Shown: piece by piece, positions 1 through 45,131 of the stretch
How the letters are laid out: every line of letters begins with the position of its first letter
How positions within the stretch are numbered: position 1 is the stretch's first letter
NCBI GenBank assembly: GCA_024682455.1
Contig: JAIKZF010000023.1
Span: 1-45,131, forward strand
Direction: 5' to 3'
DNA: 45,131 nt
Source: Ruminiclostridium sp.
GTDB lineage: Bacteria > Bacillota > Clostridia > Oscillospirales > Ruminococcaceae
Made by a program: the position numbers and the translations under genes
The notes under the pieces: generated by a model
Seen by the model: only the letters and a program-made list of their open reading frames with translations
Told to the model about the DNA's origin: nothing
Databases searched by the model: none

Positions 1-35
1 TGTCTCCCTATTTATCTGATAAAGAGGTGTCGGAA

Positions 36-1541
36 TTGGACGGGAATAAAAAGAGATTTTCAATAGGGCGTAAGATGTATGTGTTCGTGATATGCGTCGT
101 TCTGGCGGCGGCATTCGGCACGGCGGCTCTTTCGTATTTCATAAGCGCAGATCAGATAGACCGGTATTTCAAGCGCCTTGCTTATAACTCCGCACGCAAC
201 TTTGCATCGTTCATAGATGCCGAATACTGCGCACGGCTCAGGGAGCACATCGAGTCCGACGAATTCCAGGCTCTCCGCGATACAGCCGAAGAGGAGGATG
301 ACGAGGAAGCTATAAAGAGCTACCTTACGGAACACGATCTGTGGGAGGGCTACTCTGATATAAGAGAAAGGCTCAGTACCTACCTGAGCAATATGTACGA
401 CCTGAAATACCTGTACATAATAGTCATAGGCGATAAAGACGCGGTCAAGGATATGTATCTGATAGACGATTATGAACAGCCCCTGTATGAGACCGGATAT
501 TACGAGGACCGCGAAGAGGGGCTTCTCGGCAAGGATATCGCGAACAGCGACGATTCCTACATCTCCAACGGCGACTGGGGCTGGCTGTGCTCGGCTTACG
601 CACCGGTGCGCACGCCGGACGGAAAAACTGTCTGCAGTGTGGGCTGCGACGTCTCTATGGAAGGCATAATGGAGGAACGAGCACAGCTGATCGCTTATGT
701 TTCCGTAGCGGTGATACTGCTGACGATCATTGTGCTTGCAGTCGCGATACTGTTCGTAAACAGGGTCATCGTAAATCCGCTCAATAAGCTGACTGCCGAA
801 ATGAAGAAATTCAAGCCGGCCGAGGGTGTAGATTACCATGAGGCGGGCGTCGTCGACATTGATATCGGAAGCAAGGACGAGATAAACGACATCTATATGA
901 CGGTGCGAACGATGCAGACGAATATCATAGACTATATAAACGATCTGTCCGTTATGCAGCGCGACAATATGAAATATAAGTCAAGTCTGAGAAAGGCAAA
1001 GAGCGATATAAGGTCAAAGGACGAGCAGATAGGTCAGATAAGCAGAGAGGCATACCGCGATGCGCTGACCGGTCTCGGCAACAAGACCGCCTATATAAAG
1101 AAGAGCGATGAGCTGAACCAAGAGATAGAGAGTAAAAATGTCGAATTCGGCATCGTGGTCGCGGATCTTAACGACCTGAAGCAGATAAACGACAAATACG
1201 GTCACAGGGCAGGGGACGCCTATATCCTCGGCTCCGGCAAGGTGCTCTGCGAGGCGTTCAAGCATTCGCCCGTGTTCAGGATAGGCGGCGACGAGTTCGT
1301 GGTCATACTTCGGGGCAGGGATTATCAGAACAGACACTCTCTTATCGAGCATGTGAGGAGTTCCTTCGCGGAGAGCTGCCGGGACGAGTCCGTCGAGCCG
1401 TGCGAAAGATACTCGGCAGCGGTCGGCATGGCGGAGTACGCCTCGGACGACAGCACGGTCGAGCTCGTATTCAAACGTGCCGATAAGGCGATGTATGAGG
1501 ACAAGAAGCTCTACAAGAGCAAAAACGGAAGCTATCGCTAA
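36..1541 (+). CDS. membrane-anchored GGDEF diguanylate cyclase
   Basis: Likely makes c-di-GMP from two GTP at the membrane in response to an extracytoplasmic signal. Seen in order: a short basic N-terminus, TM1 at about residues 15-38, an extracytoplasmic sensor region of roughly 180 residues with no family I can name, TM2 at about 220-245, a HAMP-like linker with predicted coiled coil, and a C-terminal GGDEF domain with the intact motif RIGGDEF near residue 417. No RxxD inhibitory site precedes the motif, so product inhibition is probably absent. The TTG at 36 is preferred over the GTG at 27 because AAAGAGG (21-27) lies at a normal distance before it. The frame is open to the window edge, so a start further upstream cannot be excluded. 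It faces a second GGDEF gene across a shared terminator. Confidence 0.85.
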   Translation: MDGNKKRFSIGRKMYVFVICVVLAAAFGTAALSYFISADQIDRYFKRLAYNSARNFASFIDAEYCARLREHIESDEFQALRDTAEEEDDEEAIKSYLTEHDLWEGYSDIRERLSTYLSNMYDLKYLYIIVIGDKDAVKDMYLIDDYEQPLYETGYYEDREEGLLGKDIANSDDSYISNGDWGWLCSAYAPVRTPDGKTVCSVGCDVSMEGIMEERAQLIAYVSVAVILLTIIVLAVAILFVNRVIVNPLNKLTAEMKKFKPAEGVDYHEAGVVDIDIGSKDEINDIYMTVRTMQTNIIDYINDLSVMQRDNMKYKSSLRKAKSDIRSKDEQIGQISREAYRDALTGLGNKTAYIKKSDELNQEIESKNVEFGIVVADLNDLKQINDKYGHRAGDAYILGSGKVLCEAFKHSPVFRIGGDEFVVILRGRDYQNRHSLIEHVRSSFAESCRDESVEPCERYSAAVGMAEYASDDSTVELVFKRADKAMYEDKKLYKSKNGSYR

Positions 1542-1544
1542 AAA

Positions 1545-1582
1545 AAGACCCGCGTGCGTTCAAGCGCCGCGGGTCTTGTTGT
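1545..1582. terminator. bidirectional intrinsic terminator between two GGDEF genes
   Basis: The stem GACCCGCG (1547-1554) pairs with CGCGGGTC (1568-1575), extended by two A-T pairs. A T-rich tract follows on the plus strand and an A6 run precedes it, so the hairpin can end both convergent transcripts. Confidence 0.8.
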
Positions 1583-1603
1583 TCTGTTTCTTCCGGCTGC
1601 CGT

Positions 1604-3085
1604 TCAGGAGCGCGGAGAGCTGCGTCTGTCCCTGCCGGAGGTCATATAATACCTGTTCTTGTTCTCGTACATATTCTTGTCCGCTTCTTTCAGCAGCGCG
1701 CCGAAATCCGAGCCCTCTTTATACAGACCCGTTCCGTAGGAAACGGAGAAGCCGTTCAGGTATTTTCCCTTGTATTCCGCAGCGGCGTGATCGAGCTTTT
1801 CGAGACAGCCGGGGATTTTGTTCTCGGGGTCGGTCATTATGAGGCAGAATTCGTCGCCGCCGAGACGGTAAATGTCTCCCTGTTCGCCGAATGCGGCTCG
1901 TATGCATTTGGCGGCTGCGATGATGAGCTCGTCGCCTGCTTCGTGACCCATACTGTCATTTACGGACTTAAGACCGTTAACGTCGAAAATTATCACGCAG
2001 CAGTCCTTCGGTAGCTCTTTCGAGAGCCTGTCGAATTCCTCGGAATATGCTCTGCGGTTTTTCAGCCCCGTCATCTGGTCGTAATAGGCGTATATCGTCT
2101 GAATATCCGCAAGCTTTTTCATCTTTTCCGCAAGGGCGCTCTTCTTATCGGAGCGGATCATTATGAAAAGAAGAATAGCGATAACGAGCGCCGCTACGAC
2201 GATAGTCAGCAGCAGCGGAAGAGCCAGTCTTCTGAATACCAGCGTAGTGTCGATAACCGACAGACAAAGCCACTTGTTCTCGATCGGCATAGAGTAGACG
2301 AAATACTGCTTGGCGCCGTGATTGAGAGAGAAGAAGCGTCCCTCTGTTACTGTCAGCTGCTCGGATATGGCGTGTCCGAGCGTACCCTCTTCCTTACGGT
2401 AGTTCTTGTCTATCTCGTTCTTATCGGAATGAGCTATGACGCGGTGCTTCTCATCGAGGATGAACTGCATATCCGAGCCTCCGACAAGCACAATATTCTC
2501 GGTTATCTTCTGGAGCTGCTCCAGCGAGAAGTCCGCCGCGACCACGCTTACGCCGTCGCACAGAGTCTTGGCGAGAGTTATCATAATGGTGCCGGTCTGG
2601 GCGTCGAGGTACGGCTCCACGACGACTACGTCGCCGCTGCCGGCTATCGCGTCTTTGTACCACGGTCTTTCTGTTGGTACGTAATCAGCGTCCGGGACCC
2701 AGCCCACGCCGTCAAGGTAATCGCCGTCTATATAGGCGTAGATGCCCGTGGCGTTGCCGGACATGATGTTTGCTGCCGCTACGGACTGGTTTTCGAGATA
2801 GTCGAGCATCTCTTCGTGTGAGCGCTTCTCGGTTATCATATTGTCTAGAGTATACCCGGTCAGTCTGATGACGTCGACGCCGGTAGACAGGTACTTGTCT
2901 ATCTGTCCCGCCGAGCTTACGGCGTCGAGCTCTCCGCTGGTTATGATGTTATCCTTTGTCTCGGAATACAGCATAAAGTAGTAGATGATAATTATACCTA
3001 CAAAAAACACAATGATAAGCGTGGTAACTATCATACTATGTATTGCGGATAAGCCGTTTTTTCTGGTTTCATTATCCACGTTCAT
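1604..3085 (-). CDS. dCache-GGDEF diguanylate cyclase
   Basis: Predicted membrane receptor with diguanylate cyclase output (493 aa). Seen: TM1 at about residues 17-38; a periplasmic-type double Cache domain with the typical motif pattern ERPWYKDA followed by VVVEPYLDAQTG near residues 140-165; TM2 at about 283-308; then a GGDEF domain with YRLGGDEF near residue 410. No RxxD inhibitory site is visible. dCache domains usually bind small metabolites such as amino acids; the ligand here is unknown. The ATG at 3085 is supported by GGGGGAG upstream. The gene has a long non-coding leader with a structured hairpin and two candidate promoters. It converges on the plus-strand GGDEF gene, and the two sensor halves look unrelated, suggesting two inputs to one second messenger. 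Confidence 0.88.
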   Translation of the reverse strand: MNVDNETRKNGLSAIHSMIVTTLIIVFFVGIIIIYYFMLYSETKDNIITSGELDAVSSAGQIDKYLSTGVDVIRLTGYTLDNMITEKRSHEEMLDYLENQSVAAANIMSGNATGIYAYIDGDYLDGVGWVPDADYVPTERPWYKDAIAGSGDVVVVEPYLDAQTGTIMITLAKTLCDGVSVVAADFSLEQLQKITENIVLVGGSDMQFILDEKHRVIAHSDKNEIDKNYRKEEGTLGHAISEQLTVTEGRFFSLNHGAKQYFVYSMPIENKWLCLSVIDTTLVFRRLALPLLLTIVVAALVIAILLFIMIRSDKKSALAEKMKKLADIQTIYAYYDQMTGLKNRRAYSEEFDRLSKELPKDCCVIIFDVNGLKSVNDSMGHEAGDELIIAAAKCIRAAFGEQGDIYRLGGDEFCLIMTDPENKIPGCLEKLDHAAAEYKGKYLNGFSVSYGTGLYKEGSDFGALLKEADKNMYENKNRYYMTSGRDRRSSPRS

Positions 3086-3120
3086 AAATATAATATTCTC
3101 CCCCGGTCCCCGAAGCCTTC

Positions 3121-3167
3121 TTCCGTATGTGCGCAGTCGTTTTGACGCGATGTGCGCGCTTACGGAA
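3121..3167 (-). other. leader hairpin upstream of the dCache-GGDEF gene
   Basis: TTCCGTA (3121-3127) pairs with TACGGAA (3161-3167). After a symmetric 3x3 internal loop, GCGCA (3131-3135) pairs with TGCGC (3153-3157). It lies in the untranslated leader about 35 nt before the RBS. It does not show the conserved core of GEMM c-di-GMP riboswitches as I know it. Function unknown. Confidence 0.5.
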
Positions 3168-3211
3168 CGCCGATCCCGCGAAGACCCTGTACTGTGAGAT
3201 AGAAAGGCGGT

Positions 3212-3240
3212 ATTATACTGAGTTCAGTCCTGTCTGAAAA
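3212..3240 (-). promoter_or_regulatory. candidate proximal promoter for the dCache-GGDEF gene
   Basis: On the minus strand, TTTTCA (3235-3240), a 17-nt spacer, then TATAAT (3212-3217). The -35 is weak and the -10 perfect. It would give a leader of about 120 nt containing the 3121-3167 hairpin. Confidence 0.45.
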
Positions 3241-3322
3241 AATCTTGCCGGCTGTGATTCCGTCAATATGTCCGCGGGCAGAACTGAAATTATTATTACA
3301 GCCGCTTCCTCGTGTGCATTTT

Positions 3323-3351
3323 ATTATATCATATTATGCCGGAATTTGCAA
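3323..3351 (-). promoter_or_regulatory. candidate distal promoter for the dCache-GGDEF gene
   Basis: On the minus strand, TTGCAA (3346-3351), a 17-nt spacer, then TATAAT (3323-3328). The leader would be about 230 nt. A 21-bp palindrome (3361-3381) lies just upstream of the -35. The rest of the 364-bp gap 3086-3449 holds only these elements, the leader hairpin and the hsp20 terminator; I see no gene. Confidence 0.5.
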
Positions 3352-3360
3352 GTTTTTTTC

Positions 3361-3381
3361 GATAATTCGCGGCGAATTATC
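3361..3381. promoter_or_regulatory. perfect 10-bp-arm palindrome, operator-like
   Basis: GATAATTCGC and GCGAATTATC flank a single central G. It sits about 45-65 bp upstream of the predicted start site of the distal GGDEF promoter, where activators often bind. The regulator is unknown. The one-base centre disfavours a simple terminator hairpin. Confidence 0.5.
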
Positions 3382-3404
3382 CCCGTGAAAAACAGTTCCG
3401 ATAC

Positions 3405-3438
3405 AAAAAGAAAAGCCGGAGCTTTCGTTCCGGCTTTT
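3405..3438 (-). terminator. hsp20 terminator
   Basis: AAAAGCCGGA (3411-3420) and TCCGGCTTTT (3429-3438) form a 10-bp stem with an 8-nt loop directly after the hsp20 stop. On the minus strand it is followed by TTTTCTTTTTG. Confidence 0.85.
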
Positions 3439-3449
3439 CGCTTGTGCTG

Positions 3450-3905
3450 TTATGATATGGCGATATACTGGCTTGTCGGGAGCTTTGACTTGGGTTCCTT
3501 CTTCGGTATCTCTATTTTCAGAACGCCGTTGTCGAATTTCGCCTTGATCTCGTCCTGTGTGATATCCTCGCCGACATAGAAGCTTCTGGACATAGAGCCC
3601 GAATAGCGCTCCTGACGGATAAGCTTGCCCTTCTTGTCCTTCTCGTCCTTGTCGAGTCCCTTTTCGGTGCTTACGGTCAGATAGCCGTTTTCGAGCTTAA
3701 GCTTTATCTGCTCCTTCTTAAAGCCCGGCAGGTCGATATCCGCCTCGAAGTGATCGTCGTGCTCATGCACATCGGTCTTCATTATGTGAGAAGCCTTCTT
3801 GCCGTACAGCTTCCTGTCGATGTCTCCGAAGTCCCCGAACGTCGGGAAGCTCATGTCCATAAAATCGTCAAACAGACCGTCATTGAAAATTGTAGGCAGC
3901 AACAT
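3450..3905 (-). CDS. small heat shock protein, Hsp20/alpha-crystallin family
   Basis: ATP-independent holdase chaperone that keeps unfolding proteins soluble in the cytoplasm (151 aa, normal size). Seen: an N-terminal Phe-rich arm with the pattern LFDDFMDMSFPTFGDF; an alpha-crystallin domain at about residues 45-140 with DLPGFKKEQIKLKLENGYL and the family signature FDNGVLKIEIPKKE. The C-terminus reads SQYIAIS, so the usual I-x-I anchoring motif is weak (IAI is present). The RBS AAGGAGG lies 8 nt before the ATG. It is monocistronic, ended by its own terminator. A strong sigma-A promoter overlapped by a CIRCE operator indicates repression by HrcA and induction by heat. The leader is about 130 nt. 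hrcA itself is not in the window. Confidence 0.95.
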   Translation of the reverse strand: MLLPTIFNDGLFDDFMDMSFPTFGDFGDIDRKLYGKKASHIMKTDVHEHDDHFEADIDLPGFKKEQIKLKLENGYLTVSTEKGLDKDEKDKKGKLIRQERYSGSMSRSFYVGEDITQDEIKAKFDNGVLKIEIPKKEPKSKLPTSQYIAIS

Positions 3906-4040
3906 AGGTCATTCCTCCTTCATACTCATCAACATTATTGCCTTGAATGCTTCCGAGCAGAGGCACGGAGGTTCGGGATACGAGGTATTTGTTTTTTGGA
4001 GCTCCGCCTCATATCGTCTCTGTTCCTTTGTTCGTTTCTT

Positions 4041-4068
4041 ATTATAGCACGATTTTTAGCAATGTCAA
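4041..4068 (-). promoter_or_regulatory. sigma-A promoter of hsp20
   Basis: On the minus strand, a perfect TTGACA (4063-4068), a 16-nt spacer and a perfect TATAAT (4041-4046). The transcript should start near 4034, giving a leader of about 130 nt before the ATG at 3905. Confidence 0.85.
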
Positions 4069-4082
4069 TAGGAGAGTGCTAA
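4056..4082 (-). promoter_or_regulatory. CIRCE element (HrcA operator) on the hsp20 promoter
   Basis: On the minus strand, TTAGCACTC, exactly 9 nt, then CATTGCTAA. The CIRCE consensus is TTAGCACTC-N9-GAGTGCTAA: the first arm is perfect and the second has two mismatches. It overlaps the -35 and part of the spacer, so HrcA binding would block RNA polymerase. Confidence 0.85.
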
Positions 4083-4181
4083 TTTTAACAAAATTTTCAC
4101 AAACTTCACATTACGATCATATATTTTTTTCGGAGGCGCGGAAGGGTGGAGCCGGGAGCCTGTTCGCAGACAAGAAAATAC

Positions 4182-4210
4182 TTGCATATTATAAAAGAAT
4201 ATGCTATAAT
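4182..4210 (+). promoter_or_regulatory. promoter of the secreted lipoprotein gene
   Basis: TTGCAT (4182-4187), a 17-nt spacer and TATAAT (4205-4210), with TGC before the -10 making an extended -10. With the divergent hsp20 promoter it accounts for the 338-bp gap 3906-4243; I see no further gene there. Confidence 0.7.
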
Positions 4211-4243
4211 ATCCTTGTATTCCGAAAAGGAGGTAATTTCATA

Positions 4244-5707
4244 ATGAAAGATACAGCAAAAAAACTGCTTGTTTCCGCTGTGATGTGCGCTATTTCGCTG
4301 ACCGCGGCTTCCTGTTCCGAACAGCCCAAGCCCGCGGCTGCGACTTCCGCTGCGCAGAGCGAGACCACGACGACAGCGGCAGCCGTGACGGAGCCTGCCA
4401 AGACCGGGACCGTGACCGAGCCGGAGAAAACAACCGCCTCTGCAGTGACCTCCGCGTCTCCGGAGACCGTGACCGAGACAACTACCACGACTCAGGCTGA
4501 GGAGCCCGCTGCCGGTACAGAGGATAAGCTTCACCCGTTCAGGCTCGGAGTATGGCTCTCGACAAATGAAGAATATGACGGTATGTACTACGATGAGAAT
4601 TATTACTGCTTCCGCGATAACGGCGGAGGCTCCGTGCGCTCACAGTCCATGGGCATAGGCGTAGGCTTCGGTTATGAAATGAACGCCGACGACCCGCTCA
4701 GGGGCGTTTTCCATCTGGGCGCTGCCGATGCCGATTCCGAAATGGAGATCATTGATGTCGGCACGGATACCGTAAGGGTAAAGTGGCTGGACTCCGGTGT
4801 CGAGGAGCTGTGGACATATATGGGCTCCGAGGACGATTTCAGCTGGTATGACAGCTATTCTCTCGGCGAAATGGCGAAGTATCTGTACGGAATGAGCCAG
4901 TACTGCCCCTCAAATATGGGCGCCGACCCTTACATCGACGAATGGAACGGACCCGTAAAGATCCTCATTTTTGACATCGACGATACCGACGGCATGAGAA
5001 GCAGAGAGGCGCTCTATACCATAGACAGATATACCGGTAAGGGCACGGTATACACATACAAGGAAAACGGCGTCGCGGTCGAGAAAGGCCAGACATACGA
5101 TGTCGACCTGACGATGTTTGAGGGCGAGTGGGTAGATATGCCCTACCCGAACAGGTTTTCCGCCGTACCCGATATGCCCGAGAGACACGAGCTCCTTGAA
5201 AACGGCGATATGCTTGGCTTCTGGTACATAGGCTATGTGGACTCGTGGATGACTGATATCGACAGCGCACGCGATGTGTACAACATTGTATTTGAGAAGA
5301 CGGGCATGATGAGCAAAATGAGACTGCTTAAGACCTTCCCCTACGACAGGTTCGTGAACAACGGCAGCGGTACTCAGCTTTACTACATACTTCCCGCCGA
5401 CGAGCACGGAACGATCACCGTGACCGCGCTCACTCCCGATAACGACGATAATCTCCGTGAAAGCGACGTGCTGTACAGCGGCGAGTATTTCAGCTATCCG
5501 CTGCTGCTGAAGTGCAACACCACCGAGATATACTCAGATGTGGTCATCAGGGTCACCGACAGCTCCGGCAGAACGGTAGAGTGGAGCCCGTTCGTCAGCG
5601 GCGAGAACGGCAGGGTAGTGACCGATAACGCCGTGGGCGGCACGGTGAGGGACTTCACGGATTACGATCACCTCATGCACCCCGATATGATGCCCGGCGT
5701 GGGCTGA
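4244..5707 (+). CDS. large secreted lipoprotein of unknown function
   Basis: 487 aa from the ATG at 4244; the ORF-track start at 3947 runs through the promoter region and is not real. AAAAGGAGGT stands 11 nt upstream. Seen: a type II signal peptide with basic start MKDTAKK, a hydrophobic core and the lipobox TAAS|C at about residue 25; then a low-complexity Thr/Ala/Glu/Pro linker (about 27-90) that probably spans the cell wall; then about 400 residues of soluble, acidic, Tyr/Trp-rich sequence. The first part after the linker (GVWLSTNEEYDGMYY) resembles small lipocalin-like beta domains, but I do not recognise a family for the whole. It has its own promoter and terminator and lies between hsp20 and the HD-GYP gene. 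A wall-associated binding or sensing role is only a guess. Confidence 0.8.
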   Translation: MKDTAKKLLVSAVMCAISLTAASCSEQPKPAAATSAAQSETTTTAAAVTEPAKTGTVTEPEKTTASAVTSASPETVTETTTTTQAEEPAAGTEDKLHPFRLGVWLSTNEEYDGMYYDENYYCFRDNGGGSVRSQSMGIGVGFGYEMNADDPLRGVFHLGAADADSEMEIIDVGTDTVRVKWLDSGVEELWTYMGSEDDFSWYDSYSLGEMAKYLYGMSQYCPSNMGADPYIDEWNGPVKILIFDIDDTDGMRSREALYTIDRYTGKGTVYTYKENGVAVEKGQTYDVDLTMFEGEWVDMPYPNRFSAVPDMPERHELLENGDMLGFWYIGYVDSWMTDIDSARDVYNIVFEKTGMMSKMRLLKTFPYDRFVNNGSGTQLYYILPADEHGTITVTALTPDNDDNLRESDVLYSGEYFSYPLLLKCNTTEIYSDVVIRVTDSSGRTVEWSPFVSGENGRVVTDNAVGGTVRDFTDYDHLMHPDMMPGVG

Positions 5708-5721
5708 GACGGCTCAATACC

Positions 5722-5762
5722 TCCCCTTATGACGCGATACCGCGGAGTAAGGGGATTTTTTT
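5722..5762 (+). terminator. terminator of the lipoprotein gene
   Basis: TCCCCTTA (5722-5729) pairs with TAAGGGGA (5748-5755), followed by a T7 run. Confidence 0.85.
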
Positions 5763-5771
5763 GATTTGCTG

Positions 5772-5800
5772 TTGATTTTTTCCCGGCGTTGTGCTATAAT
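5772..5800 (+). promoter_or_regulatory. promoter of the HD-GYP gene
   Basis: TTGATT (5772-5777), a 17-nt spacer and TATAAT (5795-5800), again with TGC before the -10 (extended -10). Confidence 0.75.
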
Positions 5801-5832
5801 GGTTACATAGTTTTCCCGGAAAAGGAGTCGGT

Positions 5833-7506
5833 ATGCAGAACTTTTATCTTATCCTGACAATATTGTCATTTGCGCTGTCGGGAGTTTACTTTTTGATGTG
5901 GCGCAAGCGGTTCAATGTATATTCGGCAGTCTTCTATACGATCATACCGTTCTGCGAGCTTGGCTACTGGCTGCTGTCAAACAGCACCACGCTCCAGGAA
6001 GCCATAATAGCCAACAAGATCATCTATGTGGGAGCCTGCTTCCTGCCGCTGTTCTATATGCTGTTCATCTACTCGATATGTGATGTGAGGATACCGAAGC
6101 CGCTGACTGTTGCGGCATTTGCCGCCGCGACCCTTATTTACAGCTCCGTGCTGTCCATAAAGCATTCCGAGCTGTTCTACAAGGATATAAGCATGGAATT
6201 CAACGGAGATTCGCCGGTTCTCATAAAGGTGTACGGACCCATGCACACCGTGTGCGTGATTTGGGTAATAGTCTCGTTCGCGGCAAATCTCGCGGTCATC
6301 GTATACAGCTTCTTCAAGAATAATAAGGTGTCCATAAAGCACGTGATGATACTGTTCATCGTTGATGTACTGGCTGTGTTCTTCTACTTCGGAAGAAGGC
6401 TGACAAACTCCGATATCGATCTGGTCGGGATTGCGTATCTGCTGATGCAGGCGGGCTATCTGCTCATCATAAACCGCATCTGTCTCTATGATATAAGCGA
6501 CAACGTCATCGAGGGCCTGATAGACAGCGAGGAGCACGCGTATGTCTCGCTCGATCTCAGCTTCAACTACCTCGGCAGCAATATCACGGCGAAGAGGATC
6601 CTTCCCGCTCTTGCAGATCTGCGTATCGACGCGAAGATAAAGGGCAGTGAGCTAAAGGCGATCAACGAGTGGGTATGGGACTTCATCGAGGACGGAAAGT
6701 CCGATCTCGATTATACCTTTGAGGACAGGATATATTCCGTAAATGTAGATTATCTGTTCAATAACAAGAAAAAGTACGGCTATCAGATCACACTGAACGA
6801 TATCACGGAGGAAAGAAAGCACCTTGACTTTATAAAGAATTATAATACCATTCTGGAGAGCGAGGTAGAGAGAAAGACCGAGCACATAAGCGAAATGCAC
6901 AACAAGCTGATACTCGGACTTGCGACAATGGTAGAAAGCCGCGACAACTCTACCGGCGGACACATCAGGAGGACAAGCGACTGCATAAGGATACTTATAG
7001 ACAGCATAAAGCGTACAGGCGCGTACGACCTGGACGACGAATTCTGCAAAAATCTTATCAAAGCCGCGCCTATGCACGACCTTGGCAAGATAGCCGTCGA
7101 TGACGCCATACTCAGGAAGCCCGGAAGGTTCACCCCGGAGGAGTTCGAGCAGATGAAGACCCATGCCGCCAAGGGCGCTGAGATGATAGAACAGGTGCTT
7201 GAGGGTACTGACGACGAGGACTTCAAGCGCATAGCGGAGAATGTCGCGCACTATCATCACGAGAGAATGGACGGTACAGGCTATCCCGAGGGTCTCACGG
7301 GGGACGAGATACCGCTGGAGGCGCGTATCATGGCGATCGTCGATGTGTATGACGCTTTGGTGAGCAAGCGCTGCTACAAGGAGAGTATGTCGTTTGAGCA
7401 TGCCTTCGGTATCATAGACGACGGCATGGGAAAGCAGTTCGATATCGAGCTGCGTGACAGCTTCTATGACGCGCGCCCGGAGCTTGAAAAGTATTATTCC
7501 GCATAA
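5833..7506 (+). CDS. 7TM-PAS-like HD-GYP c-di-GMP phosphodiesterase
   Basis: Predicted to hydrolyse c-di-GMP at the membrane (557 aa). Seen: an N-terminal hydrophobic region of about 210 residues with seven helices, like the 7TM domain at the start of some histidine kinases; a PAS-like segment at about 225-330; a short coiled coil; then the HD-GYP domain with STGGHIRRT, the metal-binding HD in MHDLGKIAV near residue 416, and HHERMDGTGYPEGL containing the GYP signature near 482. All hallmark residues I can check are present, so it should be active. RBS AAAGGAG. It has its own promoter and terminator. Together with the two nearby GGDEF proteins it makes a local make-and-break set for c-di-GMP, though the three are separately transcribed. 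Confidence 0.92.
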   Translation: MQNFYLILTILSFALSGVYFLMWRKRFNVYSAVFYTIIPFCELGYWLLSNSTTLQEAIIANKIIYVGACFLPLFYMLFIYSICDVRIPKPLTVAAFAAATLIYSSVLSIKHSELFYKDISMEFNGDSPVLIKVYGPMHTVCVIWVIVSFAANLAVIVYSFFKNNKVSIKHVMILFIVDVLAVFFYFGRRLTNSDIDLVGIAYLLMQAGYLLIINRICLYDISDNVIEGLIDSEEHAYVSLDLSFNYLGSNITAKRILPALADLRIDAKIKGSELKAINEWVWDFIEDGKSDLDYTFEDRIYSVNVDYLFNNKKKYGYQITLNDITEERKHLDFIKNYNTILESEVERKTEHISEMHNKLILGLATMVESRDNSTGGHIRRTSDCIRILIDSIKRTGAYDLDDEFCKNLIKAAPMHDLGKIAVDDAILRKPGRFTPEEFEQMKTHAAKGAEMIEQVLEGTDDEDFKRIAENVAHYHHERMDGTGYPEGLTGDEIPLEARIMAIVDVYDALVSKRCYKESMSFEHAFGIIDDGMGKQFDIELRDSFYDARPELEKYYSA

Positions 7507-7525
7507 AAAGGCTATAACATAAACG

Positions 7526-7558
7526 ATTCCCGGAGGCTTGCAGCTTCCGGGAATTTTT
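7526..7558 (+). terminator. terminator of the HD-GYP gene
   Basis: ATTCCCGGA (7526-7534) pairs with TCCGGGAAT (7546-7554), followed by TTTTT. On the minus strand the tail is not T-rich, so termination of spoVT here would be weak. Confidence 0.8.
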
Positions 7559-8101
7559 CTATTCTTCCATTTGTTTTGAGAAATACATAGCCGCCGCTCT
7601 CACCAGGGCGGTCTGTTCGGGCGTCGCGTATTCGCTGGCTCCGCCGGACAGCATAACGACGGCTCCGTTCACATCACCCTGCGCCACGATAGGCGCACAG
7701 GCTATCGCGTACTTGTCTATACCCTCGATCGGGTTTATGCGCTTATCCTCCAGCGAGGCATACACCAGCGGACGGCGGCTCTCGATAACATCCTCCAGCG
7801 AGCTTGACACGCGGCGTTCGAGGACCTCCTTCTTCTGCATACCCGATACTGCTATGACGTGGTCGCGGTCGCATATCGCAGCGGGGCAGCCGCCGATCTT
7901 CGCCAGCACTTCGGCATACTGATTCGCCAGGTCGGTTATGTCCCCCACGGGCGAGTATTTCTTGAATATGACCTCGCCCTCGGCGTTAGTGAATATCTCC
8001 AGCGGGTCGCCTTCCCGTATACGCATGGTCCTTCGTATCTCCTTTGGTATTACGACCCTGCCGAGATCGTCTATCCTTCTGACTATTCCGGTTGCTTTCA
8101 T
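7559..8101 (-). CDS. spoVT: stage V sporulation transcription factor SpoVT
   Basis: AbrB-family DNA-binding regulator that in Bacillus adjusts sigma-G gene expression in the forespore (180 aa; family about 178). Seen: an N-terminal swapped-hairpin AbrB domain (residues 1-50) with the near-invariant start MKATGIVRRIDDLGRVVIPK and RTMRIREGDPLEIF; then a GAF-like C-terminal domain (about 55-178). The GAF domain looks intact, and it separates SpoVT from AbrB/Abh. The RBS AAAGGA lies 9 nt before the ATG. A forespore-type promoter candidate lies upstream. It implies an endospore-forming organism or a recent descendant of one. Confidence 0.95.
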   Translation of the reverse strand: MKATGIVRRIDDLGRVVIPKEIRRTMRIREGDPLEIFTNAEGEVIFKKYSPVGDITDLANQYAEVLAKIGGCPAAICDRDHVIAVSGMQKKEVLERRVSSSLEDVIESRRPLVYASLEDKRINPIEGIDKYAIACAPIVAQGDVNGAVVMLSGGASEYATPEQTALVRAAAMYFSKQMEE

Positions 8102-8156
8102 ATATATTATTCCTTTCGGTGCATTATTTTGCGGGAGCTCTTTGCTCCGTTGGGAA

Positions 8157-8186
8157 TATTATCTGCGGTGAAAAGCAATTTATTCT
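8157..8186 (-). promoter_or_regulatory. candidate sigma-G/sigma-F type promoter of spoVT
   Basis: On the minus strand, AGAATA (8181-8186), a 17-nt spacer, then GATAATA (8157-8163). This is close to the sigma-G pattern TGAATA / CATAATA, with one mismatch in each box. I see no well-spaced sigma-A -35 for this -10. In Bacillus, spoVT is a sigma-G gene. Confidence 0.5.
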
Positions 8187-8209
8187 GAAAAATGTAAAGA
8201 AAGCTTTTA

Positions 8210-8235
8210 TATATTATCGCCGCGGCGGTAATATA
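8210..8235. repeat. 26-bp near-perfect palindrome between spoVT and purL
   Basis: TATATTATCGCCG is followed directly by CGGCGGTAATATA: 13-bp arms with one mismatch (a G-U pair in RNA) and no spacer. It lacks a T tract, so it is more operator-like than terminator-like. Confidence 0.5.
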
Positions 8236-8250
8236 AGTATTTTGAAAATG

Positions 8251-8293
8251 AAATAAAAAGGCCGGCTCCGTGGAATGATCCCGGAGCCGGTCT
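8251..8293 (-). terminator. purL terminator
   Basis: CCGGCTCCG (8262-8270) pairs with CGGAGCCGG (8282-8290), extended by flanking pairs. On the minus strand it is followed by CTTTTTATTT. Confidence 0.85.
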
Positions 8294-8309
8294 TATTATG
8301 AAAGTTTCT

Positions 8310-11300
8310 TTATCCGAAATACTCGACGCCGCTTTTGAAGAGAGGCTGATCCTTGATACCGTCGACGTTGGTGCAGCAGTCGGCGGAGATTCGTTCGCTG
8401 TGACCCATTTTGCCGAGCACGCGTCCGTCGGGGGAGATGATACCCTCAATGGCGTACATCGAGCTGTTGGGATTGTAGCGCAGATCCATTGTCGGGTTGC
8501 CGTCAAGGTCTACGTACTGGGTAGCCACCTGACCGTTGGCTATCAGCTTCTTTATGACCTCGTCGCTCGCTACGAACCTGCCCTCGCCGTGGGAGATCGG
8601 AATGGTGTGGATATCGCCTACATTGCAGTTCATCAGCCACGGGGACTTGTCAGTGCAGATGCGTGTTCGCACGAGCTGAGACTGGTGCCTGCCGATCTTG
8701 TTGAAGGTGAGGGTAGGGCTTTCCGCCGTCAGCGGCACGATCTCGCCCAGCGGCACAAGCCCCAGCTTTATGAGCGACTGGAAGCCGTTGCAGATTCCGA
8801 GCATAAGTCCGTCGCGGTTGTAGAGCATATCGTTGACAGCTTCCTTCACCTTCGGGTTGCGGAAGAACGCGTTTATGAACTTGCCGGAGCCCTCGGGCTC
8901 GTCGCCGCCGCTGAAGCCGCCGGGTACTGCGATGATCTGGCTCTGCGCGATAAGCTTCGCGAACGCCTCAACAGACTCCTCCACGGAAGCCGCGTCAAGG
9001 TTCTTTATCACGAATATCGACGGTTCGCCTCCCTCGCGCCGGAAAGCCTCAGCCATATCGTATTCGCCGTTGGTACCCGGGAATGCGGGAATGAGCACTC
9101 TGGGCTTTGCGGTCTTGTTGGCGGGAGCGCATACGAGCTTTTCGCCGGTGACTGTCGCTATCGGCTCGGGAGCGTCGTAGTGCTTGACGATATCTCTGAA
9201 TATAGGTTCGAGAACAGCGTCCCACTTCTTTTCGAGCGCCGCGATGTCAAGTGTTACGCTGCCGCTTGTGATCGTGTATTCCTCGGTAGTCTCACCGATG
9301 AGCTCGAAGCCGTCGAGCTCCTTGCCTGACTCGACGATGAATGCGCCGTAATGAAGTCCGAACAGCTTGTTGTCGTCAAGCTCTTTGAGCTTCGCGCCGA
9401 TGCGGTTGCCCAGAGACATCTTGAATATGCCCTCCGCGAGACCGCCGTGACCGAGAGTCCATACCGCAGCAGCGTCGCCGTCGGCGATGACCTTTTCGAC
9501 CTTCTTGTATACTTTCTTTACGCTCTCGAAGTCGGGCATACCGTTCTCGTCGTACTCGGGAGCGATATAGTACAGCTTGTCAAAGGGCAGCTTGAATTCC
9601 GCGCTTATGATCCTGTCGGCTCTGCCCATTCCGACAGCGAACGATACGAGAGTCGGAGGAACGTCGATGTGCTCGAACGTGCCGCTCATCGAGTCCTTGC
9701 CGCCGATAGCTCCCGCGCCGAGAGCCTTCTGCGCCTTATACGCGCCGAGAATAGCGCTGAAAGGCTGTCCCCAGCGTTCGGGGTCGCCCTGTGTTCTCTC
9801 GAAATACTCCTGGAATGTCAGCCAGCATTCGTCGCTTTTGCCGCCCGCGGCGACGAGCTTCGCGATGCTCTCGACAACGGCGAGTGCCGCGCCGTGATAG
9901 GGCGACTGCACCGCGACTGCCGGATCATAGCCCCAGGCCATTATCGAGGCAGCCTTTGTCTCTGCTCCGAGCACCGGTATCTTTGCCGCCATTGCCTGAA
10001 CGGGTGTCTGCTGTGTCTTGCCGGAGAAGGGCATGAGCACGGTAGCAGCGCCGACGGTGGAGTCGAAGCGCTGAACGAGCGCTCTCTGCGAGCAGACGTT
10101 CAGATCTGTCACCAGTCTCTCCCAGTCCCCTGCGGTATTCTTAAAGCCTGTCTCATAGGAGACCTTTACGTCATTTACCTTTATATCCGTGTGCTTTTCG
10201 GCACCGTTGGAGTTCAGGAACTCTCTGGAAATATTGCATATCGTCTTGCCGTTCCAGTTCATCACAAGTCGCGGCTCTGCCTCGACCACCGCTACGGGAG
10301 TAGCTTCGAGGTTCTCTTCTCCCGCCAGCCCGATGAACTTTTCGACATCGTTTTTGTCGACTACGACAGCCATTCTTTCCTGCGACTCGGAGATAGCGAG
10401 CTCCGTGCCGTCGAGACCCGCGTACTTCTTGGGCACCGCGTTGAGGTCTATGGTCAGGCCGTCGGCAAGCTCGCCGATAGCGACGGAAACGCCGCCCGCG
10501 CCGAAGTCGTTGCAGCGCTTGATGAGCACGGTGGCCTCACGCGTTCTGAAAAGCCTCTGGAGCTTGCGCTCGATCGGGGCGTTACCTTTCTGTACCTCCG
10601 CGCCGCAGCTTTCGAGCGACTGAACGCTGTGGGATTTGGAGGAGCCGGTAGCTCCGCCGCAGCCGTCGCGGCCCGTGCGTCCGCCGAGCAGGATGATCAC
10701 GTCTCCGGGAGCGGGACGCTCTCTGCGCACATGATCCTCGGGAGCTGCCGCTATGACCGCGCCGATCTCCATACGCTTAGCCATATAACCGGGGTGATAT
10801 ATCTCCGCGACGTGTCCTGTGGCAAGTCCTATCTGGTTGCCGTAGGAGGAATAGCCCGCGGCAGCCGTGGTCGTGATCTTGCGGGGAGGCAGCTTTCCGG
10901 CTATCGTCTTGTCAACGGGCAGCAGCGGGTCGGAGGCGCCGGTCACGCGCATTGCCTGATAAACGTAGGCTCGTCCGGAGAGCGGGTCGCGTATAGCTCC
11001 GCCGAGGCAGGTCGCAGCTCCGCCGAAGGGCTCTATCTCGGTGGGGTGGTTGTGGGTCTCGTTCTTGAACATAAGGAGCCAGTCCTCGTCCTTGCCGTCC
11101 ACGTCCACCTTGATCTTTACCGAGCAGGCGTTTATCTCCTCGCTCTCGTCAAGGTGTTTCAGTATGCCGTCCTTTTTGAGCTTCTTGGCGGCGAGCGTCG
11201 CGATATCCATGAGGCATATCGGCTTGCCTGAGCGGCCGAGCTCCGCGCGGTCGAGCTGATACTCCGCATAAGTATCGGCTATGTACGAAGGCTTTATATC

Positions 11301-12011
11301 CGCGCTGTCGATGATAGTTCCGAATGTGGTGTGGCGGCAGTGATCCGACCAGTATGTGTCTATCATTCTTATCTCGGTGATCGTGGGATCGCGCTTTTCG
11401 CTCCTGAAATAATCCTGACAGAATTTGATGTCGTCGTTGTCCATAGCGAGACCGTAGTTCTTCACAAAGTCCGCCAGTCCGTCCTTGTCAAGGTCAAGAA
11501 AGCCGTTCAGAACAGCTACCTCGGTGGGTATATCGTACTCTGTCTTGAGCGTCTTGTATTCCTCATATCCGCACTCGCGGGACTCCACGGCGTTGATGAG
11601 GTAGTGCTTTATGCGGGCAAATTCCTCGTCCGTGATCTTACCCTTGAGCAGATAAAGCTTTGCGTACTTTACGAGCGGTCTGTCGCCCTTGCAGAGCATC
11701 TGTATGCACTGTGCGGCGCTGTCTGCGCGCTGGTCGAACTGTCCGGGCAGGAACTCCACCGCGAACATTCTCTCGTCCGCAGCCGGGACGGGAAGCGAAT
11801 CAAGGATATCGTCAACGGGGGGCTCGGAGAAAACGACGGGTATCGAGCGTTTGAAATCCTCCTCCGAGATATCCTCCGCGTCGTAGCGGTTGATTATCCG
11901 TACGCCTTCAAGTCCCTCGATACGAAGCGAGGTCTTGAGGTCGGAAAGAAGCTGATCGCCCTCTACCGCGTAGCGGGGCTTTTTTTCGACATAAATCCGG
12001 TAAACTGCCAT
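8310..12011 (-). CDS. purL: phosphoribosylformylglycinamidine synthase, single-chain form
   Basis: Converts FGAR, glutamine and ATP to FGAM in de novo purine synthesis (1233 aa, the long clostridial single-chain type). Seen: an N-terminal PurS-like region (1-80); the FGAM synthase core with YWSDHCRHTTF near 220 and the ATP-site stretch FKNETHNHPTEIEPFGG near 315; two AIRS-like halves; a C-terminal class I glutaminase with FPGTNGEYD, the nucleophile Cys in GICNGFQS and the late His in MGHSER. All three activities that Bacillus splits into PurS, PurL and PurQ are thus in one chain. It is transcribed alone, with its own promoter and terminator and no other pur gene here. A purine riboswitch is not evident in its short leader. 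GGTGG lies 8 nt before the ATG. Confidence 0.96.
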   Translation of the reverse strand: MAVYRIYVEKKPRYAVEGDQLLSDLKTSLRIEGLEGVRIINRYDAEDISEEDFKRSIPVVFSEPPVDDILDSLPVPAADERMFAVEFLPGQFDQRADSAAQCIQMLCKGDRPLVKYAKLYLLKGKITDEEFARIKHYLINAVESRECGYEEYKTLKTEYDIPTEVAVLNGFLDLDKDGLADFVKNYGLAMDNDDIKFCQDYFRSEKRDPTITEIRMIDTYWSDHCRHTTFGTIIDSADIKPSYIADTYAEYQLDRAELGRSGKPICLMDIATLAAKKLKKDGILKHLDESEEINACSVKIKVDVDGKDEDWLLMFKNETHNHPTEIEPFGGAATCLGGAIRDPLSGRAYVYQAMRVTGASDPLLPVDKTIAGKLPPRKITTTAAAGYSSYGNQIGLATGHVAEIYHPGYMAKRMEIGAVIAAAPEDHVRRERPAPGDVIILLGGRTGRDGCGGATGSSKSHSVQSLESCGAEVQKGNAPIERKLQRLFRTREATVLIKRCNDFGAGGVSVAIGELADGLTIDLNAVPKKYAGLDGTELAISESQERMAVVVDKNDVEKFIGLAGEENLEATPVAVVEAEPRLVMNWNGKTICNISREFLNSNGAEKHTDIKVNDVKVSYETGFKNTAGDWERLVTDLNVCSQRALVQRFDSTVGAATVLMPFSGKTQQTPVQAMAAKIPVLGAETKAASIMAWGYDPAVAVQSPYHGAALAVVESIAKLVAAGGKSDECWLTFQEYFERTQGDPERWGQPFSAILGAYKAQKALGAGAIGGKDSMSGTFEHIDVPPTLVSFAVGMGRADRIISAEFKLPFDKLYYIAPEYDENGMPDFESVKKVYKKVEKVIADGDAAAVWTLGHGGLAEGIFKMSLGNRIGAKLKELDDNKLFGLHYGAFIVESGKELDGFELIGETTEEYTITSGSVTLDIAALEKKWDAVLEPIFRDIVKHYDAPEPIATVTGEKLVCAPANKTAKPRVLIPAFPGTNGEYDMAEAFRREGGEPSIFVIKNLDAASVEESVEAFAKLIAQSQIIAVPGGFSGGDEPEGSGKFINAFFRNPKVKEAVNDMLYNRDGLMLGICNGFQSLIKLGLVPLGEIVPLTAESPTLTFNKIGRHQSQLVRTRICTDKSPWLMNCNVGDIHTIPISHGEGRFVASDEVIKKLIANGQVATQYVDLDGNPTMDLRYNPNSSMYAIEGIISPDGRVLGKMGHSERISADCCTNVDGIKDQPLFKSGVEYFG

Positions 12012-12050
12012 ATTGCTGCCACCATTCCTTTCGGTAATTCATATAAAGAT

Positions 12051-12079
12051 ATTATATCATCTTTATAAAAAATAGTCAA
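12051..12079 (-). promoter_or_regulatory. purL promoter
   Basis: On the minus strand, TTGACT (12074-12079), a 17-nt spacer and TATAAT (12051-12056). The predicted leader is only about 33 nt, which leaves no room for a riboswitch. Confidence 0.75.
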
Positions 12080-12090
12080 GAGAAAAACAT

Positions 12091-12267
12091 AATTCATGTG
12101 TCCTCAACAACTGCCGTTTGGCAGTTGTTGTCCCAAATCCTGTTTTACAGCGGACACATTCCTTGATGTCATGCTCATTTCGCCCTTCGGGCGAACAAGC
12201 AACCGCGAATCAGCTTCATAGCGCAGCTTGAAGCTGATTCGCGGTTGATGAGCAGACATTAATTCAT
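12091..12267. repeat. 177-bp highly self-complementary block bounded by near-direct repeats
   Basis: Fills most of the 310-bp gap between purL and yaaL. Domain 1: ATGTGTCC (12096-12103) pairs with GGACACAT (12152-12159) and encloses an 11-bp perfect hairpin (12105-12115 with 12120-12130). Domain 2: TGTC-a-TGCTCAT (12167-12178) pairs with ATGAGCAGACA (12248-12258) and closes a three-way junction holding a 7-bp hairpin (12179-12195) and an 18-bp perfect hairpin (12200-12217 with 12230-12247). AATTCAT stands at both ends (12091-12097 and 12261-12267), preceded by ACAT and ACATT. It lies upstream of the purL promoter. It could be a MITE-like element or a structured RNA; no ORF is in it. Confidence 0.65.
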
Positions 12268-12321
12268 AACCGCAGGTCTGTCAGCATATCATTGAACAGA
12301 TGAGACAAGCGGGGTGACATC

Positions 12322-12534
12322 ATGGAAAGCGAGAGCAGGCTGATACTGGAGGAGCTTGAACGTGTAAAAGCCATGCTGTACAAGAATGAGCAGCTTTTTG
12401 ATCTTGCGGTAGCCGATGCGGACATAGAGTCGCTGATATATGAACGCAAAGCGCTTCATATCAGGTATTCGGCGCTGACTGCAAGAGCCAAGGAGCTCGG
12501 TATAAAAAGGGAGGTAACGAAATGTATGAAATAG
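12322..12534 (+). CDS. YaaL-like DUF2508 family small protein
   Basis: A 70-aa, highly charged, all-helical cytoplasmic protein of unknown biochemical role. The pattern with EELERVKAMLYKNEQLFDLA followed by IESLIYERKALHIRYSALTARAKELG fits DUF2508/YaaL, which in Bacillus precedes bofA (recR-yaaL-bofA). Here it likewise precedes a BofA-like gene and overlaps it by 13 nt, which supports the call. GGGGTGA lies 6 nt before the ATG. recR is not adjacent. Confidence 0.65.
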   Translation: MESESRLILEELERVKAMLYKNEQLFDLAVADADIESLIYERKALHIRYSALTARAKELGIKREVTKCMK

Positions 12535-12758
12535 CCGGTATCTGCGCCGCTGCGGTAATAATGGCGGGAATATACGCGCGCACCGCTCACCCGAGGCTGT
12601 ACGCGTTCTTCAACATAGCGGCGGGCGCAGTGAGCCTTGTTGCCTCGGAGATATATTTCGCAGGCTCGGCGGCGGGGATAACCCCGTACAGCGCGGCGCT
12701 GTCGGTGATACTCGGAGTTCCGGGAACGGCGCTGCATTATTTTATCGGTATGATGTAA
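12522..12758 (+). CDS. bofA: BofA-like inhibitor of pro-sigma-K processing
   Basis: A 78-aa membrane protein. In Bacillus, BofA holds the SpoIVFB protease inactive until a forespore signal arrives. Seen: a hydrophobic N-terminal helix, a second hydrophobic stretch containing FFNIAAGAVSLVA, and the family-typical C-terminal loop and helix GITPYSAALSVILGVPG. Compared with the usual NPxT pattern of BofA as I recall it, the Asn is Thr and the Thr is Ser here; an earlier membrane Asn is kept. The call rests on the C-terminal ILGVPG motif, size, the upstream YaaL-like gene and the M50 protease two genes downstream. GGGAGG precedes the ATG, which overlaps the end of the upstream gene. Confidence 0.75.
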   Translation: MYEIAGICAAAVIMAGIYARTAHPRLYAFFNIAAGAVSLVASEIYFAGSAAGITPYSAALSVILGVPGTALHYFIGMM

Positions 12759-12770
12759 AGGAGCGGTATA

Positions 12771-13049
12771 ATGACGGTACAGGTAATGTCCGGAACTGCG
12801 GCTGTCCCCTCGGTCAGCCCGGAGAAAACGCCGGCAGACAAGCCCTATGTGTATACGCCTCCGGAGCCGGTCTACTCGGTAACGGACAGGACATATACGA
12901 GAAGCCGCCGGAGCCTCGGGTTCGCGGCGGTGATCGCGGCTCAGATCGCGGCATCGGTCTTGCTCGGAGCCGCGCTCTGGGCGGGGCTCAGCTTCGGCGG
13001 CGAGGGCGTGGGTGAGATATGCGCAGGTCTGAAAGAGCTTTTCGGCTGA
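12771..13049 (+). CDS. small single-pass membrane protein, unknown
   Basis: 92 aa, family not recognised. Seen: a Pro/Val/Thr-rich N-terminal half with several aromatic residues (KPYVYTPPEPVYS), a basic stop RSRRS, one TM segment at about residues 49-75, and a short C-terminal tail ending in a possible amphipathic helix (GLKELFG). The N-terminal half should be cytoplasmic by the positive-inside rule. AAAGGAG lies 7 nt before the ATG. It sits exactly between the BofA-like gene and the SpoIVFB-like protease and overlaps the latter by 31 nt, so it may be a complex partner, perhaps filling the scaffold role of SpoIVFA. That role is inferred from position only. Confidence 0.7.
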   Translation: MTVQVMSGTAAVPSVSPEKTPADKPYVYTPPEPVYSVTDRTYTRSRRSLGFAAVIAAQIAASVLLGAALWAGLSFGGEGVGEICAGLKELFG

Positions 13050-13600
13050 GGACGGAGTTCCGTTTCTCGTTCTTCGCGGTGCTGGGCTTTATGGTCTGCA
13101 CCGACAGGGAAGGAGCCGTGCTGCTGTGCGCGCTCGCCTGCCTGCTGCACGAGCTCGGACATCTGACGGTGATGCTTATGGTGAGGCGTCCGCCGTCCGC
13201 GGTGATATTCTGCGGCGGAGGCATACATATACGCGGCGGGAGCACGGGCTTTCCCGCCGTAATAGCCGGCTGTGCGGTCAATACCGCACTTTTTCTTGTG
13301 TTCGGGCTCATTCCGTGGGAGAATGAGAGCGTAAGGCTCTTCGGCGTGCTTAACTTGCTTATCGCCGCGTTCAACCTGCTTCCGATAGGCACGCTCGACG
13401 GCAGACGGCTGCTGGAGCTTGCTGTGATACGTATGCTCCCGCCGGAGAAGGCGGCGAGCTTCACGGATATCTTCGAGCGGGTAATGCTTGTGATACTGCT
13501 GCCCGCGGTAATGCTGCTGGTTTTTTCCGGACGGCTTAATTTTTCCGCGATTATTTTCTTCTTTTACCTTTTAGTGGTTGAAATCCTCGAAAAAATATAG
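13019..13600 (+). CDS. SpoIVFB-like M50 intramembrane metalloprotease without a CBS domain
   Basis: Predicted site-2-type zinc protease (193 aa, about five or six TM helices). Seen: the zinc motif HELGH within LLHELGHLTVML near residue 43, and the second-site motif NLLPIGTLDG near residue 120 that carries the metal-binding Asp. Bacillus SpoIVFB is about 288 aa and ends in a cytoplasmic CBS domain that binds ATP and pro-sigma-K; this protein stops right after its last TM helix, so that domain is absent. The start at ATG 13019 overlaps the upstream gene and has a poor RBS, so translational coupling is likely and the exact start is uncertain. The BofA-like neighbour favours a SpoIVFB role over a general Rip-type protease. 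Confidence 0.8.
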   Translation: MRRSERAFRLRTEFRFSFFAVLGFMVCTDREGAVLLCALACLLHELGHLTVMLMVRRPPSAVIFCGGGIHIRGGSTGFPAVIAGCAVNTALFLVFGLIPWENESVRLFGVLNLLIAAFNLLPIGTLDGRRLLELAVIRMLPPEKAASFTDIFERVMLVILLPAVMLLVFSGRLNFSAIIFFFYLLVVEILEKI

Positions 13601-13606
13601 TATAAT
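13578..13606 (+). promoter_or_regulatory. promoter within the end of the protease gene
   Basis: TTGAAA (13578-13583), a 17-nt spacer and a perfect TATAAT (13601-13606). It should drive the next small membrane gene and probably the radical SAM gene, separating them from the sporulation operon. Confidence 0.75.
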
Positions 13607-13650
13607 ATAAGATATTATTCACGCGGAATGAAAAAAAGAGGAGGCAAGCC

Positions 13651-13998
13651 TTGAAGAAAAAGATCGTTTATGCCCTGAACCTGCTCTGGACGTGCGCGGC
13701 GGCGTATCTGTCCCCGCTGGCATTCGGGCTGATATATTTCGATATCACCGGTCACTCGAAGGGCTATGCTTACGACCTGGGCCCGGAGAAAGATGTGTCA
13801 GTAATGTTCGGCTGCGCCGGGCTGGTGCTTGGGCTCGCTCTGACGCTGCCGTCGCTGATATATGTCACGGTCAGGACGAAAAGAACGGGAGCAGCCTTTC
13901 TTTTTCTGCTGATAATGCTGTGGTTATCGCTCGCGGAGCTGTACGTCTGTGCGGCTTTCGGCTGGGATACATATTTAGAAATGATATTCAACATATAA
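13651..13998 (+). CDS. small integral membrane protein, unknown
   Basis: 115 aa starting with TTG; GAGGAGG lies about 7 nt upstream, and the nearby ATG at 13628 is in another frame. Three hydrophobic segments (about residues 5-28, 49-72 and 83-105) suggest three TM helices, with a conserved-looking loop GHSKGYAYDLG after the first. I do not recognise a family. A strong promoter precedes it, and the radical SAM gene follows after 16 nt, so the two are probably co-transcribed. Confidence 0.7.
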   Translation: MKKKIVYALNLLWTCAAAYLSPLAFGLIYFDITGHSKGYAYDLGPEKDVSVMFGCAGLVLGLALTLPSLIYVTVRTKRTGAAFLFLLIMLWLSLAELYVCAAFGWDTYLEMIFNI

Positions 13999-14014
13999 AC
14001 ACTATGGAGGTTCT

Positions 14015-15862
14015 ATGACATACAAGGACAAGCTTGACAGGATACTGTTAAAGGTGCAGAAGCCCTCCCGCTATATAGGCGGGGAGCTGAATTCTGTCGA
14101 AAAGGATCCGGAGAAGGTCACTATGCGCTTCGCTTTCTGCTTCCCGGACACCTACGATATCGGAATGTCCCATCTCGGTATGAAGATACTCTACTCGCTG
14201 ATAAACGATGTCCCCGGATACTGGTGTGAGCGCGTCTATATGCCCCTGCCCGATATGGAGGAGCAGATGCGCAGACACGATATACTTCTCTACGGCCTGG
14301 AGAGCCTGCAGCCCATAAAGGACGCGGATTTCATAGGCTTTACGCTCCAGTATGAGCTGTCGTTCTCGAATATCCTCGCCATGCTCGACCTCGCGGGACT
14401 GCCTGTTTACGCGAAGGACAGACCGGCTCTCACGCCGATAGTCTGCGCCGGAGGTCCCTGCGTCTGTAACGCCGAGCCGATAGCCGATTTTGTCGATCTG
14501 TGCATACTCGGCGAGGGCGAGGAAGTGAACCTTGAGCTTATGCGCCTGCTCGAACGCTGCAAGGCCGAGGGGACGACAAAGCATGAGTTCCTTGTCCGTG
14601 CCGCGCGGATAGAGGGCATATACGTCCCGTCGCTCTATGAGGTAGAATACAACGATGACTGCACGATAAAGAGCATAACCCCGACCGAGGGGGCTCCCGA
14701 AAAGGTAAGAAAGCGCATCATAAAGGATTTTGACAGCGTGTTCTATCCCGACACGTTCGTAGTACCGTTTTCGGAGATAGTCCATGACCGCGCTGTTGTG
14801 GAAGTCCTGCGCGGCTGCATACGCGGCTGCCGATTCTGTCAGGCGGGGTATCTATACCGTCCGTTCCGGGAAAAGACCGTGGAGACCATAGAAAAGGAGA
14901 CGATCTCGCTCTGTGAGAGCACCGGATATGACGAGGTATCGCTGACCTCGCTGAGCACGAGCGACCACAGCGAGATAGAGCGTATGCTCGGGACTCTCGC
15001 GACTTACTCGGACGCGGCGCGCGTCAATCTGTCGCTGCCGTCGCTGCGGATAGACCGTTTCAGCAAGGAGCTCGTCGACCGCATAAAGAGCGTCCGCAAG
15101 AGCGGCCTCACCTTCGCCCCGGAGGCCGGCACACAGCGGCTCCGCGACGTGATAAACAAGAACATCACCGAGGAGAACGTGATGAACAGCTGCCGTATAG
15201 CCTTCGAGGGCGGCTACTCGTCGGTCAAGCTTTACTTCATGCTCGGTCTGCCTGACGAGACCATGGAGGACATAGACGGCATAGCCGACCTCTGCCAAAA
15301 GATAATCGACCTGTTCTACTCGATAGAAAACCGTCCGAAGGGCGGGATAAAGATATCCGTATCGCTCTCCACGTTCATACCTAAGCCCTTCACGCCGTTC
15401 CAGTTCGAGCCTCAGCCGACCGAGGACGTGATAAGGGAGCGTCAGAAGCACTTAATGGAGGTCGTCAACAAGAAGCGCGTCACGGTAAGTCGCTCGCACT
15501 TCGACGTCACGCATCTCGAAGCTGCTCTTGCGCGCGGAGACAGGCGGCTTTCCGCTGTGATATACTCGGCGTGGAAAAAGGGCTGCAAGCTCGACGGCTG
15601 GACCGAATACTACAAGTACGACAAGTGGATGGAGGCGTTTAAGGAATGCGGCATAGACCCCGCGTTCTATGTGAACCGTACCCGCAGCTATGACGAGATA
15701 ATGCCCTGGGAGCAGATGGACGTGCTGGTGAGCAAGGAATTCCTTATCCGCGAGAACAAAAAAGCGCATGAAGCAGTGCCTACGCCCAACTGCCGCGAGA
15801 GCTGCGCGGGCTGCGGCGTGAACAGGTGCGTCGGCAGACCGTGCTTTGAATATGATAAATGA
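14015..15862 (+). CDS. TIGR03960-type B12-binding-like radical SAM protein
   Basis: Predicted [4Fe-4S] radical SAM enzyme of unknown reaction (615 aa). Seen: an N-terminal region (about 30-230) resembling a B12-binding fold, then the cluster motif CIRGCRFCQAGYLYRP near residue 268 (Cys-x3-Cys-x2-Cys), downstream SAM-barrel motifs such as FAPEAGTQRLRDVINKN, and a Cys-rich C-terminus (CRESCAGCGVNRCVGRPC) that could carry a second cluster. The family is widespread in Firmicutes and usually neighbours a DUF2344 gene, as here, with one small membrane gene between. GGAGG lies 5 nt before the ATG. The partner arrangement suggests a joint role, perhaps in RNA or cofactor modification, but no substrate is established as far as I know. 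Confidence 0.88.
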   Translation: MTYKDKLDRILLKVQKPSRYIGGELNSVEKDPEKVTMRFAFCFPDTYDIGMSHLGMKILYSLINDVPGYWCERVYMPLPDMEEQMRRHDILLYGLESLQPIKDADFIGFTLQYELSFSNILAMLDLAGLPVYAKDRPALTPIVCAGGPCVCNAEPIADFVDLCILGEGEEVNLELMRLLERCKAEGTTKHEFLVRAARIEGIYVPSLYEVEYNDDCTIKSITPTEGAPEKVRKRIIKDFDSVFYPDTFVVPFSEIVHDRAVVEVLRGCIRGCRFCQAGYLYRPFREKTVETIEKETISLCESTGYDEVSLTSLSTSDHSEIERMLGTLATYSDAARVNLSLPSLRIDRFSKELVDRIKSVRKSGLTFAPEAGTQRLRDVINKNITEENVMNSCRIAFEGGYSSVKLYFMLGLPDETMEDIDGIADLCQKIIDLFYSIENRPKGGIKISVSLSTFIPKPFTPFQFEPQPTEDVIRERQKHLMEVVNKKRVTVSRSHFDVTHLEAALARGDRRLSAVIYSAWKKGCKLDGWTEYYKYDKWMEAFKECGIDPAFYVNRTRSYDEIMPWEQMDVLVSKEFLIRENKKAHEAVPTPNCRESCAGCGVNRCVGRPCFEYDK

Positions 15863-15882
15863 TCTGTCAATGAGGCTGAAAA

Positions 15883-16239
15883 ATGGGTGAATTGTGGCAA
15901 TGGCTCACGGAGACCAGTGAGGGCGGGTATATGCTGCTCGCGGTAATGATATGCGCGACAGGTGCTTTCTTCTATATAATGAACTGGCTGATATTCATAA
16001 ATAACTTGATACCGGGAAGAAAGTGGTCATCTATGGTGCCGCCGCTCGGGGGACTTCTCATAGCGGTCGCTATGCTTGTTGCGGGGCTCGGCTGGTGGGC
16101 GTTGATCGGGCTTACCGATCCGTTCACATTCGTGCTGATATATTCGCTGGCGGACGGAGGCAGAGGAAAATCGCGGGAAACCGACAAGAAAGAGACAGAA
16201 AAGGAAGAAACGGAAGAAAATGGCGAACACGGCAACTAA
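15883..16239 (+). CDS. small membrane protein between the radical SAM partners
   Basis: 118 aa, family not recognised. Three hydrophobic segments (about residues 14-38, 49-72 and 78-92) are followed by a strongly charged Lys/Glu tail of about 25 residues. GAGG lies about 8 nt before the ATG. It overlaps the DUF2344 gene by 20 nt, so it is part of the operon. Confidence 0.75.
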   Translation: MGELWQWLTETSEGGYMLLAVMICATGAFFYIMNWLIFINNLIPGRKWSSMVPPLGGLLIAVAMLVAGLGWWALIGLTDPFTFVLIYSLADGGRGKSRETDKKETEKEETEENGEHGN

Positions 16240-16861
16240 AAATATGAGGATATTCTTCTCGAAAACGGGAAGAGCGATATATATATCACATCTCGATCTG
16301 TACAGGCTGTTCCAGCGCTCGATAAAGCGCGGCAAGCTGCCGGTGTGGGAGACCGAGGGCTTCAACCCGCACGTCTATATCACGTTCGCGCTGCCGCTGG
16401 CGCTCGGAACGGCGGGAGTACGCGAGAGCCTTGACCTGAAGCTTATCGAGGACATAAGCAGGGAAGAGCTGATCTCCCGCTTCAACGACGCGCTCCCGCG
16501 GGATATCAGGGTGACGGACGCCGCGGAGCCCGTGATGAAGCCCACCGAGATAGCGCTGTCCGAGTATGAGGCGCGCTTCGAGTGTGATAACGCGGCTTTC
16601 GCGGAGTTCCTGTCCTCGGAGCACATCATGACCGAGAAAAAGACAAAGCGCGGCATCGCCGAGCTCGACCTTAAGGAGCATCTTGACATTCTCGAACGTT
16701 CCGACGGATATCTTCGGTTCACGTTCCCGTCGGGTACGGAGTTCAACATCAACGCGGGGCTGCTGTTCGACGCTTTCGAGAAGCAGTTCGGCACCGAGAT
16801 TTATACACTTCGCATAACAAGGACGGCAATAAAATGCCGCAATGGAGAAATTTTCCATTAA
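16220..16861 (+). CDS. DUF2344 radical SAM-linked protein (TIGR03936-like)
   Basis: 213 aa. The N-terminus MRIFFSKTGRAIYISHLDL with GFNPHVYITFALPLALG is the hallmark of the DUF2344/TIGR03936 family, which occurs next to, or fused with, TIGR03960 radical SAM proteins. The start at 16220 overlaps the previous gene; an in-frame ATG at 16244 gives the more typical N-terminus and is equally possible. It ends 311 bp before rplS. Its reaction is not known to me; the family is assumed to assist the radical SAM protein. Confidence 0.88.
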   Translation: MANTATKNMRIFFSKTGRAIYISHLDLYRLFQRSIKRGKLPVWETEGFNPHVYITFALPLALGTAGVRESLDLKLIEDISREELISRFNDALPRDIRVTDAAEPVMKPTEIALSEYEARFECDNAAFAEFLSSEHIMTEKKTKRGIAELDLKEHLDILERSDGYLRFTFPSGTEFNINAGLLFDAFEKQFGTEIYTLRITRTAIKCRNGEIFH

Positions 16862-16886
16862 ATTTTGTGAAAATTGCAAAAAACTC

Positions 16887-16915
16887 TTGCTTTTTTAAAA
16901 AGAAAGTGTTATAAT
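16887..16915 (+). promoter_or_regulatory. rplS promoter
   Basis: TTGCTT (16887-16892), a 17-nt spacer and TATAAT (16910-16915) with TGT before the -10 (extended -10). Transcription should begin near 16921-16922. Confidence 0.8.
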
Positions 16916-16920
16916 ATAAA

Positions 16921-17153
16921 GGCATTTGTAACCGCCGCAAAATACGGCGAGGGTTAATGCAGAGGGCGGGATCGTGCGCACGGCGGCAGAACGCTGCTTT
17001 CGCGGCAGATACATCGCCCGCATTAAACGGGTATTCCGCTGCGTATGGAGAGTCAGGACGGCTTTCCGGCGGTGAGGACGCGCGGCATAAGACCGCCAGG
17101 GGGCATGTGCAGTCCCGGAGGTCCCCGCTCCGTAAAGGATACGCAAGAATGCC
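16921..17153 (+). ncRNA. long structured 5' leader of rplS (candidate cis-regulatory RNA)
   Basis: Fills the 311-bp gap before rplS. Pairings read by eye: outer helix GGCATT (16921-16926) with AATGCC (17148-17153); hairpin CGCCG/CGGCG (16933-16937 with 16945-16949); domain 1 closed by TTAATGC/GCATTAA (16954-16960 with 17020-17026) and GGGCG/CGCCC (16964-16968 with 17015-17019); domain 2 closed by GCGTAT/ATACGC (17041-17046 with 17139-17144), with GGCGGT/ACCGCC (17068-17073 with 17092-17097) and CGGAG/CTCCG (17116-17120 with 17128-17132) inside. The outer helix begins at the predicted transcript start and ends a few nt before the RBS AGGAGG. It is much longer than the short L19 leader motif I know of. 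No ORF with an RBS is seen in it. Confidence 0.6.
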
Positions 17154-17172
17154 GTAACAGGAGGAAAAAGAA

Positions 17173-17514
17173 ATGGATGCACTGAAGATCATTGCTCAGG
17201 ACAGCATGAAGGCCGAGGCTCCGGAGATCCACGTAGGTGATACCGTCAAGGTACACGTACGCATCACGGAAGGCGACAAGTCGCGTATTCAGGTCTTCGA
17301 GGGAACGGTAATCGCCAGAAAGCACGGCGGTATCAACGAGACATTCACTGTAAGAAGAGTGGCTCACGGCGTAGGCATCGAGAGAGTATTCCCGATCCAC
17401 AGCCCCTCTGTTGACAAGGTAGAGGTCATAAGGACCGGTGTTGTTCGCAGAGCGAAGCTTTACTATCTGCGTGACAGAGTAGGTAAGGCTGCAAAGGTAA
17501 AGGCAAAGTATTGA
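17173..17514 (+). CDS. rplS: 50S ribosomal protein L19
   Basis: Structural protein at the 30S-50S interface (113 aa, normal length). Seen: [29 protein letters not shown] and [21 protein letters not shown], both diagnostic of bL19, with [20 protein letters not shown] near the C-terminus. A strong AGGAGG stands before the ATG. It is preceded by the long structured leader and followed by lepB-rbgA-rnhB; Bacillus shows rplS-rbgA-rnhB in the same order. RbgA downstream is a 50S assembly factor, so ribosome supply and assembly are linked. Confidence 0.98.
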
Positions 17515-17547
17515 TTTCTCCCCTTTACCGGAAATGACAGACGAAAA

Positions 17548-17573
17548 GGTAATAACGGGAGACCGTTATTGCC
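17548..17573 (+). terminator. hairpin between rplS and lepB, possible attenuator
   Basis: GGTAATAACGG (17548-17558) pairs with CCGTTATTGCC (17563-17573), including one G-U pair, around a GAGA tetraloop (GNRA type). No T run follows directly, so it is a weak terminator or an mRNA-stabilising or processing hairpin that lets rplS outproduce the downstream genes. Confidence 0.5.
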
Positions 17574-17613
17574 TTGATTCGCTGTATTTATTGAGTTTTT
17601 GTGAGTGGTGGAT

Positions 17614-18261
17614 ATGGAAGAGAACGAGATCCTTGAGCGGAGCGGGGAGCAGCAGACGGCAGAAGCTCCCGCGCATAAGCGCCACGGCATAGCCGCGGAG
17701 ATATACGACTGGTTTGACAGCGTTTTCTACGGACTGCTGATCGTAACAGCCGTTTTTGTTCTTATTACCCGTACGAGCACCGTTGACGGCTCTTCGATGT
17801 TCCCGACGCTTGAGGACGGGCAGCTGCTTCTGGTCTCCGACTTCGCGTATACACCCGGCTATAATGATATAGTAGTCTGCTGGTCGGACACTCTGCCCAA
17901 CGACAAGGGCGGCCTCGGAAAGGCGATAGTCAAGCGCGTGATCGGTCTGCCGGGGGATACCATAAATATTGATTACAAGGCGGGGACCGTTACCCGAAAC
18001 GGCGAGCCGCTCTCCGTCACGGAGACGGACGGACAGCTCTTTGAGGACGGACACATGATAAACGCCCGTACCAAGACCGATGAAGGTCAGGGCGGCGATT
18101 TCATAGTACCCGCGGACAGTCTGTTCGTAATGGGCGATAACAGGAACTGCTCCACCGACAGCCGCAGCAGGCTGATCGGCTTCATAGACCGCCGCAAGGT
18201 CGTGGGCAGAGCCTATCTGAGGATCTTCCCGTTCGATAAGTTCGGCGGGCTTTACGGCTGA
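17614..18261 (+). CDS. lepB: signal peptidase I
   Basis: Cleaves signal peptides from exported proteins at the membrane (215 aa). Seen: an N-terminal cytoplasmic part, one TM segment at about residues 33-55, then box B VDGSSMFPTL with the nucleophile Ser, box D VKRVIGLPGD with the catalytic Lys, and box E FVMGDNRNCSTDSRS. The box E sequence is normal apart from NC replacing the common NR/NS. The start could be the GTG at 17605 or the ATG at 17614; the ATG is chosen, but both have weak RBS. rbgA starts 2 nt after the stop. Confidence 0.93.
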   Translation: MEENEILERSGEQQTAEAPAHKRHGIAAEIYDWFDSVFYGLLIVTAVFVLITRTSTVDGSSMFPTLEDGQLLLVSDFAYTPGYNDIVVCWSDTLPNDKGGLGKAIVKRVIGLPGDTINIDYKAGTVTRNGEPLSVTETDGQLFEDGHMINARTKTDEGQGGDFIVPADSLFVMGDNRNCSTDSRSRLIGFIDRRKVVGRAYLRIFPFDKFGGLYG

Positions 18262-18263
18262 TA

Positions 18264-19109
18264 ATGGCGTACGAAAGCGATATACAGTGGTTCCCGGGAC
18301 ACATGACCAAGACCCGGCGGCTCATCGAGTCCGATCTGAAGCTCGTTGACGCGGTGGCGGAGGTCGTTGACTGCCGTATTCCCGAATCGAGCAGGAACCC
18401 CATGATAAACGAGATCGTAGGCTCAAAGCCGAGGATCATCATACTGAATAAGTGCGATCAGGCGGACGAGAATGTGACCGCGTGCTGGCGGAGCTTCTAC
18501 GAAAAGAGCGGCATAAAGACCATAGTATGCGACTGCCGCAGCGGCAAGGGCATAAACAGATTTCTGCCTGTTCTCAAATCCGAGCTTGGTGAACTGCTCG
18601 AACGCAGACGCGCGAAGGGCACCATAGGAAAGGCTCTGCGCGTGATGGTGCTGGGGATACCGAATGTGGGCAAGTCCTCTTTTATAAACCGCATGGCGGG
18701 CTCCCGCAAGACAAAGGTCGAGGACAGACCGGGCGTGACGCGCGGAAAGCAATGGGTCACGATAGACAAAGAGGTCGAGCTTCTGGATATGCCGGGCATA
18801 CTCTGGCCGAAGTTTGACGATAAGCAGGCGGCTTTGAAGCTTGCGTTCACGGGCGCGATAAAGGACGATGTGACCGATGCCGAGGGGCTCGCATACGAGC
18901 TGGGATCGTATCTGGCGGAAAACTACCCGGAGCGGATCAGGGAGCGCTACAAGCTCGAAAGCCTCGACGGGAACATACTTGAACTTATAGCGGAGAAGCG
19001 CGGGATGATGCGGTCGGGCGGAGTTCCGGATACCGAGCGCGCCGCGGCTGCTTTGCTGGACGAATACAGGAGCGGTAAAATTGGCAGGATCAGTCTCGAA
19101 AGACCTTGA
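18264..19109 (+). CDS. rbgA: ribosome biogenesis GTPase RbgA (YlqF)
   Basis: Circularly permuted GTPase needed for late 50S subunit assembly (281 aa). Seen in permuted order: the N-terminal signature [14 protein letters not shown]4 NKCD near residue 62, G1 [13 protein letters not shown] near 130, G2 PGVTRGKQW, and G3 DMPG; then the helical C-terminal RNA-binding domain. Co-directional with rplS and lepB upstream and overlapping rnhB by 29 nt downstream. Confidence 0.97.
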
Positions 19110-19707
19110 GCTTAAGGCGCGGTTCGCGTTCGACGCGGAATACCGCGGGAAATACGGCATAATATGCGGGATAGACGAAGCGGGACGAGGTCCTCTGGCA
19201 GGCGCAGTTTATACGGCGGCTGTGGTGCTCCCCGATGACGCGTTTATCGACGGACTGAACGACAGCAAGAAGCTTTCGGAGGCAAAGCGCGAGGCTCTTT
19301 TTGACGAAATAACCGGAAAGGCTCTCGCTTACTGCGTGGCTTCGGCTTCCGCTGCGGAGATAAACGAGCTGAATATACTCAAAGCTACGATGCTCGCCAT
19401 GAAGCGGGCGTTCGACGGCTTATCCGTCAGACCGGCTTATGTACTTATAGACGGCAACAAGACTCCCGACCTCGACATTGAGGCGGAGGCAGTGGTCAAG
19501 GGCGATTTCCGTTCCGCAAGCATAGCAGCCGCGTCTATACTCGCGAAAGTCTCCCGTGACCGCTATATGTGTGAGCTCGACGAGAAATACCCCGAGTACG
19601 GCTTCGCGAAGCACAAGGGCTACGGCACGACGCAGCATATCGAGGCGCTGAAAAAGTATGGTCCGTGTCCGGAGCACCGGGCTTTGTTCATAAGAAAGTT
19701 CGTATGA
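19081..19707 (+). CDS. rnhB: ribonuclease HII
   Basis: Removes ribonucleotides and RNA from DNA-RNA hybrids (208 aa). Seen: the N-terminal active-site motif [13 protein letters not shown] near residue 31, an acidic catalytic residue in [10 protein letters not shown], and the conserved C-terminal [12 protein letters not shown] and [11 protein letters not shown]. Starts with TTG inside the end of rbgA, with AGGAGCGG upstream. Its stop overlaps the ATG of yraN (ATGA). Confidence 0.97.
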
Positions 19708-20126
19708 GTACACAGAGCGTAAGAGGCAAAGCGGGCGAAGAACACGTCTGCGGCTGGCTCAGAGAAAACGGCTGGACTGTCGAAGCCCGTAACTACCGCA
19801 TAAAAGGCGGAGAGATAGATATAGTGGCGCGTAAGGGCGGAGTCCTCGCCTTTGTGGAGGTCAAGACCCGCAAATTCGGCAGTCTCACGGACGGTATCGG
19901 AGCTGTTGACCGCAGAAAGCGGAGCCGCATTATCCGCACAGCCGACAGATACATACAGGAGCACCCCTCGGACGCTGACACGATAAGCTTCGACGTCGCC
20001 GAGGTCACGGTGACGAGCGAGGACATGCCGAGAGTACTGGATATGGATTATCTGCCGAACGCGTTCGACTCGTTCTCTGTTTCGGAAGGCATGAACAATA
20101 TTGAAGACCACGGAGGTCATTTATGA
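19704..20126 (+). CDS. YraN family (UPF0102) endonuclease-like protein
   Basis: 140 aa from the ATG that overlaps the rnhB stop; the ORF-track start at 19665 is a spurious extension. Seen: the restriction-endonuclease-like core [22 protein letters not shown] with the D...EVK pattern, and an N-terminal [14 protein letters not shown] helix. UPF0102 proteins commonly follow rnhB; their physiological substrate is unsettled. Its stop overlaps the thrC ATG. Confidence 0.92.
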
Positions 20127-21619
20127 ATTACAAAAGCACAAGAAACGACGCGGTGATCGTCACGGCGTCAAAGGCGATAGCGCAGGGGCTTTCCGCCGAG
20201 GGAGGACTTTTCGTCCCGGAAAGCATACCTCAGCTCACGAAGGACGAGATCATGGCGTTAAGCGAAAAGTCCTATCCCGAGAGAGCCTTTGATATATTCA
20301 GAAAGTATCTCTCCGATTTTTCGGACGAGGAGATAAGATACTGCGTGAACGGCGCGTATTCGGATAAGAACTTCGACAGTGAGAATATATCCGAGATATC
20401 CCACCTCATGCCCGGCACATATATACTTGAGCTGTGGCACGGCCCGACATGCGCGTTCAAGGATATGGCGCTGCAGATACTTCCTTATCTGCTGACCGTG
20501 TCTGCGAAGAAGGTCATCGACGGCAAGGAGATAGCGATACTCGTAGCTACGTCGGGTGATACCGGAAAGGCGGCTCTTGAGGGCTTCAAGGACGTTCCCG
20601 GCACATCTATAACGGTGTTCTATCCCGAGGACGGCGTCAGCGATATGCAGAAGCGCCAGATGACCACGCAGGAGGGCTCGAATGTCAACGTATGCGCGGT
20701 AAAGGGCAACTTTGACGACTGCCAGAACGGCGTAAAGGCGATATTCACGGACGAGGGCGTGAAGAGCGAGCTCGAAAAGCTCGGAATGACCTTCTCCAGC
20801 GCGAACTCGATAAACTGGGGCAGACTGTCTCCGCAGATAGTTTACTACATCTCAGCCTACGCGTCGCTTGTGAAGAGCGGCGACATCGAGTACGGCGAAA
20901 AGGTGAACATCGTCGTTCCCACGGGCAACTTCGGCAATATCCTCGCGGCGTTCTACGCGAAGGAAATGGGACTGCCGGTGCACAAGCTTATCTGCGCTTC
21001 CAACGCGAACAATGTTCTGACGGATTTCATCAATACCGGCATTTACGACAGAAACAGACATTTCTATACAACGATATCCCCGTCAATGGATATCCTCATC
21101 TCCAGCAACCTTGAAAGACTGCTGTGGCACCTCACGGGCGGCGACGACAAGCAGATATCCGAGTGGTTCGGAAAGCTCTCGAAGGACGGCAGATACGAGG
21201 TAACTCCGGAAGTCAAAGCAAAGATCGGAGAGCTGTTCTACGCGGGCTGCTGTGACGACGAGGCTACAAAGGGCGCGATAAAGCAGGCTTTCGACGAGTA
21301 TTCCTACCTTATGGATACTCACACGGGCGTAGCTTACAAGGTATACAACGACTACAAGGCTGCGACCGGCGACACGACAAAGACGATAATAGCGTCCACA
21401 GCGAACCCCTACAAGTTCGGCAAGGCTGTTTATGAGGCTGTAGGAGGCGAGACAGCGGGACTTGACGAGTTTGATATAATCGAGAAGCTTGAGGAAAAGA
21501 CCGGCACTCAGATACCGGCGCCGCTCGCGGCTACGAGAACAAAGCCGGTGCGCTTCAAAGGCTCCGTTGAAAAGAGCGGTATGCCTAAGGTAGTGCTCGA
21601 CTTCCTCGGGAGCAGATGA
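20123..21619 (+). CDS. thrC: threonine synthase
   Basis: PLP enzyme that converts O-phosphohomoserine to threonine (498 aa, the longer class). Seen: the N-terminal YKSTRN start with GLSAEGGLFVPE, the PLP-lysine motif GPTCAFKDMALQ near residue 113, ATSGDTGKAALEGF, and the phosphate-binding loop VPTGNFGNILAAFYAK. GGAGG lies 5 nt before the ATG, inside the end of yraN. It overlaps the next gene by ATGA. No other Thr or Met pathway gene is near. Confidence 0.97.
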   Translation: MNYKSTRNDAVIVTASKAIAQGLSAEGGLFVPESIPQLTKDEIMALSEKSYPERAFDIFRKYLSDFSDEEIRYCVNGAYSDKNFDSENISEISHLMPGTYILELWHGPTCAFKDMALQILPYLLTVSAKKVIDGKEIAILVATSGDTGKAALEGFKDVPGTSITVFYPEDGVSDMQKRQMTTQEGSNVNVCAVKGNFDDCQNGVKAIFTDEGVKSELEKLGMTFSSANSINWGRLSPQIVYYISAYASLVKSGDIEYGEKVNIVVPTGNFGNILAAFYAKEMGLPVHKLICASNANNVLTDFINTGIYDRNRHFYTTISPSMDILISSNLERLLWHLTGGDDKQISEWFGKLSKDGRYEVTPEVKAKIGELFYAGCCDDEATKGAIKQAFDEYSYLMDTHTGVAYKVYNDYKAATGDTTKTIIASTANPYKFGKAVYEAVGGETAGLDEFDIIEKLEEKTGTQIPAPLAATRTKPVRFKGSVEKSGMPKVVLDFLGSR

Positions 21620-22308
21620 GCGTTTACGCAATAGCCGATCTGCATCTGTCGCTCGGCGAGAAGAAGCCCATGGACATATTCCGGGGCTGGCAGAATTATG
21701 TCGAACGGCTTACCGAGAACTGGAACGGTACTGTGAAAGATGAAGATACCGTGGTGATACCGGGAGACATTTCCTGGGCAATGAAGATAGAAGACACGGA
21801 AACGGACTTCCGCTTCATCAATGACAGGCTCAGCGGGAACAAGATATTTCTGAAGGGCAACCACGACTACTGGTGGGCGACTCTCGGCAAAATGCAGCGT
21901 TTCCTTGCCGAAAAGGGGCTCAACCGTATCAGGATAGTCAACAACAACGCGTACAGAGCCGAGGATATATGCGTAGTCGGCACAAGGGGCTGGATAAACG
22001 ACGGCACCGAGGAGGCCGACGTCAAGGTGCTCGCCCGCGAGGAGGGCAGACTGAGGATGTCTGCCGCGGAGGGCGTGAAGCTAGGCGGGGAAATGGTAGC
22101 TTTCATACACTATCCGCCGCTTTACAACGGAGAGAAGAATGACTATATCCTGCGCGTGATAAAGGAATTCGGCATAAAAAGGTGCTATTACGGGCATATA
22201 CACGGCAGACAGGGGCATGAGAGAGCCTTCACAGGTGAGTACGAGGGTACGGATTATAAGATGATATCCGCCGACTGGCTGGGATTTATGCCGGTAAAGA
22301 TCAATTGA
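21616..22308 (+). CDS. metallophosphoesterase (calcineurin-like)
   Basis: 230 aa. Seen: the dinuclear metal motifs ADLHLS (D-x-H), VIPGDISWAM (GD), LKGNHDYWW (GNHD) and late histidines in FIHYPP and YYGHIHGRQGH. All metal ligands expected for the fold are present, so it should be an active phosphoesterase; the substrate cannot be told. Start ATG overlaps the thrC stop, so expression is coupled. Confidence 0.9.
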   Translation: MSVYAIADLHLSLGEKKPMDIFRGWQNYVERLTENWNGTVKDEDTVVIPGDISWAMKIEDTETDFRFINDRLSGNKIFLKGNHDYWWATLGKMQRFLAEKGLNRIRIVNNNAYRAEDICVVGTRGWINDGTEEADVKVLAREEGRLRMSAAEGVKLGGEMVAFIHYPPLYNGEKNDYILRVIKEFGIKRCYYGHIHGRQGHERAFTGEYEGTDYKMISADWLGFMPVKIN

Positions 22309-22356
22309 AAATTATAAATAAAAATATAATTTTGCAGTTTACGGAGGTAACACAAA

Positions 22357-23661
22357 ATGGAAGTAATTTCAAACAACAAGACAGGCACAAACACAGTGGA
22401 GCTTGAGATCAAGGCAACAGCCGAGGAATTCGAGAACGCTCTTCAGGCGGCATACACCAGAAGAAAGAAGAATATCCAGATCCCCGGTTTCAGAAAGGGC
22501 AAGGCTACCAGAAAGATGATCGAGTCCAGATACGGTGAGACCTTCTTCTTTGAGGACGCTGTAAACGGTATGTATCAGAAGACCGTTGAGGACGCTATAA
22601 AGTATCAGAAGCTCGAAGCGGTAGATATCCCCGATACAAAGGTTGATGACGTAAGCAGGGAGAACGGCGTTACATTCAAGGTAACGGTGACAGTAAAGCC
22701 CGAGATAGAGATATCCGGCTATAAGGGATTAAAGGTAGAGAAACCTGTCAAGACTATAACAGACGCCGATGTCGATGCCGAGATCGAGCGTATCAGAAAC
22801 AACAACGCGAGAATAATCGACGTTACCGACAGACCCGCGGAAAAGGGCGATACCGTAGTATTCGATTTCGAAGGCTTCAAGGACGGCGAGCCTTTTGAGG
22901 GCGGCAAGGGCGAGAAGTTCAACCTTGAGCTCGGCAGCGGCAGATTTATCCCCGGCTTTGAGGATCAGATCGTCGGCAAGAGCATAGGCGAGGATTTCGA
23001 TGTGAATGTAACGTTCCCCGAGGACTACAACGCCAAGGAGCTCGCAGGTCAGGCAGCTGTATTCAAGTGTAAGATACATGAGATCAAGGGCAAGGAGCTC
23101 GCCGACCTCGACGATGAATTTGCCAAGGACGTGAGCGAGTTCGATACTCTCGACGAATACAAGGCGGACGTTAAGACCAAGCTCCAGGAGCATGCGGATC
23201 AGCACGCTGAGTCCGATCTGGAGAACGCCGTTTCCGAGGAGCTCGTGAAGCTCGTAGACGCGGAGATCCCGCAGGCTATGGTAGAGAACCGCGTGAACGA
23301 TATGCTCCGCGAGTGGGAATACAGAAACAGATATGCCGGTGTAACGATCAAGGATTACCTCAATTACACGAACCTTACAATGGAGCAGTTCAGGAACACC
23401 TTCAAGGAGCCCGCTCTCGCTCAGGTAAAGCTCAGACTCGCGCTTGAAAAGATAGCCGAGATCGAGAACCTTGAGATCACCGATGAGGAGATCGAGAAGC
23501 AGTACGACCACTATGCCGATCAGTACAAGAGAACTGTCGAAGATGTCAAGAAGCTCATCTCCGAGGACAGCCTCAGACAGGATCTCGGTGTTGACAAGGC
23601 ATTCAAGTTCGTGCGTGAGAACGCCGAAGTTACCGAAAAGGCTGCCGGCGCAGAGGAATAA
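22357..23661 (+). CDS. tig: trigger factor
   Basis: Ribosome-bound chaperone and prolyl isomerase meeting new chains at the exit tunnel (434 aa, normal). Seen: the N-terminal ribosome-binding domain with FRKGKATRKMIE (usual GFRxGKxP; the Pro is Thr here), a central FKBP domain at about residues 155-245 with KGDTVVFDFEGF and ELGSGRFIPGFE, then the helical C-terminal chaperone arms. A clear GGAGG precedes the ATG. The AT-rich 48-bp gap contains a TATAAT (22325-22330) but no well-spaced -35. It precedes clpP-clpX, the common order in bacteria. Confidence 0.97.
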   Translation: MEVISNNKTGTNTVELEIKATAEEFENALQAAYTRRKKNIQIPGFRKGKATRKMIESRYGETFFFEDAVNGMYQKTVEDAIKYQKLEAVDIPDTKVDDVSRENGVTFKVTVTVKPEIEISGYKGLKVEKPVKTITDADVDAEIERIRNNNARIIDVTDRPAEKGDTVVFDFEGFKDGEPFEGGKGEKFNLELGSGRFIPGFEDQIVGKSIGEDFDVNVTFPEDYNAKELAGQAAVFKCKIHEIKGKELADLDDEFAKDVSEFDTLDEYKADVKTKLQEHADQHAESDLENAVSEELVKLVDAEIPQAMVENRVNDMLREWEYRNRYAGVTIKDYLNYTNLTMEQFRNTFKEPALAQVKLRLALEKIAEIENLEITDEEIEKQYDHYADQYKRTVEDVKKLISEDSLRQDLGVDKAFKFVRENAEVTEKAAGAEE

Positions 23662-23708
23662 CTTACGGCACCGGGCCCCGACAGAAAACAGAAAGGAAAT
23701 GAAGCGGA

Positions 23709-24302
23709 ATGAACTATATGAGTCTTGTACCTACGGTCATTGAACAGACAGGCAGAGGAGAGCGTGCCTACGATATCTACTCGCGTCTGCTGAATGACAG
23801 GATAGTTATGCTCACCGAGGAAGTAAACCCTGTAACGGCGGGTCTCGTGGTGGCTCAGCTCCTGTTCCTGGAGGGACAGGATCCCGAGAAGGACATCTGC
23901 CTTTATATCAACAGCCCCGGCGGCTCGATAACCGACGGAATGGCTATATATGACACAATGAACTACATCAAGTGCGATGTTTCCACTATCTGCATGGGCA
24001 TGGCGGCTTCAATGGGTTCGTTCCTGCTTGCTGCCGGCGCAAAGGGCAAGAGACTTGCTCTGCCGAACAGCGAGATAATGATACACCAGCCTCTCGGCGG
24101 CACGGGCAGAGTGCAGGCGTCCGATTTTGAGATCCACGCAAAGCACATAGTCAACATCAAGAAAAAGATGAACAAGCTGTATTCCGAGATGACGGGTCAG
24201 CCGGTCGAGGTTATCGAAAGAGACACCGACCGCGATAACTTCATGACCGCTCAGGAAGCTATGGAGTACGGACTTATAGACAAGGTGCTCGACAAGAGAT
24301 AA
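23709..24302 (+). CDS. clpP: ATP-dependent Clp protease proteolytic subunit
   Basis: Serine protease core of ClpXP (197 aa). Seen: the substrate-channel region [17 protein letters not shown], the catalytic Ser in [13 protein letters not shown] near residue 97, the catalytic His in IMIHQPLGG near 122, and the third residue Asp in [10 protein letters not shown] near 171. AAAGGA precedes the ATG. It lies between tig and clpX in the usual order. No CtsR operator is evident upstream. Confidence 0.98.
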
Positions 24303-24335
24303 GCCTGACAGAGACCGAGGAAAGGAATTCGCGTT

Positions 24336-25652
24336 ATGCTCAGATGCAGTTTCTGCGGAAAATCCGATGATAAAGTAATAAGAATGCTGTTCTCAAACAA
24401 CGCTGCGATCTGCAACGAGTGTGTGGTGGCTTCCTACCGTATGCTGCTTGAGGAGGGCGATATAACCGAGATAACGGCGCCCAGAAAGCGCTCGGGCCAG
24501 CAAAACCATTCAAGGCGCGGCTACGGCGAACAGGCGGGTGTTGTTAAGCCCGCCGACATAAAGGCTGTTCTCGACCAGTACATCATAGGTCAGGAGGCAG
24601 CGAAGAAAACGCTTGCCGTCTCCGTATACAACCATTACAAGAGAACTCTTGCCAATGACGACGAAAACAGCGAGGTCGAGCTCCAGAAAAGCAACGTTCT
24701 GCTGCTCGGACCGACCGGCGTCGGCAAAACCATGCTTGCGCAGACGCTTTCGCGTATATTGCACGTTCCTTTCGCGATAGCGGACGCAACTACGCTGACG
24801 CAGGCAGGCTATGTAGGCGAGGACGTCGAGAACGTCCTGCTCAGGCTCATACAGGCTGCCGATTACGATATCGAAGCCGCCGAGCACGGCATAATCTACA
24901 TCGACGAGATAGACAAGATATCCCGCCGCTCCGAGAACACCTCTATAACCCGTGATGTAAGCGGAGAGGGTGTACAGCAGGCTCTCCTGAAGATCGTCGA
25001 GGGGACGGTCTCCAATGTGCCTCCGCAGGGCGGCAGAAAGCATCCCAATCAGGAATTCATACAGATCAACACTAAGAATATCCTATTTATCTGCGGCGGA
25101 GCGTTCGACGGCATCGACAAGACCATATCCGCCCGCATCAATTCCTCGGCGCTCGGCTTCGGGGCGGAGATCACGGATAAGAAGGATAAATCGGTCAACA
25201 AGCTCCTGCACGCTGTGGAGCCCGACGACCTTGTAAAATACGGCATTATCCCCGAGCTTGTGGGCAGACTTCCCATTATCGCGGTGCTCGACGAGCTCGA
25301 TGAGGACGCGCTCATCAAGATACTTGTTGAGCCGAAGAACGCCATAGTAAAGCAGTACAGCTACCTGTTCAATCTCGACGGCGTAGAGCTTGAGATCGAG
25401 AAGGAGGCTCTACGTGAGATAGCGAAGAAGTCTATCGCGAGAAAGACCGGAGCCCGCGGACTTCGCACGATACTTGAATCTCTGCTCAGCGATACGATGT
25501 TTGATACGCCGAGCGACGACAGCATCGTTAAGGTAGTTATCAGCGCGAAGTGCGCGCGCGGCGAGGAATCTCCGCAGATCGTGCACGGCGAAAAAAAATC
25601 GGCGGCTCACAAGACCGAGCAGCCGATCAAAAAACGCGCCTCAGCAAAATAA
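24336..25652 (+). CDS. clpX: ClpX unfoldase subunit of ClpXP
   Basis: AAA+ ATPase that unfolds tagged proteins and feeds them to ClpP (438 aa). Seen: the N-terminal C4 zinc finger CSFCGK...CNECV, Walker [15 protein letters not shown] near residue 129, Walker [11 protein letters not shown] near 192, and sensor and ClpP-binding loop regions in normal order. The C-terminal 25 residues are Lys/Ala-rich and look variable. AGGAAAGGA precedes the ATG. Probably co-transcribed with clpP. Confidence 0.98.
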
Positions 25653-25688
25653 CCAGCGTTTTCAGTTGAAAATTGGGCAATATGCCTA

Positions 25689-25717
25689 TTGATATTACAG
25701 TTGAGTTACTGTATAAT
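25689..25717 (+). promoter_or_regulatory. promoter of the YjfB-like gene
   Basis: TTGATA (25689-25694), a 17-nt spacer and a perfect TATAAT (25712-25717). The inverted repeat TACAG-N8-CTGTA (25696-25713) lies in the spacer and could be an operator. Confidence 0.75.
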
Positions 25718-25748
25718 ATAGGTACAAGGATGAAGGAGGTGCTTGGAT

Positions 25749-25946
25749 ATGGATGGGATATCGAATTTCTTATCCACTATGTCTATGAGCATGGCGCGGT
25801 CGAATTTACAGACCGATGCAAGCCTGGCTTTGATGAAGAATTTCATGGAAGCGGACGAAAACGCAAGCGCACGCCTCATAGAAAGCATTTCGGAAGCCGC
25901 ACCGTCTGCGGACGGACGCGGGGCTCTCATGGATGTAAGAGCATAA
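25749..25946 (+). CDS. YjfB-like small protein (putative motility family)
   Basis: 65 aa from the ATG at 25749, 8 nt after AAGGAGGT; the TTG-based longer start is unlikely. The pattern LSTMSMSMARSNLQTDASLALMKNFMEADENASARLIESI with a C-terminal MDVRA matches the YjfB family as I know it (short helical proteins ending in G.x.IDxxA). The family name says motility, but no function is established, and no flagellar gene is in the window. It is transcribed alone with its own strong promoter and terminator. Confidence 0.7.
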   Translation: MDGISNFLSTMSMSMARSNLQTDASLALMKNFMEADENASARLIESISEAAPSADGRGALMDVRA

Positions 25947-25980
25947 TGGAGGTCGGATCGGGTGTCCGGCAAAGCATCTG

Positions 25981-26008
25981 AGACGGATAGAAGTATCCGT
26001 CTTTTTTT
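25981..26008 (+). terminator. terminator of the YjfB-like gene
   Basis: AGACGGATA (25981-25989) and TATCCGTCT (25994-26002) form a perfect 9-bp stem with a 4-nt loop, followed by T6. It also lies just beyond the stop of the convergent VanZ-like gene. Confidence 0.92.
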
Positions 26009-26474
26009 ATTTTGTCCGCTCATGCTGCCGCAGAGCCGCGAATATACCGTATCCAATGCACGCGCCTGCCGTGTTGAGGATAAGGTCGTCAATGTCGCAG
26101 GCACCGAGCAGGGTGAACGCCTGTATCAGCTCGACGCACAGGATAGTGATAACAACGGCGATCACGGTCCCGGAAAAGCTGCGGAGTTTCGTAAAAAGAG
26201 CCGGTATGAACAACCCGAGCGGGATAAAGAGCACGATATTGCCGCCGATGTTTATGAGGGCGGGGAGCGAGCCGTTATCATCGGGAGCTAGGGTAAGGAT
26301 ATCGTTCACATATTCTGCGACAGTCCGGAACGGTATGAGCTGAAATCTTTCGGAAAGCGGGACATCATCCCGTCCGACGCGCTGAAAGAACAGCAGATAT
26401 AGCATTATCGCCGCGTAGACAGCAAAGCATATCAGGAGTATCATTTTAGGTATCTTCTTTTTTACACTGTTCAT
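26007..26474 (-). CDS. VanZ-like family membrane protein
   Basis: 155 aa with four predicted TM helices. Seen: FQLIPFRTV after the first helix, the signature NIGGNIVLFIPLGLFIP, and the C-terminal ELIQAFTLLGACDIDDLILNTAGACIGYG, all typical of VanZ-like proteins. The prototype gives low-level teicoplanin resistance in enterococci, but most genomic homologues have no proven role, and there is no van cluster here, so resistance should not be inferred. Its stop abuts the shared terminator. Confidence 0.9.
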   Translation of the reverse strand: MNSVKKKIPKMILLICFAVYAAIMLYLLFFQRVGRDDVPLSERFQLIPFRTVAEYVNDILTLAPDDNGSLPALINIGGNIVLFIPLGLFIPALFTKLRSFSGTVIAVVITILCVELIQAFTLLGACDIDDLILNTAGACIGYGIFAALRQHERTK

Positions 26475-26505
26475 TTTGGCCTCCGGATATGCACGATATA
26501 CAGAT

Positions 26506-26534
26506 AAGCGCTCCCGGGATCCGGGAGCGCTTTT
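26506..26534. terminator. strong hairpin between hpf and the VanZ-like gene
   Basis: AAGCGCTCCCGG (26506-26517) and CCGGGAGCGCTT (26521-26532) form a 12-bp perfect stem. The minus-strand tail is only moderately T-rich, so termination of hpf may be partial. Confidence 0.7.
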
Positions 26535-26547
26535 GAAGCTTAGCTAA

Positions 26548-27072
26548 TCAGTTGCTGGGCTCAAGCACCGCGTAGTTATCGTCGGCGCGCTTGTAAACAA
26601 CATTAATCGCACCGGTGTCGCCGTTCTTGAACATGAAGAACGAGTGACCGAGCATATTCATCTGGAGGATAGCCTCTTCGACGGACATGGGGCGGAGCTC
26701 GAATTTCTTGTGCTTGATGACCTCATAATCGACCTGTTCATCGGGCACAGCCTCGATCTTATCTGTCCAGGTATTGTCGCGGAGCTGCTTTGCGAGGCGC
26801 GTTTTATTCTTCCTGATCTGGCGTATGATCTTGTCGATGCAGGCATCGAGAGCGTCGTTCTTATCGTCCGCGGACTGCTCCGCGCGGAATGTGATACCGT
26901 CGTATACAACGGTAAGCTCAAGAACGATCTTGTTTTTCTGTGACGTGAGAATGAGCTTTGCGCTTGCTTCATCGCCGAAGAATTTGTCGAGCTTTGCGGA
27001 GAGTCTTTCTTCCGCGTAGTCGTTGAAGCTCTGGCTTAACTGCATTTTTTTCGCTGTGATCTGAACCTTCAT
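26548..27072 (-). CDS. hpf: ribosome hibernation promoting factor, long form
   Basis: Binds idle 30S subunits and pairs ribosomes into 100S dimers in slow growth (174 aa from the ATG at 27072). The ORF-track start at 27093 is a TTG overlapping the RBS; MKVQITAKKMQLSQ is the normal N-terminus, with AAGGA about 12 nt upstream. Seen: an N-terminal HPF domain (1-100), a charged linker, and a C-terminal dimerisation domain with FELRPMSVEEAILQMNMLGHSFFMFKN and INVVYKRADDNYAVLEP. This is the long form found in most Gram-positives. Confidence 0.96.
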   Translation of the reverse strand: MKVQITAKKMQLSQSFNDYAEERLSAKLDKFFGDEASAKLILTSQKNKIVLELTVVYDGITFRAEQSADDKNDALDACIDKIIRQIRKNKTRLAKQLRDNTWTDKIEAVPDEQVDYEVIKHKKFELRPMSVEEAILQMNMLGHSFFMFKNGDTGAINVVYKRADDNYAVLEPSN

Positions 27073-27119
27073 TGCTTTGATCATTCCTTTCAAACGGGCA
27101 AAACCCTTTTTGTAATCTT

Positions 27120-27148
27120 ATTATACCATATCCCGAAATAATTTACAA
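27120..27148 (-). promoter_or_regulatory. hpf promoter
   Basis: On the minus strand, TTGTAA (27143-27148), a 17-nt spacer and TATAAT (27120-27125) preceded by TGG (extended -10). Predicted leader about 40 nt. Confidence 0.75.
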
Positions 27149-27246
27149 GTATTTTTTTAGAAAATATATAGATTTTGACAGATTTCACAAAATTTTCATA
27201 TTTCTTTTGAATTGAACGGAGGGAACATCTATCACGCAAAAAACTC

Positions 27247-27275
27247 TTGAAAAATACAGTATTTTGTGGTATACT
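27247..27275 (+). promoter_or_regulatory. miaB promoter with a palindrome in the spacer
   Basis: TTGAAA (27247-27252), a 17-nt spacer and TATACT (27270-27275) preceded by TGG (extended -10). The palindrome AAAATAC-A-GTATTTT (27251-27265) occupies the space between the two boxes, a classic repressor position. Confidence 0.7.
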
Positions 27276-27320
27276 ATAATTTATGATTGATCTGTTGTAT
27301 TTTATGCGGAAGGAAGTGAC

Positions 27321-28739
27321 GTGTTGGCTGTCGCGGCAGTAAGCGAAGAGGAACTCAGAGAGCAGCGCTTTTTCATGCAGCGCGTAAGGGCTGTTACCCA
27401 CACATTCGACCATAAGCCTCTGGCGTTCACCCACAGCTACGGCTGTCAGCAGAACGTATCGGACGGCGAAAAGCTCGACGGTATGCTGTCGGAGATGGGC
27501 TTTGAGCTGACGGATACGCCCGATAACGCCGATCTTGTGCTTTATAACACCTGCGCGGTGCGAGAGAACGCCGAGAACAGAGTGTTCGGAAATGTCGGAG
27601 CCTTAAAGCACGCGAAACGCAGGAATCCCGAAATGGTGATCGCGGTATGCGGCTGTATGGTGCAGCAGGAGCACATCGCGCGGCGCATGAAGGAACGCTT
27701 CCCGTATGTTGACCTGATATTCGGCACCCATGTGCTGCACAGGTTCCCGGAGATGCTCTACGGCATATACGAAAAGGGGAGCAGGACAGTCTGCATACCC
27801 GAGTGTGACGGAGTTCTTGCGGAGGGGCTCCCGGTACGCCGTTCGGACAGCGTAAAGGCGAGCGTGCCGATAATGTACGGCTGCAACAACTTCTGCACAT
27901 ACTGCATAGTGCCGAAGGTACGCGGCAGAGAGCGCTCGCGCGGGCCCGCCGAGGTCATTGCCGAGGTCAGGGGGCTTATTGAGAAGGGCTATAAGGAGAT
28001 ACTGCTTCTCGGTCAGAATGTCAATTCCTACGGCAAGGACAAGGGTATGGCTTTCCCGCAGCTCCTTAGGGAGCTCGACGGCTTTGACGGCGAGTATGTG
28101 ATAAGCTTCATGACCTCGCACCCGAAGGACTGCTCGCGTGAGCTGATAGACGTTATAGCCGGCAGCCGTCACGTCTCGCATCACCTGCATCTGCCGGTAC
28201 AGAGCGGCAGCGACAGGATACTGAAGCTGATGAACCGCCACTACGATACCGCGGCATACCTTGATCTGGTGGATTACGCGAGGAGCCGCATACCCGACAT
28301 GCAGCTCACGACCGATATAATCGTCGGCTTCCCGGGGGAGACGTATGAGGATTTCCGCATGACTCTTGAGCTTATTGAGCGCGTGAAGTATGACAGCGCC
28401 TTCACGTTCATATACAGCCGCCGCGAGGGTACGAAGGCAGCTGAAATGGACGATCCCGTGTCCGACGAGGAAAAGGGAAGGTGGTTCCGCGAGCTGCTGG
28501 ACGTTCAGGGCAGGATAGGCGAGAATGCCTACGCGCGTTATGTCGGACAGACCCTGCGCGTGCTGTGTGAGGGACGCGGCAGAACGGACGAAAAGCTGCT
28601 GACCGGAAAATCGCGCCAGAACATCATCGTCGATTTCGCGGGAGGCGACGAGCTTCTGGGAAAATTCGCGGACGTAAAAATAACAAAGGCGCTCCCGTGG
28701 GCGCTTCTGGGAGAACTTATAAATGAAAAGGAGAAGTAA
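27321..28739 (+). CDS. miaB: tRNA-2-methylthio-N6-dimethylallyladenosine synthase
   Basis: Radical SAM methylthiotransferase that adds a methylthio group to i6A37 in tRNA (472 aa). Seen: the N-terminal UPF0004 domain with Cys ligands in YGCQQN, NTCAVREN and CGCMVQQ; the radical SAM motif MYGCNNFCTYCIVPKVRGRERSR near residue 180; a TRAM domain at the C-terminus. It starts with GTG (or the TTG 3 nt later), with GGAAGGAA upstream. miaA, which makes its substrate i6A37, lies downstream in the same block. Confidence 0.97.
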   Translation: MLAVAAVSEEELREQRFFMQRVRAVTHTFDHKPLAFTHSYGCQQNVSDGEKLDGMLSEMGFELTDTPDNADLVLYNTCAVRENAENRVFGNVGALKHAKRRNPEMVIAVCGCMVQQEHIARRMKERFPYVDLIFGTHVLHRFPEMLYGIYEKGSRTVCIPECDGVLAEGLPVRRSDSVKASVPIMYGCNNFCTYCIVPKVRGRERSRGPAEVIAEVRGLIEKGYKEILLLGQNVNSYGKDKGMAFPQLLRELDGFDGEYVISFMTSHPKDCSRELIDVIAGSRHVSHHLHLPVQSGSDRILKLMNRHYDTAAYLDLVDYARSRIPDMQLTTDIIVGFPGETYEDFRMTLELIERVKYDSAFTFIYSRREGTKAAEMDDPVSDEEKGRWFRELLDVQGRIGENAYARYVGQTLRVLCEGRGRTDEKLLTGKSRQNIIVDFAGGDELLGKFADVKITKALPWALLGELINEKEK

Positions 28740-28740
28740 A

Positions 28741-29109
28741 ATGAAAAGAATTTTCAAAATTCTTGCTGTGCTGCTCGGTGTATTTGCCATAATAGCAGCT
28801 GTGGGAAGCTGCGACCTTTTCGGCGGGAAGGAGCCCATTCCCGACATCGTGCTCGATGATCTTGTCGGCACGTGGAAGCGCGAGCTCGCAAACGGCGATG
28901 AGATCTACAAATTCTATGATAATATGAATTATAACCGCAGTAAGGTGGGCGATATAGAAAAGGGCACATTTTCAATATCGGGCAGCGAGCTTACCGTCAC
29001 GTCCTCCGAGACCAATAAGCCCGTTGTGCACATCGTGCGGTTCTCAGAGGACAAGAACACGATGATCTGGGGCGACGGACCCGTTACAGCCGAATACAAA
29101 AGACAATAA
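28741..29109 (+). CDS. small lipoprotein with a lipocalin-like domain
   Basis: 122 aa from the ATG at 28741, 1 nt after the miaB stop, with AAGGAG inside miaB. Seen: a type II signal peptide MKRIFKILAVLLGVFAIIAA with lipobox VGS|C at residue 24, then a short beta-rich domain: VGTWKRELANGDEIYKFYDN and GTFSISGSELTVTSSE resemble small lipocalin-like domains (DUF5640-type). Function unknown. It is inserted between miaB and ricA, which are adjacent in Bacillus. Confidence 0.8.
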   Translation: MKRIFKILAVLLGVFAIIAAVGSCDLFGGKEPIPDIVLDDLVGTWKRELANGDEIYKFYDNMNYNRSKVGDIEKGTFSISGSELTVTSSETNKPVVHIVRFSEDKNTMIWGDGPVTAEYKRQ

Positions 29110-29126
29110 GAAAAGGAGATAACGAT

Positions 29127-29543
29127 ATGGACGCAATAATGGCAGCGCGCGAGCTTGGAAAGGCAATACAGGCGGATCAGCGCTATAAGGACTACGTTGC
29201 CGCGAAGGCGGCGAATGACGCGGACGAAGCTCTCCAGGGGCTTATATCCGATTTCAGCGCAAAGAGACAGACTCTCGCGGCTGAAATGCAGAAGCCGCAG
29301 GAGGAGCAGGACGCCGAGAAGATACGCCTGATGAACAAGGATATGCAGGACGCGTACGGCGAGGTCATGAAGAATGTGAACATGGCGAATTTCGCGATAG
29401 TTAAGAACGCGCTCGACATACTGCTCAACGAGGTGAATATGATAATCTCAATGAGCTGCGAGGGCGAAGATCCCGAGACCTGCGACCCGCACGCTTCTCA
29501 CGGCTGCGGCGGGAGCTGCGCGACCTGCGGAGGCTGCGGCTGA
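29127..29543 (+). CDS. YlbF/YmcA (RicA/RicF-like) family protein with a Cys-rich tail
   Basis: 138 aa, helical. Seen: the YlbF-family core ARELGKAIQADQRYKDYVAAKAANDADEALQGLISDF, a middle helical pair with NKDMQDAYGEVMKN, then a tail holding six Cys in 26 residues (CEGEDPETC...CGGSCATCGGCG). In Bacillus, RicA, RicF and RicT form a complex that carries [4Fe-4S] clusters and promotes mRNA processing by RNase Y. The place just after miaB and before mutS equals ymcA (ricA) in Bacillus. Other Ric genes are not in the window. AAAGGAG precedes the ATG. Confidence 0.85.
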   Translation: MDAIMAARELGKAIQADQRYKDYVAAKAANDADEALQGLISDFSAKRQTLAAEMQKPQEEQDAEKIRLMNKDMQDAYGEVMKNVNMANFAIVKNALDILLNEVNMIISMSCEGEDPETCDPHASHGCGGSCATCGGCG

Positions 29544-29596
29544 GCGCGGAGCCGGTACCTGAAAAAGCAACAAACGGAAAAGTGTGGTGACGGTAA

Positions 29597-32206
29597 ATGG
29601 CGGCAGGCGCCGAAAACGAGAAAAAGCCTACTCCGATGCTGGAGCAGTATCTTAAGGTGCGCGACGAGTATAGGGACTGTGTATTGTTCTACCGCCTCGG
29701 TGACTTTTATGAGATGTTCTATGAGGACGCTGAGGAGATATCCAAGGAGCTTGAGCTGACGCTCACCTCCCGCGCGGGCGTTCCTATGTGCGGCGTTCCG
29801 TATCATTCCGTCGAGCAGTATATAAAGAGGCTCATAGATAACGGCCATAAGGTGGCAATATGCGAGCAGATGGAGGATCCGGCTCTCGCGAAGGGTCTTG
29901 TCGAGCGCGGAGTTATCCGCGTCATCACGCCCGGCACGCTGTATGAGGACAGCATGCTCGACGAGAGCAGGAACAACTACATCTCCTGCTTTTACTGCGA
30001 GCCCGGAGTCTGTGGAATGGTGTTCGCGGACATATCCACCGGAGAGTTCCACGCCATGGAGAAGCGCGGAAAGAATATCCAGCGCGACATAAACGCGGAG
30101 ATATCCCGCTATGTTCCCGCCGAGCTGCTGTTCAACGCGGAATTTCTTGATTACAGCGACGTGAACGCATTTGTGCACGCAAGACTTGAAAAGTCGGTGG
30201 GCGATCTTCTTGATGCCTCCGAATTTTCGCTCAACGATAAAAACGCGCTGTATGAGCAGTATTTCGGCGATGCCTCCGACGTCGAACGGATAGAAAAGCT
30301 GCCGCTGGCGGAAAAGGCTCTGCTGGCGGTATTCAGGTATATAAATGAGACGCAGAAGGCGTGCATAAAGCGCTCCGTCCGCCTGACCGTACATATAAGC
30401 GACGATTATATGGATCTGCCGATAACCACACGCCGCAATCTTGAGCTTACCGAGACAATGCGCAGCGGCGACAGGCGCGGTTCGCTGATATGGGTGCTCG
30501 ACCGCACCAAGACCGCAATGGGCAGACGAAAGCTCCGCAGCTTCATTGAGCAGCCTCTGCTCGACGCCGCGAACATACTCGACCGCCTTGACGCTGTGGA
30601 CAGGCTGGCGTCGGACTATGTGCTGCTGGAGGAGACGCGCGAATGTCTGCGCGGGATATACGATCTCGAAAGACTGATAACGAGAGTGGTGTACCGAGCC
30701 GCGGGTCCGCGGGACGTTACAGCTCTCGGCAATACCTGCCGCAGGATACCTCCGCTGAAAGAAAAGCTTGAGGAGGCAAAGTCCTCAAAGCTCCTCGCGA
30801 GGCTGAACGAGAAGATAAGTCCGCTCACGGAGATAGCTACGCTCGTCGAGAACGCCATAGCCGAGGAGCCCCCCGCTCTGATGAAGGACGGCGGCTATAT
30901 CCGCGACGGCTTCAACGACGAGCTCGACAGGCTCCGTGCTGTGGCAAGCGACGGGAAGGATATCCTGAAAAGCATCGAGGAGCGTGAGCGCGAGGCTACC
31001 GGCATAAAGAACCTGCGCGTCGGCTACAACCGCGTGTTCGGCTATTATATCGAGGTGTCGAAGGGCAATATCCCGCTCGTTCCCGACAGCTACATAAGAA
31101 AACAGACTCTCACCAACGGCGAGAGATATATAACCGAGGAACTGAAAAAGACCGAGAACGAGATACTCGGCGCGAACGACAAGATACTCGCTCTCGAAGC
31201 CGAGATATTCGCCGAGGTGCGCGATTTCATATCCTCGAAGCTGGAGATCGTTCAGCGCACCGCCGACGCGGTCGCGTACGTGGACGTGCTCCAGAGCTAC
31301 GCGACTGCGGCGCGCGAGCAGAGCTTCGTGCGCCCGGATATATCGCTGGAGCCTGTCATAGATATAAAGGCGGGCAGGCATCCGGTAATAGAGAAGATGC
31401 GTACCGACACGGTTTTCACGCCGAATGACGCGCTTCTCGACACAAACGAAAACAGGCTGCTCATCATCACGGGCCCTAATATGGCGGGAAAATCCACGTT
31501 CATGCGCCAGGTCGCGGTCATAACGCTCATGGCGCAGATAGGCAGCTTTGTCCCGGCGCGCTCCGCGAGGATCGGGATAGTGGACAAGATATTCACCCGT
31601 GTGGGAGCCAGCGACGATCTCGCGGCAGGACAGTCAACGTTCATGGTGGAGATGAACGAGGTGGCGGAGATACTCAAGAACGCGACCAAGAACAGCCTCG
31701 TGATACTCGACGAGATAGGCCGCGGAACCTCGACTTTCGACGGAATGTCGATAGCCAAGGCGACTGCCGAGTACATCAACAACAAGATAGGCTGCAAGAC
31801 CCTGTTTGCGACTCATTATCACGAGCTGACGGCTCTGGAAAAGGACAACAAGGGCGTGCGCAATTACAGCGTCGCGGTGATGAAGAAGGGCGACGACATA
31901 AAGTTCCTGCATAAGATCGTTGACGGAGGCACCGACAACAGCTACGGCATAGAGGTCGCGAAGCTCGCGGGGCTCCCGCCGAAGGTCATAGCCGCGGCAA
32001 AGGAGGCTCTGCGGGATATCGAGCTAGGCTCGAAGATAGATCTTGAAAAGCGCCTGACCGAGGAAGAGGAAAACCGTGAGCAGTACGATTTCTCGCAGAT
32101 AGCGAAAAACAACGTGATACAGGCGATAAAGAACCTCGATCTCGACGATATGTCGCCGCGTGACGCTTACGCTCGCCTCGCGGAGTTCAAGGAAATGCTT
32201 AAGTAA
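29597..32206 (+). CDS. mutS: DNA mismatch repair protein MutS
   Basis: Mismatch-recognition ATPase (869 aa, normal). Seen: the N-terminal mismatch-binding motif GDFYEMFYEDA (Phe-x-Glu) near residue 37, the connector and lever domains, Walker A ITGPNMAGKSTFMRQ near 628, the signature DDLAAGQSTFMVEM, Walker B NSLVILDEIGRGTSTFDG, and the ABC His in FATHYHEL. The C-terminus ends in the usual helical tail. It is followed after 13 nt by a membrane gene rather than directly by mutL. Confidence 0.98.
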   Translation: MAAGAENEKKPTPMLEQYLKVRDEYRDCVLFYRLGDFYEMFYEDAEEISKELELTLTSRAGVPMCGVPYHSVEQYIKRLIDNGHKVAICEQMEDPALAKGLVERGVIRVITPGTLYEDSMLDESRNNYISCFYCEPGVCGMVFADISTGEFHAMEKRGKNIQRDINAEISRYVPAELLFNAEFLDYSDVNAFVHARLEKSVGDLLDASEFSLNDKNALYEQYFGDASDVERIEKLPLAEKALLAVFRYINETQKACIKRSVRLTVHISDDYMDLPITTRRNLELTETMRSGDRRGSLIWVLDRTKTAMGRRKLRSFIEQPLLDAANILDRLDAVDRLASDYVLLEETRECLRGIYDLERLITRVVYRAAGPRDVTALGNTCRRIPPLKEKLEEAKSSKLLARLNEKISPLTEIATLVENAIAEEPPALMKDGGYIRDGFNDELDRLRAVASDGKDILKSIEEREREATGIKNLRVGYNRVFGYYIEVSKGNIPLVPDSYIRKQTLTNGERYITEELKKTENEILGANDKILALEAEIFAEVRDFISSKLEIVQRTADAVAYVDVLQSYATAAREQSFVRPDISLEPVIDIKAGRHPVIEKMRTDTVFTPNDALLDTNENRLLIITGPNMAGKSTFMRQVAVITLMAQIGSFVPARSARIGIVDKIFTRVGASDDLAAGQSTFMVEMNEVAEILKNATKNSLVILDEIGRGTSTFDGMSIAKATAEYINNKIGCKTLFATHYHELTALEKDNKGVRNYSVAVMKKGDDIKFLHKIVDGGTDNSYGIEVAKLAGLPPKVIAAAKEALRDIELGSKIDLEKRLTEEEENREQYDFSQIAKNNVIQAIKNLDLDDMSPRDAYARLAEFKEMLK

Positions 32207-32219
32207 GGAGATACGGGCA

Positions 32220-32804
32220 GTGAAACAAAGCTGCAAAAAAGCCGCCGCCGCCGGGATAATATGCGAAGTGCTGTATTTTCTGTCGGTCACTGTGTTTCTT
32301 GTTACAGGGAACGATATCGCGCTGACCGTCTGGGAGCTTATGACGGTGGCGGGCGCAGTCGTTATGCTTGTCGGGATGCTTGTTATAGCGGAGGGATACG
32401 GGACAGGACCACTGCACCTGAGACTGTTGACGGTCTCTTTGGCGGGAACGGTCATTATTACCTCCATAGCCCATTTTACGAGCATCGGAGTTATCAGACC
32501 GCTTGCGGCGCGGGGAGAAGCGATACCGGAATATTTTAGGATCGGAGTATTCCCGAGCCTTGAAATGACGCTTGATTATACCGCGTGGGGCTTCTTTATG
32601 GGAGCGGCTTTCATCATACTGTTCCTTGGGATAAAGGGCAAGGCCCTGAGGATTATTTCGTTAACGTGCGGAGTACTGTGTTTTATTGGCTTCGCGGGCA
32701 GCTTCTTCAACGAAAATCTGTGGTACGCGGCGGTTTTCGGTTACGGCTTCGGATATCTGATAATGTGCATATCTGTTCTGAACAAGCGGCCTGAAAAGAA
32801 ATGA
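32220..32804 (+). CDS. six-TM membrane protein between mutS and mutL, unknown
   Basis: 194 aa from a GTG at 32220, with AAGGAG 9 nt upstream; the ORF-track start at 32160 lies within mutS and is not real. Six hydrophobic segments (about residues 11-30, 37-57, 67-87, 108-130, 138-155 and 160-182). Its layout resembles DUF4386-type proteins, but I am not sure. It shares strand and spacing with the mut genes, so it is probably co-transcribed; a role in repair is not implied. Confidence 0.75.
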   Translation: MKQSCKKAAAAGIICEVLYFLSVTVFLVTGNDIALTVWELMTVAGAVVMLVGMLVIAEGYGTGPLHLRLLTVSLAGTVIITSIAHFTSIGVIRPLAARGEAIPEYFRIGVFPSLEMTLDYTAWGFFMGAAFIILFLGIKGKALRIISLTCGVLCFIGFAGSFFNENLWYAAVFGYGFGYLIMCISVLNKRPEKK

Positions 32805-32828
32805 CTCTGTAAAGAAAAAGGGGTTTTT

Positions 32829-33227
32829 ATGAAAAGAGAACTCGGTATAGCACGCTGCGGGCTTGCCTGCTGTCTGTGCTCGGAGAATAAGGAGTGCAGG
32901 GGCTGTAAGCGCGACGGCTTTCTGGAGCTTTCATGGTGTAAGGACGCCGAGTGGTGCGAGAACAGAAAGTGCGTCATAGAAAAGGGGCTGTCCGGCTGCT
33001 GCGAGTGCGAGCCGAAGGACTGCCGCAAGGGTCTGTACGCCGATAAGATAAAGCCGAGGGCTTTCGCGGAATTTGCGCACAGGTACGGCGTTGAGAGGCT
33101 GCTCGACTGCCTTGAGCGCAACGAGAGGGCGGGCATTGTCTATCACCGCGAGGGAATAATCGGCGACTACGACGATTTTGACGATATAGAGAAGCTTATT
33201 GATTTTATTGGAACAGGAAAGAGATAA
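32829..33227 (+). CDS. Cys-rich DUF3795-like protein
   Basis: 132 aa. The first half is very Cys-rich (about 15 Cys), starting ARCGLACCLCSENKECRGC and including CCECEPKDCRKG; the second half is helical and acidic. The CGL-x-C-x-x-C start fits DUF3795, a family thought to bind metal or an Fe-S cluster, with no known reaction. A second unusual insertion between mutS and mutL; mutL starts 2 nt after its stop, so expression is tightly linked. Confidence 0.75.
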   Translation: MKRELGIARCGLACCLCSENKECRGCKRDGFLELSWCKDAEWCENRKCVIEKGLSGCCECEPKDCRKGLYADKIKPRAFAEFAHRYGVERLLDCLERNERAGIVYHREGIIGDYDDFDDIEKLIDFIGTGKR

Positions 33228-33229
33228 AA

Positions 33230-35218
33230 TTGGCAAAGATAAATCTGCTCGATAAAAGCGTATTCGAGCTCATAGCGGCGGGCGAGGTCATAGAACGCCC
33301 CGCGTCCGTCATCAAGGAGCTTGTCGAAAACTCAATAGACGCCGGAGCCGGGCACATCACCGTCGAGATAAAGAACGGCGGCAGTACCTTCATGCGCGTG
33401 ACCGACGACGGCTGCGGTATCGCATTTGACGAGATACCGACCGCGTTCCTGCGCCACGCGACCAGCAAGGTCAGGACAGCGAAGGATCTCGACAGGATAT
33501 TCACGCTCGGGTTCCGCGGCGAGGCTCTCGCGTCAGTCGCGGCGGTAGCCCGCGTCGAGGTGCTTACAAAGGAGCCCGGCACGGAAATGGGCGGGAGCTT
33601 CCGTATCAGCGGCGGCGAGATCACCGAGCACGAGCGTACGGGCTGCCCGGACGGAACGACGATAATAATACGCGACCTGTTCTATAATGTTCCGGCGCGT
33701 CAGAAATTCCTGAAAAAGGACATCACCGAGGGCAATCAGATACAGTCCCTCGTCGATAAGTTAGCCTTGGCGCACCCGGAGATCGCGTTCCGTATGATAC
33801 GCGACAACAAGTGCGTCCGTGACACGAGCGGCGGGGGAGACTATTACTCCGCCATTTATTCGATATTCGGCAAGCAGTTTGCGCTGAGCCTTATCCCGGT
33901 CGATTTCACGCTGAACGGCGTTTCGGTGACCGGCTATGTATCGTCTCCGCTGTTCACACGCGGGAACCGTTCATTGCAGTATTTCTATGTGAACGGCAGG
34001 AACGTCCGTTCCCTGACATGCACTACCGCGCTTGAAGAGGGCTTCCGCAACAGCATCATGGTGGGAAAGTTCCCGGCCTGTGTGCTCAATATCGTAATGG
34101 CACCCGAGCTCTGCGATGTGAACGTCAGCCCCTCAAAGACCGAGGTGCGCTTCGCGTTTGACAGGAACGTCTTTGACGCCGTGAATTTCGGCGTAAGGAA
34201 TGCGATCCTCAACGCCGACAGCCGCCGCGAGGTGAAGCTCGTAAAAAAGGATATACCCACGGAAGACCCCGATATGCGCGGCAATGACAAGATACTGTTT
34301 GACAAGGCGATCAAAGCCATAGAGAACACGCCTGCCGCCGCTCCGGAGAGCGTCGGCGATACCGGCGAGCCCGAGGTATTCGTGCCTGCGGCACCCCCCG
34401 AGCCTGTGAGACCCGCGGCAGCTCCGTTCACGGTAAAGCATGAGGAGAACGAGTTCGTTCAGCAGCGCTTTGCGAGCGGAGTCGACGTGACGATCGAATA
34501 TGATGAGGACGGCGATGATGCCGCAGAGGCTCCGAAAGCGCCGGAGACGGGTTCATTCCGCTATATAAACAGCTCATCGTTCGGAGAGCGGGAACAGCCC
34601 GCCCCGCGTAAGGTACCCGTTGTAACGTCCGAGCCCGAGAAGCCCCCCCTGAAAGTGATCGGCGAGGCGTTCGGCACCTATATACTCTGCACCTGCGGCG
34701 ATGAGTTCATTATGATGGACAAGCACGCTGCCCACGAGCGCATACGCTTTGAAAAGCGCAAGCTTGAGCTGCTCACATCGTCGCAGCTTCTTGCCGAGGC
34801 TGAGGAGGTCATACTGAGCGACGCGCAGTACGGGGCTGTTGCCGAAAACGTCGATCTTCTCGCGGATGTCGGGATAGACATAGTGCTGACTGATGGAAAA
34901 TGCGAGATAACGGCGGCACCGTCCGCGTTCACGGGAGGCCCCGAGGCTGTCGATCCGGCGGAGCTTCTGATACACTGCGCCGACGCGCTGGCAGGCGGCA
35001 ATACGAACATCGAGGCGGTCGTCTACGGCGACCTGCTCCATACCCGCGCCTGCAAGTCCGCGATAAAGGCGCATGACGTGACCTCGCGCGAGGAGCTGGA
35101 GGCTCTGGCAAAAGAGGTCTGGGAAAACGAGGGCATACGTTTCTGTCCTCATGGCAGACCGATAATGGTCAAGCTGACCGAATACGAGATAGAAAAGTAT
35201 TTCAGCAGGATACAATGA
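33230..35218 (+). CDS. mutL: DNA mismatch repair protein MutL with endonuclease motif
   Basis: Mismatch-repair ATPase and nicking endonuclease (662 aa). Starts with TTG, with AGGAAAGAG upstream. Seen: the GHKL ATPase motifs VENSIDAGA, DDGCGI and GFRGEAL within residues 30-105, a Pro/Glu/Ala-rich linker at about 360-470, and a C-terminal domain with the metal-binding nuclease motif MDKHAAHERIRFE and CPHGRP. The nuclease motif marks the MutH-independent type used by Firmicutes. Overlaps miaA by ATGA. Confidence 0.98.
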   Translation: MAKINLLDKSVFELIAAGEVIERPASVIKELVENSIDAGAGHITVEIKNGGSTFMRVTDDGCGIAFDEIPTAFLRHATSKVRTAKDLDRIFTLGFRGEALASVAAVARVEVLTKEPGTEMGGSFRISGGEITEHERTGCPDGTTIIIRDLFYNVPARQKFLKKDITEGNQIQSLVDKLALAHPEIAFRMIRDNKCVRDTSGGGDYYSAIYSIFGKQFALSLIPVDFTLNGVSVTGYVSSPLFTRGNRSLQYFYVNGRNVRSLTCTTALEEGFRNSIMVGKFPACVLNIVMAPELCDVNVSPSKTEVRFAFDRNVFDAVNFGVRNAILNADSRREVKLVKKDIPTEDPDMRGNDKILFDKAIKAIENTPAAAPESVGDTGEPEVFVPAAPPEPVRPAAAPFTVKHEENEFVQQRFASGVDVTIEYDEDGDDAAEAPKAPETGSFRYINSSSFGEREQPAPRKVPVVTSEPEKPPLKVIGEAFGTYILCTCGDEFIMMDKHAAHERIRFEKRKLELLTSSQLLAEAEEVILSDAQYGAVAENVDLLADVGIDIVLTDGKCEITAAPSAFTGGPEAVDPAELLIHCADALAGGNTNIEAVVYGDLLHTRACKSAIKAHDVTSREELEALAKEVWENEGIRFCPHGRPIMVKLTEYEIEKYFSRIQ

Positions 35219-36156
35219 TGGATAAGACATTTCTTGTCGTGGTCTGCGGACCGACGGCTTCGGGGAAGACAAGGCTGGCGGTGGATCTTGCTCTGCGCTT
35301 CGGCGGGGAGGTGGTCTCCGCAGACTCTATGCAGATATACAAGGGCATGGACATAGCAAGCGCCAAGCCGACGGAAGCTGAAAAAATGGGCGTGCCGCAC
35401 CACCTTATGGACTTCCTCGACCCGAGGGAGCCGTTTTCCGTGGCTGATTACGCCGTTATGGCGCGAAGCTGTATCGCGGATATACATTCGCGCGGGAAGC
35501 TGCCGATAATGTGCGGAGGCACGGGACTGTACATAAACGCGGTCGTGGATAACATCGAATTCGACGATACGGGCAGCGACCCGGGCTTCCGGGCTGAGAT
35601 GAACGCCCTCGCTGCGGAAAAGGGAGCGGCGTTCCTGCTCGAAAGGCTGGCTGAGATAGACCCGGAAGCGGCGTCGCAGCTCCACGAGAACAATCTGAAA
35701 CGCGTCATACGCGCCCTGGAGGTATATCACATAAGCGGCAGGACCATGACCGAGCTGAAAGCGGCGAGCCGTCTTAACCCCTCGCCCTACGAGCCGTGCA
35801 TGATGATGATAGACTACCCGCGCGAGGAGCTTTATTCCCGTATCGACAAGCGCGTCGATATGATGCTCGAAGCCGGGCTCCTTGACGAGGCAAGGGAGTT
35901 TTTCACGCACGATGACTATGTCACGGCGGCGCAGGCGATAGGGTACAAGGAGCTTAAACCTTACTTCGACGGACAGCGTTCTCTGGAGGAATGTACAGAC
36001 ATTCTGAAGCGCGAAACGCGTCGATATGCCAAAAGACAGCTTACATGGTTCAAAAAAGATAGTCGAATTGAACATATTTCGACCGTATCTGCCGTCAATT
36101 ATGATAAAATTGTAAAAATTGCTGAAAATTTAATAAAAAAATATAGCTTTTTATAA
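35215..36156 (+). CDS. miaA: tRNA dimethylallyltransferase
   Basis: Adds the dimethylallyl group to A37 of tRNAs reading UNN codons, making the substrate of MiaB (313 aa). Seen: the P-loop CGPTASGKTRLA near residue 12, SADSMQIYKGMDIASAKPT, VGGT-like MCGGTGLYINAVV, and the C-terminal KRETRRYAKRQLTWFKKD. Start codon overlaps the mutL stop; ATG 35215 or 35218 are both possible. Hfq follows after its own promoter. Confidence 0.97.
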   Translation: MMDKTFLVVVCGPTASGKTRLAVDLALRFGGEVVSADSMQIYKGMDIASAKPTEAEKMGVPHHLMDFLDPREPFSVADYAVMARSCIADIHSRGKLPIMCGGTGLYINAVVDNIEFDDTGSDPGFRAEMNALAAEKGAAFLLERLAEIDPEAASQLHENNLKRVIRALEVYHISGRTMTELKAASRLNPSPYEPCMMMIDYPREELYSRIDKRVDMMLEAGLLDEAREFFTHDDYVTAAQAIGYKELKPYFDGQRSLEECTDILKRETRRYAKRQLTWFKKDSRIEHISTVSAVNYDKIVKIAENLIKKYSFL

Positions 36157-36163
36157 AAAAGTA

Positions 36164-36172
36164 TGTTATAAT
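36164..36172 (+). promoter_or_regulatory. extended -10 promoter of hfq
   Basis: TGTTATAAT gives a full extended -10. The -35 region at 36144-36149 (TAGCTT) is poor. The leader (about 100 nt) contains a small CCGGAG/CTCCGG hairpin. Confidence 0.6.
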
Positions 36173-36279
36173 GATTAAGTATGGTATTGCGGTATGCCCG
36201 AGAGCCGGAGCGCCCCTCCGGAAAGAAAGAGGACAAGCTGCCGTACCGACGGGATAGGTTTATTAAGGAAGGACATATC

Positions 36280-36534
36280 ATGGCTAAGGAACTCAATCTT
36301 CAGGACGTATTTCTCAATCAGGCAAGAAAAGACAGAATACCCGTAACTATCTACATTACCAACGGTTTCCAGTTCAAGGGTATAGTAAAAGGGTTCGACA
36401 ATTATACGGTGATACTTGATACGGACGGCAAACAGAACCTCATCTACAAGCACGCTATCTCAACTATAACGCCGCTCAGACCTATTTCACTCCTTGACGC
36501 TTTCGATAAGGAAGACGGAGAGAGCAAGGAATAA
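36280..36534 (+). CDS. hfq: RNA chaperone Hfq
   Basis: Hexameric Sm-like RNA chaperone (84 aa from ATG 36280, with AAGGAAGGA upstream; the longer ORF reads through the leader). Seen: [41 protein letters not shown] (Sm1, with the proximal-face residues) and YKHAISTI (Sm2). The C-terminal tail is short and acidic, as in Gram-positive forms. The place after miaA is conserved from Bacillus to enterobacteria. Confidence 0.97.
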
Positions 36535-36540
36535 CAGCCG

Positions 36541-37782
36541 ATGGATGAATCGGATAAGAGACGAGCGTTTACCACCAGGGTGATATGGGTAGTTATCGGT
36601 ATCTTCCTTATTGTCATGGTGGGCAGCCAGATAATTCTGTATTTCAGCAGCCCGGTGCGCACCGAAACGGCGACCCTTTATACCGCTACCGAGGCGATAA
36701 GCTTCAAGGGCGTTTACGTAAGGGACGAAAAGCTCGTTTCATACAATGTTAACGGAATAATAAGCTATACTCACCCCGACGGCTCGAAGGTCGGCAAGAA
36801 TTCGGTCATAGCGAAGGTCTACAAGAACCGCTCGGACATTATTCTCCGCCGCCGGATAGACGAGCTTGAGGAGCAGAGGGCTGTGCTCACGGAGGCTCAG
36901 GCTTTCGTCGGCGCGGATACCTCACAGCTCGAATCCTTTTCAAATCAGATAAGCGAAAAGCATTCCGAGCTTATGCAGTATATATACGACGGCAATTATG
37001 AGGCTGCGTCGGCGATGAAGAGCGATTTCCTCGACCTTCAGAGCAAGCGCGAGATAGTCAAGGGAACGGAAACCTCCTTCGACGACAAGATAAGCAGTAT
37101 CGACAGTATGATATCGGAACTGCGCTCCCGTATAACCTACGAGCCTTATGAGATCACGATCCCGGAAACGGGTTATTTCATAAGCAGGGCGGACGGCTAC
37201 GAAAACAAGCTCAATACAGCGTCTGTCTATGACCTGACCGCCGAGCAGATAACCGAGATAGTCGACGCGGAGGAGCGTCAGGACAATCCCGCGGGCGTTA
37301 TCGGCAAGCTCGTCAGCGATTATACTTGGTATATGGCTGCCGTGCTCGATACGGTAAGGCTCGGTACGGTGTTTCAGGGCGCGGAGGTAACGCTGCGCAT
37401 AGGCAATTCCGGACAGAACGTAAAGGCTGAGATAGTCAGCCTTACAAAGCAGACGGACGGCAGGTGCATCGCGATATTCAGGTGCGATATGTTCCTCGCG
37501 GACTTCATAGGCTCAAGAGTGGCGCAGGCAAGGCTCCTGCTGGACGACCATATAGGCATAATGATACCGAACTCCGCGCTCCGCATAAGCGACACGGACG
37601 GTTCCGTCGGTGTTTATATACAGGACGGCATAGTTGTGAGATTCAGGAAGGTAAGACAGATACTCTCGCAGGAGGAATATACGCTTGTACAGGATACCTC
37701 CGACGAGGACGGCTATCTTCACCTGTATGACAATATAATCGTTGAAGGAAGGGATCTGTATGACGGAAGGATCATCGGATAG
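36541..37782 (+). CDS. HlyD-like membrane adaptor protein of the division cluster
   Basis: 413 aa. Seen: a short cytoplasmic N-terminus, one TM at about residues 13-34, a first lipoyl/barrel-like half around GVYVRDEKLVSYNVNGIISYTHPDGSKVGKNSVIAKVY, a coiled coil at about 95-200, then the second half with a beta-barrel. This is the layout of a membrane-fusion adaptor. No transporter gene is beside it. It lies immediately before ylmE-sepF, so a role at the division site or in export linked to it is possible. AAGGA precedes the ATG by 11 nt. It overlaps ylmE by 23 nt. Confidence 0.8.
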   Translation: MDESDKRRAFTTRVIWVVIGIFLIVMVGSQIILYFSSPVRTETATLYTATEAISFKGVYVRDEKLVSYNVNGIISYTHPDGSKVGKNSVIAKVYKNRSDIILRRRIDELEEQRAVLTEAQAFVGADTSQLESFSNQISEKHSELMQYIYDGNYEAASAMKSDFLDLQSKREIVKGTETSFDDKISSIDSMISELRSRITYEPYEITIPETGYFISRADGYENKLNTASVYDLTAEQITEIVDAEERQDNPAGVIGKLVSDYTWYMAAVLDTVRLGTVFQGAEVTLRIGNSGQNVKAEIVSLTKQTDGRCIAIFRCDMFLADFIGSRVAQARLLLDDHIGIMIPNSALRISDTDGSVGVYIQDGIVVRFRKVRQILSQEEYTLVQDTSDEDGYLHLYDNIIVEGRDLYDGRIIG

Positions 37783-38482
37783 CAGGCTTTCCGTTATAGC
37801 CGATAACATAAAGCGCATTGAGGAGAACATCGAAAAAGCGAAGCTCGATGCCAGCAGGTCAGACACGGTAAGGCTCATGGGAGTCACGAAAACGGTCGAC
37901 CCCGAAATAGTGAGCTTTTCGGTGCGAAACGGCGTTAAGCTGCTCGGCGAGAACAGAGTTCAGGAGTTCCTCGACAAGAGAGACCGTTATGAGGGCAGCC
38001 CGGAGATCCATTTTATCGGAGGACTCCAGACCAACAAAGTAAAATATATAATCGACAAGGTAAAAATGATACATTCGGCGGACAGCGAAAAGCTTATCCG
38101 CGAGATAGCTCACCGCGCCGGGAACGCGCAGCTGACAATGGATATCCTTATCGAGGTCAACATCGGCGGGGAAGAAAGCAAGAGCGGCGTGAAGCCTGAA
38201 GCTCTGGACGAGCTGGCGGACATGGTCGGGGAATTCCCTGACGTGCGGCTGCGCGGGCTCATGGCTATACCTCCCGTTGACGTGAACGGCAGCTCGGAGA
38301 AGTATTTTGAGCGGATGCAGAGGCTTTTCGGCGATCTGCGGGACAGGAAGAACGGCGTTCCCGGATACCTGATAGACACATTGTCAATGGGTATGTCGGG
38401 CGATTACGAGGCGGCTGTAAGGCACGGCTCCACCATTGTGAGGGTCGGCAGCGCGCTGTACGGACAAAGGATCTATAAGTAA
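37760..38482 (+). CDS. ylmE: YggS/YlmE family PLP homeostasis protein
   Basis: PLP-binding barrel protein that buffers free pyridoxal phosphate, without known catalysis (240 aa). The ATG at 37760 is preferred over the TTG at 37742; GAAGGAAGGG lies upstream, inside the previous gene. Seen: the PLP Lys in MGVTKTVDPEIV, GENRVQEFLDK, FIGGLQTNKVKYI, and the C-terminal phosphate-binding LSMGMSGDYEAAVRHGSTIVRVGSALYG. The position before sepF is conserved in Firmicutes. Confidence 0.95.
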   Translation: MTEGSSDSRLSVIADNIKRIEENIEKAKLDASRSDTVRLMGVTKTVDPEIVSFSVRNGVKLLGENRVQEFLDKRDRYEGSPEIHFIGGLQTNKVKYIIDKVKMIHSADSEKLIREIAHRAGNAQLTMDILIEVNIGGEESKSGVKPEALDELADMVGEFPDVRLRGLMAIPPVDVNGSSEKYFERMQRLFGDLRDRKNGVPGYLIDTLSMGMSGDYEAAVRHGSTIVRVGSALYGQRIYK

Positions 38483-38500
38483 ATCACATATATCAGCAAT

Positions 38501-38520
38501 TCCCGTTTAAGGATACGGGA
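38501..38520 (+). other. hairpin adjoining the sepF ribosome binding site
   Basis: TCCCGT (38501-38506) pairs with ACGGGA (38515-38520), whose last bases begin the purine-rich RBS GGAGGAGGA. It may modulate access to the RBS; the short stem makes this a weak call. Confidence 0.35.
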
Positions 38521-38536
38521 GGAGGAGGACTTAAAC

Positions 38537-38983
38537 ATGGGATTCATGGATCAATTCAAGAAGATCACGGGTCTGAACGGAAATGATGAGAATTACGATC
38601 AGGACAACGACTACGGCAACGAGATCTCGTCCGCCATCAATTTCGACGACTATGATTCTCAGAGACCCACGATCAAGAGCACGAAAACGATGAGCATACC
38701 CGCGACCACACATCTGCAGGTCATCGTTGTAAAGCCCGAGAAGTATTCGGACGCAGCCGCGATAGCCGATCACTTCAAGAACAAGAAGACCGTCGTGCTC
38801 AATCTTGATAATACCAACAAGGATGTCGCGAACAGACTCATCGACTTCCTCGGAGGTGTCGCGTACGCGGCGGACGGCGACCTCAAGCGTATCGCCAGCA
38901 CCACATACATAATCGTTCCCGTGAACGTTGATATCTCGGGCGATATGATAGAGGAGCTCGGCAATAACAACGACTTTATCTGA
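38537..38983 (+). CDS. sepF: cell division protein SepF
   Basis: FtsZ-binding ring-forming protein that anchors the Z ring to the membrane (148 aa). Seen: an N-terminal amphipathic membrane-binding start MGFMDQFKKITG, an acidic linker (about 15-55), and the SepF core with VIVVKPEKYSDAAAIADHFKNKKTVVLNLDN and RLIDFLGGVAYAADGDLKRIASTTYIIVP. The strong RBS GGAGGAGG lies upstream. Stop overlaps the ylmH start. Confidence 0.96.
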   Translation: MGFMDQFKKITGLNGNDENYDQDNDYGNEISSAINFDDYDSQRPTIKSTKTMSIPATTHLQVIVVKPEKYSDAAAIADHFKNKKTVVLNLDNTNKDVANRLIDFLGGVAYAADGDLKRIASTTYIIVPVNVDISGDMIEELGNNNDFI

Positions 38984-39747
38984 TGAAGAGCTCCGCCGGG
39001 AAATTTGACCCTTCCGTGCGCCTTGAGGATATGTGCGTGCTTGCGGAAAAGCGGGGGAGACCCGTTTATTCGTCGTTCCTGAACGAGCGCGAGCAGTACG
39101 AGGCCGAGAAGCTCCTCGGCAGCCGACGCGGTATAAGCATAGAGCTCTGGGGAGGCGACAGCGCGTGCGTCAGGCGTATGCTGTGCGTCGCGCTGGACTT
39201 TGCCGGTATCGCGAGAGAGGACTTTCCGATATACCCGCTGACGCTCTCATTCCGCAGAGCGGACAAGCCGGGACACCGCGATTTTCTCGGAGCCTTTATG
39301 GGGCTCGGGATAGAGCGCGAGACTGTCGGGGATATATTCATAGGCGAGGGTACAGCCGCGGTGTTCTGCACAAAAACTGCGCGGGATATGATAACCGACT
39401 GCGTCACAGCTGTCGGCAGGATAGGGGTATCCGTGTCGGACGGACTGACCGCCGATGCGAAGGAAATGATAAGACCCGCGGAGATGAAGGATAAGATCAT
39501 AAATGCAGCGTCATTAAGAGCGGATTGTATCGTCGGCGGTATTACCGGTCTATCACGGGAAAAGTCGGCTGAGCTGATCCGCTCGGGTAATTTTACGCTC
39601 AATTACGCTGAATGTCTTGACATCAGCGGAAAGATAGAAACGGGGAGCATACTGACTATACGGGGATACGGCAAGTTCCTTGTGACGGATGACATCTCCG
39701 AGACCAAAAAAGGAAGAATAAGGATAACAATTAAACAGTATATCTGA
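38983..39747 (+). CDS. ylmH: YlmH-like S4-domain RNA-binding protein
   Basis: 254 aa. Seen: an N-terminal domain containing SFLNEREQYEAEKLL and the middle GDIFIGEGTAAVFCT, then a C-terminal S4 RNA-binding domain (about 180-250) with SLRADCIVGGITGLSREKSAELIRSGNFTLNY and TIRGYGKFLV. In Bacillus, YlmH lies in the same place between the sepF region and divIVA and is linked to rescue of stalled 50S subunits. The Bacillus ylmG gene, between sepF and ylmH, is missing here. Confidence 0.92.
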   Translation: MKSSAGKFDPSVRLEDMCVLAEKRGRPVYSSFLNEREQYEAEKLLGSRRGISIELWGGDSACVRRMLCVALDFAGIAREDFPIYPLTLSFRRADKPGHRDFLGAFMGLGIERETVGDIFIGEGTAAVFCTKTARDMITDCVTAVGRIGVSVSDGLTADAKEMIRPAEMKDKIINAASLRADCIVGGITGLSREKSAELIRSGNFTLNYAECLDISGKIETGSILTIRGYGKFLVTDDISETKKGRIRITIKQYI

Positions 39748-39784
39748 CCGCAGAAAGAAAAAGAGCGGAAGAACGGAGGATAAC

Positions 39785-40840
39785 ATGGATATCAACAGCA
39801 TAATCGACAGAAGCTTCACCGAGGCTATGAGAGGCTATAAGAAGGAAGAAGTGGACGAGGTACTCGGCGATATAGCGCGTGAGTTCTCGCAGCTCAAGAA
39901 AGAGAATGCCGACCTCGAAAAGAAGCTGCAGGTCTGCGCTGACAAGATAAGAGAATACCGTGAGGACGAGGACGCGCTGAAAGACGCGCTGCTCGGGGCT
40001 CAGAAGGCGGGTAAGGCCGTGCTTTCCGAGGCCAACGAAAAGGCTGCCGGCATAATCAAGGAAGCCGAGGATAACGCAGCCGACAGACGCCAGGAAGCCG
40101 ACGACTATGTTGCTGACAGAAAGGCTGAGGCGGAGAAGATAATCAGCGATGCTCTCGCCGAGAAAAAGCGCATCGAGGAAGAGGCGCAGAAGGCAAAGGA
40201 CGATATCCACGCCCAGATGGTGATACAGACAGAGCTTGACAAGGAAGTGCTTGACCGCACCAAGCGCGAGGCGGAGGATTTCAGAACGCGCATAATCGTC
40301 GAGTATCAGAACCATATCGAGTTCATTAAGAAGATACCCGAGGCTTGCTTCAACGAGTTTGTTGTTGAAAACTCGGCCAACCATAACAGCAATACTCTGC
40401 GTGAGCTCATCGCAGCGCAGCAGGGAGTTCAGGCACCTGTGATACCGGAGATCAAGGAAGAGAAGATAACCGAGGAAGCTCCCGAGGAAAGGGATTCCGA
40501 TGTCAAGGTGGTCGAGTCGATATCCGGCATCGAGGTCAGCGGGACCGAGAACACGGAAGATGAGGAGATAGAGGAGCAGAATGAGTATGAGGCTGCTCCG
40601 GAGGAGGAAGACGATCAGGAGTCCGAATTTGAGGAAAACTCAGGCTCCTCGGGAAGCTTCACCGTCGAGAACGCGTTCGGCGACGATGACGACGAAGGCG
40701 ATGATAGCCTTGAGCTGCCCGATTTTCTGAGCTCGCGCCCGACAAGAACTCCCAACGGCAATTCAAAGTACGACAAGCTCGAATTCGGCAGCAACAATAA
40801 TGACAACAGAAACGGCAGCCATAAGAAAAAGAGAAGATAA
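39785..40840 (+). CDS. divIVA: DivIVA-family polar/septal scaffold protein
   Basis: 351 aa, about twice the Bacillus protein. Seen: the N-terminal membrane-curvature domain with INSIIDRSFTEAMRGYKKEEVDEVLGDI, a long coiled coil at about 35-200 with a heptad pattern, then an acidic, probably disordered tail of about 130 residues (runs of Glu/Asp) ending in the basic stretch KKKRR. DivIVA recruits division and cell-wall or sporulation proteins to curved membrane; the extra tail suggests additional partners. GGAGG precedes the ATG. Confidence 0.93.
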   Translation: MDINSIIDRSFTEAMRGYKKEEVDEVLGDIAREFSQLKKENADLEKKLQVCADKIREYREDEDALKDALLGAQKAGKAVLSEANEKAAGIIKEAEDNAADRRQEADDYVADRKAEAEKIISDALAEKKRIEEEAQKAKDDIHAQMVIQTELDKEVLDRTKREAEDFRTRIIVEYQNHIEFIKKIPEACFNEFVVENSANHNSNTLRELIAAQQGVQAPVIPEIKEEKITEEAPEERDSDVKVVESISGIEVSGTENTEDEEIEEQNEYEAAPEEEDDQESEFEENSGSSGSFTVENAFGDDDDEGDDSLELPDFLSSRPTRTPNGNSKYDKLEFGSNNNDNRNGSHKKKRR

Positions 40841-40908
40841 AGAAATATCAAAGCTAACGATAAGCACCCCGACGGGTGCCGGTCATAATAATGAAAGGAC
40901 AAAAAGAA

Positions 40909-43710
40909 ATGGCACAGGATCTTAACGAAACGCTCAATCTCCCGCAGACCGGTTTTCCGATGCGCGGAAATCTTCCTGCGAGGGAGCCGGGCTGGCTCGA
41001 ACAGTGGGAAAAGGACAGAGTTTATTATGAGCTTCAGAAGAAGAACGAGGGTCTTCCGAAGTTCATTCTGCATGACGGACCTCCCTACGCAAACGGCGAT
41101 ATCCACATGGGTACGGCGCTGAACAAGATCTTAAAGGATATAATCGTAAAGTATAAGTCTATGACAGGCTATCAGGCTCCGTATGTTCCGGGCTGGGACT
41201 GCCACGGACTGCCGATAGAATTGAAGGCTCTCAAGCAGATAGGCAAGGAGAGCAGCGCGTCGAGCATCGACCCTGTTGAGCTCCGCAAATGCTGCCGCGA
41301 TTTCGCGCTTTCCTGCCTTGATGACCAGAAGAAGCAGTTTAAGCGCCTCGGCGTATGGGGAGATTTCGACGATCCGTACCTTACCATAAAGCCCGAATTT
41401 GAGGCAAAGCAGGTCGAGGTGTTCGGAAAAATGGCTGCAAAGGGACTTATGTACAAGGGCCTTAAGCCCGTGTACTGGTGCGCGGACTGCAACACCGCCC
41501 TCGCGGAAGCCGAGATCGAGTATCAGGACGACGACTGCCATTCCATATATGTAAAGTTCCCGCTCACCGACGGGAAGGGCAGGTTCGACAGCCTCGGGAT
41601 AGATCTTTCTAAGGCTTCGGTAGTTATCTGGACGACGACCACCTGGACGCTGCCAGGAAACCTCGCTATCTGCCTCGGACCAAACTATGAATACACCTTC
41701 GTTCACATCGAGGACGAGAACAGCCGCTCGAACGGCGAATACCTGCTCATGGCGACGGAGCTCGTTTCCACGGTAATGGACGCGGTAAAGATAAGCAAGT
41801 ACTCCACCGTAGGTTCGTTTACCGGAAAGGAGCTTGAATTCGTTGAGACGCGTCACCCGTTCATGGGAAGAAAGTCTCCGCTCATCGTCGGCGACCACGT
41901 AACTCTCGACAGCGGTACCGGCTGCGTTCATACGGCGCCGGGCTTCGGTCTGGAGGACTTTGAGGTATGCAGCAGCTACAAGGGAATGTTCAATATCGTC
42001 GTTCCCGTAGACAGCAAGGGCATACTCACCGAGGAAGCCGGAAAGTTCAAGGGACTCACCACCGACCAGGCGAACAAGGAGATAGCGAAGGATCTTGACG
42101 AGACCAACTCGCTTCTTGCCATAGAGAAGATAGTCCACCCCTATCCTCATTGCTGGCGCTGCCACAAACCGATAATATACCGCGCTACCGAGCAGTGGTT
42201 CTGCTCCGTGGACAAGTTCGCGGACGACGCGGTTAAGGCTATAAACGAGGTCAACTGGATACCCGGCTGGGGCGCGGAGCGTATCACGAACATGGTGCGC
42301 GACAGAAGCGACTGGTGCATCTCCCGTCAGAGACGCTGGGGCGTTCCGATACCGATACTGTACTGCAAGAAGTGCGGCAAGCCGATCGTGAACGATGAGA
42401 CCATAAAGGCGATATCCGACCTGTTCCGCAAGGAAAGCTCGGACGCATGGTACGCGAAGGATCCCGCGGAATTCATCCCCGCAAGCGTAAAGTGCGACTG
42501 CGGCTGCGGCGAGTTCACAAAGGAAATGGATATATTCGACGTCTGGTTCGATTCCGGCTGCACATGGGCTGCTGTAATGGACGAGAGGGAGGAGCTCTCC
42601 TCGCCCGCGGATATGTATCTTGAGGGCTGTGACCAGTACAGAGGCTGGTTCCAGAGCTCGCTGCTCACCTCGGTGGCAACGACGGGTCACGCTCCTTATA
42701 AATCCGTCTGCACCCACGGCTGGATAGTTGACGGAAAGGGCGAGAAGATGTCTAAGTCCAAGGGCAACTACATCGTACCCGAGGAAGTCATAAAGCAGTA
42801 CGGCGCCGACGTGCTCCGTCTGTGGGTCACCTCTCTCGATTTCCACAGCGATATCAGAGTATCGCAGGATATCCTCAAGCAGCTCTCCGAGACCTACCGC
42901 AAAATAAGGAACACGGCGAGATTTATCCTCGGCAACCTGTGCAACGGCAAGGGCTTCGACCCCGATAAGGACTGCGTGGCATTCGACAAGCTGACTGAGA
43001 TCGACAAGTGGGCGCTCACCAAGTATGACGAGCTTATCGGCAAGGTGCAGACAGCCTATGACGATATGGATTACTTCCACGCTTATCACGCGATAAACAG
43101 CTTCTGCGTTGTTGATATGTCGAACTTCTACCTCGATATCATCAAGGACAGGCTTTACTGCGAGAAGGAAGACAGCGAGGACCGCAGAGCCGCTCAGACA
43201 GCGATGTATGTTATACTCAGCGGACTTACAAGACTTGTGGCGCCTATCCTCACGTTCACGGCGGACGAGATCTGGAAGGAGCTCCCCAAGAGCTCGAAGG
43301 ACGATCCGAGAAACGTAGTATTCAATCGTATGCCCGAAAAGACAGGCGTTTCGATAGATACCACCAAGTGGGACAGAATACACGCGATAAGGGACGATGT
43401 CCTGACCGCGCTGGAGAAGAAGCGTAACGAAAAGCTCATAGGCAAGTCTCTTGAGGCCAAGGTGATACTCCACACAGCCGACGACCTCAGCGATATCCTC
43501 CCCGAGCTCGCGACGGCGTTCATAGTTTCGCAGGTCGAGACCGACAAGAACGGCGAGGGCGAGTTCAAGGGCAGCGTGGACGGCCTGACGATCACGGTCG
43601 TAAAGGCAGAGGGCGAGAAGTGCGAGCGCTGCTGGACATATTCCGCATACGTCGGAACGAATCCCGCGCACCCGAATCTCTGCGAGCGCTGCTGCAAGGC
43701 GATAGATTAA
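40909..43710 (+). CDS. ileS: isoleucyl-tRNA synthetase
   Basis: Charges tRNA-Ile (933 aa from ATG 40909, with AAAGGAC 8 nt upstream; the ORF-track start at 40876 is too early). Seen: the HIGH-type motif GPPYANGDIHMGTALNK (HMGT), the editing domain in the middle third with the TTTWTLPGNLA stretch, KMSKS in GEKMSKSKGN, and a C-terminal zinc finger CERCWTY...CERCC. The zinc finger and motifs indicate bacterial type 1 IleRS. The upstream gap is only 68 nt and contains a small GCACCC/GGGTGC hairpin but no T-box. Confidence 0.98.
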   Translation: MAQDLNETLNLPQTGFPMRGNLPAREPGWLEQWEKDRVYYELQKKNEGLPKFILHDGPPYANGDIHMGTALNKILKDIIVKYKSMTGYQAPYVPGWDCHGLPIELKALKQIGKESSASSIDPVELRKCCRDFALSCLDDQKKQFKRLGVWGDFDDPYLTIKPEFEAKQVEVFGKMAAKGLMYKGLKPVYWCADCNTALAEAEIEYQDDDCHSIYVKFPLTDGKGRFDSLGIDLSKASVVIWTTTTWTLPGNLAICLGPNYEYTFVHIEDENSRSNGEYLLMATELVSTVMDAVKISKYSTVGSFTGKELEFVETRHPFMGRKSPLIVGDHVTLDSGTGCVHTAPGFGLEDFEVCSSYKGMFNIVVPVDSKGILTEEAGKFKGLTTDQANKEIAKDLDETNSLLAIEKIVHPYPHCWRCHKPIIYRATEQWFCSVDKFADDAVKAINEVNWIPGWGAERITNMVRDRSDWCISRQRRWGVPIPILYCKKCGKPIVNDETIKAISDLFRKESSDAWYAKDPAEFIPASVKCDCGCGEFTKEMDIFDVWFDSGCTWAAVMDEREELSSPADMYLEGCDQYRGWFQSSLLTSVATTGHAPYKSVCTHGWIVDGKGEKMSKSKGNYIVPEEVIKQYGADVLRLWVTSLDFHSDIRVSQDILKQLSETYRKIRNTARFILGNLCNGKGFDPDKDCVAFDKLTEIDKWALTKYDELIGKVQTAYDDMDYFHAYHAINSFCVVDMSNFYLDIIKDRLYCEKEDSEDRRAAQTAMYVILSGLTRLVAPILTFTADEIWKELPKSSKDDPRNVVFNRMPEKTGVSIDTTKWDRIHAIRDDVLTALEKKRNEKLIGKSLEAKVILHTADDLSDILPELATAFIVSQVETDKNGEGEFKGSVDGLTITVVKAEGEKCERCWTYSAYVGTNPAHPNLCERCCKAID

Positions 43711-43718
43711 GAATATAC

Positions 43719-43776
43719 AGAGCCGTGCTTATATCGGTGCTCCGGTGAATTCCGGAGCATCGGTGTGTATGGCTCT
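43719..43776 (+). other. two-tier hairpin between ileS and lspA
   Basis: Outer AGAGCC (43719-43724) pairs with GGCTCT (43771-43776); inner TGCTCCGG (43738-43745) pairs with CCGGAGCA (43752-43759). No T run follows, so it is an mRNA structure rather than a terminator; it ends 22 nt before the lspA TTG. Confidence 0.5.
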
Positions 43777-43798
43777 GCACTATATAACGGAGATTGTT

Positions 43799-44386
43799 TT
43801 GGAAAAAAGATCGTTTGTGTACTATATCGTGTCGGTCGTCATAAGTCTGGCGCTGGCGGGTATAGACCAATTCACAAAGTATCTCGCGGTAGAGTATGTC
43901 AAGCCTGTCAACTCGATCTCGCTGCTGAAATCCGGCGATACCGAGTGGCTGTGCCTTACCTACTGCGAGAATACGGGAATGTCCTTCAGTATGCTTGAGG
44001 GGCAGACGCTCCTGCTTATCCTCTTGCCGGTGCTGCTTATCGCGGCGATAGAATGGTATATTTTCTCCGGCAGGGCAAAACGCCTCGATGTCATGATCGC
44101 AGCCGCCGTCATAGCTGGCGGAGGCTTCGGCAACCTTATCGACCGCGCGTTTCAGGGATATGTGGTAGATTTCATAGATGTGCGTATCATAAACTTCGCG
44201 ATATTCAATTTTGCCGATATCTGCGCGGTATGCGGAGGGATCTACTTCTGTATAGTTCTTATCTTCGAGGAACACAAGGAGGATAAGAAGAAAAAGAACG
44301 TGAAGAACGATAACGTTCAGGATACCGGGGAGTCCGGCGTTCACAGCGAGGAACAGGGCGGTGAGCAGTCCGATGAGAACGCTTGA
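43799..44386 (+). CDS. lspA: lipoprotein signal peptidase
   Basis: Aspartyl protease that cleaves prolipoprotein signal peptides (195 aa from the TTG at 43799, with CGGAG upstream; the ORF-track start lies within the hairpin region). Seen: four TM helices; DQFTKYL in the first part, ENTGMSFSML, the catalytic Asp motif GNLIDRAFQGYVVDFIDV, and the second catalytic Asp in FNFADICAVCG. A Lys/Glu-rich C-terminal tail of about 40 residues is longer than usual. It can process the two lipoproteins predicted in this window. Overlaps rluD by 14 nt. Confidence 0.95.
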   Translation: MEKRSFVYYIVSVVISLALAGIDQFTKYLAVEYVKPVNSISLLKSGDTEWLCLTYCENTGMSFSMLEGQTLLLILLPVLLIAAIEWYIFSGRAKRLDVMIAAAVIAGGGFGNLIDRAFQGYVVDFIDVRIINFAIFNFADICAVCGGIYFCIVLIFEEHKEDKKKKNVKNDNVQDTGESGVHSEEQGGEQSDENA

Positions 44387-45131
44387 ATTCATCGCGGAGA
44401 GCGACGGCGAACGTATCGACAAGGCCGTCACAGCCGCGTCCGACGGCGAGATCACGCGCTCTTACGCCGCGGTGCTGATATGGAACGGCGGCTGTAAGGT
44501 GAACGGCGTTGTTGTCCCGAAAAACTACAAGCTCAAAGCGGGCGACAGCGTATGTATGGAGCTGCCCGAGCCGAAGAGCGCGGAGATACTTCCGGAGGAT
44601 ATCCCTCTGGATATCGTGTACGAGGATAATGACCTTCTTATAGTGAACAAGCCGAAGGGTATGGTGGTACACCCCGCCCACAGTCATTATTCCGGCACTC
44701 TCGTGAACGCGCTGATGTATCACTGCGGAGACAGCCTTTCCGGCATAAACGGAGAGGCGCGTCCTGGCATAGTGCACCGCATAGATATGAACACCAGCGG
44801 ACTTCTGATAGTTGCGAAAAGCGACGCCGCGCACCGAGGGCTTGCCGAACAGATAAGCGTGCACAGCTTCAAGCGTGAATACGAAGCTGTGGTTTGCGGC
44901 AATATAAAGGACGACGGCACGGTGAACGCTCCCATAGGGCGGAGCAAGGCGGACAGGAAGAAAATGGCTGTCACCGCCGAAAACAGCCGTGAGGCGATAA
45001 CCCATTACAGCGTTATCCGCAATTACAGCGCCTATACTCATCTCAGGCTAAGGCTCGAAACGGGCAGAACTCATCAGTTACGCGTTCACATGGCGTACAT
45101 CGGTCACCCGGTCGCGGGCGACGAGGTGTAC
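44373..45131 (+). CDS. RluA/RluD family pseudouridine synthase, 3' end cut by window
   Basis: First 253 residues, still in frame at the window edge, so it is absent from the ORF track. Seen: an N-terminal S4 domain (ERIDKAVTAASDGEITRSYAAVLI), then the synthase core with the catalytic motif RPGIVHRIDMNTSGLLIVAKS near residue 130 (HRLDxxTSG, with Ile for Leu), followed by FKREYEAVV and LETGRTHQLRVHMAYIGHPVAGDEVY. It modifies uridines in rRNA or tRNA; the exact site (RluD-like, 23S) is inferred from family and from its usual place after lspA. Start ATG inside the lspA end. Confidence 0.93.
   Translation, partial: MRTLEFIAESDGERIDKAVTAASDGEITRSYAAVLIWNGGCKVNGVVVPKNYKLKAGDSVCMELPEPKSAEILPEDIPLDIVYEDNDLLIVNKPKGMVVHPAHSHYSGTLVNALMYHCGDSLSGINGEARPGIVHRIDMNTSGLLIVAKSDAAHRGLAEQISVHSFKREYEAVVCGNIKDDGTVNAPIGRSKADRKKMAVTAENSREAITHYSVIRNYSAYTHLRLRLETGRTHQLRVHMAYIGHPVAGDEVY

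Follow-up and report, generated by a model that had tools for sequence, protein, structure and literature searches.

A probable L19 leader hairpin and an additional 5' domain make up a conserved leader RNA of a clostridial rplS transcription unit

The closest described system is the L19_leader family RF00556, a predicted ribosomal protein leader of Firmicutes that has also been reported in Flavobacteria (PMC7247131). As far as we found, binding of L19 and repression of rplS are predicted functions of this family. The main text of that study (PMC7247131) describes neither a Clostridia-specific L19 leader nor a 5' extension domain, and our search of the open-access literature found no paper on a 5' extension of the L19 leader or on experimental proof of L19-leader function. 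Here, we analyzed the region upstream of rplS in a 45,131-nt stretch of DNA from Ruminiclostridium sp. (GenBank assembly GCA_024682455.1, contig JAIKZF010000023.1), hereafter the window. The rplS transcription unit carries a two-domain conserved RNA at its start (Table 1). A sequence-only reading had proposed a 233-nt fully enclosed structure far longer than the short L19 motif. The excess length is real, and it consists of an arm insert within the known motif and a separate domain placed 5' of it.

Table 1. Features of the rplS locus in the window (coordinates of the 45,131-nt stretch)
Feature	Position	Strand	Basis
rplS promoter: -35 TTGCTT 16887-16892, 17-nt spacer, -10 TATAAT 16910-16915	16887..16915	+	read directly
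Element A, GGCAUUUGU (family consensus AGCAUUUGA), predicted transcript 5' end	16921..16929	+	near-invariant in 98 leaders
Alternative pairing A:B, GCAUU 16922-16926 with AAUGC 16956-16960	16922..16960	+	excludes P3
P2 hairpin CGCCG(CAAAAUA)CGGCG	16933..16949	+	covariation
P3/P4 arm	16954..17026	+	pairing, compensatory changes, R3
L19 leader hairpin (probable) with expanded structured arm	17028..17155	+	RF00556 layout, covariation, R2
Shine-Dalgarno AGGAGG	17159..17164	+	read directly; same layout in relatives
rplS, ribosomal protein L19 (113 aa)	17173..17514	+	ORF and homologues

The rplS transcript is predicted to be short and to start from its own promoter at about 16921. The -10 element ends 5 nt before this position, which agrees with the earlier placement of the first leader strand at the predicted transcript start, and element A begins at the same distance past the -10 in 88 of the 98 non-redundant relatives. 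The motif GCAUUUG stands at this predicted start. The promoter was not among the results of a generic consensus scan because its -35 element is weak. Upstream, the genes at 14015-16861 presumably encode a radical SAM protein and a DUF2344-type partner, and the 3' end of a putative DUF2344-type gene sits before the leader in many relatives. Downstream, between rplS and lepB, a long inverted repeat in two parts (ACAGACGAAAAGGTAATAACGG gaga CCGTTATTGCCTTGATTCGCTGT, 17538-17586) is kept in the genus with changes on both arms, and many relatives have a T-run after it. This repeat is the probable terminator of rplS, although its T-run is poor in the window.

For comparison, rplS was found in 63 of 71 genomes of the genus and 275 of 299 genomes of the family, many of the compared genomes being metagenome-assembled, and 156 rplS upstream regions were taken from them. 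Pairing was counted in 98 non-redundant leaders having all five blocks (A-E), a sample biased to conserved examples because the blocks were sought with consensus patterns. At the DNA level, a search of the 299 family genomes returned, besides the window's own genome, only fragments of 22-34 nt, none of which could be placed at an rplS leader. Most relatives share, after the -10, the series A-P2-B-P4-C-D-arm-E-SD, that is, AGCAUUUGA, a hairpin, UUAAUGCC, a second hairpin, GACAUUAAA, CGGAUAGUCCKCUG, a variable arm, GAAUAUCCGAAAA and AGGAGG. A covariance model of the full leader (R1) detects the window at an E-value of 2e-7, and 26 of its 27 class-wide matches lie directly upstream of rplS; the remaining match (L198) falls inside another gene and looks like a chance match.

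Folding energy alone does not set this leader apart from chance in GC-rich sequence. The 251-nt leader has a minimum free energy of -98.1 kcal/mol against a mean of -91.3 kcal/mol for dinucleotide shuffles (z = -1.42), and 19 of 200 shuffles were as stable. The case for a conserved RNA thus rests on comparative evidence rather than on energy, and this evidence redraws the proposed architecture. The sequence-only reading was accurate in much of its detail: GGCATT (16921-16926) and AATGCC (17148-17153) are complementary, the helix at 17041/17144 is present, and so are the two multi-helix domains and the small hairpin. A single 233-nt RNA closed by 16921-16926/17148-17153, forming one large leader or riboswitch fold, would find some backing in the occurrence of this outer helix in the window's minimum-energy fold and in the five-pair core GCAUU/AAUGY that 53 of the 98 relatives could form. 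However, the covariation anticipated for the 16921/17153 helix did not appear in the 98 leaders, where its pairing counts equal the independent expectation and 27 relatives carry a C.A mismatch in A:E, whereas the covariation anticipated for the 17041/17144 arm holds. The outer helix also shares its 3' strand with the covarying L19-leader helix. In the window the two alternatives are close (-98.1 kcal/mol with the outer helix and -97.8 kcal/mol with the L19-leader helix, with pair probabilities of about 0.57 and 0.41), but forced folding of the 98 relatives gave the lower energy to D:E, the L19 helix, in 77 and to A:E, the outer helix, in 15, and RNAalifold on the four closest leaders chose the former and rejected the latter. 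The units of the leader are consecutive domains at 16921-17029 and 17028-17155 rather than one enclosed structure. The single-enclosed architecture is largely refuted already and we regard it as very unlikely; the 16921/17153 helix is at most an alternative pairing in this lineage.

The 3' domain has a well-defined layout, comprising P5a (17030-17036/17147-17153), an internal loop of CGC (17037-17039) opposite A (17146), and P5b (17040-17045/17140-17145), and in the window its arm carries an insert of about 94 nt. Its D:E helix covaries among the 98 leaders, with D4-E5 as CG in 49, TA in 26 and TG in 21, D5-E4 as AT in 81 and GC in 10, and D15-E-4 paired in 69 against 37.8 expected. In alignment A1, 85% of cells are paired, compared with 34-44% in slid controls, and 65 double-change cells occur against 24.7 in shuffles. 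RNAalifold on the four closest leaders indicates that the enlarged arms are themselves structured and partly covarying. Additionally, in several relatives (L151, L157, L039, L095, L097-L099 and L103) most of the outer helix of the L19 hairpin is changed on both sides, giving helices such as GGUUC/GAACC and GACAAUC/GAUUGUC; a broader survey of covariation could profitably draw on these variants.

Elsewhere in the class, both in other orders and in further families of the window's order, a hairpin of about 40 nt makes up the entire leader, usually lying 6-17 nt past the -10 and about 20 nt ahead of the start codon. In 28 such minimal leaders the outer stem is 100% and the other stem 90.7% paired, and double-change cells number 58, compared with 17.5 in shuffles. 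A covariance model built from minimal leaders of other families only (R2) gave 40 matches over 46 loci belonging to the window's family and the sister family, with E-values below 1e-3 in most cases. On the window itself, the best local R2 match (17031-17152) is weak at 5.4 bits, a score we attribute to the arm insert. Most relatives have the leader and its L19 hairpin, and about a dozen divergent ones lack one or the other, so the hairpin is dispensable in places. Several rplS leaders lack a recognisable L19 hairpin (L055, L091, L096, L101, L106, L109 and L184); such leaders are apparent losses, some of them in the window's own genus.

Measured against Rfam's cut-off, the window falls outside RF00556, since it does not reach the gathering score: it gave no Rfam 15 match at gathering level, and relaxing the search to E<=10 brought up no RF00556 match either. 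The RF00556 gathering threshold of 36 bits was reached by none of 149 family genomes, and 20 relatives' loci gave no gathering-level match to any Rfam 15 family. Weak, sub-threshold RF00556 matches do occur in the family, and among those listed three lie directly upstream of rplS (G073 at 24.6 bits, G129 and G086); the minimal leaders L195 and L227 have such matches at the right place. The G073 alignment equates the RF00556 consensus GAUGuUC-CGC-UG...CA-A-GAgCAUC with the D/E hairpin, whose equivalents in the window are 17030-17036/CGC/17040-17041...17144-17145/A/17147-17153. The window thus has the RF00556 consensus structure, a layout that covaries both in the 28 minimal leaders and in the window's family, and this structure lies immediately ahead of rplS, within its 5' UTR. 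Because no family match reaches the gathering score, the link to RF00556 is one of structure and position. Judged by its structure, its position and its line of descent through the minimal leaders, the 3' domain is a probable homologue of the L19 leader and would act like it. A clostridial L19 leader, including its minimal form, is hereby identified that the Rfam model misses at threshold.

The 5' domain (16921-17029) is a separate, undescribed conserved RNA domain that is not in Rfam 15. Within element A, GCAU is invariant in alignments A1 and A3. P2 covaries even within the four closest leaders (CG to UA, GC to AU), and its counts in A3 are lower bounds because that alignment misaligns some P2 registers. 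P3 joins UUAAUGC to GCAUUAA (16954-16960 with 17020-17026), and P4 joins GGGCG to CGCCC (16964-16968 with 17015-17019). P3, the B:C pairing, is 98.8-99.2% paired, with compensatory changes of UA to CG in three A3 sequences and AU to GC in two A1 sequences, and P4 covaries. A covariance model of the 5' domain only (R3), whose seed did not include the window sequence, recovers the window (16920-17029, 37.5 bits, E 5e-6) and has a single match per genome in 49 of 120 family genomes, representing 48 of 119 genera; all 38 copies checked for position lie just upstream of rplS.

This distribution bears on the suggestion, also made from the sequence, that an independent RNA is processed from the leader. 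A free small RNA with its own function might be imagined from a leader so long, structured and GC-rich. However, every checked leader copy is at rplS and none stands alone, the 3' domain extends to the Shine-Dalgarno sequence, and the terminator scan found no plus-strand intrinsic terminator in the leader or between it and rplS. The suggestion is left without support, and we find it scarcely credible.

Another reading makes the 5' domain the coding sequence of a leader peptide that would start at the conserved [A/G]UG in UUAAUGCC, with translation of this short ORF coupled to rplS. An AUG or GUG is present in 95 of the 98 leaders, preceded by a purine-rich stretch of the GAGAG/GGGAG type, but the A/G at the putative start codon is already demanded by pairing with U in P3, frames across the arm are distributed at random (37:32:29), and the median ORF of 13 codons equals that of control frames. 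This reading is highly improbable. The UUAAUG/UUAGUG sequence in P3 (16954-16960) does resemble a start codon, and the window has a leader ORF of 66 codons (16957-17157), whose frame and length are not kept in relatives.

The A:B pairing competes with P3 for the same strand. It is pairable in 99.1% of A3 cells and shows no covariation there, because A hardly varies. In 87 of 92 relatives A:B lies within 0.5 kcal/mol of the early-transcript minimum, and its median difference from B:C across the 92 is 1.4 kcal/mol. In these folding models, the near balance of A:B and P3 would fit, and suggests, a two-state 5' domain. A possible link from this domain to the L19 hairpin through a C:E helix (GACAUU/AAUGUC) was tried and rejected: the strands are complementary in the consensus, but pairing counts are near the independent expectation, the five-pair core is complete in 44 of the 98 leaders, and the helix is energetically worse in most.

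The near-balanced pairings in the 92 relatives, together with the strongly conserved unpaired or alternatively paired segments (GCAUUU, GCC/GAC) and the covarying helices, could also point to a second, independent sensor in tandem with the L19 hairpin, responding to temperature, to a small molecule or to a different protein, so that rplS would have two inputs. Riboswitch classes usually control several genes, whereas the 5' domain has one match per genome, only upstream of rplS where checked. Furthermore, no expression platform joins it to the Shine-Dalgarno sequence, the candidate C:E pairing being unsupported. We consider such a sensor unlikely. Somewhat speculatively, the 5' domain might be an undescribed bistable module in which GCAUU and CAUUAA compete for AAUG and the exchange, triggered by L19, by the timing of transcription or by some other signal, sets whether the L19 hairpin works. 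The leader would then be a tandem, two-input ribosomal protein leader that evolved by domain addition to a minimal 40-nt ancestor; we put this forward as a tentative idea that is probably not correct.

By sequence, the window's family (f1) and a sister family (f5; L188, L190, L192 and L193) have the 5' domain, and it is absent in the examined loci of families f2, f3 and f4 and of other orders (L217, L206, L240 and others). Only some gut and rumen clostridia added it ahead of the L19 hairpin, and the simplest history is its gain in front of a minimal ancestor. The occurrence of minimal and extended forms in related families offers a natural comparison for the role of the extra RNA. The extended form is found in the cultured species Ruminococcus flavefaciens, Caproiciproducens galactitolivorans and Massilioclostridium coli, which makes it testable.

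Conservation, covariation, location and phylogenetic distribution of the leader are direct observations, and their best explanation, which we consider probable, is that L19 represses translation of its own rplS through the 3' hairpin while the 5' domain modulates this control. L19 in excess of its rRNA sites would bind the 3' hairpin, and the bound hairpin would hinder initiation at the Shine-Dalgarno sequence, which begins 5 nt beyond the 3' strand of the hairpin; 17 nt separate the hairpin end from the rplS start. In this way rplS would be repressed by its own product. The 5' domain would probably modulate the switch through co-transcriptional folding, extra L19 contacts or 5'-end protection. 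The identity of L19 as the ligand, control at the level of translation and the part played by the 5' domain are our inferences. Autoregulation by L19 is proposed by analogy with the RF00556 family and ribosomal protein leader biology (PMC7247131), and translational control is preferred over attenuation because the leader contains no plus-strand intrinsic terminator. The earlier suggestion of an autoregulatory leader sensing L19 is well supported: the 3' domain is a probable homologue of the L19 leader and, where checked, lies at rplS.

In summary, the leader resembles RF00556 in its position directly upstream of rplS, in an outer helix ending UC/GA, in an internal loop of three nucleotides (CKC) against one, and in an inner helix starting UG/CA. 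It differs in size and score: RF00556 has 42 positions, whereas the window adds the arm insert and a 5' domain of about 108 nt and scores below thresholds. With other predicted ribosomal protein leaders of Clostridia, such as those of S4 and S10 (PMC7247131), it shares a structured 5' UTR, covarying helices and a putative autogenous control, while the protein and the RNA structure are different.
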